From the NCBI GenBank assembly GCA_002749535.1, contig MZZL01000409.1, positions 3,302,160 to 3,366,159 on the forward strand: 64,000 nt of DNA. Reading direction: 5' to 3'. Positions 1 to 64,000 of this stretch are shown piece after piece. The position numbers were made by a program, and so were the translations under genes. The notes under the pieces were generated by a model, which was not told the DNA's origin, did no database searches, and saw only the letters and a program-made list of their open reading frames with translations. The number at the start of each line of letters is the position of its first letter. The first letter of the stretch is position 1. This DNA comes from Apophysomyces variabilis (Eukaryota > Mucoromycota > Mucoromycetes > Mucorales > Mucoraceae).

Positions 1-897
1 CTTGAAGATGTGGCAGCAGAGTAAAAATCACCCACAAGTCTATGAGAAAAAATACAATTACATCGACCGTTGATGGGGGCAATCCAAAAAGATTATACAT
101 GTGAAGTACCGCTCAATTTGTCCATGTATTACCTTTATGTAAACACGGAGGCGCGTTTACGCAACTGTATGAGATTTCTGTTGCAATGTACGATGTTACT
201 GCGAACAGAGGCCACGCGATTTCTGGAGCATGCAGGTCTTTGATTTTGAGATGGAAGGGTACAGCAAGTGCCCGGCTTTTATCGATCTTTTGATGCAAGG
301 CTAAATCAACCCAACCAACTGGAGCAATTATGCGGCCTGTATCCGACACAAAGACATTTACTTGTGTGCCTTTTCTGCTCTCGTACTTTGTTTTTTTCTT
401 TCGCTGATACGTTGCAAGCGAACCTTTTCCATCTTTTTCCATGAACCAAGATTGGTTGGATATAAAGGTAGTAAAAGGTAAGGAATAAAAGTGGGAGTGC
501 GATCATGAATATTCAAGTCAGCTTAACCTTTATCCCTTGCTTCCCTGTGATTTTCTTTATTCGTATTGCCGCTTCTTTCTCAATAGCAATCACTATAACC
601 TAGGTTCTTTATACTTTGTATCCTTGGTCTTTCCCTTCTTTGCCAACCGTTATAAAGACTTGTCCATTTTTTCTCTGTTGTCCGAATCGAATTTTTCTCG
701 TTATCTTCTTTCTCCTTTTCAACTACATGAGAGCTAGCCACGATAAATAAAGTGATAAAGTTTCAGTTTTTTTTTTATCAGAAAAGTTCGCAGTCCAATC
801 TGTCAAGTGAAAATTGGACAACAGTTCAGAGAACAATTCGCATCTCACCTTTCCGTTCTACTTTTGAGAACTAGATCCAACATTTCTTGTATTTTGT
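1..897. other. Left flank of Fanzor A, no supported gene
   Basis: No convincing gene is seen. The minus strand from 442 to 113 has a 109-codon frame with a faint resemblance to a retroelement aspartic protease (a DTGR-like segment followed by a GxVDLAL-like stretch). It is isolated and unsupported by other retroelement domains. The 160 bases before Fanzor A are AT-rich and end in ttgtATGAACG. No terminal inverted repeat or target-site duplication was recognised by eye. Confidence 0.4.
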
Positions 898-3800
898 ATG
901 AACGAAATACAATTACCTACACCACGCGGTAGCGCCAGAAGAAAAAGGAAAAGGCAAACAGAGCCTCAGATATCCTACGATCAAGCCAAAAATACCTTGC
1001 TTGGAGTACTTTTACAGAAGTTGAAGAGTACTATAGCAAACGAACTGTGGAAAAATGAGACAAAAAATTCTAGAAAAACAAAGAAAGGAAAACAGTCTGC
1101 CAAAACAAAAGGAAAGAGACTGAAGGCTCAAGAAAAAAGGATGAATCGTTTGCGACAAGCTCTTGAAAAAGCAGACAGAATCCCTCGAGGAAGTTTTGAG
1201 GAAGCAGACAAAAAAGCGGGCGTCCCTAAAGGGACAATAGAGAAACAGATACGTTCTAGACTCTCGTCGTCCCATAAAACAGGCGAATTTTGGAGACAAT
1301 GCGCGGTCGATAACTTCGATGATGTCTTGGCTGTGGTCAAACCTGAAGGAAAGCAGAACAGACCCAAAAAGAAAGATGAAGACTCGGATAACCTTTTCAG
1401 GACATGTACAGTTCCTTTGAAATCCGTACTGCGGCCGGATCTTGACGAAAATCTGAAAAGGATTTTTATGCACACGGTAGAGTCGACGTCCGTGCAAATG
1501 ACGGATTATGTGTCCGACTTGGCAACTGTTGTACGTGCTACCATGTTGAAATACGTGTCAGTTTCCTTGTCTCTAGACCCAGCATCAGGTTCAGTGAAAG
1601 CTGAATTGGACCAAACATCAACTGGCTTCGATATCCGTACAGTTGTACCCAAAGAAAAATTACGTGACGAAAGTATGCTGGTAGATGACTATTTTGTACC
1701 TGTAGCCCCAATGCCAGATAATCTTTCGCAGTTTCTTGACGAGATGCCAGGCAGGCGAAACAACGATCTACTTTCCATGTTCAATGAGAACCATATCCAA
1801 TTTCTGCACGGGTTATATTTTGGCACAAAAGGAAACGTGAGCAAAGAAAAACACTACTTATGGATGCAGTTCCATGATCAAACTCTTGACAATCAGCCTG
1901 TAATTCCCGATGGTCTTTGCAGGACGTCGCATTTTTACATGAAGCAATTTTCGACGAATTTAAAGAATATGTGGGCAGGATCTCTTTACAACAGAAGCAT
2001 GAATCACTTATTGCGTGTTCTACTCCGTGTTAATCTTGCACCAAGGCGTGAAGAAAAAGTACGAGAAATCAGAGAGAAGGCAAAACTAGCAAGAGAAAAA
2101 GAAATCGAGCAGCAACAAGTGATCAAGTACCAATATCGGAAAAAAGCTATCAAAAGGAAATTAAAAAACGAGAAAAAGCAATTGCGAAACTTGAAGAAGC
2201 AGATCGAGCAGGAAGAAGAAGATGATATCTTGGTAAGGCTAGCCACGCGTGCGGCGACGTGTGCTGAGGCGATCGAACGGCTCGAAAACCAATTGCTGGC
2301 GCGATCGGAGTCCAGGTCCAACCCAAAATCAATAAAAGTAGAGCAAATGAACAACCGAGCGTCGGTTACAAAAGAAGAGGTAAACTTCATTATTGATTAG
2401 GATATATGCTTACGTGGCAAAATAGGAGCAGCAAGCGAAGATTTTGATATCCCTCGGTGAAACACACATCGGTGTGTTCGAACAAATAGAAGAAGAACTG
2501 GAGGAGGAGGAGAAGGAGGAGACAAGTGAGCCAAGCAGGCGAAAGCTCGGTATCCTGCAAGCTATTACCAAAGCCCTCCTACAGTCAGATAAGATCAGCG
2601 GCCATGTAACAGTGGAAGATGTGCTAGCTACCTCTCATGCGGACGATGCATTTTCTCCTCAAGAAATCGATACCGTGGTGAATATCGCAAACGCATTAAG
2701 GCCGTACGTCATTAGGGGACAAATTGCTCCTTGTATACCGCTGCGTCTCAATTTCGTAGTATTGGCGAACGCTTTGCTCTGTTCGATTGGATATCAAGAG
2801 TTCACTGCTTCGATATGTCCCACAATCAGCCCTGCTTCTGTTCACGCACTACCACTAGATGCAGTAGCCATGTATGAAATGTTTGGGTCAAGCTATGCCC
2901 AGCTTGATATTTACAAGGCAGACGGCTCAGTGTTCACAAACAGAGACGAAGCAATAGCAGAAAAGCGAACAGTGATTGGATCGTTTTTCAACGTAGAGGC
3001 TATTGAAAAAACATGCAAGGAGCGTGGGTTGGTACCACGCTGGCGCATCACAGTAACTCCGCAGAAAACAGCAATTATTGATGGTAACGTTTGTGAACAA
3101 AGAAGACCCATAGAATCACGGTACGAGGCGAGACGAAAGAAGTATTATAGGAAAAAGGAACCCTACGTCCAAGAGCCGAGCATCGAACAACAAAGCACGC
3201 CTGAGTTAGCAAAGACTCTCGATGATACAAAGAAGGATGTAAAAACTCTTGAAACGTTGAAATGTCAACACACCAAGCTTGTGAAAGAAGCCACGAAGTT
3301 AGTTGCAGGTTTGCGCTCTAGCTATCAGGAAAATCAAGCTATTTGTCAAAAGCGCATAAGGGACAAAAGAAAGGCAGACAAACATGAAAACGTTACTGAA
3401 AAGGAAGCAGCATATCAACAGCAGAAACTGAGCTATGAAGCTTTAAAAGCTGCAAAATTGAACTGGTCAAACCAACAAATGGCTTTGAATCAAGTACACG
3501 ATCGGTTAGCAAATGCAAGACGGAAGAAGTACAAGTTGGAACAGGTAACGTTGAATACAAACTTGCATCAACATAAAAGCGTATATTAATATACAGAATC
3601 GTACAGTTGGTGAAAGCGCATCAAAAGAAAAAAGGTAAAAGTCCTGCTGGCAGAAAAGAGAGAAAAAGCAAAGGAGAAGAAGACGAGAAAATGGAGGAAG
3701 CAGATGGTGATGAAGAAGATACCAAATACAAAAAAGAAAAGGAGAAAAAGAAGGACAAGCACAACGACAATAACGACGAGGAAAATGAGGAGGAGGATGA

Positions 3801-4968
3801 GGAGGAGGAGGAGGATAGCCTGTGCAGACCCCAAAGTGGGAGACGCCCCGGCTGTGAAGACAGCGTAGGCCGACTAGACCTTGGGCCACTTTTAGAAGAT
3901 CAGAACAATATACTAACGTTCAGTGGCACTGATTACGGTTTGCAAGTGCTGTCGACTACAGTGCCTATAACGAGACAAAGAGCAGATTTCCATTTACAGC
4001 TTTACAATCGATATTCGATGCTGGGTGTCAATAACGTCAATGATCACGATGATGATATCGATGTCTCTCCTACTAACATGCTCCAGCTACCAAAGCCGAT
4101 ACGTATCACGGCAAAATCGCTCGATGAAAAAACACTTGCAAGGACATTCCGCAAGAAACGGGAGCGACGAAAGAAGGTAAATAAGCCAGCTACAATATGT
4201 TGTGCTTATGTGATAATTGCCACAGTCGAATACAGAGGTTCTTGCAGCCGAAGAGCAATTGAAAGAAGCCTCGATGGAGAAAGCTATGTCAGTCCAAGAT
4301 ATTATTCGTTGTCAAAAGGTAATCGTTAGTCTTTTTTGGACAACTATCGATAACATACACATTTATAGATTGGTCGGAGCTGTAGAAAGACGCTCAGGGA
4401 TTTTTACCATTCAAACAGGTGGCACAAAGAAAAGGTGATACAAGATCTCTACAAGGAGAGAATATACGATAGAGTGGCTGCAAACGAGAGAAGAAAGATC
4501 GCGATGGAAGCGGGGCCACATGATAGCGGAAGGAGGGTAATACCAGTTATGGCGATTGGCACCCAAGGGACGTGTGTTGGGTCCAGATTGAAAGGCCATC
4601 CTAAGCGTGGAGGCAAATGGTTACGGGCGAGACACCGTAGGTACACCCCAGTGGCAATGACAGATGAGCATCGTAGCTCGCAAACATGCGTATTCTGTTT
4701 TCAGAAGATAATTCACCCAAAAGGGCGTCGTTACAAGGAAATTAAATGGCGTACTATGAATGGAAGCTCGCGCTGCGTCAACTCGAAGTGTGTTACTTTT
4801 AAAGCAGGGCGTACGACTCAAAATCGGGACGTTCAAGCCGCCGTGGCCATCGGACTGGCGGCGATCAGCAACCTATTTTCTGCAGAGAGGATAACGTTGC
4901 CACCATTTGATCCCAGCCATTTTGACGCTGGAATATCCAATATTGCCGATACCACCGTTCAAAGGTAA
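898..4968 (+). CDS. Fanzor A: large TnpB/Fanzor-like RuvC nuclease
   Basis: Model: join(898..2379, 2426..3544, 3607..4176, 4226..4318, 4369..4968), all phase-0 introns with GT-AG ends, 1287 aa, no internal stop. Seen: an N-terminal basic cluster RRKRKRQ; a block WAGSLYNRS...LLRVNLAPRR near residues 365-390; a Lys/Glu-rich coiled coil ending exon 2; a very acidic low-complexity linker (about 885-937); a RuvC-I-like SGTDYGL with Asp about 976; Gly in the usual RuvC-II Glu position (MAIGTQG); Glu about 1188 in TDEHRSSQTC; a zinc ribbon with Cys about 1195, 1198, 1224 and 1229; and RuvC-III QNRDVQAA with Asp about 1242. Family knowledge: Fanzors are eukaryotic relatives of TnpB and act as guide-RNA-directed DNA nucleases. 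The RuvC-I motif is less canonical than in Fanzor B. Activity is inferred, and the exon 2 acceptor could instead be 2440. Confidence 0.82.
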
Positions 4969-7900
4969 CCGACATATTTAAAGTGTGGCAGCTTTAACAG
5001 CTAATATATCTTTACTATAGGTGCGTACAGTCGTCTTCAGAAAGCCACCATACTGGTAGGTGTTACTGTTAGTTATCTGCACAAGTAATTTGCTTATTTT
5101 ATAAACAGGATGCGAAGGCCGGCATCTGTCGCTATGACGGACATATAACAGGTTTCTTTTTTTAAATTCAGTCTCATTGTGTGACTCACAACAATGCCTA
5201 TTATAGGAATTTGTTATACTGTGAGGTTTAACAAAAGTATCAATACTGGAGCCTTGCGGAAAATGACCAGTTACACGTCTTTTTTTTCCAACATTCACCA
5301 CCATACTGTTTATATTTTCGGCACTTGAAAAATATTACAAAATGCTCAAAATGCAATGAAATTTCCCGAACGGAATACAACAGGGAAACCGTATTGGTCG
5401 ATTCATAACTGTGTTTCAACACCTAACGGACAGTGGCACACAGTGTGGAAAATACGAATTAAGCCAGAAAATCATTACGATCATAGCAAAATAAAATACA
5501 AATTACCGTGATTAGGTGGCTTCTATGTTAATTAGACAAACTTTATGTCTATAATGAGCCAAAATTTATTTTAGGAAAAGAATCACATCATTGTTGTATT
5601 CAATTCTGGCAAGGATCCAATTGAATAGGGTCCTTCGGCGAACGCAGACTTCATTCATGGTTTATAAGACCGTTTGTAATCCGTATGAAATATAACTTTT
5701 TGACAAAGAATACATCCCGCCCGCCGCCGAAATCCAGGATAACGCACATATCCGATGAAAGTCCTGAAAACTAAGAGAATCAGGCTTCGGTTGCAGTCAT
5801 ATGCGATGGACAAGACTACACCACAGCGGACTTGAAGGATTACAAGGTTTGGTCATGCCCTATAAAAAGCATTATGGTGAAATTGCTCGCAAAAAATCAT
5901 ACCATATGGTACCTAACTTGTGCGAGAAATACTAACAGCGAACTGGGGGCTAGACGATGCAGGTTAAAGAATAGATATGAAGCACGAGTGACCCTGTATG
6001 CATAGTTGATGAAATTGTCTAGGGGATGTCGTAAGAAAAAAGCCCACAGAGCCAAAGAATTAGGAGACAGCAGTTATTCTGTATAGTCCCATCATTGAAA
6101 TATTCCAGCTTTAGCTTATTGTTCGTTGCTCGGCAATGAACATGTTAGGTTTCACTCGTGGATAAATTAAAAAGCTACTATGAACAAGCGCTAGGAAACA
6201 TAAATCAAAGTTCATTAAACCTAAATGCATGGTGTGTAAACCATATACAGCCTTTAGTATCAAATTTGAAGAGACATTCTTCATAACTATATGCATACTC
6301 TGTCATCGCAGACTTACATGTATACTTGAAGCAAAAACTATCCATAACTAGAATAAGCGTGCACGGAATGTCTGTACTTTCCAAAGATAACTAGGCCTCT
6401 TTATACCATTACTTAATCGATTCAGATCTCTTAAGATAAGGATATTACCATTTTCGGCCTGCAGGATGACCAAACGATCTAGCGTGTAAAAGGGCTTTTA
6501 CTTCCAGAGGTAAATGGTGGTCCATTTGGCCGTTGTTACAGATCGGATATTGATTAAATAATAACTACAGCAAGCGTGTCCTTACAAACTTATAAACCAA
6601 ACTATTGGTCTTTTATAGTCAAGACTTCGGGACGTGTAGTTGGTACTGTCCCTTGTTATCTTCTTTCTACATCTCCTCGGATGCTCCTTACTTTTAATGC
6701 TGACTAGCCGTCTTATAGAGCAGATTCAGAGAACGGACACTGGAGTCATTTCCACAATACTGGCTCGTTGAATGGATTCTGTTTCATCCTAGCTACACAG
6801 TCTTAATTTACACTAGATCAGTGCTATTTTGCTTAGCATTTCGCTATGTATTCTCTGCACCCGACACAGAGATCACAAAGTATTAAACGTACTCCGCACC
6901 TATACGTGATGGAGCTAATAGATTGCTGTTCAGTATGGGGGAGCTACGGAAAAATTTACCGTTTCCTGTTTCCAAAAGTCTGTCTTGTCAATCATGTGTT
7001 TCTTCCCAAGTACAATTGTCCTTTAGGCCGCCTTTTTCTTATAAAAGACATTTTCTTGTTACGACAGATTGCGCTCAGTCTGGGATTGCTGCAAACCGAT
7101 TTAGGTTTTATCATCAGCCGTATTTCTCTGCTCTTAATTTCACTTGACAAAAAAAGAAGTAATGGGCGTAGAAATACCATGATAGAATGATCAGACCTCA
7201 ACGTATCTGATAGTTCAAACGTGATGTTGACTTTGCACATGGTCAAGGTAAGTATGACATATGGTTTGGAATTCGTTCTTTTTTTAGTCAGTCTCATTAT
7301 CGTTTACCCGGCTTCTCCGCCTGCTGTTGTGTCAAGGATTTTCTGCGTTTTTGTTTTCCACGCTTACTGTTGTTCAACTTTAATCTCATTTTTGCTCTAG
7401 TATAGAGAAGCTTGTCTCGGCTTAAACCGATTCTTCTTTGATAACAGAAGAATGCGGTTTCTATCTCTCGCATCACGATTATCTCTAACATCAGTAGCCC
7501 TGCGTGCAGCATCGAAAATTTATCTAACTATTAGCGCCTGGAAGACTGTTTTGCTGCCCATTTTCGGGTAATGCATCAGTGGGAATACTTTCTCAGTATG
7601 CTAGAAACAAGTAATGTACTTTTTAAGACAATATGATGTGTGTCAGCGTTCTTGTTATACTATTCGCAAATTCTTGTTCTATATCTTTGTATGTGCTGCA
7701 TTTCATATCCTCGAAATCGGCAGCTCGATCACATTTTTGCAAGAGTTGATGGGGTTGTGGTGTCAAGTGACGTTACGCAATTTTAAGTTTACAATACAGT
7801 AAATATACCGATGAGACAACAAGAGACCATCGTCTTTTACGTAAACATAGCATATAAAGGAAGATACCATTATCAAATTGAAGCTAAAGAAGACGTTCTT

Positions 7901-8876
7901 CACATATTACGCATTCTAGACCCAACGCATAGGTTATTATTCAATTTATGCGAAATTCTATGTAAACTATTTTGTGTCGGCTGTGAACTGGACACACCCA
8001 GATCAAATATTTTGGCCAATCAGGCATAATAATTTTCAAAAGCAGCCAAGAAAATGAAAAAATGGTCTACGATCATCTATGACGTGGAGCAAATAGGATC
8101 ATAGGATATCAGTAGATGGCTGTGACATTTTCTTATTCCTTATTGGAGTTATCGATCGGTGAATGGAACAAAAAAGGTTTATAGAGGAGTTAATGATCGG
8201 ACAGGAAGTCAAGGGACAGAGAGCAGTGAACAAAGGGTTGTGTAAAGCATTGGATACACAAGGTTGAGTTACAATCGGTCCTGTTAGGAATGGCTAAACT
8301 GTTTAGGATCGCCCAATACCGGCGATGTCAGTGTTTCAGAAAGCAGCGGGAAAGCAACAGAACGCGCGAATTCTTTGGGAACACATAACCCACAGATCTT
8401 AATATAGATAAATGTTTTCGTTTACGCCATGTGCTACGTAACCGAGGATTCCACGTTGCTCAGTGATGCTTGGTAAAGATAAGGTTAGAGCACCGTTTCT
8501 ATCAGTAAAAAGGGTAGGGAAGAGGGATAGTTGTCGATATTCCCCGCAAATCGAATTCAGTGCAGTGGTACAAAGGTGACGAGTTAGGACAGTCCCGAAT
8601 CCGACACCCACGCCCAGCTTTATGACTTTCATAAGCCAGACCCTTTGAGTGACCCGAGCGAAACATTGGCCTGGGAAGTGTATTATCGAAGCCTAATTTT
8701 TTACCTACTTCCAAATTATTCGGTATGTTTGACTGCATCAATTTAGTATTGCTATCATAACCCTTTTTAACTTTCTTTATTTTAATCATTACATACCTCT
8801 TTCTCTTCTTCTTCTTCTTCTTCTTCTTCTCTCTCTCTCCTCTCCCCCCCTTCTCTCTCCTCCCTTCATCTCTTTC
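4969..8876. other. Gene-poor interval downstream of Fanzor A
   Basis: About 3.9 kb with only short, mutually inconsistent frames and no recognisable domain. The first 60 bases after the Fanzor A stop look like a further intron (GTAACC donor, tttactatag acceptor near 5020), so the last exon may be longer than annotated. The minus strand at 5422-4978 has two Cys-rich frames that could be remnants of a zinc-ribbon protein, but nothing identifies them. A Fanzor guide RNA, if encoded 3' of the gene, would be expected at the left edge of this interval; I cannot recognise it. Confidence 0.4.
8803..8832. repeat. (CTT)n microsatellite and pyrimidine tract
   Basis: An uninterrupted run of CTT units followed by CT and CCCC runs continues to about 8870. 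It sits directly upstream of the PH-protein start codon, in the leader or core promoter. Similar pyrimidine tracts precede several other start codons in this window. Confidence 0.85.
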
Positions 8877-9929
8877 ATGGGTCATCCTACTTCCCGCTCA
8901 ACCCGAGGATCTAATAACAAATTTCGTACACCTATTCAAGTTTTCACAGACGCTCTTGCCTCCGTCACGACTGTACCTGTTTCAGGTTCCCTCCCTTTTC
9001 CCACAGATCTGGAATCTTCCCAACGTAAAAAAATGCAACAAGCCTGCCTAAACGAAAAAATCCCGGAAAACTTGGATGACCCTGCCCTCTTTCGACCACG
9101 ACCCTCCGGTATCAATTCATCCTTGATTTGGCAACATTGTACCATGAAAGGATGGTTAACGAAACATATCCCTCCTACTTTCTCCTTCACAAAGACAAAA
9201 AAGAAACGCTTTATTATTCTAGCTGATCGCATGCTATATACCTTCAAGACTGACCAACAAACTGGCCAATTCCGAGAGTTTATGGAACTAACCAAATCTA
9301 CCAATGTCTTTGTTACGGATCAATTCGCTGGTGTGCCTTATTGTATCGAGATTCGAAAGCCATGTGAAGAAACCATTCACTGGTATTTACAGGCACCGGA
9401 TGCTGAGACAATGAAACTCTGGTTAGAACGTCTAAAGAAAACAATCTATTGGCTACGAGAAAACCACGCTGGCACTGTCAATCTCGCAAAACTCGCAACC
9501 ATCGATACAGAAAATTTCTCTCCCAGACCAACTCCTCGCGCAAGTCAGAACGAGCACGGCATGAAATACCAACCAAGTATCTATAGCCCATCACCCGACG
9601 TCATTCAATCTTCCTCCTATGTCCCATTCATTACCCCACCATCATCACCCGGTGTGTCTTCCTATCTCGGTTATCCAAATCACACCGTCCGATCATCCAT
9701 CTCCACCAGTCTGTCTTTCGAAGACTACTGCTATGCGTTCGATCGAAGCCGAAGCACAAGCTCTGCTAGCACGTCCAGCAGTACCGGATCCCCCTCCCTT
9801 CATTCTAATCCTTCACTTCGTACAACTCGTTCTATTCGCTTACTTAATACATTACCACCTCCCTTACCACCTCCAACAACTTCTCTGCCGCCTGTACCTA
9901 CTCATACTCCTCCTTTCAAAGCACAATGA
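8877..9929 (+). CDS. PH-domain protein
   Basis: Single-exon gene of 350 aa. Residues about 84-196 match a pleckstrin homology domain: the opening MKGWLTKH, the strand KKRFIILADRMLYTF, and the closing amphipathic helix with the invariant Trp (ETMKLWLERLKKTIYWL). PH domains bind phosphoinositides or proteins, so a role at membranes or the cortex is likely (inference). The C-terminal third is Ser/Pro-rich with a polyproline segment (PPPLPPPTT) that could bind SH3 or WW domains. The N-terminal 80 residues are unrecognised. The start is the first ATG after the CT tract. The partner and pathway cannot be told from sequence. Confidence 0.85.
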   Translation: MGHPTSRSTRGSNNKFRTPIQVFTDALASVTTVPVSGSLPFPTDLESSQRKKMQQACLNEKIPENLDDPALFRPRPSGINSSLIWQHCTMKGWLTKHIPPTFSFTKTKKKRFIILADRMLYTFKTDQQTGQFREFMELTKSTNVFVTDQFAGVPYCIEIRKPCEETIHWYLQAPDAETMKLWLERLKKTIYWLRENHAGTVNLAKLATIDTENFSPRPTPRASQNEHGMKYQPSIYSPSPDVIQSSSYVPFITPPSSPGVSSYLGYPNHTVRSSISTSLSFEDYCYAFDRSRSTSSASTSSSTGSPSLHSNPSLRTTRSIRLLNTLPPPLPPPTTSLPPVPTHTPPFKAQ

Positions 9930-10449
9930 CCCTTATATTGCAGCTTATACACAGCACTTCATACTCTATTCCATTTATTTATTCATATCTATACATATAA
10001 ATTTTAAACTGCATTATTTTTGTCCTTTTTTTTTTTTTGCTTTTTAGCTATATTACGACCCAAAACATCCACATGACCTTTTTAAAATAAAAATCAAATA
10101 ACATCATCGACAATTGTTTCTTCCTTTTGTTTACGAGAAGTTTAATCATTTTATCCAGGTAACTTATTCATTTCCCAACTCCTCTCCTCTTCTCCGTCCT
10201 TTCATACTCGGCAAATACCACGAGGAGTCAAAAAGCAGGTTCACAACGAAATAGAATGACATCAAGTTCCTTCCATTCCATTTGGACGTGAGTGTCATTC
10301 ATTCTCTACATTCTCTTTAGATCATCGAGTGCATCATTCAGAGGGAGGGTTGGAGATTCAATTTATCTATACAAGGACAACTTAGTTATTCATCAATCTA
10401 GCACTATTTTATTCATATGCACGATACTGGGACAAACATAAACCGGACT
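9930..10449. other. Intergenic spacer
   Basis: AT-rich 3' region of the PH gene with T-rich runs near 10020-10040, then the upstream region of the next + strand gene. No gene, RNA or repeat recognised. Confidence 0.5.
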
Positions 10450-12465
10450 ATGGAACAAGGTAAAAATTAACACACAACAAACAAACTTAGCACTTTGTTC
10501 TCCTGGCGAACACCTTTTCCTTTTCTACTCTCAGGCACTATCTTAGAGGAAGAACCCTCACCAGAAGGTCCGTCTCCGACCGAAGGTTTTGAAATGGTCG
10601 AAGGCGCAGCAAGACAACAAAATCCACATTCCTGTGGTCTTCAACCTGAGAAAAACAAGTTCCAATGGTTACAACTACCACCTCCTACGGAACCCATCAC
10701 TTTTCGAGTAATGTATATGGGTTATGTTGAAGGGAATCAGCCAAAGTTACTGGTGCGGAAAAAGTTAGCAGAAGGCATTGCTGAATGGGTCGTCTCGTCT
10801 TCAGCGAGGCCAAGGACTTATCGCGAAAGAAAACAGCACGTGGTATTTTTGGATGCATCTCGAAAAGAACCCGTCGAGACATATGATGACAGCGGTCTAA
10901 GCTTGATCGAAGCCGATTTTACTTGGTCAGATCCACTTGGCTCATCTAACACAATACAACCCTACACTAACGCACTCATGTCGTTAACCTCGCCTCCCAA
11001 CGTGCACGAAGCAATTCGGACATATCTACAACATCACTATTATTCTTATGGAACCTCGGCCTTATGGTCTAAAGATATATCTCATAAGGATTCTGTGTAT
11101 TCGGATGTCACCGCCAACGGTGTCGATCTTGCCGTCTATTTCTATAGTCAACCAGGGACTCAATGGGACCCCCTGATAGAGAAAGATATGCAGATGTTGG
11201 CCGATCTCAGATCTTTTGGTGTACCTGTCCTACCATTGATGGGGAACAGCCATTCAACCTTAGCAAGACCGGGAGGGTCTGTCACCATGAGCACAACCTT
11301 ACCAGGCCAAGTTCCACTTACCCCTCTTGTGGCCGGAGAAGACGAAGTTCTATCCCCTTGTCCTCAACGCGCACCGGTTTTGTTTCGTCCGCGGTCAAAC
11401 GTGGATAATGAAAAAGCCCGAGAGATTCTAGCCAATCTGCTCAAGAAATTCAATGTAGCCTGCCTCAACATCACCGAAATCGATCCAGACCTGCCCCACT
11501 TTATGGATAACAGCCATACCCTATCTGTGGCCAAGAGTTTCATTCATAGGAAAGATAACCAGAAGAAAAGAAGGAAGAGACGAACTATTCTGTCCATTAA
11601 TGAAATTATGACTGTTCAACAATTAACAGCTATTGATACAACAGAAATTGGTCGAATCGTTGGTCAATTGAGGGAAGAGGCAGAGGAGATTGATAACAGC
11701 AAGACCGTTCGGAAACTGCAAAAGAGTGTTCATCGTATGGCTATTGCTGGAGGCGTTTTTGTCCCACAACTGTGTCAGGTAGCACTGATCATAGTGGCAC
11801 TCCTGGTGCTATTGCCAACCTACTATCGCTTGGTGTTTTCTCCGTTCAGACATAAATCGGTTTGGCATCCTCCATCATTTAGTATTCATCTGGACCCAGC
11901 ATGGCAAGATGCGGATGAATACGGTCGATGGCATACTTTTCGGGTTGGGCTAAAGCCTAATGATACCGAGCCGGCCGATCTGCAAAACCAGTCCCTGGTT
12001 GTCCAACTGAAGATGGCGGGAAAACTGCTGAGTCAGTGGCCGATGACGCACAGAGAGGACCAAACGTACGTTGCCACGGTACCGTCAGCATGCCTTTTAC
12101 AAAGTAAATCCGACTTACACGCATCTCTATGGTTACCTGAGTACGGAACTGAGGCAGAGGAAAAGGTAGTGTTGTCCCTCGAGGCATGTTATCGTCCTCC
12201 GTATGAGAATGAAACGCTGGAAGACATGGAAGATGCGGAAGATACGGAAGTAGAGACAGCGGAAGAGCAAGAAGGATTTTGTCCTGCGCAATTATCGCCA
12301 CCATCGGCACCATCTCCTGAGGATAGTCGTGGCAAGCTCGTCAGCATAGTGAGGATACCACGCCTTCCAGTGACAGTAGACGAATGGCTTCAACTACTGG
12401 TTCAAAAATTAAGGGAATCACTGGAACTTATTTGGTTACCTGATTTTTCCAGATGGCTATGGTGA
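10450..12465 (+). CDS. Single-pass membrane protein with GTPase-like N-terminal region
   Basis: Model: join(10450..10459, 10535..12465), 646 aa. A four-codon first exon (MEQG) is joined across a 75-nt intron; reading straight through would instead need an unsupported start within the intron. I do not recognise the family. Residues about 50-330 alternate hydrophobic strands and helices in a way that resembles a small-GTPase fold (strand at DLAVYFY, loop with WDPLIEKDMQMLADL, strand VPVLPLMG), but no P-loop GxxxxGK[S/T] is present, so it would be a pseudoGTPase at best (inference). A hydrophobic helix VALIIVALLVLLPTYY follows. The C-terminal part has several N-x-S/T sites and an acidic stretch, consistent with a lumenal or extracellular beta-rich domain. 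The extreme C-terminus is amphipathic and Trp/Leu-rich. Confidence 0.75.
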
Positions 12466-13454
12466 AAGACAACTTGGTTTTTTTTCCCTCCTTCGTTTCT
12501 TCCTTCTTCTTCTCTTCTTCTTTCTCTTTTTTTGCATTAAAAAACATGAAATTTTGAGCGTCCGGTGTCATTCAATGGTTACAAAGCAAAACAAGTTTTC
12601 AGGAACTTTTCAACGTGTGTAATTGCCATACTCAGTCAATCTGTGTGCCTGTGATTTTATTATCGGTTTATTTTTTTACAGAAGATGCGCGTGCGAAGTC
12701 CAACTTGATTTCTTATTTTATTCTTTTTTTCTTACTTTACTGTCCTGATTTGATTATCTACTTGCCCTTAGTTTATATTTTAAAAATACTTATACCGATG
12801 TATGCAGGTAACCGACAGCATTGCAGATAAACAATCAGACAAAGCTCAATCCGGCAGACAATGGAAACTTAATAATACAATGAGAAAACGAAATAATTCT
12901 ATGACAGAAATGATACAAGAAGGAGAGGCTGATAGTTCAAGAAAGGAAATGAGGAGAGAACGGAGGTGAGCGGATTGAGAGCATCTCTATTTTATGCTCC
13001 GTTCCCGTTTGTTCTACGAAACAAAAAAAGGTTGTCCAAAAGAAGTTGGATTATTCTTTCTTGCCATGTAAGGCTTCTATGACTATTGCTGCAGAAGAGT
13101 AAAATAAGCGTCTTTTATGCATGGGTTGTTAAAATAGATAGCTATACAAACAAAGCAAAAAGGATGACAAGCTAAGATAATACAACATGGCAGATCTAGG
13201 ACAAAGATCGGCTCCTTAGCTTTAAAGGCGCAAATCCTTTTAGGGTTTGACCCCGAGGGAAAGCGATTCAACTAGCAGAGAAGTCATATTTCTTTTCTTT
13301 TTTCTTTCACTTTTCGATATTTTTTTCTCTTTTCCTTTGTTCTCTTTTCTTCCTTCATTCTTTCTTGTTCTTATTATCGGTCGCTCCTTTCCATTCATTT
13401 TTCCCCTTTCCTTTCGTTTGTCATCTAATATTCACATTTATAAGCAACAAAAAT
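12466..13454. other. Intergenic region with CT-rich leader
   Basis: Nearly 1 kb. The first half is the AT-rich 3' region of the membrane-protein gene. The last 180 bases (13270-13450) are strongly pyrimidine-rich and run up to the homeodomain start codon, suggesting the core promoter or 5' leader. No other feature seen. Confidence 0.5.
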
Positions 13455-14995
13455 ATGTCTGAAGAAAAAAGTCAACAACAGCAACAATCAAGCATTGCGA
13501 ATGATCCAGCTAAAGCAACCCATTGTCCTGGAGACAAAACAACGACAGGCACCCGTAAACGCACTCGGGCGACGGCCGATCAACTAGCAGTATTAGAAGA
13601 TACATTTTCAGTCAATGTCAGTCCCAACAGTAGACTTCGCAAACAACTGGCGGAACGATTGAAGATGAGTGACCGATCGATCCAGATCTGGTTTCAAAAC
13701 AGGAGAGCCAAGGTGAGGCAAATGGCCAAACGAACACGGATGCAGATGCACCAGGCTACCCTAAGGCAACAACTGTATCATCCGTACCAACAGCCATTGA
13801 TTCCTTCCTTCCATCATCCTCATCAACAACGGATAGCTGTCCCGCCACGAGCCCTCAGTGTAGATGCCTTGACACCTTCATCTATGTCGATCTATGCTTC
13901 AGCTACCGGTCCTGCTGCCCCTCCTCTGGCACCTCCTCCTTCCTTTCTTTCATGTACATCTTCCTCTATTTCTGCGGCTGAATTTTGGTCACGCCAGAGC
14001 ATGCCACCTTGTGTAAATGATCTGATGAATTTCCCAGACTTTTTGCACCACCAACAAATTTCACCCTCGCCAAGTCCGCACGCCGATCTTCTCCAATCCA
14101 TCTCCTCATCCTCCTCCTCCTCGTCCTCCTTTGCCAACCTAATCCAGCTCCCCGAGAGCGGTCCGACGGCCATGCTTTCCCATCAACCCCACACACCAGC
14201 CGCTACTCCTCCGTCGGGTCTTTCCAAAGCATCTACCGGTACGAAGAATAGAAGAAAAAAGGAGAAAATCATTAGATGAATGGAAGAAAAGTCAAGGACG
14301 CAGTACCCCTTTTGTTCTAACCTCTCTCCTTGATAGAAATGGCTACCATTGACCCTAGTATGATTATCCAACCACAGCAACAAGAATCGAGGCAAGAGGT
14401 TGATCTTTATCTGAGTGTGAACACACTTGCGATTGGATCCTGGCATCGAATGAAACTTCATTCGGCGGACCTTATTTGCCTGTATGAACCGGACACGCGT
14501 GTGTTTTCTTGGCATATTATGGATAACGAATGTCATTTCAAAATGGAAATCTCGGTGGATGCTGTTTCAGCGATAGAATATGTACCCAACCATGTGATGA
14601 CCGATCTTAACTTTGATGTGACGGAAACCCCTCGGTTTTACATGGAAGAGAAGAAGAAAAAACCAAAGGATGGACAAGAAGCAAAAGCAGAAGAACAAGA
14701 AAACGACAAGCAGCAACCTGCTGTTTGGGTGGAATGTAGCGATTTCACGGAAGGCAAACAGGCTTCTCGTTTCTTTCGACATACCCTTCAAGGTGTAGGA
14801 CATCAGTTTGAACAGGAAGTGTTGATGTTAATGCAACACTATGAAGAAACCCGTCGATTATTTCGTTTTGTCGAACCCACTTCTTCAACTGCTCTGTCAT
14901 CTGTCAATCCCCTCCATCTTGATCTTACCACAAGCAATCCTGTCTGGCCTACGAATTCTCTCTATTCATCCAATTTGGACGGGTTCCTTTACTAA
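13455..14995 (+). CDS. Homeodomain transcription factor, Hoy1-like
   Basis: Model: join(13455..14238, 14337..14995), 480 aa; the intron is phase 1 (ACC G|gtacga ... ttgatag|AA ATG). The homeodomain spans residues about 33-93 and carries the recognition-helix signature IQIWFQNRRAKVR. The second exon carries the conserved C-terminal region seen in fungal Hoy1-type homeodomain proteins: an IGSWHRM / DLICLYEPDTRVFSW / CHFKMEISVDAVSAIEY pattern, later WVECSDFTEGKQASRFFRH. A Gln/Pro/Ser-rich linker with a serine run lies between the two. Family knowledge: Hoy1 is linked to hyphal growth in Yarrowia; its role here is not known. The first ATG after the CT tract was chosen because upstream codons are T-rich non-coding sequence. 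Confidence 0.88.
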
Positions 14996-16425
14996 ACCTG
15001 GTCCCATTCTATTCCTATCCCTTTACATATATGAGTTTCATCTGATTAACCTTTTTTTTCATGATCTCATCTGTATCATACTTTTCTTTTTTTTCTTTCT
15101 TTGTAATCTTGAACAAAAGAAACAAGAAAATCTTATTCAGACTGTGCCGCTGGCGGTACATTTCGTTTTTGCTCTCTATCTCTCTCTTTTCTTTTCTCTT
15201 TTTTTTTGTTTTGAAAATGAAACGAAAAATGGCGATCTTTTTGGATGAGCTTTTTTCAGGCTTTGTCCTTTATTTTCCTTTACCCGGTTAGTGTACTCCT
15301 GAATTGATTCCGATGACAGCTCCAAAATTGCCTCAATCAGGACAAATCTTCTCTCTTTGAGCCTTAAAACCTATTACTTTTCTTAGATGGAACGAATGCA
15401 ATGGTGGGATTTCCTATTGAAAAAGCCGCTAGAAGGATAGACTATCTTTATCTTGATGATCAATCCAACAAATCTCCACGATTTGTAGCCCAACTTAGAA
15501 AAGAGCGACTCCATCGCTCATGATAATCTCCGTATCGCCGCTCTATCGTAGATGGAAAAACTGCTATTTTCAATAGGACGTCAAGTTCTGTTTAACAATA
15601 AATGACTTGTTCTATTGTTTGAGCAGTGAATTAACCTTAGTTTTTCTGGTAACTTGCTTTATCAGAACCATGTTACCTATGGAAAAAAGGTGTCGTTACA
15701 TAAATCCTTACAAAAGAGATGCTCATTTGATTTTCTCACCATGCCCCGCTTTGTTTTCTTTTGTAACTCCACGTCAATTAATTCATAATTACCTTTAATT
15801 TCTAGCCTAGGATACATTGGGAAGTAATCATCTTGCCCTTTTTTTCTCACCGTTTTATAAAACAACAAGCGGATTTCATTTGGATAAACAAGTCGTTCAA
15901 GCATACACTGCTATGAACAGATACCCGAAAAAAAGGGGGAAGAGCTATTACTCTTTCCATGGTTTATCTTTGACTAGAAACAGTAGACACACACTTCTTT
16001 CGTTTAGACATACTGATGCGGATAGGATGTAAATCTATAATCATGTTCCTTGCAACAGTTGGACAAGCGGAATATTTAGCAGAAAGATCTCTACTTGTCA
16101 GACATAAATAAAGAATAAATAACTAGCTACAGTTAAAGCGATCGGATTACGTGAAGATGAACTCTGTTACCCACTTTTTCATTTGCATCCCGTCGAGGTA
16201 GAAAAAGGGTTTTTTTATGCAGAACGTTTTACTTTCGGACTGTGGAAGCCTTTTTTGGAAACGACAGCGGGACTCAGAATCCATTACTTCGCATCACACA
16301 CACAGACAAACGCAAAAACAGCGTCAAAGCTGGGGAGAGGCGACCTAAAGGCAATCAATTGACACACAGAAGCGTCTGTTCCCTTCCCTCCTCTTTTTTC
16401 CCTTTGTTTATACTTGCGCATCATC
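14996..16425. other. Intergenic region
   Basis: About 1.4 kb between two + strand genes. T-rich and CT-rich runs occupy 15000-15200 and 16370-16410. Short frames on both strands lack domain similarity and codon bias. No gene recognised. Confidence 0.45.
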
Positions 16426-18161
16426 ATGAGTCAACATGAGGTTGAGTACATGGATATTGATGAGGCCGAATTCATTCACGAAGTCAATGTCGAAATCGCT
16501 CATATTCGCGCCAATGCCACAGTAGACGTTCGAAAGTACACAGATCCTTTAGAGGGTAAATGATATTCTATACTTGGCTAGTCTTGTTCTGTCGAGCTTT
16601 TGAATCTATGAACATCATGCGTACCATGTCGCGCTGACTTTTTTCTACGTTCTAGTGTCTGGTACCGGAGACGATTGGCCTTTCTGTCACGTAGCTGTTC
16701 TCGACACCAACTTCTTGATATCCCATCTTGCCTATCTTAAAAATCTTCTTACCAAGGCTGAACAACATCCTGGCAGTTTGGTCCTTGTTGTTCCTTGGAT
16801 TGTTGTCATGGAGCTGGATGGCTTGAAGGTAAGGGAAGACAGTAATCATTCTAACACAAAGTGTAATTCGTGTACTGGAATGTTGATCTAGCTTATTCCC
16901 TAGAATAGCACACATCAGCAGAAGGGAACCGATGTACCTAAGGATAGCCTTGGTAATCTGGCGAGAATGGCCATGCGATTCCTTGAAAGTGGACTCCGTA
17001 ACAGACATCCAGCACTTCGAGGCCAAAAAAGTACCGAAATTTATGATCACAAAGCAGACCTGGCAAGTGAAAAAGAGAATGGGTTCTATACCCCGAACAA
17101 AATAGAGCAACTTTTTCTTTGGTGCAAGACTAACACAGAACAACCCCTCTCTGCTTTTTTTTTCTTTTTCTCTGTTCTATTTCGTTTGACATGGTTTAAC
17201 AAGACAAAGGGCGATGACCGAATTTTGGACTGCTGTTTGTATGTTGAGTGGAATGGTTTCTATTACAACGTGCTGATGTATCTTTAGGTATCTTCAACAA
17301 AAACGGAGGAAGCAGGTCACTTTACTGTCTAATGATCGAAATCTGGCTATCAAAGCCATGATTCATGATATTGCCTCTCTGTCTGCCGAAAGCAAAAGTA
17401 AAATGAATGATTTCCTCGAATACATTTCAAAATTAAGTAGCAAGAAGATAAAAACTACCAAGAAGGTGGGATAGTCCCCTTTTCATTTTATTTTGGCTAG
17501 GAAGCAAAACACGGGTTAACAAGATTGATGCTATTCTGATTTTCAGTCTACGAGTCGACCAATTTCCGTATCGAGCGTTCATCAGGATGATCATGTAAGC
17601 ATTTAGATATCCGTGGTTTTCCCTTCCCTCCCTTTTCCCCCCTGGATCCGCCAACGCCAAAAAAAAAAAAGGGAAAGAAAACAAGGGAAAAATGGCTGAA
17701 TTTTATTATATTAGTTAATGGATATAGATTTTCAATATCATCAGCAACAGCAACGACAACAGCACCAGCAACATCAGCATCAGCATCAGCATCAGCATCA
17801 GCATCAGCATCAGCATCAGCATCATCAGCATGACGACGTAATGGATGAGGATATTGATATGATGGATAGCGATGCAGATATAGCCTTTCATCATCATCAG
17901 CCCTCACTGCAACAACCGAACGAGGACCATGGGATTTGGGCATCACTTCATGCGCCTTCCAAAGACAGTGACGATCATCGTCAACATCATCAACGGGATA
18001 GGTATAGTATATGGGACGACCTTGATCCGCTGCCAGAAGTTCCTACAGCACCCAAGCGTACCAAACCATTACCAACCTCAACCAGTTGGTCCAGTAAATC
18101 AGCAATTGTTCAGAAAGGTCAAGATCGGACGATCTGGTCATCAATCCATGCTCCTCCATGA
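16426..18161 (+). CDS. PIN-domain endoribonuclease, SWT1-like
   Basis: Model: join(16426..16555, 16656..16828, 16904..17062, 17204..17238, 17288..17465, 17547..17594, 17715..18161), 389 aa. The PIN core follows the Swt1 layout: Asp60 in VLDTNFLISHL, Glu96 in VMELDGLK, Asp158/Asp159 in KGDDRILDCC and Asp182 in LLSNDRN, the four acidic metal ligands of PIN nucleases. Family knowledge: Swt1 is a nuclear RNA endonuclease in mRNP quality control. The third intron uses a GC donor (CTG|GCAAGT); without it a Phe-rich insertion interrupts the domain. The last exon starts with a His/Gln tract encoded by a CAGCAT repeat and ends with three repeated motifs close to xIWxSLHAP, possibly short binding motifs. 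The gene converges on Fanzor B with 256 bp between stops. Confidence 0.85.
17774..17830 (+). repeat. (CAGCAT)n coding hexanucleotide repeat
   Basis: About nine CAGCAT units in frame in the last exon of the PIN gene, encoding alternating His-Gln. Such tracts are length-variable, and this one is flanked by further CAG/CAA codons. Confidence 0.9.
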
Positions 18162-18417
18162 ATTCTTCTATTCTCTTCCTTTATTTTTCTTTTTATTACC
18201 CTCGCATTTTCTTGCTTTATTTGTTCTTTCTATTTTCCTTTTGCACGTTTTACACTAGATGCCTGCTTTTTTCTTTTTTCTTTTCGTTACCGAACATAAA
18301 AAACTGTTTATAACGATGGTACTCTATATTTGGATGAGTGGTTGATACCGACGGAGTATCTGCAAAAAATCAGTCACCGATATAGAGCAGTGCTTGTACT
18401 TACTAGGTAATTGCCTT

Positions 18418-21400
18418 TCACGGGCCATGCAGAAGTCGAACCGGAGTTGGTTGACTAGCAAATTGTTGTGCAAGCTTGTAATTGCTTGAGTATTGAGAGT
18501 TGAACACCGGGATTGGACTTCCATCACTTGAGACAATCATGGATACGCCTTTGAGTGCAATGTTCTTCGACGCATTGCCATCCCGGTTCATCGTGCTACA
18601 GCCGTTGACAACGGTAACACAGTTGGGGTTCACGCAGCAGACAGCTCCATTACACTTCCTGACCTTGCCGTCCTTCCCTCGGTATTTCTGTAACTGTAGA
18701 GGCTTGAGACACCAGTGGCATGTCTTACTAGTGTTGTACTCGTTCACAATAACTACCAAGCCTTTTCGTCGTTGTACTCCACGTAACCGTTTGAGTCCCC
18801 TGCGAGCATGTCCTCGAATGCGAGAATTGGTGGGCTGCCAATGGCCGTAAAAATGAACAGCTTTTTGAAAAATCATGTCTGGGGGGAAGTGCATACGTTC
18901 GATGTCAGCATACTTGTGGTATGCTTTCTGGGTAAACACCTCTCTAGTACGCTTTTCACGTTCAATTCTCCTGTTCTCAGCTTCGGTTCCCTCTTTCTCA
19001 GCATTCTTGGCTCGTTCTCTGCGCAAACGATGTCTGCTCGAGCGCGAGTGATGGTTGACAGCTGATGCTCGGAGACTCCAGGTATTATAAATATCGTGCC
19101 GTAGCTCTGTCGTTGTGTTACTGGTAAAGTTCCGTATCCGTTGTATCATCCATGCAGATGTCGTACTTGTTGACACACCGGTGGTCCGAATACCGGGATC
19201 AACGCCGCAAACAGGGATCGAATGCTTCTCAAAAAGTGGCTTCACGAGAGACAGCATCTAAAATAGTTATCAATCTTTCATAATCTCTTCAGATTAAAGT
19301 GTACTTACCTGTGGCATATACCCTTCGGTGATCTTTGCTTTGGCAGATGACGTTGCTTGGCTACTGCGCTTTTGCTTTTTGCGCTTTCGCTTTCGGGAGC
19401 GACTTGTTGAAGCGCTTCTTTTCTCTTTGCCCTTCCCTTTTCTGCTTACTTCTCTCATCGCTTTGTTAAGGACGTAACGATCCCGTCGAGCTTGCTTGAG
19501 CTTTTCTTGTAGGACAATGGCAGTATTTTGTTTAGATCGGATTTGTTGCCGGGTTTGTTTCAGTTTTCGGTATGCCGTGCTATTTGTACGTCCATGAGCT
19601 GATGTGCTGTGATTCATCCGCTCTTTTTCCAAGGCACCTATTTCCTTTTGTATTGGCTTCAATTGTTGCTCCAAACCGAGTATGCTTGCTTGTGTGCGAT
19701 CAATTCTCTCCTGCAACTGAGCTTTGCTGAGCGTGAGTTCTATCTCGGGTTCCACGAATCTTTGATTATTTCGACGTTCTTGAAGTGCAGATACCTAAAG
19801 TTTGTATCAATTAACAATGCCTTCGACTCGTATTATTCACTTACTTGATGTGGTGTGTTTCGGTTGATAGTCCCTACGACTCGTACAGTCCACTCGTTCA
19901 CAAAGACAAGTCTCCAACGGAAAAATAAATGACGCCGATTCATCATGCGATGTATTTTGTCCATCTGGAAAAATGCTTTAAAGACGGTTTCTTTTTCAGT
20001 CCTCGCTTGAAGCCCACTAGTGATGAATTCCCCTTGTCTGTTTGTAGGTATATCAAATGCATCAATCATGATTTTGTAAATGCCGTCTGCTTTCACTGGC
20101 AAAGCCCATTTGTTACTTGTTTCGATCGTCAGCTTGTTGACACGATCTTGCATGCCCAAGATAGTACTGACTACGTTCGATAATGCCGCAATAGGCAATA
20201 CGGTAAGTATATGCTTTGCTGGAGGTTCATCAGGTTCATTTCTGCGTGGTGTGTATGGTTTCAGGAAGTTGGCAACTTTGGCAGCCACTTGTTGCTCGGT
20301 TATGGTCAATATAGTACCCGTATGGACAGCGTCTGCGACGTCTTTTGCACTTATAGTACGTTTGATCAGGGGGGATTCGACCAGCATACGAACAATTGCA
20401 ACTAGTGTACGAATAGTACGAGCACTGGTTTCCTTACTGGTTATTGGAGCTTGGCTACTAGTAGTAGCTGCCGTATCTTCGTCATCTTCAGAATCATTGA
20501 CCAGGTCATCCTCTGCTTGATCAAGCCTAAAAGCTTCGTACTCATCGTCAGCTTTTTGACTTTTAATTTCCTCTTCATTCGATTTCTTCTGGTCCTCTGT
20601 TCGATCTTTTCGAGGTAAATTATCAGCAATCTTGCGTTGAATAGTTTCGACCACATTATCGGGACGACCATTCATGTATGCTTTCTTCAGTTCCTTGGTC
20701 CAGTACGATCGATTGCGCCGTCTTTGTACATTAGACCTTAAATCTTGTCGCTGTTCTTGGCGATCCTTCTTTTCTTCGGCTTTTTCCTTCACAAGCTGCA
20801 TGTATTTGGACATGCGACGTGGCGCTAAATTTACACGGAGCAACAGACGGATGACATTGGCAAGAGATCTTGGATATAAGGAACCACTGTAGAGATTGTT
20901 CGCCGCAGTATACAACGCCCTTAAAGAATCGGCTTGAAACTGTGACGCTACAGCATCATCGTTGGGATCGACCAGGGAGGATAGCACACCATTTATGCTA
21001 AACCATGGTTTAGGTCTGCAGCCGAAAAAAGAATTAGCAAGATTACTATAAAATGTAAAACGTACATCTGCTCTGTGTATATACCGCCAACTGTGCTGTA
21101 GAACATGTTTTGGAACTGAGCAAAAGTGAATATGTTTGAATCGACAGCGGCGTCTGCATTAATAAAAGGCAGAGAGACTATACTGTGTTTAGCTTTATGA
21201 TCGCCAAAGTCGTAATCAGCAGGGAAAACGTCTGCTAGGTTGATTTGAGTACTGTAATTGTCATATCCAATGAATTGGTACACGTCGCCGCGAAGTACCT
21301 AACGAGGAGATGTTTAACTTCCCGGTAGTAAACATGTCAAACGACAAACCATATCCGTAAAATGAGATAAAACAGTTTCCATATTGCTTATCACTCTCGA

Positions 21401-22702
21401 ATTTGATTCCTGTGTCATCACCAAGCGGGATCTTACAGTATCAAGATCGATATCTGGGCGAACAAGTTTTCGCAAAGTTGTGGTAGCCACACGAACGTAC
21501 TCTTGATGGTTATCGTCTTCGTCATCGCTTTGCTCCTCGTCTTCACTTGGCTCGTCACCACTTCTGTTATCACCTTCACTATCATCACCGTGTATATCAC
21601 TTGCTTTTCTCTTGGAATCCTTGACTGATGCAGCTTGTATTTCGTGATCAGTGATCTTTTTCAACTGATTGCGATAAAAAAATCTTGCCATATCGTTCCA
21701 GAGCAACACAGGTTTATCCGGGCCTTTGAAATGTTGTTCAAGAGCAGATGGAGAAGCCTTTGTACCGTATTTCTCTTTCAAGGTTTTGAAAAGATGATCC
21801 GAGCTTCCGCTGCTAGTTATCAAACCTTTAGGCGTCTTGTTTCGGTTCATGAATTTCTCTTTGAATTTTTCTAAAGCAGCTCGAGTTGGATTTTTGTTTC
21901 TTGTAATTCTGGAAAATTCCAAATGTATCCTCTTATTGCTGTGATATTATGTATTTAGATGATGTTCAAGTAAAAACAATGATCATGCTTACATTTCTTT
22001 TCGTAACTCATCCTTAATAACTTCTTCTGTCACACCAAGTGGTGCACGTTGTTTTTTCTTCCTTCGCTCTCCCGCGACATTTTTCATGGTCGCAGCAGGT
22101 GATATAAAAGGTGATTTTTCGATTGTGGTTTCAGGACCCGGTAGCTTCGGAGAGGTAAACCTTGCGATATATAAAGGAACCCAACGACTGGTTCCCGTAT
22201 GAGAGTCCACTTCATGAAGAAGCGACATGTTATAGACTGACTGATTGTTTCGAATCACTTTAGGTTTGCTCTGCGTGGAGAACAGGTACACCCGAATGTT
22301 GTACATTTTGGCAATAGCAATCAGACGTAGAAGGCCATTTGCGGGAATGGTTTGGTTATCAGATAATCGTAGGGATACAGCATGCTGCTTGTCGCCTAAG
22401 CATCGCACTACAGCTACAGACAAGGCAGCCTCTAATGGAGAGGTGTTGAAAAGCTTAGACACGGTTTGTATACCCCTTGCTTGCAACCATTGTAGCGCCT
22501 TGCTTCGGTTCTCTTTTGATATTGGTCGCCCTCTAGCCCCAGCAGTCACTGTTTGCATGCACTGCTCATAGTTTTTAGTGGGGCTACGACTGATGACATC
22601 GCCCATACTAAGACCTGGGTTTCCTACAAAGTCCAAATTTGGCAGCTACCATATTTTTAACGTTAGTGTGCTGTGCTTGTTTTCTGTCTTTTACTTTACC
22701 AT
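18418..22702 (-). CDS. Fanzor B: large TnpB/Fanzor-like RuvC nuclease
   Basis: Model: complement(join(18418..19257, 19309..19794, 19845..21015, 21066..21298, 21350..21938, 21993..22645, 22700..22702)), about 1324 aa. Seen: RuvC-I VCGVDPGIRTTGV (Asp about 1065); RuvC-II region FYGHWQPTNSRIRGHARRG with Gly where TnpB has Glu; Glu about 1218 in VNEYNTSKTC; zinc ribbon Cys about 1225, 1228, 1253 and 1258; RuvC-III MNRDGNASKNIA (Asp about 1271). A coiled coil and a basic cluster RKRKRKKQKR (possible nuclear signal) precede the nuclease. It shares GSLYPRS...LLRVNLAPRR and downstream blocks with Fanzor A, but adds about 220 N-terminal residues of unknown fold. The ATG-only first exon is tentative (54-nt intron with ctaac branch site); an internal Met in LSMGDV is the alternative. 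All other junctions keep phase. Nuclease activity is inferred from family. Confidence 0.87.
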
Positions 22703-24675
22703 ATAACAAAAAAAATAGTACAATAAAAAGGATAAGTAAATAAGTACTTGAGAGTGCGTAGACAGTGAAGTGTTAAGAATAAGAATCAACTGCTGAAATA
22801 TGACGTATTTAAACAAATCATTTCATTGTGAATACTTCTCCTTGGATTGTGTAACAGTACAGTATAGTTCAAGACAATGAATCATTCTGCAGTCGGCGTG
22901 TCAAATACTGAAGATGATCACTGATAAAACAATCATTATATTCGATGGCGTAATTGATGTTTTTCCTTATGCAAACATCAAAAGGGGTTATCGTAAATCT
23001 CCATAATACTGTAGTTTATACAATAAGTACATATCCGATTTCTTAGCACTACGAAAAGTGCCCTTAAACGAAACTTCTATGGTTTATCTATATTCACTTT
23101 AATATATACACTCAGTGAATAAAGAAACGAACCAATAAAAGGTTCCTGCAAGAAAGAAACAGAAGTGAGACATTGAAATTCTTTGTGTAATTTATCTTTG
23201 ATGTGTAGAACGAGCTTTTTCTTTTTATTTTCTATGTGTGTAGTCTATTGCTTTCATTATATATACCTTTATATTTTAGCTACCAATGTTTTAAGAGAAA
23301 TAAAAGAAGATTGACAGTATCGTTACAGCAAATAAACAAAGTTCTCTGTTGTCATTTGTAGTTCTTTTGTTCCTGTTTAGTTTTAGTTAAAGGTGGACCG
23401 TAGATGATGTAATAGCATGGCCTATGGCCAACTTCGCTATCTACTTGCGAAGAGCGAATGCATAAGTATAGTGGGTGTGGGCGAGGAAGCGCTGTAGAAA
23501 GATGCGTGTAAGGAATGGTAGGAACCGTTTTGAGGATATCAGAAACGCGAGGATCCTGAGATTTTAGGATCTGTTTTTATATACAACGTCTGTGCGTGGA
23601 GAGTAAATGTACAAACAAATGAAGTACAAAAGATCGCTATCTTACTCGTCGCCTATACAGGCCAATCCGCACACAAGGTCATAAAGATCTATCTGTAACA
23701 TGCACTTCTACAGATAAAGTGTGTATATAATGTAAGGTTAGCATGTATTTTTCGATATCCGTCTAGGGAAAAAAAAAGATTAGTGATTCGGCTAGCGAGT
23801 GACAGAGATTGCGATATTTCTGAGCTATCTGAGCGTCTGCCAATGCAAAAATTGAAATAGCTTGAGAAAAGTATCAAAAGCTGCGACTCAGCTTGGTGAC
23901 AGAGCCAAAAATTCAGCAGGCGGGCTGTGACTCTTGTCACAAATTCGGTGACTCCGGCTGATGATACCGTACGTGAACGAGTGGCCAAAAAAAAAGAGTC
24001 TGTTGCGTACTAAAATAGCACGACTCACAGCAAGCCAAGTTATTCTATCTTTGAGTGGCCTACGTCATTTGTTTTTTTTATTTTACCACGTTACCAGAAA
24101 ACAAAGTTCAATAGATGGAAATTCCCTGCATGACGACCCTAATGGACAATGGGATTCGCCTTATGTCTCATTAACCCCGTGTTATTTGTTTGATAAACAA
24201 AGAGAAAGAAGAAAGAAGGGGGAAATTCAGGGGATACATTTATCATATGAACCCATTATTATCGAATGGGCCATGGGAACGCGGGAGAGAGAAGAGGGAG
24301 AACAATGATTCAGTCTAATGAATGAATGATCTTCAGGAAAACTTCGATGCGATTGCCTTTATTGGAGAAGAACCAACAATAACAAGGACAATAAAGATAA
24401 AGAAAAGCGCAGGAAATGAGCTAAGAACTTTCTAAATGTGCGACAGAGTAAAGGAAAATGAAGAGAAAAAGAGGAAATTCGTGGATGCTTCATGTTATTA
24501 GACCTGTATGGGTTAAAGAGATAGAACAAGAAATGCAACGATAAATGTATTTACAATGGAACAAAAAGAAAGAAACAAAATAGTGTCTATGGAAGGAAAA
24601 GAAAAGGAAATGTATATGATCTAATATGTATATATTTTTTCTTCGTTTTTTTTTTACGTGAGGGATATTTTTGTT
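22703..24675. other. AT-rich interval without recognised genes
   Basis: Two kilobases between the 5' end of Fanzor B and the 3' end of the next minus-strand gene. Very AT-rich around 22680-23350. Short frames only; no domain, RNA or repeat recognised. It should contain the Fanzor B promoter. Confidence 0.45.
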
Positions 24676-25011
24676 CTATGCAGTGCATACGATGGGTGTC
24701 AGACAGACGCGTACGGTTCGGGAAGGGTATTCCACAATAAGGGATTCCAGCTCCATGGATTTGGAGGAAGGTAGTCGGGGCAACGCTTGGTCTTCGTAAC
24801 TAGCAATCGAGAGGGAAGAAGCGGAAGGTGAAGTGCGATGACGACCGAAGAATTGGTTGAACGACCGAAGGGAAACAGAACGTGTTTGACCTCGGATAGA
24901 AGACGCACAGGAATAAAAGGAATCTTCATTGCTACGTCGGTTCTCCTTGGACTCATCGGCACCCACTTGGTTCTGACGCTTGTGAGAGAAAATGGAAAGG
25001 AATTTCTTCAT
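24676..25011 (-). CDS. Small Ser/Arg-rich hypothetical protein
   Basis: Single exon, 111 aa from MKKFLSIFSHKR. Not recognised. It is basic and serine-rich (SVSLRSFNQFFGRHR, SPSASSLSIASYED), with patterns that look like kinase or 14-3-3 sites; no membrane segment or known domain. An in-frame ATG at 25092 would add 27 residues, but a TATA-like element at 25097-25110 lies only about 10 nt from it, so the 25011 start fits better. Conserved-looking N-terminal MKKFLSIFS could be amphipathic. Confidence 0.55.
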   Translation of the reverse strand: MKKFLSIFSHKRQNQVGADESKENRRSNEDSFYSCASSIRGQTRSVSLRSFNQFFGRHRTSPSASSLSIASYEDQALPRLPSSKSMELESLIVEYPSRTVRVCLTPIVCTA

Positions 25012-25092
25012 GACGATGGATGTGTTTATTCTTTTTTGAAAGCTAGAGAGAGTGTGTGTGTGATACTGTCTTCGTCCTCGTCGTCTTTTCAT

Positions 25093-25839
25093 GGGACTTT
25101 ATATATACTTTGGGTTTCCTTTTTTCTCCTTGTCCGTGCGTTTTGTTTGGGTAACCAAAAACGTTTCTAGTATCATACAGAAGGACGGCTTTTTCGGATG
25201 AGGCGTCCGTTCGGTTATTTGCTTTTTTGCTCTTTCATTAATTGCCTCATAAGGAAACCGAACAATGGATCATGTTCTTTCTCCCTGCATCAGAGCATTA
25301 AAGGGACACATGGCGATTTGCTTTGTACGGTCAAAGTTGGGCAAATCTCTCTTACCTCTCTATTACTCTCAAAGCCTAACTAATAAACATCTTTCTTCAA
25401 GGTTCTTTTCTCCCTTTCCTTTTTCCCTTTCCCTGTTTCCCCTTGTTTATCTCGGAGCAAGCACGTTGGACTGAAAATGAACTGCAGGCTGCATCCGTTC
25501 GGTCCGAACGGAGTAAAAATTGATGATTGATTAAAACGATTTACACAATAAAAAAACATCATTCAACCAATTACCCTTTATAACCCGGAAGGAGATGGGC
25601 CCATAAAGGAAAAAGAAATAGGAACGGGTTTGGGAGGATCAGCCCGAAAAGAAAAAGAGCGAAAGGGAATAGATCGGGTAATAGTGACATTGAGTGCCCT
25701 TTATAGCTTATGATCACATTAACATCATCGTCACAAAGAAAATAAACAATGCGGAATCACTTGAAGACAATCTATCAGAAAGAATGAGACAAATGAGTTG
25801 ATGTGCTTTCAAAGGCTATGTCATCTTTCTTATTTTATT
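25093..25839. other. Intergenic region between two minus-strand genes
   Basis: Contains the TATA-like element above, then T/C-rich sequence around 25390-25440. No gene or RNA recognised in the rest. Confidence 0.45.
25097..25110 (-). promoter_or_regulatory. TATA-like element
   Basis: Minus-strand AAGTATATATAAAG about 86 nt upstream of the 25011 start codon. Comparable TATA-to-ATG spacings are seen at other genes of this window. Confidence 0.5.
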
Positions 25840-26265
25840 TTACCTTGATCCATCATTAGGTGAGCTATTCTGAGACTCGGAGGTAGCTGTGCTTCCACCC
25901 AAAGAGGATGTATTTTCCGATCTCGAACCGGTTGTGCTTCTTGGAAGACCTGTGGTTGAACCTCGTCCACCAGACAAAGACCAGGTGGATGTAGAAGAAG
26001 CTGCATAAGACGTGGAGCTTCCTTGACCACTGATTGAGGTGAAGCAGGGTGTTGTCGATGTGCCACTATGGATAGGCGGTGTTGTTAATGTTGTCGTGCT
26101 GTTATGAACATGGCCACAGCCGTCATCATCATCACCCTCCTCTCCTCCTCTACGATGTCCATGGTAATAGCCACCATCACCACCACCGCCGCCCGCCGCC
26201 ACCCTTTGGACAACAAGCAGGCTGACGAAGAGAAGAGAAAGCCATCCATTGATCAGGAACTTCAT
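25840..26265 (-). CDS. Secreted Ser/Thr-rich protein
   Basis: Single exon, 141 aa. The N-terminus MKFLINGWLSLLFVSLLVVQRVAAG is a clear signal peptide (basic start, hydrophobic core, AxA-like cleavage site). The mature part begins with Gly runs and a short acidic patch, then becomes Ser/Thr-rich with few hydrophobic residues, as in O-glycosylated fungal wall or secreted proteins. No catalytic domain and no hydrophobic C-terminus for a GPI anchor are visible. Function unknown. A TATAAAAG element lies about 60 nt upstream. Confidence 0.65.
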   Translation of the reverse strand: MKFLINGWLSLLFVSLLVVQRVAAGGGGGDGGYYHGHRRGGEEGDDDDGCGHVHNSTTTLTTPPIHSGTSTTPCFTSISGQGSSTSYAASSTSTWSLSGGRGSTTGLPRSTTGSRSENTSSLGGSTATSESQNSSPNDGSR

Positions 26266-26322
26266 ATTATCAGAAAAAAGTCAATGCTCACTCACCGTTG
26301 TTTCTATCGTACGTTCTGTCCT

Positions 26323-26332
26323 GCTTTTATAG
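26323..26332 (-). promoter_or_regulatory. TATA box of the secreted-protein gene
   Basis: Minus-strand CTATAAAAGC, 58-67 nt upstream of the start codon at 26265, in the position and orientation expected for a core promoter. Confidence 0.5.
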
Positions 26333-26562
26333 ATAAAGTCATTGAGAAAAATGACAGCGGCATCGCTAACGGCAAAGTAATGGACGTTTGACATGAGATC
26401 ATTGAAACAACCAAGATTCGAAACAAAAAAAAAAAAGAAAGCCCATCTCTTTCCAGTTGTTTTTCAAACAAACCAAAAGTGATAATTATCATCGTGGTGG
26501 CGACGATTATTTGTTATAAGGATAATAATAATGTATTCTTTTTTTTATTAGGATTTACATTT

Positions 26563-27804
26563 TTAGTTCTGGATGGCCAATCCAAGGTCAAAGGCAGATT
26601 GATCTTCAGGACTCCACATCTTGGACTTGACATATTCGACCAATTCTTGATGGAGGGCTTCTTCTGAACGAGAATTTTTGGCCAGGCGAAGCAGGGTCGG
26701 GTCTCGAACAAGGTCTTCGGTCAATGCCTGTCGACAGACAGCTGCAGCCACCTCAGCCGAGACATCGCGGATACGGCCCAGCGATGGGTAGATATGACCG
26801 TTCTGGATATCTTCCGGTTCAAGTGAAGATGCCAGGCCTTTGGCCGCCTCATAGACCATATCATCCGACACATGACGTGCCTTGGCCACAATCGTACCGA
26901 GACCCAGTCCAGGGAAGATATACATATTGTTACCTTGTCGGGCGATCTTGGTCTCTCCCTTGGCTGTTTGGTAGGGTGGGAAGGCTGTGCCAGAAGCAAA
27001 TATGGCACGGTCTTCTGTTGCCTGCATGGCTTGTTCAAAGGTACATTCTGCGTTCTCAAATGGATTGGACAGCGGGAAGATGATCGGCTGTTGATTGATG
27101 GCGGCCATCTTTTGCAGGGCTTCGGGTGTAAAGGCCTTGTGCTGAGCCGAGAGACCAATGAGTCTAGAATTTGAATGCGTTAAACACTCTTCATAGCAGA
27201 GAAAGCTCATCACTTACGCTGTTGGTTTTGCGTAATCAATCACGTCGCACAAGGTTTTGAACTGGGCCGGATTATCAGATCGGGCAAAATAAACCTTGTG
27301 TGGTGCCAATGTATCGCCTCGATCAAGTGTCACCAGACCCTTACTGTCAACCAAATAAAAGATTTTCTTGGCCTCTTCTTCCGACAGACCCTTTTGTTTG
27401 ATGAAATAGGTCTGGATCTGTTTCGCCACGCCGATGGCAGACGAGCCAGCGCCAAAGAAGACAATCCGATGATCTTTCACTTTGGATTCCTCCTCCACAC
27501 GTCGCAATGCATTGATGAAACCTGCCAGAATAACAGAGCCTGTGCCTTGAATATCATCATTGAAACATAAAGTCTTGTGTTGATATTTCTCAAGTAACCC
27601 GAACGCCTAAAATAGAAAATGAGCCCATGGAAACCAGAAAAAGGACAGTCGGATCTTTTTTTAACTTACGTGATCAGTAGAGAAATCTTCAAATTGAACC
27701 AAAATATCTGGATAGATTTCATATAACGCGCTCAACACTTGATCCACACCAGCATAGAACTAGAAAAATCCAAAAGAAGGAATTGTTCAGTGTTTATCCC
27801 AAGC

Positions 27805-27839
<35 letters not shown>

Positions 27840-28916
27840 TGATAGCAACTCACCTCTTTATCTGCGGGTCGTTTCTGACGAAGACCGAGATAGAGGGGAT
27901 CATTCAGATACCGCTCCGTATTGGTACCAAAATCAAGAATAATCGGCAAGGTTCTTCGGGGATCGATGCCGGCACCGGCGGTATAGAGTTGCAGCTTTCC
28001 GATTGGGATACCAATTCCATTCACGCCAAGATCACCCAGACCAAGAATACGCGATCCGTCACTGATCACGGTGATATCGGGATCAAGTCCAGGATTATAA
28101 TTCTGAATGATTTCTTTGATATTGGGAAGATCATTCCAAGAGATATACAGACCATCGGGTGCACCTAGTATAGAAGAAAAATATTTCCGTCAAAAACAAC
28201 AGTTTGGCCCAATGGATCGTTCTTCTTCTTGCTTTTTTGCTCCTGTTTCTTACCTGGAGCTTTTCCCAAGAAAGGATAAATATCCGAATATTTCTGGCAA
28301 GCTTCACCAACACCTGGGGTATACACAGTCGGCGCAAATTCCTAATGCAGTAATCATTAAGCAAAAGCAACAAATAGAAAGATAGATCTCAAGGGAGCGA
28401 GTGAAAGAGAAGTGGACTTACGTCAAAGTTATCGCAAAGTAGTGAATAAAAGAGTCTAGAGTTTGAATTTCGTAATTGGGCAGTAAAGATGTATTTTTCC
28501 AAGGTGGATGCTTTGGATCGGAACAGTTTAAGAGCACGTTCTTTTTGAAGTTCGATACTCTCAACACCAGCGGGACTACGTCCATAAAGACCAAGTTGGG
28601 CGCGTGCATTGTGCGATAAGGATGTACCTTTATTATTGATATAGTGATGGTTACTATGCAGCCAAAATTCCATGGCAAGGGAGGGGAGATTGAAAGGGGA
28701 GTGATGATTACCTTGGTTATAGTAGGGTGACGATGCCAATTCAACCATGGATTTGTTTGACAGGATGGATTCTTTAACAGCCGGCATTGATTTTTGTGGG
28801 GAACGAGAGTAAAAGGAACGTGTAAAAGGAGGATGATTTATAGGAGGAGAAAACTTCCCACGGCTCCGGAGCAAGGTAGCAGGTATGCGGTAAGTTGTTA
28901 AATTCATGTGGTTCAA
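26563..28916 (-). CDS. Malic enzyme, probably mitochondrial
   Basis: Model: complement(join(26563..27163, 27218..27606, 27670..27759, 27854..28164, 28254..28341, 28422..28916)), 657 aa; every junction has canonical ends and preserves phase. Catalyses oxidative decarboxylation of malate to pyruvate and CO2 with NAD(P). Signatures: VYTPGVGEACQKYS after the second-exon start, the metal-binding VQFEDF, FNDDIQGTG about 343-351, the dinucleotide-binding GAGSSAIGVA about 380, PTALIGLS and FPLSNP. The N-terminal 45 residues are Arg/Ser-rich and nearly free of acidic residues, consistent with a mitochondrial presequence (inference). Cofactor preference cannot be decided by eye. Malic enzymes are of interest in oleaginous Mucorales as an NADPH source, but that role belongs mainly to cytosolic isoforms. 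Confidence 0.95.
27805..27843. repeat. (GAT)n microsatellite in an intron
   Basis: About ten GAT units inside the third intron of the malic enzyme gene. No coding effect. Confidence 0.9.
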
Positions 28917-30458
28917 TTAAAAGATGACAAAATGACAAGGTTCTACTATTCAATTATAAAGGGATAGAGGGTATAGAGAGAGACGAAAAAAAAGAAGGGT
29001 GAACGGGATCAGATTTGAGTTCTAGCAAATGAGGTTGAAGCAATACAGGACGAGTCATTATGATCAGCTGCGGGCGATAAATTTCATTTGAAGACCTCTC
29101 TTAATTTTCATGTGGGAAAAAAACATAAACACAATCTATGTTAGGAAACTAGACGATACAGCCAATGAGATACGACGTGAATGCGATCAATATGCAAATC
29201 CAAGGTGTTCTTGCACGTGGATTCACGCTGATAATCCAGCCTCTTCCGGTTACAATGGCCAATAAGACAGAGTATACGATTTCTCATGTTGACCTGATTT
29301 CGGAACACATACACTTATAGCAAACCATCCAAGGCACATCAATCCCACAACATTCCCAACTGACCAATCGATCAATCCAAACTATATCATGAGATATAAT
29401 AGTCCCGCGGGATAAGGTGGCGATCAAACCATCTTTGTCTTCAAGTATCCCATTTTCTAGTCTTTCTTGTTTTCCTTCCAACTATGGCTCGGCTGCTGGC
29501 TCATTTTTGGGATTGGATGCCTATCAAGCCAAGTTGCACAGAATACAAGTAAATGAGACGAGATGCATGTACAAAGGGCAAACGGACTCACGGGACAAAG
29601 GACCGTTCCCCCACTTCTTTTCGGTTCTTAACATTATTTTTAAGGGTCTTTGATTGTCTTATATTTTGTTCTCTATGGTTCCAATGTTGTTATAAAATAG
29701 AAACGTCTTAACCCCAACATGTTTTGTCTATCCAATAAGAGCTTGATAAGAATATTCCATGACAACCAAAACAGTTCGTTAAACTGATTTAAATGCGAAC
29801 ACATGCATTCCCATGGCCATGCTAAATGATCGCGCAACTCATGTCGAATGCGGTGCAATTCACACTTAAACAATAAATAAGCATTTTCTCTTACTTTTTA
29901 ATAACCCCACCAAAAAAAAATAGCCAAAGAAAAAGTGGCACCACTTTTTTCATTTTGACTTTATCTGGATAGTGCATAAACTGATCATCACAACGCATTG
30001 TCCAATGCAACGTATTCTCTGGATTCATGCCATTGGCGTAAACTTATCCTCCACCTACACACTTCGAATCCACCTATTTTAACGCTTAGCTTAATGTCCA
30101 GCACTCACATCAATGGTCTTTCATTCAGGCCCTCTCCTTCTAGTTTACCCGTTGCATCCGTTTTCTCACAAAAAGAACAAAACCTCAATGTTTGCAGTCG
30201 GAGATTCCTATTCCTATGAAAAGAAAAATTTGCCTGTTTGCCCCGCTTTCCGTTTCCCGTGTTCAACACAGACAAAAAAAGGTACGCGTGGGTGTGTTGT
30301 CATAGCTCATGTGTCAACGCATGGACATGCCATGAGCTAGACTATCCCATTCCTACATCTCGTTCTATTTTCAAATTTGGAGAACAAAGAGCCCTCGTTT
30401 CTTTTTTCTCGTTGCGCTATGAAAAACAAAAGGAACTTACTTGCCATCGCAATATAGA
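28917..30458. other. Divergent intergenic region
   Basis: About 1.5 kb between the malic enzyme 5' end (minus) and the NAC-beta start (plus), so it should hold both promoters. No coding frame with recognisable similarity. The sequence is mixed AT-rich, with a CT-rich run near 30120-30180. No tRNA or repeat recognised. Confidence 0.45.
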
Positions 30459-31240
30459 ATGAACAACGAAAAATTAGCTAAACTTCAAGCCCAAGTTCGC
30501 ATCGGTGGCAAAGGTAAAAAGAAACACGAAAAAAGAAAAGAGAGAAACAGAGAAAATGAAAGAAAATAGCTTGTCGCGCATGAGACAACAAATTAAAAAA
30601 AAGAGAAGGAAAAAAAATTCTAATTTGTTCACTTGCACTCCTCTCTCTTACTCAGGCACTCCCCGTCGCAAGGTGAAGAAAGTGACCAAGTCTTCCGGTG
30701 GTGATGATCGAAAACTCCAGGCTGCCTTGCAAAAGTTGGGTGTCCAACCTCTTGCCGGTATTGGTGAAGTGAACATGTTTAAGGATGATGGCAAGGTGAT
30801 CCATTTCGCGGCACCTAGAGGTACATAAAACAAAAGGAATACACAGCACGAGATGAACAACAATATGCTCAATGGTGCTTACTTTATAGTGCAAGCTGCT
30901 GTGAACGCCAATACCTTTGCCATTCATGGTCGTCCCGTGGAAAAGGATCTGACCGAATTGAGTAAGACAACAACCCCATTCACTGATAGCCCTTGAAAAC
31001 ATGTAAGCTCACGATTTTTATTTGTAATCTTTTCTAGTCCCTGGCATTTTGCAACAGATGGGACCCGAATCCTTGGCTAGTCTGCGTAAATTGGCTGAAG
31101 CGTACCAAGCCGCACAGGGTGGTTCCACTGAAGGAGAGGATGATGATGAGATTCCTGATTTGGTCGAAAGCTTTGAAAACGCAGACGTGAAAGAAAAAGA
31201 GGAGGAAAAGAAGAAGGAAGAGGAAGAGAAGACTGCCTAA
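30459..31240 (+). CDS. EGD1: Nascent polypeptide-associated complex beta subunit (BTF3/EGD1)
   Basis: Model: join(30459..30513, 30656..30820, 30890..30961, 31038..31240), 164 aa, close to the usual length. The N-terminal ribosome-binding stretch [14 protein letters not shown] is the family hallmark. The NAC domain follows with [34 protein letters not shown] and [20 protein letters not shown]. The acidic tail [16 protein letters not shown] is also typical. The protein pairs with alpha-NAC at the ribosome exit tunnel to shield nascent chains and control SRP targeting. Splice phases 1/1/1 all rejoin cleanly. No neighbour shares its function. Confidence 0.97.
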
Positions 31241-34200
31241 GGATCGACAGGGATAACCCAAAAAGGAAACAGGACCACTAGCATTTAAATCCATGCGCCA
31301 TCATTAAGGAAATCTTCCCTTACCACTGGAAAGATTTGTATACAACAGAGTAAAAAAAATATCCTGGCCCCTTCAATTTTCTCGATATTGTATGAAAGAA
31401 TAAAAACGTTTGCTCGCGCATACACCTTATCATTTTGGAGGAGTATGGTAGGGAGAAGGATTGGATTTGCTTGTACTTTCCAAAGAGAATGAGGATCGAC
31501 CATGGTTTCTTATTATAACACCCTCTCCTTTTCTAAACAAAGACATCTAAGCAAGATACTGTACGCCTTCCTTCGTCTCCTTCAATAGACGGCAATCGAT
31601 CTAAGAAAAAACATCATTAGACACCATCTAGATCAGGACGGATATTGCAAAGATCCGGTACATGATCATCTAACAAATTTTGAGTTCTTCTGTCACCGGA
31701 ACTTCGATCTATAGGCCAGTGCAGAGGGAATGAACAGATTATGAAATAACTGGCCTTGTGCTACAGCAAGAACTCTCTCATGGTGATGAACACAGTTGTC
31801 AATTTAATATGCAGTCATTAAAAAGGAACGACGAGAGAGAATTGTTAAGCTTCAAAGTATTTAGGCTAACTTACTATCGCTGTACTCTTTTTGTCTACTA
31901 AACAACCCTCGGCAGTATCCGAACGTACTACATGCAAGCATAAAGCTTTCATTACGGTAGAAACGAAAAGCAAACATGCAACGATTTGATTAGCCCGAAT
32001 CGATGCAACGTTGTTTAACCCAAAGTTGACATTGAAAGCTTATGGAGAATTTGGTTGGATAGGGGTGGCACACGCTCATGTTAAATTACATTTCATCGGC
32101 CAGGGAAATGAGAAGGAAAAGCTGGGTAAAATACTTAAAGCAGATACGATGCGTGAAACTATTTGTGTTCTGAGAATTAATCCAGCGCAGTTCTTCCAAA
32201 ATCGTATCTCATCGGTGACTCCCCTCTGGGGCGCAAGACGATTGAGATTCATCGATCTTTGCTGCGCAAAACTTTACAGGGAAAGACTTTATTATCCGAC
32301 TGGCTCGCGTTGATCCGAACTGTTCCGTCCCTATACTTTGATTCACCCATATTTTTTACGGCTACCAAGAATAAAAAATCTTTGCGTCCATGGAAGGATC
32401 ATCTATGCGGAAAGTAGGCTTTGCTTAACATCGACTTTGCTCATTCACACAGCGTAGAGAATACATTCATGGCTAGTAGCTAAGATGTCTGGATCAGTGC
32501 CAGCTATTGCGAAATACAGTAACCAATGTTTCAAAAATCTATAAATTACCTGACTTACTACATCCAAGGAAAAAGAAACCTGATTGCAACGGGAGAATGA
32601 GGTCATCGCCCAGTAGGGCTACAGCCAATCTTGGCAATAAATTATTTAATCAAGTGATCAAATGGACTTCGAAATGGCAAGGATCGAGTCACTGAAGCAA
32701 TTAGCAAGCTTAATCTGGATATAGCTAGGTCCCATCATCACAGCGATATTGCTATGTTAGGCAAATGGTATTCGTTGGTGGATGGCAATTGCACTGAGTA
32801 AATGGACACGGACCCTAGCATGGCTTGTTTGATACACCATCAACAATCACTCTAAGCAGCCGGCCTTCTGTCTAAGAAAGGCATTGTATTGCTCGGAAAT
32901 GGAGTGATATTTAGCTAGCTGGCCTTTGTTGGGGGGCACGGTTTGAATCATTTATCATCCTCGCTCTGATACATACTATTATTATTATCACCAAGTTATT
33001 GCAGTAATAATGTAGTGAATGCCAAAAAAAAAGGGAGCAAAAAGTCATTGCGAGGACTACTTTTGTTGATCTGGAAAGTTCTTTTTTTTTTGTATTTCCG
33101 AGTAATCATGAAAATATCAGATGTTACCTCTAGCTATTCTGCCCCCCAAAACAACAAGGGCTATATTCGCAAGAGTTGATGCGAGATGAATATCCATCGT
33201 TGAGCAAACCCTGGTTGAAAACCTTTGCTTTTACGTTTTATGGGCTGCCTTGATAGAGGATAAACATCGCAGAACTTGCTCTAAAGGACGATCATACATA
33301 TGGCTTCCTGAACAGTACCATTTCTTCCTAATATAAGCAATCTAATATCTTTTTTTATCTACTTTCTCTTTCTGCACTTGGAAAGAATGCTTTGACAGGA
33401 CACCGGATAGCCGAAAGCAAACGAAAACGCAAGAGTCCGGCACGCCAAAACATCATCGGAGCTGGGCTATAAACACAAACAGTAATGATCCATCTTTTCT
33501 TTTTTTTTCTCCTTTTCTTGCGCACAGAGATGATCAAAAACCTGGACGGAAATAAACTAAAAAAGGCGATTTTGCTAAATAATAATACGTACTAAACCAT
33601 TCTTCATTTCTTGTCCTGTTCTATCCTAGTTCAATCATAACTGCTGCTAGGAACTAGATTATTACTAATTCTATATCGAATGTAATGACTTCTCTAAGTG
33701 CAGGATAAAGGCTTTTGTATTTATGTCTGACTTCTTCTGTCATGTCCATTTATTATCTTCACACACATCAACAAATAGGAGTTCGCCTATGCTGTGTTCA
33801 TCAGCATCCTTGCTTTCTATCAAACAATAACCTATTCACTACGTTTTGTGTGATATCTGTGAGATAGTGGACAGAACATGTTGTTACCATAGGGCTGCCT
33901 AATGGAGCTTACATTTTCTTGTCTTGGCGTAAGAACTTACTACGACGTATATGGCATCTGCTGCAGTAACCGCTTCAAATAATAATAATAAAAAAAGTGA
34001 TTGTCCCAATGACGGCTTATTGCTCTATTCAGTTAGCCCCAAATCGGCTAGGCCGATGTTCGTAGGTATCGGAAATTGGAATCATGATGCCGCAACCAAA
34101 GACATTGAATAGTCTTCAGGTGCCCACGCACACCTTCTTTCTTCAAGAGTTGCAAGCGAACGAAGAAGAAATCTTCTAATAGTCGGCGCCATGCCTGTGG

Positions 34201-35818
34201 AATAAGTGAACCATTTTTTCGATCATTTGAGTCTCGAAAAAAGTGTATGTACTACTTGCGGTAGTGGTCATAGTAATCCGTACGTTTTGTATTTATTTGC
34301 ATGTATACTGTGCATTAGAGCGTATTGTTGGTATCATATAGCTGAGTGGAAACCTAGCAAAGGAAATATGTTTTCCTGCAACTGACTTGACGTCTTGGAT
34401 TCAACCAAGCGGCACGGTAAAAGTAATTCCGTCTTGCCTTTTTACGTTTTCTTTCCTAGTTGGTTAGCATGGCCGCATCGGTAAAATTCGCAATTTTGGT
34501 CATAGCATGGTACCTAAGAAGAGAGAGACTCTTTGTTTTCTCTCTCTCTTTCTTTCTGTTTTTGTGTGTGTAAGTGTTTTTCTTTCCGGTTTGTATGTGA
34601 TGAAGATGTAGAAAGCACATCATTTTGCTGTTTCACACAATGCCAAGGTTCCCGGTAAATCCATATTGGCAATACATACCAAAAAGAATATTTCCACTCT
34701 ATTAATCCTATCAAACGATATTCATTCCTTTTGCCAATTTGTACATAATACGTTTAAAAATTGTTCTATTAGTTAAGTAACAGGAAGAATAGTAATGCTA
34801 ATAACATAACGGATGTCTTTTCTTTTTGCTTTGCTAATGGGGTTGGAAGAGCAATCGTACAAGTTTTTGCTTACTTCGTTCAGTTAGCAATTCTACATGT
34901 TTCTTTTTTCAGGTTCTGGCTGAGATGTCATTTATTTCCTTCGTTAAAGCTTGTCCTCGTGGTGCTGAAACACACACTGGTTCATGAAGGTGAGTATAGA
35001 AATAAACCTTAAAACGTCGCTCTCCGACTAATTCTTACTTAAATTAAAAAGTAAATCAAAACAAGGACGCAACTGAAATATACATCTACATCCTTATTGG
35101 TTCTTTCGATCTGCATTGACGGGTGCAATATTTCCCTTTTCCCTGTATGTCTTCTCTTTTTGAGAGAGACATGTCAAAAAAAGTTAAAACAGCGGAATGG
35201 GAGGGATCCCAAAAACTCCTTGACCATATTTGGTAGAAGTGGCGAAGGTTGCTATCTCACTCCGCCGCTGTCTTTATGGGCCACCTCCTATCCTACGTCA
35301 TCGTATCGTTTGTGTTGGCACAACTTACCGCATTCATACCTGTTTGTGGTAAAGAAGCTTTTGTTTGATCAAATGATACCCCATTACGGCTATAATCTTG
35401 TTAAAACAAGTCTGCGAATGACGAGCGAAATTGCGATTTTTAACGTACACAAAAATAAAGTAGGATTAGGTGTAACCATCAGCATGAACACTATCATGTC
35501 GGCTGGAGACATGTCTTTTCCTTTTATCATCTCCTCTGTATTAATTCGCTTTATGTTTTTAGCCAGAAAATGTCAAATAATGAAAAAGAAATGGACAACA
35601 AAATTAATTCGCATATGGATACAAGAAAAAAGAAAAATAAAAAGGAACGGGAGTGGGATAAAATCAACAACAGAAAAACCAAAATGAAGCAAAAAAAAAA
35701 AAGGGATGTTCATGATACATGGTATGGCTACTTGGTAGTAACTTGTTTTCTATGTAAAAAAAATGAGCTTGCATGGATGAATAAAGAGTAAAGAAAAAGA
35801 AAACGATATAAAATCCGT
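31241..35818. other. 4.6-kb gene-poor interval
   Basis: Only short, unbiased frames are present. The longest (35097-35687, +, about 196 codons from a non-ATG start; 32011-32313, +) show no recognised domain and no splice-consistent extension. Small AAT/TTA microsatellite-like runs occur near 32978-32992 and 33978-33990. It may be decayed mobile-element sequence, but I cannot identify a family. Confidence 0.4.
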
Positions 35819-38447
<2,629 letters not shown>

Positions 38448-41400
38448 ATATCAAATGGTTTCGTTTGATGGGAACAATCAAACGTGGTGTATGATGGTGA
38501 AAGATGCTTGCTGTTTTCGGAAGGGAGTAAATTTTCGCAACGTTTATATAACCTCATCGGAGTTATAGTAAGGTTTACCATATTAAGGCTAAGGTGTGTA
38601 ACCCAGATTGTTCACGCCGTTTGATGCGCCACCGGTGGGATATGCTCGAATTAAGGCAAAAGACTCATAACTTTATCTGGCTGCATATCCGCCATGATTC
38701 ACTTGTATTGGGATAACATTAAATGTTCTCTTATGTATACCTTTTTTGGTGTGAATTTCCCGAACATTCTAATCAAAAGGGGTTTACAAACACATGGAAG
38801 ATCAAGTAGTGTTGCCACCAATTTCCCTCATTAAGACGTGGCACTTTTTGCGTGATGAAACAAACCAATTCTTGTCGGCGTTTGGAGGACATCGCAAGAA
38901 GAGATACACAAGTTCAGCATGCAAACCAATCGTGACGTCGTATTTCTCTGCTAAGGAATAGACTATCATGTATTATACAGATTGGACATAAACTGTAAGA
39001 CTCATTCAGCGCAGTCAGTGCAACAATGAGTGCCACAAAGATTGGACGTTTTAAGCATTTGTTTCATTCCGCAAAGCGTACAACTCGCACAAAATCCACC
39101 TCTTTCTTAGTTATGTTTGAGTCGTATAACTTACAATGTTTGTGTTATCCAGATAGGTGAATCTGACGAACGTCATCTTCCAACAAGGAAACGGACAAAG
39201 CCGGCATGTGATATTCGCCGTGTTCCGGATTGGAGTTGATGGATTTACTGTTGCGCAGGACTATCATGAGCTGTGAAATGTTTGTAAAAAACCTTAATCA
39301 TTTATGGTTGACACGTGAGCAGTAGAAAATCCTGTGTTGTTTCATTCGCACTGACTTTATCAGATTTACGGTAAATGTAGGGCAACAACTTAATCTTATT
39401 GGCTTTTGCACATTTACACCATTCATTAACACAAGCGAAATTAATCACTGTACATTAATCGTACTATAGTATTAGTAGGATTTATGCAAACCTTGTCTTC
39501 TGTGTGCAGTGTCATCACTTACAGCACAGCTATCGCTTTGGTTTCAGTGACCCCAGCTATCCTAAATGGAAATTTTTTTTCATTCTTTGGCTCAGTCCGT
39601 CACAAATATTTTCTGTATGTACTTGAACTGATTGTATATTGGATGGCCCGCGCTCCATGTTTATATGGTAGCCTACAAAGCCTTTAATGGAATGATCTTG
39701 GCTGAGTGGATTAGCTCCCTGTGTCCGTTCGGCAGGTGAATGGATATTACCCAGTAGTATGTGCAGTTGTTACTCATCCTTACATCTTTATAATCCTCAT
39801 CAGGTGCTCCTTCCTCCGCGTCCTTTGTAGTGCGTTATCCAACGAAAGGTTCTGTAGTTCTTCGCCGAACTACTTTCTTTACCGGAACCAGCGGTACAAA
39901 ACTGCAGGTTCCGGCTCTTGCCGTTAGGAAGGAATGCCTCTTCCGGGGTAAGCAAATATAACTGTATGTATTGAGTCAGAAATGTACCATGAGTCCATTG
40001 GGATCTAATCTGCGCAGTCAAAGATATTTGCCGCAGATCTTGATTTACTAATAAGGCATCATTATCATATTTTTAGCACAGACTTGGTTCATGAAAGCAA
40101 TAATTTGTAAGAGTAGCGTGAAAGCTCGTTGAGTTTAACCTCATAATTAAATATTCCCATCTCTGTGCTCAGCACAATTTACAAATCTGCATGAACCTTT
40201 TTTTTGTTTACTTTCTGAGTACTAATATGATGAAATCTAATTAGGTGATACAAACGTATGATGCAGGCTAGTGAGCAGCGAATCCCGGGCAAAGAGGGGT
40301 ATTCTAACCTGGATTTTCCACCGACGATGCGGTCTGTTTACTGGCACATGTTTCCACACTTTTAAAATGAAGAGAAATAGTGCGACGGCTCTTATAGCCC
40401 ATTCTAGAGATGGCTTCTTTTATTCTAGAATCCCGGATTAGGCTATTTCTGACGCCCGAAGCAACCTTAACCCATAACCCCAATTGTGTGGCATGTGTGT
40501 TTCCTACCCGATTTGTTCCTATCAAGGTATATTTTGAGGAACTTCTTCCCTATCCGCTGTTGTAACATGGAAAGTGGCTCCTTTCTTTGGGAAGAGGAAT
40601 AGCTTAGCCACAAATGGTTGATCAATGTGCCTTGTCCTACCGTTTGACATACAGGAACATAACTAGCCGGGTCTAATTTCTATCTTTTTTGGCTTCTTCA
40701 TCTAAACATATGGTTTACTTTTTCCTGTCCTTATGACAACCTAGACTTACTACAGACTCTACAACACATAAGTCATGGTCTTTTTCATCAGTGTTTTCCT
40801 AAGCTTAATGAGGTGACCAATCATATTCTTCTGCTTGCTTTTTGAATCATCCGTGCGATCTTGGCCAAATAATAGAGCTTCGTCGTTTGTAGCTGTGGCT
40901 CGTTTATTCTAAGTTGCTTGTGGTTCTCACCACCCAAAAGTAAGCTAGCAGCGGAAGAGTGGCAATGTGTTTTTCCGTAGCTAGTTCCGTTTTAGCAATA
41001 TCGGCGAAGGAGCCGAAACGACCGATCGGATATAGAGCCATTGTGTGCAATTTTTATGTACAATAGCTCTTTGCGCCAGTTCTTTTCTTCCTGGTTTAAG
41101 CCTAATACAGATTGTAAACAAGCAAAGTATGACACCCGGATCAACATTCATCCACAGCCGTCGTTAAAAGAGAGCTTGCCACGTCAGACAGCTTAAAAAT
41201 ATGAACGTCTCTTTAATGCAGATACCCGTGAAATGCTGTGGCCAATCTATGCAATTTGTTCACTCTATAGCAAGAATCTAAACATCCACCGGTTAAAAGA
41301 CAACTTGCTATCTCATGCAACAAACTTTTACACCTCACACTGACCATGCAGACCTTCCCATTTCGGCGATTTGAGTTACACAGTCCGGACGATGTGGAAT

Positions 41401-43541
41401 CAAGATAGCGATCTTGGTAACGAGAGCTTTTCAATAGAACAAGCGTGGAATACGAGTGTTTCCAACATGTCGATCCTGGATCGATCTTAGAGAGACAACG
41501 ACGAAGGAAAACCTCTGGAAATTTATGATAAAATGACGAAAACGAGGATTTTTGCAATAGAAAGAGAGGAAAATTGTAAGGCCGGATACGTAAGCTGGGA
41601 ATAGAAATGAAGGTTCTTTCAAGCTAACTTTCACCCGTCAAGGTTGGTGTGTTGGGTGACAAAGATGCACTGACCTCCTTAGTAATCCACCAGAAGTGCC
41701 CAATAAGAAATTTTGGTTTGTTTCTGATAATAAAATTCAGACTAAGGTTGGTAAACTTACCACTCAGTCAAACGGTCATAGCGTAAGTGTTTGAAGATTG
41801 TGGCAAAACCACTTTTCTAAGTTCTTGTGGACAATTCTGTTTGTTGAATATGCCAGTTTGTGTTCGAATGTTTCGCCAAAAACAGCGCATAATTAAAAAT
41901 GCATAGATGTAACATGTGGGGGAAAATAGCAAGTCTGGTCAAGGAGCTGTCATGGCTTTAAGTTCGTTTCCAGATGCTTGGACACCAGGCAGCTTGTTGG
42001 TAAATGGGCGTATAATTAAAGAAATTTATATAATTGACGGCTGTTCCATTCTTCTGCTTCCCAAAGTTGAAAATATATCTTGATTGTCTAGATGCAATTT
42101 TCATTCGATGGAAAAGTAATAAGCCAGAAGCTCAGATACCGGAACCTACTATAAATTCTCGCATTAATTCCCAATAGAATATCTTTTTACTTATTGAAGG
42201 GTAGTCTACCGGAAGCCGGATAGTAACCCATTGAAAATCGATGCCACGTTATAGGAAAGCATACTATAAGCGGCAGTCAGCTATCTAAACAGTGTAGAAC
42301 ATTTAAGTTGCCATTCTTTGCGAAGGTCCGCAAAAAGGGCAATGTTCGGAGAGTTAGCGTCCGCTTGCGAAGAGCATGCCAGGACGCTTTTAGGATGTAG
42401 CTTCATTAAACAAGGACACACAGGCTGCCAAGTGTTCCTCACGATAAAAAATATACGGGTATCCTCTGACACATCCAACGATCTATATTTGCCATTGTGA
42501 ACGGGTCCTTTGCTTTGTTTTCGTTAGCTACTGCCATTTTACTTTTAGGTACCTTTTTTCCGGCATTACAATTATAAATTTAGTCCAGAGGCTATTTCAG
42601 GAGGAATGTAAATTAGGTGTCAATAAGCGAAAGAGGAAGTTGGGTCTAGGCTGTCCACTAGCGGAGACAAATGCGGGCTGAAGCATAGCTTGAACAGACC
42701 ATGTATCGCTCGCGAACGTCAAAATCCTTAAGGAAGTAGCAAAGACAATGATAGTCAACAAGGAATGGTGCAATTGTAGGTAATGCATTGATAGTCGAGG
42801 TAACCAGTAGGATTATATATCAAATAAGGTATGTGTTAGCAAATTCTTTCCGCAGACTAAAGATGATAAACGTTGTTTCCTTTCGAACCCGGACAAAACC
42901 ACTCGTCGCCGCGCTCTCCTTCCATTAGGTCGAAAAATTCAAACATGGGCACCGCCCATGGTTTTTGGTGAATGAGAGGGAAAGGAATGATAAGCTAAAT
43001 AGATAGATAGAACCACGCAGATTTACCAAGATGTCGAAAAAGAACGACTGCGGTATGGAAGTGCCGAGATGGATAATGGCTATATCAACACTTGTAATGA
43101 GGATACCAGATTATCAGGATTCAGCAGAAAGTCGTTGCTAGAATCAAATGCAAACAAAGCATCCTAACGAGAGATAGGAAGGGGTCTCATAGTTAAGTCT
43201 CTAAGCAGTGCCTGTTGGGTTAGGCTGAGAGGACAAGAGCTATTTTTGGAGAAGTTGTTAAACACAGTCTATTTTTAATATGACCTGTAACTTAACTATT
43301 TTTAATTTTTGATGTGGAGTTTCTTTTTGAAGGAGGAAGTAAAGTACAAAAAATAAAAACAAAAGCGAAAGGAGAGTGAAAAAAGGTATATTTCACAACT
43401 TTTTTTTATTTCCTTCTCACTCTCTCTATCCTTCCTTTATTACTCTTTCTCAACGAAAAGCCCATTCCTCTCCTTCTTTATCTCTCTCTCTTTCTTTTCC
43501 ATTCACCTCTTGTACGGATTCACTAATTCATATTATTCATC
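38448..43541. other. 5.1-kb gene-poor interval
   Basis: No supported gene. Frames are under 115 codons, unbiased and without domains. A tRNA A-box-like string near 39693 lacks the rest of a tRNA. The last 150 bases (43390-43541) are pyrimidine-rich and form the leader of the next gene. The interval may be degraded repeat DNA, but no terminal repeats were recognised. Confidence 0.4.
38542..38550 (-). promoter_or_regulatory. TATA-like element of the zinc-finger gene
   Basis: Minus-strand TATATAAAC, 95-103 nt upstream of the 38447 start codon. Confidence 0.45.
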
Positions 43542-44033
43542 ATGAAAGATGATCCGCCTCTGAAACGTAAACGAACCTCGTGTTATTTATCAACTCCAAA
43601 AAAAACCAAGGCAACCAAGAAAGTGCGCTTCGATACAGACAACAATATCATTATCTACACTTATTCATCCGCAGAATATGATCGAGGTGCTTCCCCAGTG
43701 CTTTACAAACTTAATCCGTCCATTCCTCTCAAACCCAAACTTTCACTCGATATCCCTACCTTACCTCCTTCCTCGCCGTGCGACTCGGAGGATGACGGCA
43801 GTAGCAACAGTAGCAGCCCAAGTACTCCCGCCGCTGATCGACTTCCGCCTTTTTCTCCAAAAAAACAACGCCCTAAACTTTCCGTCGATACAAGTATATG
43901 TACTGGTCCATTATTCTTTACTAGTCTGTCTACGAACCATGTCAGGCACACGGTTCGGTCTAATTGGGAAGACGATGATGATACAAACAGTTACCTAGTA
44001 CCCATGTCTGCATCCGTTCTTTCTCTGACATAA
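43542..44033 (+). CDS. Small protein with KVRF motif
   Basis: Single exon, 163 aa. The conserved-looking core is KKVRFDTDNNIIIYTYSSAEYDRG near residues 26-50. KVRF fits the RVxF docking motif for protein phosphatase 1, and a YS(S/A)xEYDR string after it recurs in fungal proteins of unknown function (from memory, moderate confidence). The rest is Ser/Pro-rich with SPS/SPKK sites, an acidic patch and no folded domain. A regulatory or PP1-binding role is an inference. A strong CT tract precedes the ATG. Confidence 0.7.
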   Translation: MKDDPPLKRKRTSCYLSTPKKTKATKKVRFDTDNNIIIYTYSSAEYDRGASPVLYKLNPSIPLKPKLSLDIPTLPPSSPCDSEDDGSSNSSSPSTPAADRLPPFSPKKQRPKLSVDTSICTGPLFFTSLSTNHVRHTVRSNWEDDDDTNSYLVPMSASVLSLT

Positions 44034-44971
44034 CTTTCTCTACTTTATCATTGCGCAACCACTTTTTCCTCTTTTTCTCTTAATTTGCATTTTTGTTTTT
44101 GTACATTTGTTCCCCCTATTTTTTTTTAAAAAAAAAGAACGGCGAAGAAAAAAAAACACTATAATGACCTCGTAATTTACTGCGATCATTATTGGCTGGC
44201 TGTCCTAACAAGGGTCAATCCCAGCTACCATTCACAGGCTGGAGGATTAGAGAGGAATACAGCGACATGTTCCTGGTCTAGAAAATCGTATGGGATTTAA
44301 AGCATTGTAACTTATCCCATGAGAGTGAAAAAGAACCTACACATGGAAATATCCATTGCTGCAAAGGACTGTATCACTTCCCTAGAAAAAATTGTTGGTT
44401 TGTCTTTCTATTTCACCCGCCTAGTGAAAGTGAGAGATATCCGAGCCATGCTTCATTTTTTCTTGTGTCTTCTTTTTTTTCTGCAGGGATACAAGTTGAC
44501 CAATCTTTGTTGTCTTGCTCACGGATTGATTGTAACTAAAAGAATTAAGCTTTTCCGTAAAGTAGAAGCATGGAGGTTTAGCAGTGAGGGATTCCGGATC
44601 AAACTAATTGTCTGTCGTTCCTTGTCGAGCGAGTACGGATATACTTTATTTAAAGCCATTGTAATATGACGCCATGACACAGCCAGGGCATAAAAGGTCT
44701 GTTCGTCAACACGGGGCTGTGGTGACACAGATAGACAAAGACTTGAGCCTCTCTTTCTATTTTGGCTGCTCGGAAAAAGGATACAAGCCGAGTTATGCTC
44801 GCTCAGAAAAGCAGTACCTGACTTCAACGCAAACTGTTCGTTCCTTTTTTTTCTCTCTCTCTCTTCTTCTCTATCTTGCAGCCTTCCTTCCAACTTTCTC
44901 TCTTTTATTTCTTTCTTTTGCTTCTATTTTACTTTTTACAGAACCATTTTCGACCTTTGCCTTATACCTTC
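44034..44971. other. Intergenic region upstream of NAD kinase
   Basis: AT-rich 3' region of the KVRF gene with A/T homopolymer runs near 44120-44160, then a CT-rich leader at 44845-44970 ending at the NAD kinase start. The 117-codon frame at 44319-44669 has no recognisable domain and was not called. Confidence 0.45.
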
Positions 44972-47277
44972 ATGACATTCGATCGACAAGAGCAACAAGC
45001 ATCACCTCGACCTGAACGCATTTTAACCAACTTCGATATGATGACTAAAGAAACCGCTATCACCAATGGTGACCATGACTGTCTAGAAACTTCACCATCA
45101 CAGAGCACGAAGCATAGAGAAGCACCTACTGTTGCAAGTGATGCCTCGCGATTATCGGTTTCCGCTGAAGCCGTTCGTGAAGTATCAAAAAAGATTGGTA
45201 AGCAACAAATCCTTACAAAGAGCACAAGAACGTATATATCCTAACGTCGCGTCTAATTTAGGCAAGACGCGGATAAAGTGGGAGAATCCAAGATCTGTCA
45301 TGATTATTACCAAACCTGGAGATCTATCGCTCATTCGGATGACTAGAGAGTTAGCCCTATGGTTCATCGAAACGCCTCGATATGGTCAACCAAGTGGTAT
45401 CACAGTGTAAGACTTCAATACATTTTTCTTAGTACTCGCAAGGTTGGGAAGTTACGACTGATGTCATGAGGATTAGGTATGTTGATGCAAAGATTAAACG
45501 ATCAAGGCTGTTTGGTTACAATAAAATGCTGCAACATCATCCGATGTGTGAGGATAAACTACGTTTCTGGACACCAGAATTAGTAGTGGCCGAGCCCAAC
45601 GTATTCGATTTCATTGTTACGGTAAGATCAAATGGACCTTGACACATGACCGGATAAACTCACTCATCTTGTTTTCTTTTCCCTTCACTAGCTTGGAGGT
45701 GATGGCACAGTGCGTGATGAATATTGAATATAGCTTTTGCCACCGTATATTGATGATTTCTTGTCACTTTTGGTTAGGTTCTTTTTGCATCCTGGCTTTT
45801 TCAGGGCTATACCCCTCCAGTGATTCCGTTTCAAATGGGATCACTTGGATTTTTAACACCATTCTCGTTTGAGAATTATGATCGGTATCTGACCAATGCA
45901 ATGGAAAACGGTGTTAGGATCAACCTTCGAGGGCGACTGACTTGTACCGTTTATCGTCGCGTTCCCAATCCTGATTCTAAGCGTGCGGTGAAGCTTAGAA
46001 ATATTAGGCGAGACCCTCGAACAGGAAAGATTACGGTTGGGGATTGGTGTACCTCACCTAAGGAAAAGAAACACTTGAAGAAGTTTGGTGAAGTGGATGG
46101 AGAAGACTATGACGAAGACGATGAGGGTTGTAGGGCACATCATCCTGTTGCGGAGGGAGAGGAAGGCGAGTGTCTGACAGATTACCGACAAATCCCGTTT
46201 TTTACAACCGTGCCAAAAGAGCGCTATCACGTTATCAATGATCTTGTGGTCGATCGTGGACCAAGCCCGTATATGAGTCTACTAGAGCTTTTCGGTGATG
46301 ACAAGCATTTGACAACTGTTCAAGCAGACGGCTTGGCGATAGCGTCACCTACCGGTAGTACAGCCTACTCTGTAAGTTTGTTCTTCTTTCTTGCATACAG
46401 GATGATCTGAAATTCGCATATCGCGTATTTGTTTATTCAGCTCTCAGCTGGAGGTCCTCTCACGCATCCGGAAATTCGTGCACTCTTGATTACTCCAATA
46501 TGTCCTCATACTCTCTCATTCCGCCCTACCTTGGTTCCTGACTCGATGGAACTACGCATTTGCGTTCCTTACAATTCCAGAAATACTGCATGGGCGAGCT
46601 TTGATGGACGTGGTCGTGTCGAACTGAAGCGTATGTTTGAAACCAACTTATTTGCTGCGCAAAAGAAAAAATAAGCTTAATTTGTGTATTAGAGGGGGAC
46701 CATATCAAGATCACTGCATCCAAGTATCCATTTCCTACTGTACGTAAGACAATGAGAAAGAAATGGTCATGCTTACAGACACACATGTATATGCGTATAT
46801 TTTTATCAGGTTTGCAAAGAAGATCAAGCAACGGATTGGTTCAACTCGTTATCTAAATGTCTACATTGGAACAAAAGGGAACGACAAAAGTCATTCGCCG
46901 TTGTGGAATCACACCGCGGTAAAACCAGCCAGACAACTAGTGCGGCGAGCACACCTCCTCGTACAAATCTATCACGACCGCCCTCTTCTACTCAGCTTTC
47001 GCGCATGGGAGGAAATTCAAGAAAGTCGTCTTCTGAAACTAGCCATGAAGAGGTCTTTGCGATGATCATTGATGATGACGACGGTCGCTCGCAAGCTGGT
47101 CGTCTTAGAGGCCTTAGTATATCCGGTTCTTCATTAGAAGAGGAAGAAAGTGTTGAGGAAAGCGAAGAAGACGACAATGCAGAGGAAGAAGACGGTTTCA
47201 ACGGTTGGACAGATGAAGAAATTCTGAGAGCACGTTCTAACAGGGCCAGAGACATTGAACGATCATCAAGGTTCTAA
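44972..47277 (+). CDS. NAD kinase
   Basis: Model: join(44972..45197, 45262..45406, 45477..45621, 45692..45709, 45778..46371, 46441..46630, 46693..46739, 46810..47277), 610 aa, with phase kept at all seven introns. Phosphorylates NAD(H) to NADP(H). The catalytic LGGDGT motif (residues about 173-178) is encoded alone on an 18-nt exon. It is followed by [34 protein letters not shown], and the signature [27 protein letters not shown], which is itself split by an intron. The C-terminus after NKRERQKSF is acidic and Ser-rich, probably disordered. Length and layout resemble the Utr1/Pos5/Yef1 group; no obvious mitochondrial presequence, so a cytosolic enzyme is likely (inference). Confidence 0.95.
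45692..45709 (+). other. 18-nt microexon carrying the NAD kinase GGDGT motif
   Basis: Flanked by ttcactag and gtgcgt. The six codons CTT GGA GGT GAT GGC ACA supply the nucleotide-binding motif and keep phase 0 with the exons on both sides. Confidence 0.85.
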
Positions 47278-47381
47278 CGGGATCGATGATGTTTTTTTGA
47301 GACGCAGGAAACGAAAACGAAACGAAATATGCATCTAATTATTTTTTTGAGACAATATTTTTGTACACTTAAAAGAAACAT

Positions 47382-50270
47382 CTACTGGCTAACACGGCCA
47401 TCCAGGCCCATCACGCCTGCTACCCATCCACATGCCATTTTGAAGACAGTGTTGGAACCCTGTTGCTTTGAGAATCGCAGGCCAACCAATTGACTTGAAA
47501 CGGATCGCTTATGAACGATAAGTTCGATTGTAAACACTGCTACACCATCTTTCTTCTTATTTCTTGCTTCTTGGTTCTGATCTGCAGGTCGTTCATCCAA
47601 TGAATGTCTTTGTTTCGTTCGGCCAAAGAAGGATGTTGTCATGGACGATGTGAGCTGTGATATAAGCGGCAAGGAGAGACGTCTAGAACAACGCTGGCTG
47701 GGTTCTTTTTCCATGAGAACAATGTCTTCGGTATTCGTCAAATGGGTTTTGGCTGTTGTTTGGCTACTGCTGCGGCTAGTGCGACGTTGTATCGTTTGCT
47801 GTTGCGATGATGATTGTTGCTGTTGTTGAGGGTTTGTTTTGTCGGATGTTTTGCGTCCATCGCGTAAGGTGAGAACACAGGCAAGTTGGGAGGGTGTTTC
47901 ATGGACATAGGAGATGCCCATCAATTGGCAGGTTTTCTTCAGGAGATCCATGATATGTCGTCCATTTCGGTCCAGATCGTAGGCAAAGACCTGGGATTCT
48001 ATTGTTGTATCGTCATGGTTTTCTTCTTGACTTGAGAAGGAGAAACTGGAGGTGCTTTGGGAAGAGGAGAGTGAGGGGAGTTCGGATGTTGGTCGTCGGG
48101 GGCTATCTCCGCTATGGCTGCTACTATTGTTGTTATTATTGCTATTGTTATTTCCATGGACATGGAAATAGAAGACTTGGTCTCGCGTTAATCGTTGCAT
48201 CACCTGGGCCAGGCGTGGCAAAGCAGCGGAAGAAGTGGGAGTAGTAGGAGGAGGAGTAATAGTAGTAGTCATCATCGTAGCGTTCTTCTTTGTTAACCGG
48301 AAGGATGACCGTAACAGGGCTAACGTCTCCCATTTTTCCGCTGTGCGAATCCCCAGATGGCGTGCTCGCCCACAAATGGAACGTAGGAGTTCTGATCGAA
48401 GGAGTTCGACGTTCTGCTGGTGTGTGGTGAAATAGGTGGATGGGTTAATGGGGTGATAAATGATTGTCCTCTTGACAGTGGCTCGAGGAGAGTCGTTTTG
48501 TTGTTGTTGTTCTCGCATGAATTGGTGGCGAGCACGGCGTTCACGTTCTTCGTTGTCTCCCACTGTTTCGTCGTAAACCGTTTTTGGCATATCCGAGATG
48601 GGACATGGTAGTTGCCCGGATTGGGTCAGCCAGGGATCGTCACGGAGTGCCTGGCGTACGGTGATTCGTTTCCGGCGATCAATCTGTAAACATTTCTGGA
48701 TGGTTGCCTGCAAATCCTTGCTCAGATGGTCAGGCATCGGAAAGTTACAGCTGCATACATCCTTTTTAAGTTGACCAACGGCTAGAAAAGAAGAAAGAAA
48801 GAAGAAATATGTCAGCTGACGGGGCGTTCCCCTTTAGTGTATGTGTCGTTTTCATTTTTCTTTTCGTACTGTGAGCATGTGAGAATGGCTCAAAGCCTGC
48901 TGTCATACGAAACAGGGCGATGCCGAGACACCAGCAATCGACTTCTGGACCATAATATTTCTGACCGGTGATAATCTCTGGACTGTAATACAACATCGAA
49001 CCTTTTTGTATGAAGTGGATTGCATGAGTGTGTCTGTGTGTTCGCTTTTTCTTTGTCTTGGCTTACCGCAAATTGTGCGTAGTCGTTGTAATCCGAATCG
49101 ATTACCGAGTCCAAAATCGGCCAGTTTCACAACGCCATCGGGCGTTACCATGACATTCGGGGTCTTGTGGAGAAGAGCAAAGTCGTGAGCTTTTTTTTTT
49201 TTTTTTTTTTTTTTTTTNNNNNNNNNNNNNNNNNNNNNNNNNNNNNNNNNNNNNNNNNNNNNNNNNNNNNNNNNNNNNNNNNNNNNNNNNNNNNNNNNNN
49301 NNNNNNNNNNNNNNNNNNNNNNNNNNNNNNNNNNNNNNNNNNNNNNNNNNNNNNNNNNNNNNNNNNNNNNNNNNNNNNNNNNNNNNNNNNNNNNNNNNNN
49401 NNNNNNNNNNNNNNNNNNNNNNNNNNNNNNNNNNNNNNNNNNNNNNNNNNNNNNNNNNNNNNNNNNNNNNNNNNNNNNNNNNNNNNNNNNNNNNNNNNNN
49501 NNNNNNNNNNNNNNNNNNNNNNNNNNNNNNNNNNNNNNNNNNNNNNNNNNNNNNNNNNNNNNNNNNNNNNNNNNNNNNNNNNNNNNNNNNNNNNNNNNNN
49601 NNNNNTTTTTTTTTTTTTTTTTTTCGTTTTTGTCGTTGAATTTCCTCTGTATTCATTCTTTATTTACCTTGAGATCTCTGTGGACAACCCATCGGCTATG
49701 GCAAAAGCTGACGGCGGTAGTCAATTGCCGAAAGAGTGAACGGGCCTCGTCCTCGTTCAGACGGCCACCTTTACTGTGGAGATATTCGTCCAGGTTCATT
49801 CCAGGGACATATTCCATCACCAAGAAGAGAGAATCACAGGTTTCAAATGTCTCATGAAGACGTACGATATTCGGATGGTCCAATAATTCCATCAAGTCTA
49901 TTTCTCGTACTAAACGGGACATCACTCGATAATCGTGTGCTTGCTTATCAATGATCTAGATCCAAAAGAATAATTAACCTTCATGATCGGGGAAATCAAC
50001 GGAGGGTACTAAGATGGTATCTACCTTGATAGCTACTTCTTTCCCGCTCTCATTATGCTTGGCGTACATGACACGACTGAATTTGCCGTTTCCTAGTGGG
50101 CGAATGAACTGATACGGACCGATACCATTCATCAGCCTGTCCTGATTGGATCCTGAGATTGGGTTCGATGCGCCGGAAGTGCTCGTCCGGTTTTCACTCG
50201 TAGTTGTGCTAGACTTAGACGATGGTTTCTTCTGCATAGATCGTCTAATAGATAATGTGATGCCCCGCAT
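47382..50270 (-). CDS. Ser/Thr protein kinase, Kin1/MARK (CAMK)-like
   Basis: Model: complement(join(47382..48781, 48870..49001, 49067..49163, 49668..49955, 50025..50270)), 720 aa. Kinase core: glycine loop LGNGKFSRV about 59-67, VAIK Lys82, HRDLK about 174-178, DFG about 194, SMLYYSPEII activation-segment end, VDCWCLGIALF. HRDLKTPN replaces the common HRDLKPEN but keeps the catalytic Asn. A Ser/Gln-rich disordered region follows, and the last 120 residues look like a KA1-type membrane-binding domain (FTIELIVHKRS...LVGLRFSKQQG), as in Kin1/PAR-1/MARK kinases. The sequence gap lies wholly in the second intron. Start chosen at MRGITLSI; upstream codons have no ATG in frame with coding character. 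Substrates and exact orthology are not determined. Confidence 0.88.
49218..49605. other. Assembly gap (388 N) flanked by poly-T
   Basis: The run of N is bordered by 27 T on the left and 19 T on the right. It sits inside an intron of the kinase gene, so the reading frame is not damaged. True length is unknown; the other introns of this gene are about 65-90 nt, so the gap may be an over-estimate or may hide a homopolymer expansion. Confidence 0.95.
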
Positions 50271-51142
50271 GGTTTTTGATGGATTTTCTTTTTGCTTGAC
50301 AGGGAAAAAGGGATGAATGAGGAGAACTAACAGCAAGAAGTAAAAGGTAAAATAGAGGCGCCGATGAAGGGAAAGAAAAAGGTAAGAAACAAAAAAAGAA
50401 GATCAAGTGGCTACACACACGTCTGAATTGGTTCGTTTGTTATATTCGTTGTTCTTTTTTTTTAGTTTCTTTTTTCTTGCTTTAGCGCACGGCGATGCAG
50501 AAGAAATAAAACTGATAAAAAACCAGACAAAGGAAGAATAAGGAACAAAAGAAAGAAAAGCCGTAAAGAGAATCTAATGTGCCACACCTTTCTCTTTTCC
50601 TTTTTTTTCTTTTTTTTTAAGGAGAGCAGAAGAAACAGAAAAAAAAAATAAACAAAGATATGGAAAGGGAATGAGGAACAGAGCGTTCATTTCATATGCA
50701 AAGTGAAATTGTTTATGTTGTAGATGCATCTCCCCTTTTGCCCATCTCTAACCCTCTTTCTCTCGCTTCACTCTCCGCCCCCTTTTCGTTTCTTCCGCCT
50801 CTACTGCTCATGCTTTGAAACATGTAGCCCACGCGCGATGATACGCAGATCTTTTGATCTGCAGTAGATAGATCTCGTTCATTAACCAATAAAGAGCTCA
50901 CATTCACCAATGACACGTGCTTAATGCAAACCGCTCTAGTACACAGAGATGCACACACGTACATACGTTCACATACACATACAAACACGCCTACAAACAA
51001 AGTAAAAAACAAAAAGGAAATTTTTATTGGATGGTGTGACAACAGTTGAAAAAAATTAACGGATTAAAAGGTAAAAGGAAACGGATCTGTTTAATGATGA
51101 AGATGCAGAAAAAGTATTAAAAAGGAAACGGATCAAGAAACC
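50271..51142. other. Intergenic region between two minus-strand genes
   Basis: Contains T-rich runs (50452-50466, 50597-50618) in what should be the kinase promoter and 5' leader, and AC-rich sequence near 50940-51000. No gene or RNA recognised. Confidence 0.45.
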
Positions 51143-52179
51143 TTAAAGAAGGGCAAGAGCAGCAGCAGCAGCGCCACCAGCCAAGGCCATCATCATCTTA
51201 GGTGCATCTAATTGACCAGCAGCGTTCTTGGGCTGATCGGTGGTCTGAGCAGATTGGCTAGCAGAGGAAGAAGAGGCGCCGTTGCTGCTAGAAGCAGCGG
51301 GCTTGTTATCGGTCGCCTTAGCAGCAGCAGCAGCACCAGAAGAAGTGGCTGTAGCAACACCGCTGGTAGCTATAGGAAAACAGCAAAACGAGTTTCATCA
51401 GCAAACAAATGGTAAGAGTAAAAGTAAGGGAAAAAATAAAGACTTACAAGCCAATTTAAGAGGGTTGGCGGTACCGTTACCCACAAAGTTAAAAACGCCA
51501 GAGTAAGCCCAGTTGTTAGTGGCGGAATCACCGATACGAATCCAGTATTGACCCTTAGCAAAATCATTCAAGGGATAGATCTAGCAGAAAACCAAGAAAA
51601 AAAAAGGTTAAAGCTCAGCTTTCAGAACGTTGTATGAAAAAAAAAAAAATAAAGAAAAACAAATAGAACCTACATCGAATTGCTTCACAGCACAATCAAT
51701 GGGTGCCTTGGGATCCGTCACGAAGGCGACAAGGCTAAATTGATAAGAAAGAAAAATATATAAGTAAAATTAAGGTCGTGTTTTTGTGTTCAAAACCTTA
51801 CTTAGCGTTCTTGGCTTCTCCGTTCATCATCTGGATTTCACACTTCTTGCCAGCCTCAGAAGCATCGGCAGTCCAGGTAATGTTACCATGGCCTCCTGCG
51901 GTCTGATTGAATATTAATGGCGTGAGAAGTGACAGTTCGAAAGAGTCCAATCATTTATTACACTTACCCAAGTGTTGTCCTTCCAGGGGGTGACAACCTA
52001 GAATGACCAAAAAAAAAAAAAAAAGAAGTTGAGTAACCACAGCTCGTTCTGATTCTCTTTTTGTTTTGGTTGTCTCTTTTCTTCTCGAACAACCCGAAGG
52101 AGAAACATACAGTGATTGTGGCGGCGGCATTGGTTGCGGCAGCGGCGACGATGAGAGCAGAGAGGGCAAGTGACTTCAT
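51143..52179 (-). CDS. Kre9/Knh1-like GPI-anchored cell-wall protein
   Basis: Model: complement(join(51143..51369, 51448..51580, 51674..51734, 51802..51902, 51968..51997, 52111..52179)), 206 aa. Signal peptide MKSLALSALIVAAAATNAAA; an Ig-like domain of the Kre9/Knh1 N-terminal type (VVTPWKDNTW, NITWTADASEAGKKCEIQMMNG, LNDFAKGQYWIRIGDS); an Ala/Ser-rich low-complexity stem; and a small-residue hydrophobic C-terminus (MMMALAGGAAAAALALL) expected of a GPI signal. Such proteins sit at the fungal cell surface and relate to beta-1,6-glucan or wall assembly, although the domain also occurs in other Ser/Thr-rich GPI proteins. Exon 2 is only 30 nt. A TATATAAA box lies about 105 nt upstream. Confidence 0.88.
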
Positions 52180-52280
52180 TTTTTAATTATTGACTGGAAG
52201 TAAGGAAAGGGATGGATAAAGAACGGTAAGGCTTTCGAAATCAAAAAAAGTAAAGGTGCAATCATTTAGTGCATTTGCTC

Positions 52281-52290
52281 TTTATATAAA
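52281..52290 (-). promoter_or_regulatory. TATA box of the Kre9-like gene
   Basis: Palindromic TTTATATAAA about 102-111 nt upstream of the start codon at 52179. An identical copy at 54517-54526 belongs to the artificial second copy. Confidence 0.55.
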
Positions 52291-52494
52291 GACCAACGCT
52301 GGTCAGTTAGAAAAGCTCGTGCACTGTAACACAAAAGATATCAAACCCAGAATCATATAGTAGTCGGAGGAAATGAGTGCCACGTTGTCATCAGCTATTG
52401 TCGTTCATTGGTCATAACGTCTTTTGCTTCGTCTGTTTTCTAACTTGTTTTGTTTTATTATATGCTAGGCCAACAATTTTGTCTACGTTTTTAT

Positions 52495-54326
52495 CTATAA
52501 TGGCAAAAGCATCTCGAGGCATTCATTGTAAGTAGGTTGTAAAGGTGTTACTTGGTCTATATGGTATTCATCGTGACACTAGATAAAACCCAAATAAAAA
52601 AATGGCCGCGACTCAGATATTCAATGTCACACATAGCAGCACAAGGCATTCGCCTATTTTGTTAACTTACTGTCGTCGAAAGTGAACAACGGAATTGCTT
52701 ACCCACCACACTGTTGAGGAAGCTAACTTGTGCTTCGTGTGACATGCTTCGAAACCGTCGGGCAGGAATATTCAGGATGGCCTTAACCATTCCAGAAACA
52801 TACGTTAGCCACGGTCTCCTTTTCCTTCCCCTTTTCTTACCTCCTCACTACCATAAGCCATGACAGTAGCGCCGCTACCATCATCAAGCTCCCATTCAAT
52901 CCATCCTTGCCACCCAAATCTTTCCGAGGAGGATGACCTGCTCCGAAATATCTGTACCACATCGCTCGGCAGAATTGCACATCCGCAAAATTCACACATT
53001 AGCCTGCCTTTTTCGTCTGCATCCTCCTGCTCAGAATTCCCTTGCTCCTTCACTCCGCTGTGGTTTTCTTGGTAAACGACATTGATTGGTCGGAGACACG
53101 ATGTATCTGCATAAGGAGTAATCAGCAGAGGTTACCTGTCAGCAACTTCACCCAGGCCCCTGGGTACAATGCTAGGAGAAACTATAATCGCCACTTACGT
53201 GCGTCAGCAATAATGGAATTACCGAGTGGATAATCCGTCGTATTATCTTGGGTATTGCTCAATAAAACAGTCGCAGGATCTTCTCTCGTGTGAAATTCCC
53301 ATCGTACAATCATGGCATCGGTCTGCCATTGATCGCCATCGTCAAACCGTTGGATAGGGGTAATACGACGGAAGGAGGAACTCGTCAATAAGGCTTTCAT
53401 AGTAGACACTATGCAGCATTCTTGTCAATAAGACGGTTTCAATCATTGAATATGAGTGGAATTACCATTGAATAGCTCTGTCCCACAAATGACGCTACCA
53501 TTGATATACCACACAGGTCCCTTGGCACCAACATGCGTGGCAGAAGTAGTCAAGCCTGTCAACAAAGCATATTGTCCCGGCTGTAGAAAGCGTGTATATT
53601 TCCCCGTTTCTTCCCATAACGTGATGTCGGCCTTGCCTAAGCAGAAAGCTATTATTAAATGATCCTTGCCTTCTTTTTTATTAAATTCGTGTTACCAGTG
53701 GAGTCAATAAGTCTCATCGCAAACCTATCCATCCGTCGCCCGTCAGGTTTACTAAAGGGATTCTAAAACATCGCTTAATTCCTATGCTCTGTCCAATCCT
53801 TCTTTTCAGACCTACATTACTCGCAATAGCCACGACGCGTCCAAACAGAGTTACATTTAGCATGCATGAATTCAGATCACGGATGTAGATGCGATCATGA
53901 TATGTCGAACAGTCCATATATCCCTGATTTCGTTAGTTTACCAGTTTTGCAACTAAGCTTTCTTTGTTTTTACGAACACACCTCTTCATCTCTTTCCACA
54001 ATACTCTTATTTTTTGTAGGTTGTTGCCAAAATTCGGATGCAGGACTACCAGGAGGTTTTCCATTAGATAGAGTCGATGCATCTGTAGGTCTGGCGACTC
54101 CTGCCTCTTGTGCATCCTTCTCAGACATGACAAACAACACCGTACGATTATCATATTCAAAAACAATATCTGACTGTCGCTCTTGACTTTCGGTAACATT
54201 GGAAACAATGCCAGGATCATGTAGTCCTATGTAGTCACCCTGAATCACCGGTGAGAAATAATGAACGCATCCATATGTATAACTTACACGATGTAGCATT
54301 AATGCAAGCCCGACATGCTCATCATA
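52495..54326 (-). pseudogene. Truncated duplicate of the OB-fold gene (assembly artefact)
   Basis: Carries the last nine exons and the 3' part of a tenth of the OB-fold protein, from the stop at 52495 up to 54326, where the sequence breaks at the N. Exons correspond to those of the complete copy minus 2,236: 52495..52578, 52671..52781, 52841..53106, 53136..53171, 53199..53408, 53466..53636, 53696..53762, 53816..53923, 53982..54239 and 54288..54326. It has no 5' end. It should not be counted as a gene. Confidence 0.88.
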
Positions 54327-54327
54327 N

Positions 54328-56562
54328 ACCCGAAGGAGAAACATACAGTGATTGTGGCGGCGGCATTGGTTGCGGCAGCGGCGACGATGAGAGCAGAGAG
54401 GGCAAGTGACTTCATTTTTTAATTATTGACTGGAAGTAAGGAAAGGGATGGATAAAGAACGGTAAGGCTTTCGAAATCAAAAAAAGTAAAGGTGCAATCA
54501 TTTAGTGCATTTGCTCTTTATATAAAGACCAACGCTGGTCAGTTAGAAAAGCTCGTGCACTGTAACACAAAAGATATCAAACCCAGAATCATATAGTAGT
54601 CGGAGGAAATGAGTGCCACGTTGTCATCAGCTATTGTCGTTCATTGGTCATAACGTCTTTTGCTTCGTCTGTTTTCTAACTTGTTTTGTTTTATTATATG
54701 CTAGGCCAACAATTTTGTCTACGTTTTTATCTATAATGGCAAAAGCATCTCGAGGCATTCATTGTAAGTAGGTTGTAAAGGTGTTACTTGGTCTATATGG
54801 TATTCATCGTGACACTAGATAAAACCCAAATAAAAAAATGGCCGCGACTCAGATATTCAATGTCACACATAGCAGCACAAGGCATTCGCCTATTTTGTTA
54901 ACTTACTGTCGTCGAAAGTGAACAACGGAATTGCTTACCCACCACACTGTTGAGGAAGCTAACTTGTGCTTCGTGTGACATGCTTCGAAACCGTCGGGCA
55001 GGAATATTCAGGATGGCCTTAACCATTCCAGAAACATACGTTAGCCACGGTCTCCTTTTCCTTCCCCTTTTCTTACCTCCTCACTACCATAAGCCATGAC
55101 AGTAGCGCCGCTACCATCATCAAGCTCCCATTCAATCCATCCTTGCCACCCAAATCTTTCCGAGGAGGATGACCTGCTCCGAAATATCTGTACCACATCG
55201 CTCGGCAGAATTGCACATCCGCAAAATTCACACATTAGCCTGCCTTTTTCGTCTGCATCCTCCTGCTCAGAATTCCCTTGCTCCTTCACTCCGCTGTGGT
55301 TTTCTTGGTAAACGACATTGATTGGTCGGAGACACGATGTATCTGCATAAGGAGTAATCAGCAGAGGTTACCTGTCAGCAACTTCACCCAGGCCCCTGGG
55401 TACAATGCTAGGAGAAACTATAATCGCCACTTACGTGCGTCAGCAATAATGGAATTACCGAGTGGATAATCCGTCGTATTATCTTGGGTATTGCTCAATA
55501 AAACAGTCGCAGGATCTTCTCTCGTGTGAAATTCCCATCGTACAATCATGGCATCGGTCTGCCATTGATCGCCATCGTCAAACCGTTGGATAGGGGTAAT
55601 ACGACGGAAGGAGGAACTCGTCAATAAGGCTTTCATAGTAGACACTATGCAGCATTCTTGTCAATAAGACGGTTTCAATCATTGAATATGAGTGGAATTA
55701 CCATTGAATAGCTCTGTCCCACAAATGACGCTACCATTGATATACCACACAGGTCCCTTGGCACCAACATGCGTGGCAGAAGTAGTCAAGCCTGTCAACA
55801 AAGCATATTGTCCCGGCTGTAGAAAGCGTGTATATTTCCCCGTTTCTTCCCATAACGTGATGTCGGCCTTGCCTAAGCAGAAAGCTATTATTAAATGATC
55901 CTTGCCTTCTTTTTTATTAAATTCGTGTTACCAGTGGAGTCAATAAGTCTCATCGCAAACCTATCCATCCGTCGCCCGTCAGGTTTACTAAAGGGATTCT
56001 AAAACATCGCTTAATTCCTATGCTCTGTCCAATCCTTCTTTTCAGACCTACATTACTCGCAATAGCCACGACGCGTCCAAACAGAGTTACATTTAGCATG
56101 CATGAATTCAGATCACGGATGTAGATGCGATCATGATATGTCGAACAGTCCATATATCCCTGATTTCGTTAGTTTACCAGTTTTGCAACTAAGCTTTCTT
56201 TGTTTTTACGAACACACCTCTTCATCTCTTTCCACAATACTCTTATTTTTTGTAGGTTGTTGCCAAAATTCGGATGCAGGACTACCAGGAGGTTTTCCAT
56301 TAGATAGAGTCGATGCATCTGTAGGTCTGGCGACTCCTGCCTCTTGTGCATCCTTCTCAGACATGACAAACAACACCGTACGATTATCATATTCAAAAAC
56401 AATATCTGACTGTCGCTCTTGACTTTCGGTAACATTGGAAACAATGCCAGGATCATGTAGTCCTATGTAGTCACCCTGAATCACCGGTGAGAAATAATGA
56501 ACGCATCCATATGTATAACTTACACGATGTAGCATTAATGCAAGCCCGACATGCTCATCATA
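54328..56562. repeat. Copy 2 of the 2,235-bp exact duplication (contig start)
   Basis: Begins just after the N at 54327 with the intron and first exon of the Kre9-like gene, and runs on without a break into the complete OB-fold gene. Left end = start of the second contig. Confidence 0.93.
54347..54415 (-). pseudogene. Orphan duplicate of Kre9-like exon 1 (assembly artefact)
   Basis: Encodes the same 23-residue signal-peptide exon as 52111-52179, followed by only 19 nt of intron before the N. The rest of the gene is missing on this side. Confidence 0.88.
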
Positions 56563-57585
56563 TAAAGAAAACATTGCCGGATCACTGTCACCAACCATAT
56601 CAACTACATACACGTCTATCCGTTGCAATTTCATTCGATCATCGATGTCTGTACTTGTGTGAATAGATGCTTCAGGAGAATTGTGCGTCGTATGCTCCAC
56701 ATGAACGACCTGGTATAATCGCCAACCATTGACTTGTCAGCTCCACTTTCTATGCATGCTTTAGATTGGTACCTTGAGCCACAGCTTATGCCGCTTGCGC
56801 TTTCTGATATCAAATAAGCCAGGTGTGACAAGAGTGGCAAAGTTATCGGTGAATTCTCTACGGACAAAATCTGCGTCTTTGGAGGTAAGGGTGAACATGA
56901 GTAGTTGAGTTGGAGCCAGTCTTGCGATCCGTAAGGTTCGTGGTAAATCTTCATTATCATACTGAGAAGCTATAACTGTATTCATTTTCTGTCCACAGAT
57001 GATACGTATGCGTCGATCCTATGATATCATGATCGTTTACTTTGGCCATATTATAGATATGCATACGTTTACCTTTAAAAAATGAGCCTGTGACCGAAGC
57101 GAGGTTTGCTTAGATTCCACCCAAGCTTGGAATTTCGGATGCATATATAGATCTAAGACACGGTGTGTAGAATCGTCGACAACTGTGAGAACCCGTGTGA
57201 TCAGTCAAAGACCATATAGAAAGATTTATCAAATATAGTCATAGAAGCGGTAAAAAAAAAGGCAAAAGGATATAGATCGTGCTTCCAGGAATCACTTCCC
57301 ATTTTTTTACTACTGCTTCCAGCGCAGCTGATCTTAACATATCCGAATCATATAGGCTCTGTATCGTGCAGTGATCTGATATTAGTCAAAAAAAACAGTT
57401 CTCTGCAATAGAAGATACGCTGCATACTATTTCCTAATTTTTTATGTTCATTGATAACCACTTGCTCCCACTTTTTAATTAGGTTAGCGAAAGCAGACTG
57501 ATGAACGCCGTACCTGATTTTCTAATTCCACTAATATAATTGTCTCAGTCAGTCCCGTGGGATATTCGTTAAAAAGTCGAGCCAT
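54731..57585 (-). CDS. Multi-OB-fold ssDNA-binding protein (RPA1/POT1/SHLD2-like)
   Basis: Model: complement(join(54731..54814, 54907..55017, 55077..55342, 55372..55407, 55435..55644, 55702..55872, 55932..55998, 56052..56159, 56218..56475, 56524..56709, 56773..57018, 57073..57194, 57274..57358, 57514..57585)), 673 aa, in phase throughout. Three OB-like segments can be traced: IDVYVVDMVGD...SDIVFEYDNRTVLFV; LNVTLFGRVVAIASN...MRLIDSTGKADITLW...LQPGQYALLTGL; and a C-terminal one holding a Cys pair (LMCEFCGC) then IEWELDDGSGATVMAYG and AILNIPARRF. The last resembles the C-terminal OB folds of POT1 and shieldin-2, and RPA1 is the distant prototype, so a role in telomere or DNA-end metabolism is possible (inference). 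The second intron has U12-type AT-AC signals. Orthology is unresolved. Confidence 0.78.
57195..57273 (-). other. Probable U12-type (AT-AC) intron
   Basis: On the minus strand the intron begins ATATCCTTTT, the exact minor-spliceosome 5' site, and has TCTTTGAC (one mismatch to the U12 branch consensus TCCTTRAC) with the branch A 10 nt before a terminal AC. Using it, exons 2 and 3 rejoin in phase; no GT donor does so. An alternative AG end at 57183 would also keep frame. Confidence 0.8.
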
Positions 57586-59919
57586 GGCAACCGCCACCCA
57601 TGACCTTGAGTACGAACATTAGTCAAGCAGTACGATCGTTGCCATCGTTACCATGGGATCCCCGTTGCCTGACTGAAATGCCGTCTACGAGCTTTCTTTT
57701 CTTTACTGGAAAAGAGCTTCTGGAGTCTGTCCTGGATATAATCAACTGCTTTCTCAAACTCCATGAGGAATCTTGTAAGGTGCCGGATCGCGTGTCGCGC
57801 TTTTGACGCGCAGAGTGAGTCGCGTGCCGTGACTTTTCCAGCTCAGGAGCAGCTTATTGGTTTAGCCGAAATGGAGCTAGCCATCTCTTTCTTGTCCATA
57901 CCACGCCAGTTAAGAAGTGTTAGGCATTCATTTCTCTTGTTTTCATCTGTTATTGATTTATTTATGTTAGAAAAAGATGGCAATGAATATAAAAAAAACT
58001 AGCAAATTGTAGACGTTTTCCTCTTAAAACTGGGCGTGTTTGATAAAGCTCGGAAGAAAGGGATATTGCAAAACATGCGAAAGCGGTAGTCAGTGTCAGC
58101 CCGCTGGCAGTAGCATCCCACCGTTCAAAACCGTAGCTGTAATAGATTAACTTAGTAACTACTTTCTAATACGACTATGACTGATACCGAGTACGTCTGA
58201 CATTGCGGCTATACTGCGCTTCTTATGCGTTCATATCCAGCAGGTTAGTTTTTAGCAGCAAAGCAAGACGATTAGTATCAAAAACCTCATAGCTAGTTGA
58301 AGCACACAATTCTAGTAAAGGCATTGAAAATTATTGATCCTAATCTTATCTTGCACGGCTAGAAACGTATCACAAGTCAGACATGTCTTGCAGATGTGCC
58401 TCGTTCAGAGCTAGTTACTCCGAAGATGCAAGATGTTAATTTTACGCATCATGCAGTGTCATTCGGTGTGCAGCAATCGCTCCAAATAAAAGTAACTAAG
58501 GTTCCAACTTTTCTTTATTTTTCTAGTTACCTCACGGACTCATATGGTAAATAGGTGCACTGCTCGTAAAATGGTCGAGGTAGGTGCTTGATAAATGATA
58601 TGAACATTCATTACCCAATCAATTTCCCTTTTAGATAGAATGATACCACATTGCTTATGTTACGGCTCGTCTTAGAACAGCAGCACCAATTCTGCTAACC
58701 GTTTCGACAGGAAACTTATTATTAAGTGCCAGAGTTCGTATTCTTCGCAGTGCTTGACAAGATTAACTGTATAAGCCGAAGAGGTTCTGTCTTTGCCCAA
58801 TTATCTGGAGAAACATATGCTTACTTATCCATCCTGAAACCCTTTGTTATCTATGACGACTACTTCCAAGAATTGGCAAAGATTTTTCATTTCGGAATCC
58901 ATCAGCCACGTTATCACCATCTGTAAACTTAAGTACGTATCCATTTGTTTCCAAATATTAAATGCATCTCTTGGCATTTTTCTTTTTAATTTAGACCATC
59001 TCCATTTTATTTATACATGATGGGTTCAGTCGCCGAGATACTTTCGCTTTAGTTTTGTAGCATCTAAGCTCAGAGCCAAATCTGCAGGCAAGGTCTTTCA
59101 GTTACTGGGAAGGTTTAGACATCCACAATACTATCGGAGAGATATCGGAATAAAATTGATGCAGATTAGTTCCGTAGCTAGAAATTCCACGAAACTTGTA
59201 GGTTAAGGCCATAGATTTTAGTTTAGCATTTGTTGGTTCCAGTCTGTTTGGTTAAGATGAAGTGAAAACGAATGCACTATACGTACGAAACACTTTTATG
59301 AAGCACAGGCAGAGAGTGCCAATGAACAGAAATACAACCTATAAATATCATCTCTTGTACGCTTTTTCACTCATTGGACAGACTTGCCTGTTCTTCACTA
59401 TGTATGTATCCATAGGCCTGAACGAACAAGCAATATTATCTGGCGGTAGAGCAACATAGAAGGAAAAGTCGTGTCTATTACTCATCGACTCGCTTTCGGT
59501 AGACTGATTCACCCAAAATTTCTGCAATCCTCGCTGACTGAACGCTAAACTTATACAATATACTTAATTAGATATCCACATCAAAATGTCCGTAAAAGAT
59601 GCTTTTGCTGCCCTAATTAGGATCATCGTTACATGGCTCTATAAGGTTACTTAACGGACAGTTCAAGGATTTCTGATTTTACTATTGACGTTTAAGAGTT
59701 GACCGTCGAATGCTATTCAAATCGTTCTTCTACGGCGGCCGATTATGTTACAAAGAACACACTCGCACCCCTCCTTTTGTCCACACAGTTTGAAAAGCAC
59801 ACGGTAAAGTTGTCTAATGTTGTAAAACGCTGTTTATGTATATACAATGACGGGAAAAGAGGATAATGGTTTTAATATTTGTAAGAATGAGAAAAAAAGG
59901 ATAGACTGCAACTGCGTTT
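57586..59919. other. Gene-poor interval
   Basis: About 2.3 kb with no frame over 80 codons that shows a domain. Should include the OB-fold gene promoter at the left edge and the RLP24 3' end at the right edge. No repeats or RNAs recognised. Confidence 0.45.
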
Positions 59920-60509
59920 TTAATCGTCCATATCCATCTTTTCGGTCTTTTGTGCCTCGACCTTGACAGATTGGAGACGCTTCTTCGCTTCGAGAGGTGC
60001 CAGTTCGATGTTTTGCTGAACCACTCTGACGTTGTCTGCCTTCTCCTTTTCCTTGTTGCCAGCCATACGGTTCAAATAGAATGCACGTTCACGTTTAGCA
60101 CGAATCTCCTGCACACGTTTCATTGCTTTGATCGTCGTTGCCATAAGGTTACGATCGTAGCGGACGGGCACATTACGGCGTTTCTCGAATTCAAAGGTTG
60201 AATCCTAGACGATAGGTTAGCAAAACTTGGGAAAACATTCTGTAACAAGACCAAAAACATACAATAACCATTTCTTTGCCTGTAGCCTTTCTGAATGCCT
60301 TTGTCCAGCGGACCTTACGGGGATTACGCTTCATCTTGAAGTTCTTATGGCATTTAGAACGACAGAATCGGAAAGTCTATGAAAAAGAATGAGATCAAAG
60401 CAAGATTTGATTATACCGATGTACACACCTTTGCGTCATTGCGCACAAACATAGTGCCATGGCCAGGATAACAAGGCCCCGAGCAGAAATAGCAACGATC
60501 GATATGCAT
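59920..60509 (-). CDS. RLP24: Ribosome biogenesis protein Rlp24 (L24e family)
   Basis: Model: complement(join(59920..60204, 60263..60376, 60429..60509)), 159 aa, near the size of animal RSL24D1 and shorter than the yeast protein. The L24e zinc-binding domain is clear: [70 protein letters not shown] and [20 protein letters not shown] distinguish Rlp24 from ribosomal protein L24 itself. Rlp24 occupies the L24 site on pre-60S particles and recruits the AAA-ATPase Drg1/Afg2 for cytoplasmic maturation. Introns are phase 0. Confidence 0.95.
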
Positions 60510-61593
60510 GGCGATGTGGCAAGAGAAGGGCGAACACTCAGGTCGTTGTTAATTTTTTTTTTCTCCTCCCAGTTCAGGACAACTCAGCCACGCGGACCGT
60601 AAACCATAAGTAGTCACACAAAGCTTTAAACAAGTCGTGCCGGGGAATTGCTTGGGACAAAAACATTTCGCTTTCAGACAAAAATATGTTAAGTTATATC
60701 GATCACTACTTTGTATCCCCATTAAAATATACTAGATTCAGTAATGCCGCTCGGACAAAAACAATTACTTGTGATATGCAAGAGCTATTGAAAATCATAC
60801 CAGTTATACATTTCTTGCGCTCCTTATGTGTAATTTTGGCGTGCCTTACAGTATTGGGAGTCAGGAATTTTTGGTGTACTTCCCTTTTTTGTATGTTGTA
60901 ATGTACACCAAGGAAAAACAGTCCTCTCTTTTTAATTTCGAGCGTTGCCTGTCGTCGCCGTAGTCTGAGCTGGAAAACCAATGGCCAGAAGAAGACAGAA
61001 ACAATAGTAGGAGAACAATAAAAATAAGACAGAAGGATGATGCCCTTTATTCTTTGTAATGTGTCCAATATTTATATCTTTTTAGTTCTGGTTAAATTAT
61101 GTAATCTGCTACGGTTATAAAATAGAAAAGGAAATGGACTGAGAGTGTTACGATAAGATCGTCGTCAAGGAAGACTTCTTGTAACTCATATCTTTTTGGG
61201 AGGATGCCCGAGCAAAAGAGAAGATTACCATGTTAGGTTCTTGGCCGTGATTGGTTGAGCGATTTGTGCTACGACATGCCCGTACCTTCCGGATTGCATC
61301 TTTTCAGGCACTTTGGCCAGACTAATGTACCACGTTTAATCATGCTTTGTCGGCATCGTTCTCACTAGTATTAATTAGTTTAACACAAAAGCCCATACTA
61401 TGACACCTTGTTACTATTTCAACAACTTGCAATATGTCGTTTGGACTTTGGATAGATGGCAACGTTCAGAAAAAACACGAAGTTAGAGTAATCGAGGGAA
61501 ACAGGATCGACTATGATATAGATATTGGGTGGCAGCTGATGAAACAAAAATAGCGAGAGGCTTCAGAATGGAAGAAGCATAACAAAGGTCTGC
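60510..61593. other. Spacer between RLP24 and the MULE
   Basis: About 1.1 kb. The left edge is the RLP24 promoter. The right part may hold the left terminus of the MULE, but no terminal inverted repeat was recognised by eye. Confidence 0.4.
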
Positions 61594-62930
61594 ATGGGTG
61601 CTGTACAGTGCTCCAATGAAAGTTGTACCGCTTATAAAGTACGTACAATACCTAAAAGCACCCTTTCTCTTCTTAAGACACAGCTGGCAACGCCATGTAT
61701 CCGTTGTCATCAGAAATCGTTGGAGCATGTCAGTTGTGCTGCTCGGGTGAACTTTAAGTTCGAAGGATTTTATTGCGCCATGACACACAAAGGAAACCAC
61801 ACGCATAACAGTTATGATGCAATTCATGTCCCGAGAGAAGCTTTAACGCAATTTAAGAAATGTGTGCTAGACCGTCCAGCAGAAACTGCTCTTAATCTTA
61901 TCACTGGGACGAACTCAGCTTCGCATAACACATTTGCCCCTGTAACAGACATCCATCCTTATTTCGTGCATCATGGTAGAAGTAAATACCGCGAGCCAAA
62001 ATTATTCGAAAGAATGGACATGCAAATAACAAGCAAGAAAAGATGGAAGATGTTTTTAATGCATTCGAAAACCTTGACGATGACTATCCCGGCTATCTTT
62101 GTAATCCGATGAATATTCATCCACAAAGCTTTTGCATTGCATTTCACTCTCCTGTGATCGCTGGTCCTATCAGCCTTGCAAAGTTTTCCATGTTGACGGA
62201 CGTCACTTTCAACTGCTTCCTGGAAGGATACTATTTGTGCTTCACAACAGTGTACCTTGAAGGACTGGATCGTTTCTCGGTAGCTTTCCAAGCGGTGCTG
62301 GGCGGTCAGACCTATAGGCATTACGAGGAATATTTCACCGCGCTATTCAATACGTACAATATCCAGTTTACAGCAGAGAGCAACTTCAGCGGACTGGTAG
62401 TCGATTTATCTTGGGCGCAACGAAATGGATTCTGCGCTGCCTATAGGAAGCGTACTGGGAACGACGATGGGTACAAATACCTTAACGGCTGCTATAACCA
62501 TTTCATGCAATCGGTTCAGAGAGTGGCTATCAACCATGCTGTTGTTGAACCAGAGAAAGAGGGGATCTTCAGACAATATGTCTCCACGATGTATGAAACA
62601 AGCAGTATACATATATTCAATGGCGCTGTTTCTGCTATGAGAGAAGAGTTTCCCAATGCAAGCAACTGGATAGACCGGTGGTCAAACGAGAGGACGGCAG
62701 GCATGATTTTTAAATGCTACAACTCTGTCAACAAGACATTGCAAGGGAGCACAGCCCGTACAACGAATGGGATTGAGTCCTTGCATAATAGATTGTATAC
62801 TGTTATTCAAAAGAGGAAGCCTCTTTTGCCGACCTTAACCCAAATCTTCATGTGTTTACGCTCAGAGGAGGTTGCAGTCATACAGTCCCAGAAGCTTTTG
62901 CCGGTTAGATACGTCCAGTCAAAGAAGTAA
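61594..62930 (+). mobile_element. MULE-type transposase with apparent frameshift
   Basis: The first frame (61594-about 62040) encodes a zinc-binding N-terminus (CSNESC, CIRCHQK, HKGNHTH) like the WRKY/GCM1-type fingers of Mutator-like transposases. The second frame (about 61985-62930) has the DDE core: Asp in LTDVTF, Asp in VVDLSWAQ, a C-x2-H in GCYNHF, and Glu in TNGIESLHNRLY, with the VAFQAVLGGQ helix region expected after the first Asp. The two frames differ by one base step between about 61980 and 62045, with no convincing intron, so the copy may be inactive or the sequence may carry an error. A perfect GTAAGT donor at the end (AAAGAA|GTAAGT) indicates at least one further exon with a basic C-terminus. 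Transposes by cut-and-paste (family knowledge). Confidence 0.8.
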
Positions 62931-63626
62931 GTTATATACCATATGGCAATTTTCATCATTTATGGACATATCTGTTTAAAAACCGAAAAGAAAAGCAAAG
63001 TCATACGTGAATGATGGACGTGCACCGGACACAACTAAAACGCTCATTGACAGAAAACGTTGTAGAGATAGCTCGAATAGAGCAAGATGTATGTGCACAT
63101 GAGAATAGCTCGAGGCAAAACTAACCATTGACATAGTAGAAGAAGCTGATACAAAAATATCGAATGATTCAAAGCTTATTTGCAAAAGACGTAAAATAGG
63201 TAAGAACCACATACGGCTGGCAACTGAGATGTAGTGCCTATTGAAGATAATTTATCTATTCTGCAATATGATTTAGAAAATATTTTGTACGAAAAAAAGA
63301 AGAAGAAGAAAAAGTAAAAGAGAGAAAACGTACCGAAATGGTTCGACACAGGGCAGAACGAGCAGCGCGCCTGTCCGACCTCAAAGTTAAGCACAAACGC
63401 CAAAAAAAAAGCTTGAAGCTGAAAGGAGAGCTAAGAGAAGAGAAATAGTACAAGCCCCTACGAAAAACGGGTCAACGTATGATCGATGCTGTGTCAGTAG
63501 TTTATGATATGACACTTTAATGTAGTGAACACTCTAACAACGAAGAGACCAAGAAACCTGACGGAAAAAAAAGAAAAGTGCGAAGTACTACTAGCTATAT
63601 TATAAGCTTACACTTGGTTTCGGATC
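62931..63626. other. Probable MULE 3' part with basic exons
   Basis: After the MULE donor there are short Lys/Arg-rich open stretches (62979-63090, 63117-63200, 63290-63450 in the + direction) separated by stops and possible introns. They could be C-terminal exons of the transposase or another decayed gene. No clear model can be built. Confidence 0.35.
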
Positions 63627-63824
63627 ATGTCATTAACAGTTCTATTTATTACAGAGAATGGACACGAAGCACTGTATCTTCCTAACAAACGCTTCGTATT
63701 TTCTCATCCTTATACAAAACTACTAGCATTGGACGTACTGAATGAAGAAGACGCGGCTGTACCGCCAGATGACGCCAAGAAGAAACCTGAGCACTCTATG
63801 AAACTCAAACAGAATGAAATATAA
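63627..63824 (+). CDS. Hypothetical frame at right edge
   Basis: Sixty-five codons beginning MSLTVLFITENGHEAL. An in-frame stop at 63822-63824 is followed by another open stretch in the same frame to the window end (LLIDSVFELLMRVVLP... to ARDH). The two could be exons of one gene cut by the window, or one gene broken by a stop. No domain recognised. The strand and proximity to the MULE suggest it could belong to the same element (inference). Confidence 0.3.
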   Translation: MSLTVLFITENGHEALYLPNKRFVFSHPYTKLLALDVLNEEDAAVPPDDAKKKPEHSMKLKQNEI

Positions 63825-64000
63825 CTCCTGTTAATTGATTCTGTCTTTGAACTTCTGATGAGGGTTGTACTTCCAGCCATTCCCGAACCATCTGTGGTCG
63901 GCGAGGAAGCTCGTACAAATGACTTCTTATTGCGCGCTCTATTGAAGCTGACAGAGCAGTTAGATTTTGTTAAGGGTATCGAAACTGCTAGGGACCACGT

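Follow-up and report, generated by a model that had tools for sequence, protein, structure and literature searches.

The window, a 64,000-nucleotide stretch of Apophysomyces variabilis DNA, carries on its minus strand a spliced Fanzor1-type gene at positions 18418-22606. Five introns, each GT-AG and 50-54 bp long, join six exons encoding 1310 amino acids. Exon 1 (21993..22606; residues 1-204) has a frame that is open in four copies of the gene, and our best guess for the start codon is the ATG at 22606-22604. Exon 2 (21350..21938; residues 205-401) is colinear in its 3' part with another Fanzor-like gene in the window, referred to here as the first gene, as is exon 4 (19845..21015; residues 479-869); between them lies exon 3 (21066..21298; residues 402-478). 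Exon 5 (19309..19794; residues 870-1031) is basic and coiled-coil-like by eye, and exon 6 (18418..19257; residues 1032-1310 and the stop) encodes the RuvC and zinc ribbon regions. A preliminary description of this DNA had proposed a spliced minus-strand gene with a GVDPGIRTTG motif, a zinc ribbon and an NRDGNAS motif, all of which are borne out within 18418-22606. It had also proposed seven exons and about 1324 amino acids, where our model supports six and 1310, and its tentative first exon, reaching to 22702, finds no support. Elsewhere in the window, a run of N at 49218-49605 may be an assembly gap or a withheld stretch.

The expected RuvC triad consists of Asp1051 in the DPG of RuvC-I (19198..19200), Glu1204 (18739..18741) and Asp1257 in the NRD of RuvC-III (18580..18582), all on the minus strand. 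Glu1204 occupies the repositioned catalytic site six residues before a CxxC and aligns with that of SpuFz1. The resulting DPG-x150-E-x6-CxxC arrangement is the DPG plus glutamate-six-before-CxxC that characterizes Fanzor1 (PMC10711439), and the protein also contains the Fanzor1 pattern D-X(125,275)-[TS][TS]-XX-C4 zinc finger-X(5,50)-RD (PMC3627910) through D1051, TS 1207-1208 and RD 1256-1257; our script used a looser pattern that began at an earlier D, and we inspected the spacing from D1051 visually. In its full form the published RegEx, which has two pairs of CxxC and is described as built to find related TnpBs (PMC10711439), does not match this protein, in which the second cysteine pair is spaced differently; SpuFz1 has a similar NPNC stretch. 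The score of the gene against the Pfam zinc-ribbon model PF07282 is about at the cut-off rather than clearly above it: 22.4 bits by hmmscan against a gathering score of 26.3, 26.6 bits in a genome search for the gene with its neighbours in the frame, and 26.0 and 31.9 bits in two relatives (P0002 and P0005). The NCBIfam model guided_TnpB, which is for prokaryotes, gave 15 bits against a cut-off of 100.

Similarity searches point to the same family. The RuvC exon matched a single PDB entry at E <0.05, the Spizellomyces punctatus Fanzor. This match (E 0.0046) covers the zinc ribbon and RuvC-III and aligns the same glutamate, and a seven-sequence profile recovered the Spizellomyces Fanzor again (E 0.0041). 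The profile also touched the mimivirus TnpB-like protein L79 at 0.062, with no single L79 stretch significant. A search of 5.8 billion proteins with the full-length protein gave no match among the 7994 best candidates scored. Of 548 candidates for the RuvC exon alone, six proteins matched; three carry the name Apophysomyces ossiformis, with up to 91% identity over part of the exon. In a scan of viral contigs two stretches matched, and neither is a relative. We conclude that this is a real gene of the Fanzor family of RNA-guided nucleases, and its putative programmable-nuclease function rests on that membership. Across the genome we found 73 PF07282 zinc-ribbon matches, the best-scoring of which lie at loci other than those of the two elements described below; by these matches, this one fungus would appear to hold many Fanzor- or TnpB-like families.

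The first gene is a divergent homolog. Pairwise alignment found three colinear blocks: residues 334-636 (21% identity, E 5e-13), residues 644-980 (23%, E 8e-17) and residues 1126-1287 (31%, E 3e-18), although the comparison, made against six open reading frame pieces of the first gene, neither filtered low-complexity sequence nor corrected for composition, which makes the E-values optimistic where residues are mostly charged. Two of the three blocks lie outside RuvC. Low but colinear similarity had been claimed before and is confirmed. It is also correct that the gene is of Fanzor type, divergent but apparently intact, and that its homology to the first gene extends along most of it. The first gene is part of an element of its own (300..5220, plus strand) with 12 other copies, 98-100% identical over about 4.9 kb, and an end near 5220. 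Because the match starts at the first base of the query, the 5' end of this element probably lies upstream of 300. Both Fanzor genes in the window are mobile. Their proximity had been called unusual, but with about 89 matching loci in the genome, two within 15 kb of each other are at chance level (3 such pairs seen, 3.04 expected).

The gene at 18418-22606 lies within a mobile element of 5627 bp, 18345..23971 on the minus strand, at whose limits copies with unrelated flanks stop; in the orientation of the gene, the 5' end is at 23971 and the 3' end at 18345. The RuvC exon has 115 matches in the 38.7-Mb genome, distant families included, which fall into 89 loci when matches within 3 kb are merged. 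The whole element has 56 matches, and at least nine copies, that of the window included, reach within 6 bases of both ends, a lower bound since 40 of 103 candidates were scored. Three copies are 99.5-99.6% identical to the window copy over the part compared, with no stop or indel in the exons. Reading frames are intact in four of ten translated copies, the window's among them, and older copies have stops, frameshifts or insertions; the translated set is that of 15 aligned copies less C33, C101, C75, C27b and C110, and leaves aside the full-length copies C52 and C70. Because the near-identical 5.6-kb sisters sit at three other sites with unrelated flanks, we regard the window copy as the product of a recent transposition. 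The preliminary description had cast the gene as an old paralogue rather than a recently transposed copy. The two families in the window are indeed old relatives; the copy itself is young.

A rival reading makes the gene an old single-copy or domesticated Fanzor paralogue that the host has kept. Among the copies, 635 of 1514 substitutions fall at codon position 3 (share 0.42), compared with 202 of 628 (0.32) in a noncoding control; exon 2 alone has no such excess (0.30). dN/dS is 0.33-0.70 over divergent pairs of copies. Comparisons within the set of four young copies, based on 0-5 synonymous changes, yield values of 0.52-1.50 where one is defined and give no sign of constraint. This pattern fits past selection on the active lineage and decay of the rest. 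The values for divergent pairs, together with the long colinear homology to the first gene, could be taken to favor this rival, yet the multicopy insertions with defined ends and unrelated flanks, and decay of older copies of the kind expected of a transposon, leave that proposal with almost no credibility, and for the window copy the young sister insertions already contradict it. The gene belongs to a mobile element and is of a kind already described, rather than being an isolated duplicate of great age.

Decay of one copy touches on whether an intact nuclease is needed for movement. Copy C95b has a 352-bp insert in Fanzor exon 4 with a 6-bp duplication, and at another site, C10, an interruption of equal size lies at the same place in exon 4. 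If the two were the same insert, a copy with a broken Fanzor would still have moved, and intact Fanzor would be dispensable in cis.

The ends of the element are marked by a 6-bp direct repeat, CGGTAT, at 23964..23969 (5' copy) and 18345..18350 (3' copy), both on the minus strand. CGGTAT is present at 18 of the 21 5' ends read and at 14 of the 24 3' ends read, where GGTAT is present at 19. A 6-bp direct match anywhere between the first and last 30 bases is within chance (184 of 500 null comparisons), so the repeat stands out solely because it sits at the extreme termini of the element. We found no significant terminal inverted repeat, and 13 of 14 insertions with both flanks read have no target duplication beyond 2 bp. 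The exception, C79, has a 10-bp duplication-like flank that matches at 9 of 10 positions and beats all 469 mismatched flank pairs. Flanking sequence has a weak A/T lean as its only target preference. An exact copy of the 17-base 3' end lies at C70:103391-103407, apart from all 26 3' ends that a 200-bp query recovered, and possibly belongs to another element type with the same 3' end.

These features recall CryptonF elements, which are described as encoding a tyrosine recombinase with a GCR1_C domain, ending in 4- or 6-bp terminal direct repeats, lacking terminal inverted repeats and target-site duplications, and moving as excised circles (PMC3212892). The terminal 242 bp of our element (23730..23971, minus strand) are homologous to a CryptonF element end (76.8% over 246 aligned columns), with the homology beginning at the first base of both elements, and a second homologous stretch lies at 23260..23395 (minus strand; 77.5% over 151 aligned columns). 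The CryptonF end at C43, a terminal 234 bp, is 77% identical to the first 242 bp of the Fanzor element, and a recombinase fragment there, whose sequence was read, matches NDC10_II at 7.8e-14 and GCR1_C at 1.7e-11. Mapped to the genome, this recombinase piece recurs at C77 (98%), C10 (97%), C120 (96%) and C58 (87%), and also, by itself, at C113 (twice), C64 and C84 (71-92%). C77, C120 and C58 have the C43-type end as well (84-94%); the end at C10 is of the Fanzor-element type (76%). A genome search with NDC10_II (PF16787) gave 41 matches, nine of which, at C77, C120, C58 and C10, are located 1.35-2.6 kb inward of 5' ends that are related to that of the Fanzor element, all antisense to the Fanzor orientation. 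The arrangement at these four loci is known from coordinates and scores. The fragment at C43 is a tenth match in the same arrangement, and the other 31 are not inside related ends, one of them (C78) lying 0.7 kb outside an end. PF16787 has no match in the window's element, which encodes no recombinase; because elements with related ends do have one, we describe it as a non-autonomous derivative. At C10, Fanzor-element pieces 1-820, 960-3174 and 3169-5627 flank recombinase matches over 8.4 kb, and the stretch corresponding to 23012..23152 (minus strand) of the window is replaced there, by coordinates, with about 2.5 kb containing the tyrosine-recombinase matches. By these coordinates, the C10 locus appears to carry both Fanzor and recombinase genes.

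The first gene's element may also have a Crypton connection. Window positions 300-490 (plus strand) have 79% DNA identity to stretches inside the best two CryptonF recombinase matches (C77 and C116), which may point to a remnant of a Crypton in the 5' portion of the first element. Scanned against Pfam, the reading frame at 113-502 (minus strand) gave no match.

Alternatively, the shared end could have arisen when a CryptonF element and the Fanzor element recombined or one inserted into the other, with some other enzyme moving the Fanzor element. Nesting does occur, as at C43 a Fanzor element abuts a broken CryptonF element; C79 has its duplication-like flank, and C10 is known by its coordinates, with its ends and part of its sequence read. 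We nonetheless hold this to be unlikely: the homology runs from the first base of both elements, an end followed by a recombinase recurs at C77, C120 and C58, and no second, closer CryptonF end was found at C10. Less likely still is a non-autonomous Helitron that resembles Helitron2, as the CRe elements of Chlamydomonas do, and depends on a RepHel protein for rolling-circle movement. The genome does contain Helitron_like_N matches, some in long open frames, most copies lack target-site duplications, and the 5' end of the element starts with T and folds better as DNA than do shuffled sequences (z -2.6). The two ends also share an asymmetric inverted repeat of 9 bp, but it is within chance (47 of 500 null comparisons at 50 bp and 87 of 500 at 60 bp). 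By position, 0 of 28 PF14214 matches lie within 10 kb of the element ends found, whereas CryptonF recombinase matches do lie near them, with a homologous end, and there is no excess of 3' ends (26 of them, against 31 5' ends). We therefore set a Helitron origin aside, as the asymmetric terminal inverted repeats of Helitron2 were not found, nor, in a comparison of loci by position, an end shared with RepHel elements. One-ended transposition, considered from the truncated copies C27b and C75, was dropped in view of the similar numbers of 5' and 3' ends.

The explanation we consider probable is that a gene for a Fanzor1-type predicted RNA-guided nuclease is carried by a recently active, non-autonomous CryptonF derivative. 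In the mechanism we infer, a tyrosine recombinase of the CryptonF type would recombine the two terminal CGGTAT direct repeats, and the circle so excised would insert elsewhere; the enzyme would come in trans from related elements or, in the apparent composite of 8.4 kb, be encoded in cis. A guide RNA read from the 3' end of the element into flanking DNA could then direct the loaded Fanzor to cut the resealed donor site, the target-adjacent motif of the nuclease lying within the CGGTAT core, and repair from an intact copy would restore the element. Neither folding nor conservation gave a guide-RNA signal at the 3' end: folding is no better than that of shuffled sequences (z +0.39 and +1.07), and the 73 noncoding 3' bases, with a divergence of 0.077 compared with 0.062-0.107 in 5' noncoding stretches, are not specially conserved. 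A further proposal, which we offer as speculation with the odds against it, is that this double-length Fanzor is adapted to a tyrosine-recombinase transposon, such that the CGGTAT crossover core doubles as the target-adjacent motif and the several hundred additional residues that precede RuvC act in the partnership with the recombinase. Were this true, autonomous two-enzyme composites would be a eukaryotic counterpart of IS607 that uses a tyrosine recombinase where IS607 uses a serine one.

Many transposon types carry Fanzor1 genes, frequently with no visible transposase, and the element is a well-delimited member of this known kind with an unusual protein length. Crypton recombinases are among the Fanzor1-associated transposases (PMC10711439), and Fanzor biochemistry has been described (PMC10432273, PMC11423790). 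The Spizellomyces punctatus Fanzor likewise has a RuvC with a repositioned glutamate, a zinc ribbon and an RD motif, and is found on a multicopy fungal transposon (PMC10432273, PMC3627910). SPu-1-1p is 633 amino acids in one open reading frame (PMC3627910), compared with 1310 in six exons here; the window element has no significant terminal inverted repeats, unlike that of Spizellomyces, and pairwise similarity, with the RuvC exon as query, was found only in the C-terminal part. Closer in host are the Fanzor1 families of Mucor, Rhizopus and Phycomyces, which include MCi-2 (PMC3627910). MCi-2 of Mucor circinelloides is, like our element, from Mucorales, lacks terminal inverted repeats and has near-identical Fanzor parts among copies, and MCi-2A has a partial Crypton gene; 11-12 bp target-site duplications and fuzzy 5' ends are described for MCi-2, and its Crypton membership was left uncertain (PMC3627910). 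In contrast, the ends of the window element are sharp, 13 of 14 insertions lack target-site duplications, and one end matches that of recombinase-coding elements. Relative to CryptonF, the window element shares the short terminal direct repeats, the lack of terminal inverted repeats and an end in common with NDC10_II and GCR1_C elements, and differs in having a Fanzor and no recombinase; the part of PMC3212892 drawn on here does not mention Fanzor as CryptonF cargo. The element would bear on the doubt, dating from 2013, over Crypton membership of mucoralean Fanzor elements (PMC3627910). Its sharp termini, its young copies with intact frames, the candidate partner recombinases and a short direct repeat at its junctions make it a testable case for Fanzor-mediated retention, specifically whether Fanzor cuts the resealed donor site beside the crossover core.

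Several copies have junctions of their own interest. Two 1.18-kb 5'-truncated copies (L044:4316 and L048:4316) begin at the same element position, 4446, and share the 13-mer ATACTGTGAAGGT, which one has at its 3' end and the other at its 5' junction. Adjoining a truncated copy is a 327-amino-acid frame, Tc1/mariner-transposase-like by eye (L044:5764-6744, plus strand). At L061 and L062 (C6:962 and C110:56310), copies of unequal divergence have about 96 bp of identical 5' flank, which runs up to the final four bases before the element; those four differ.
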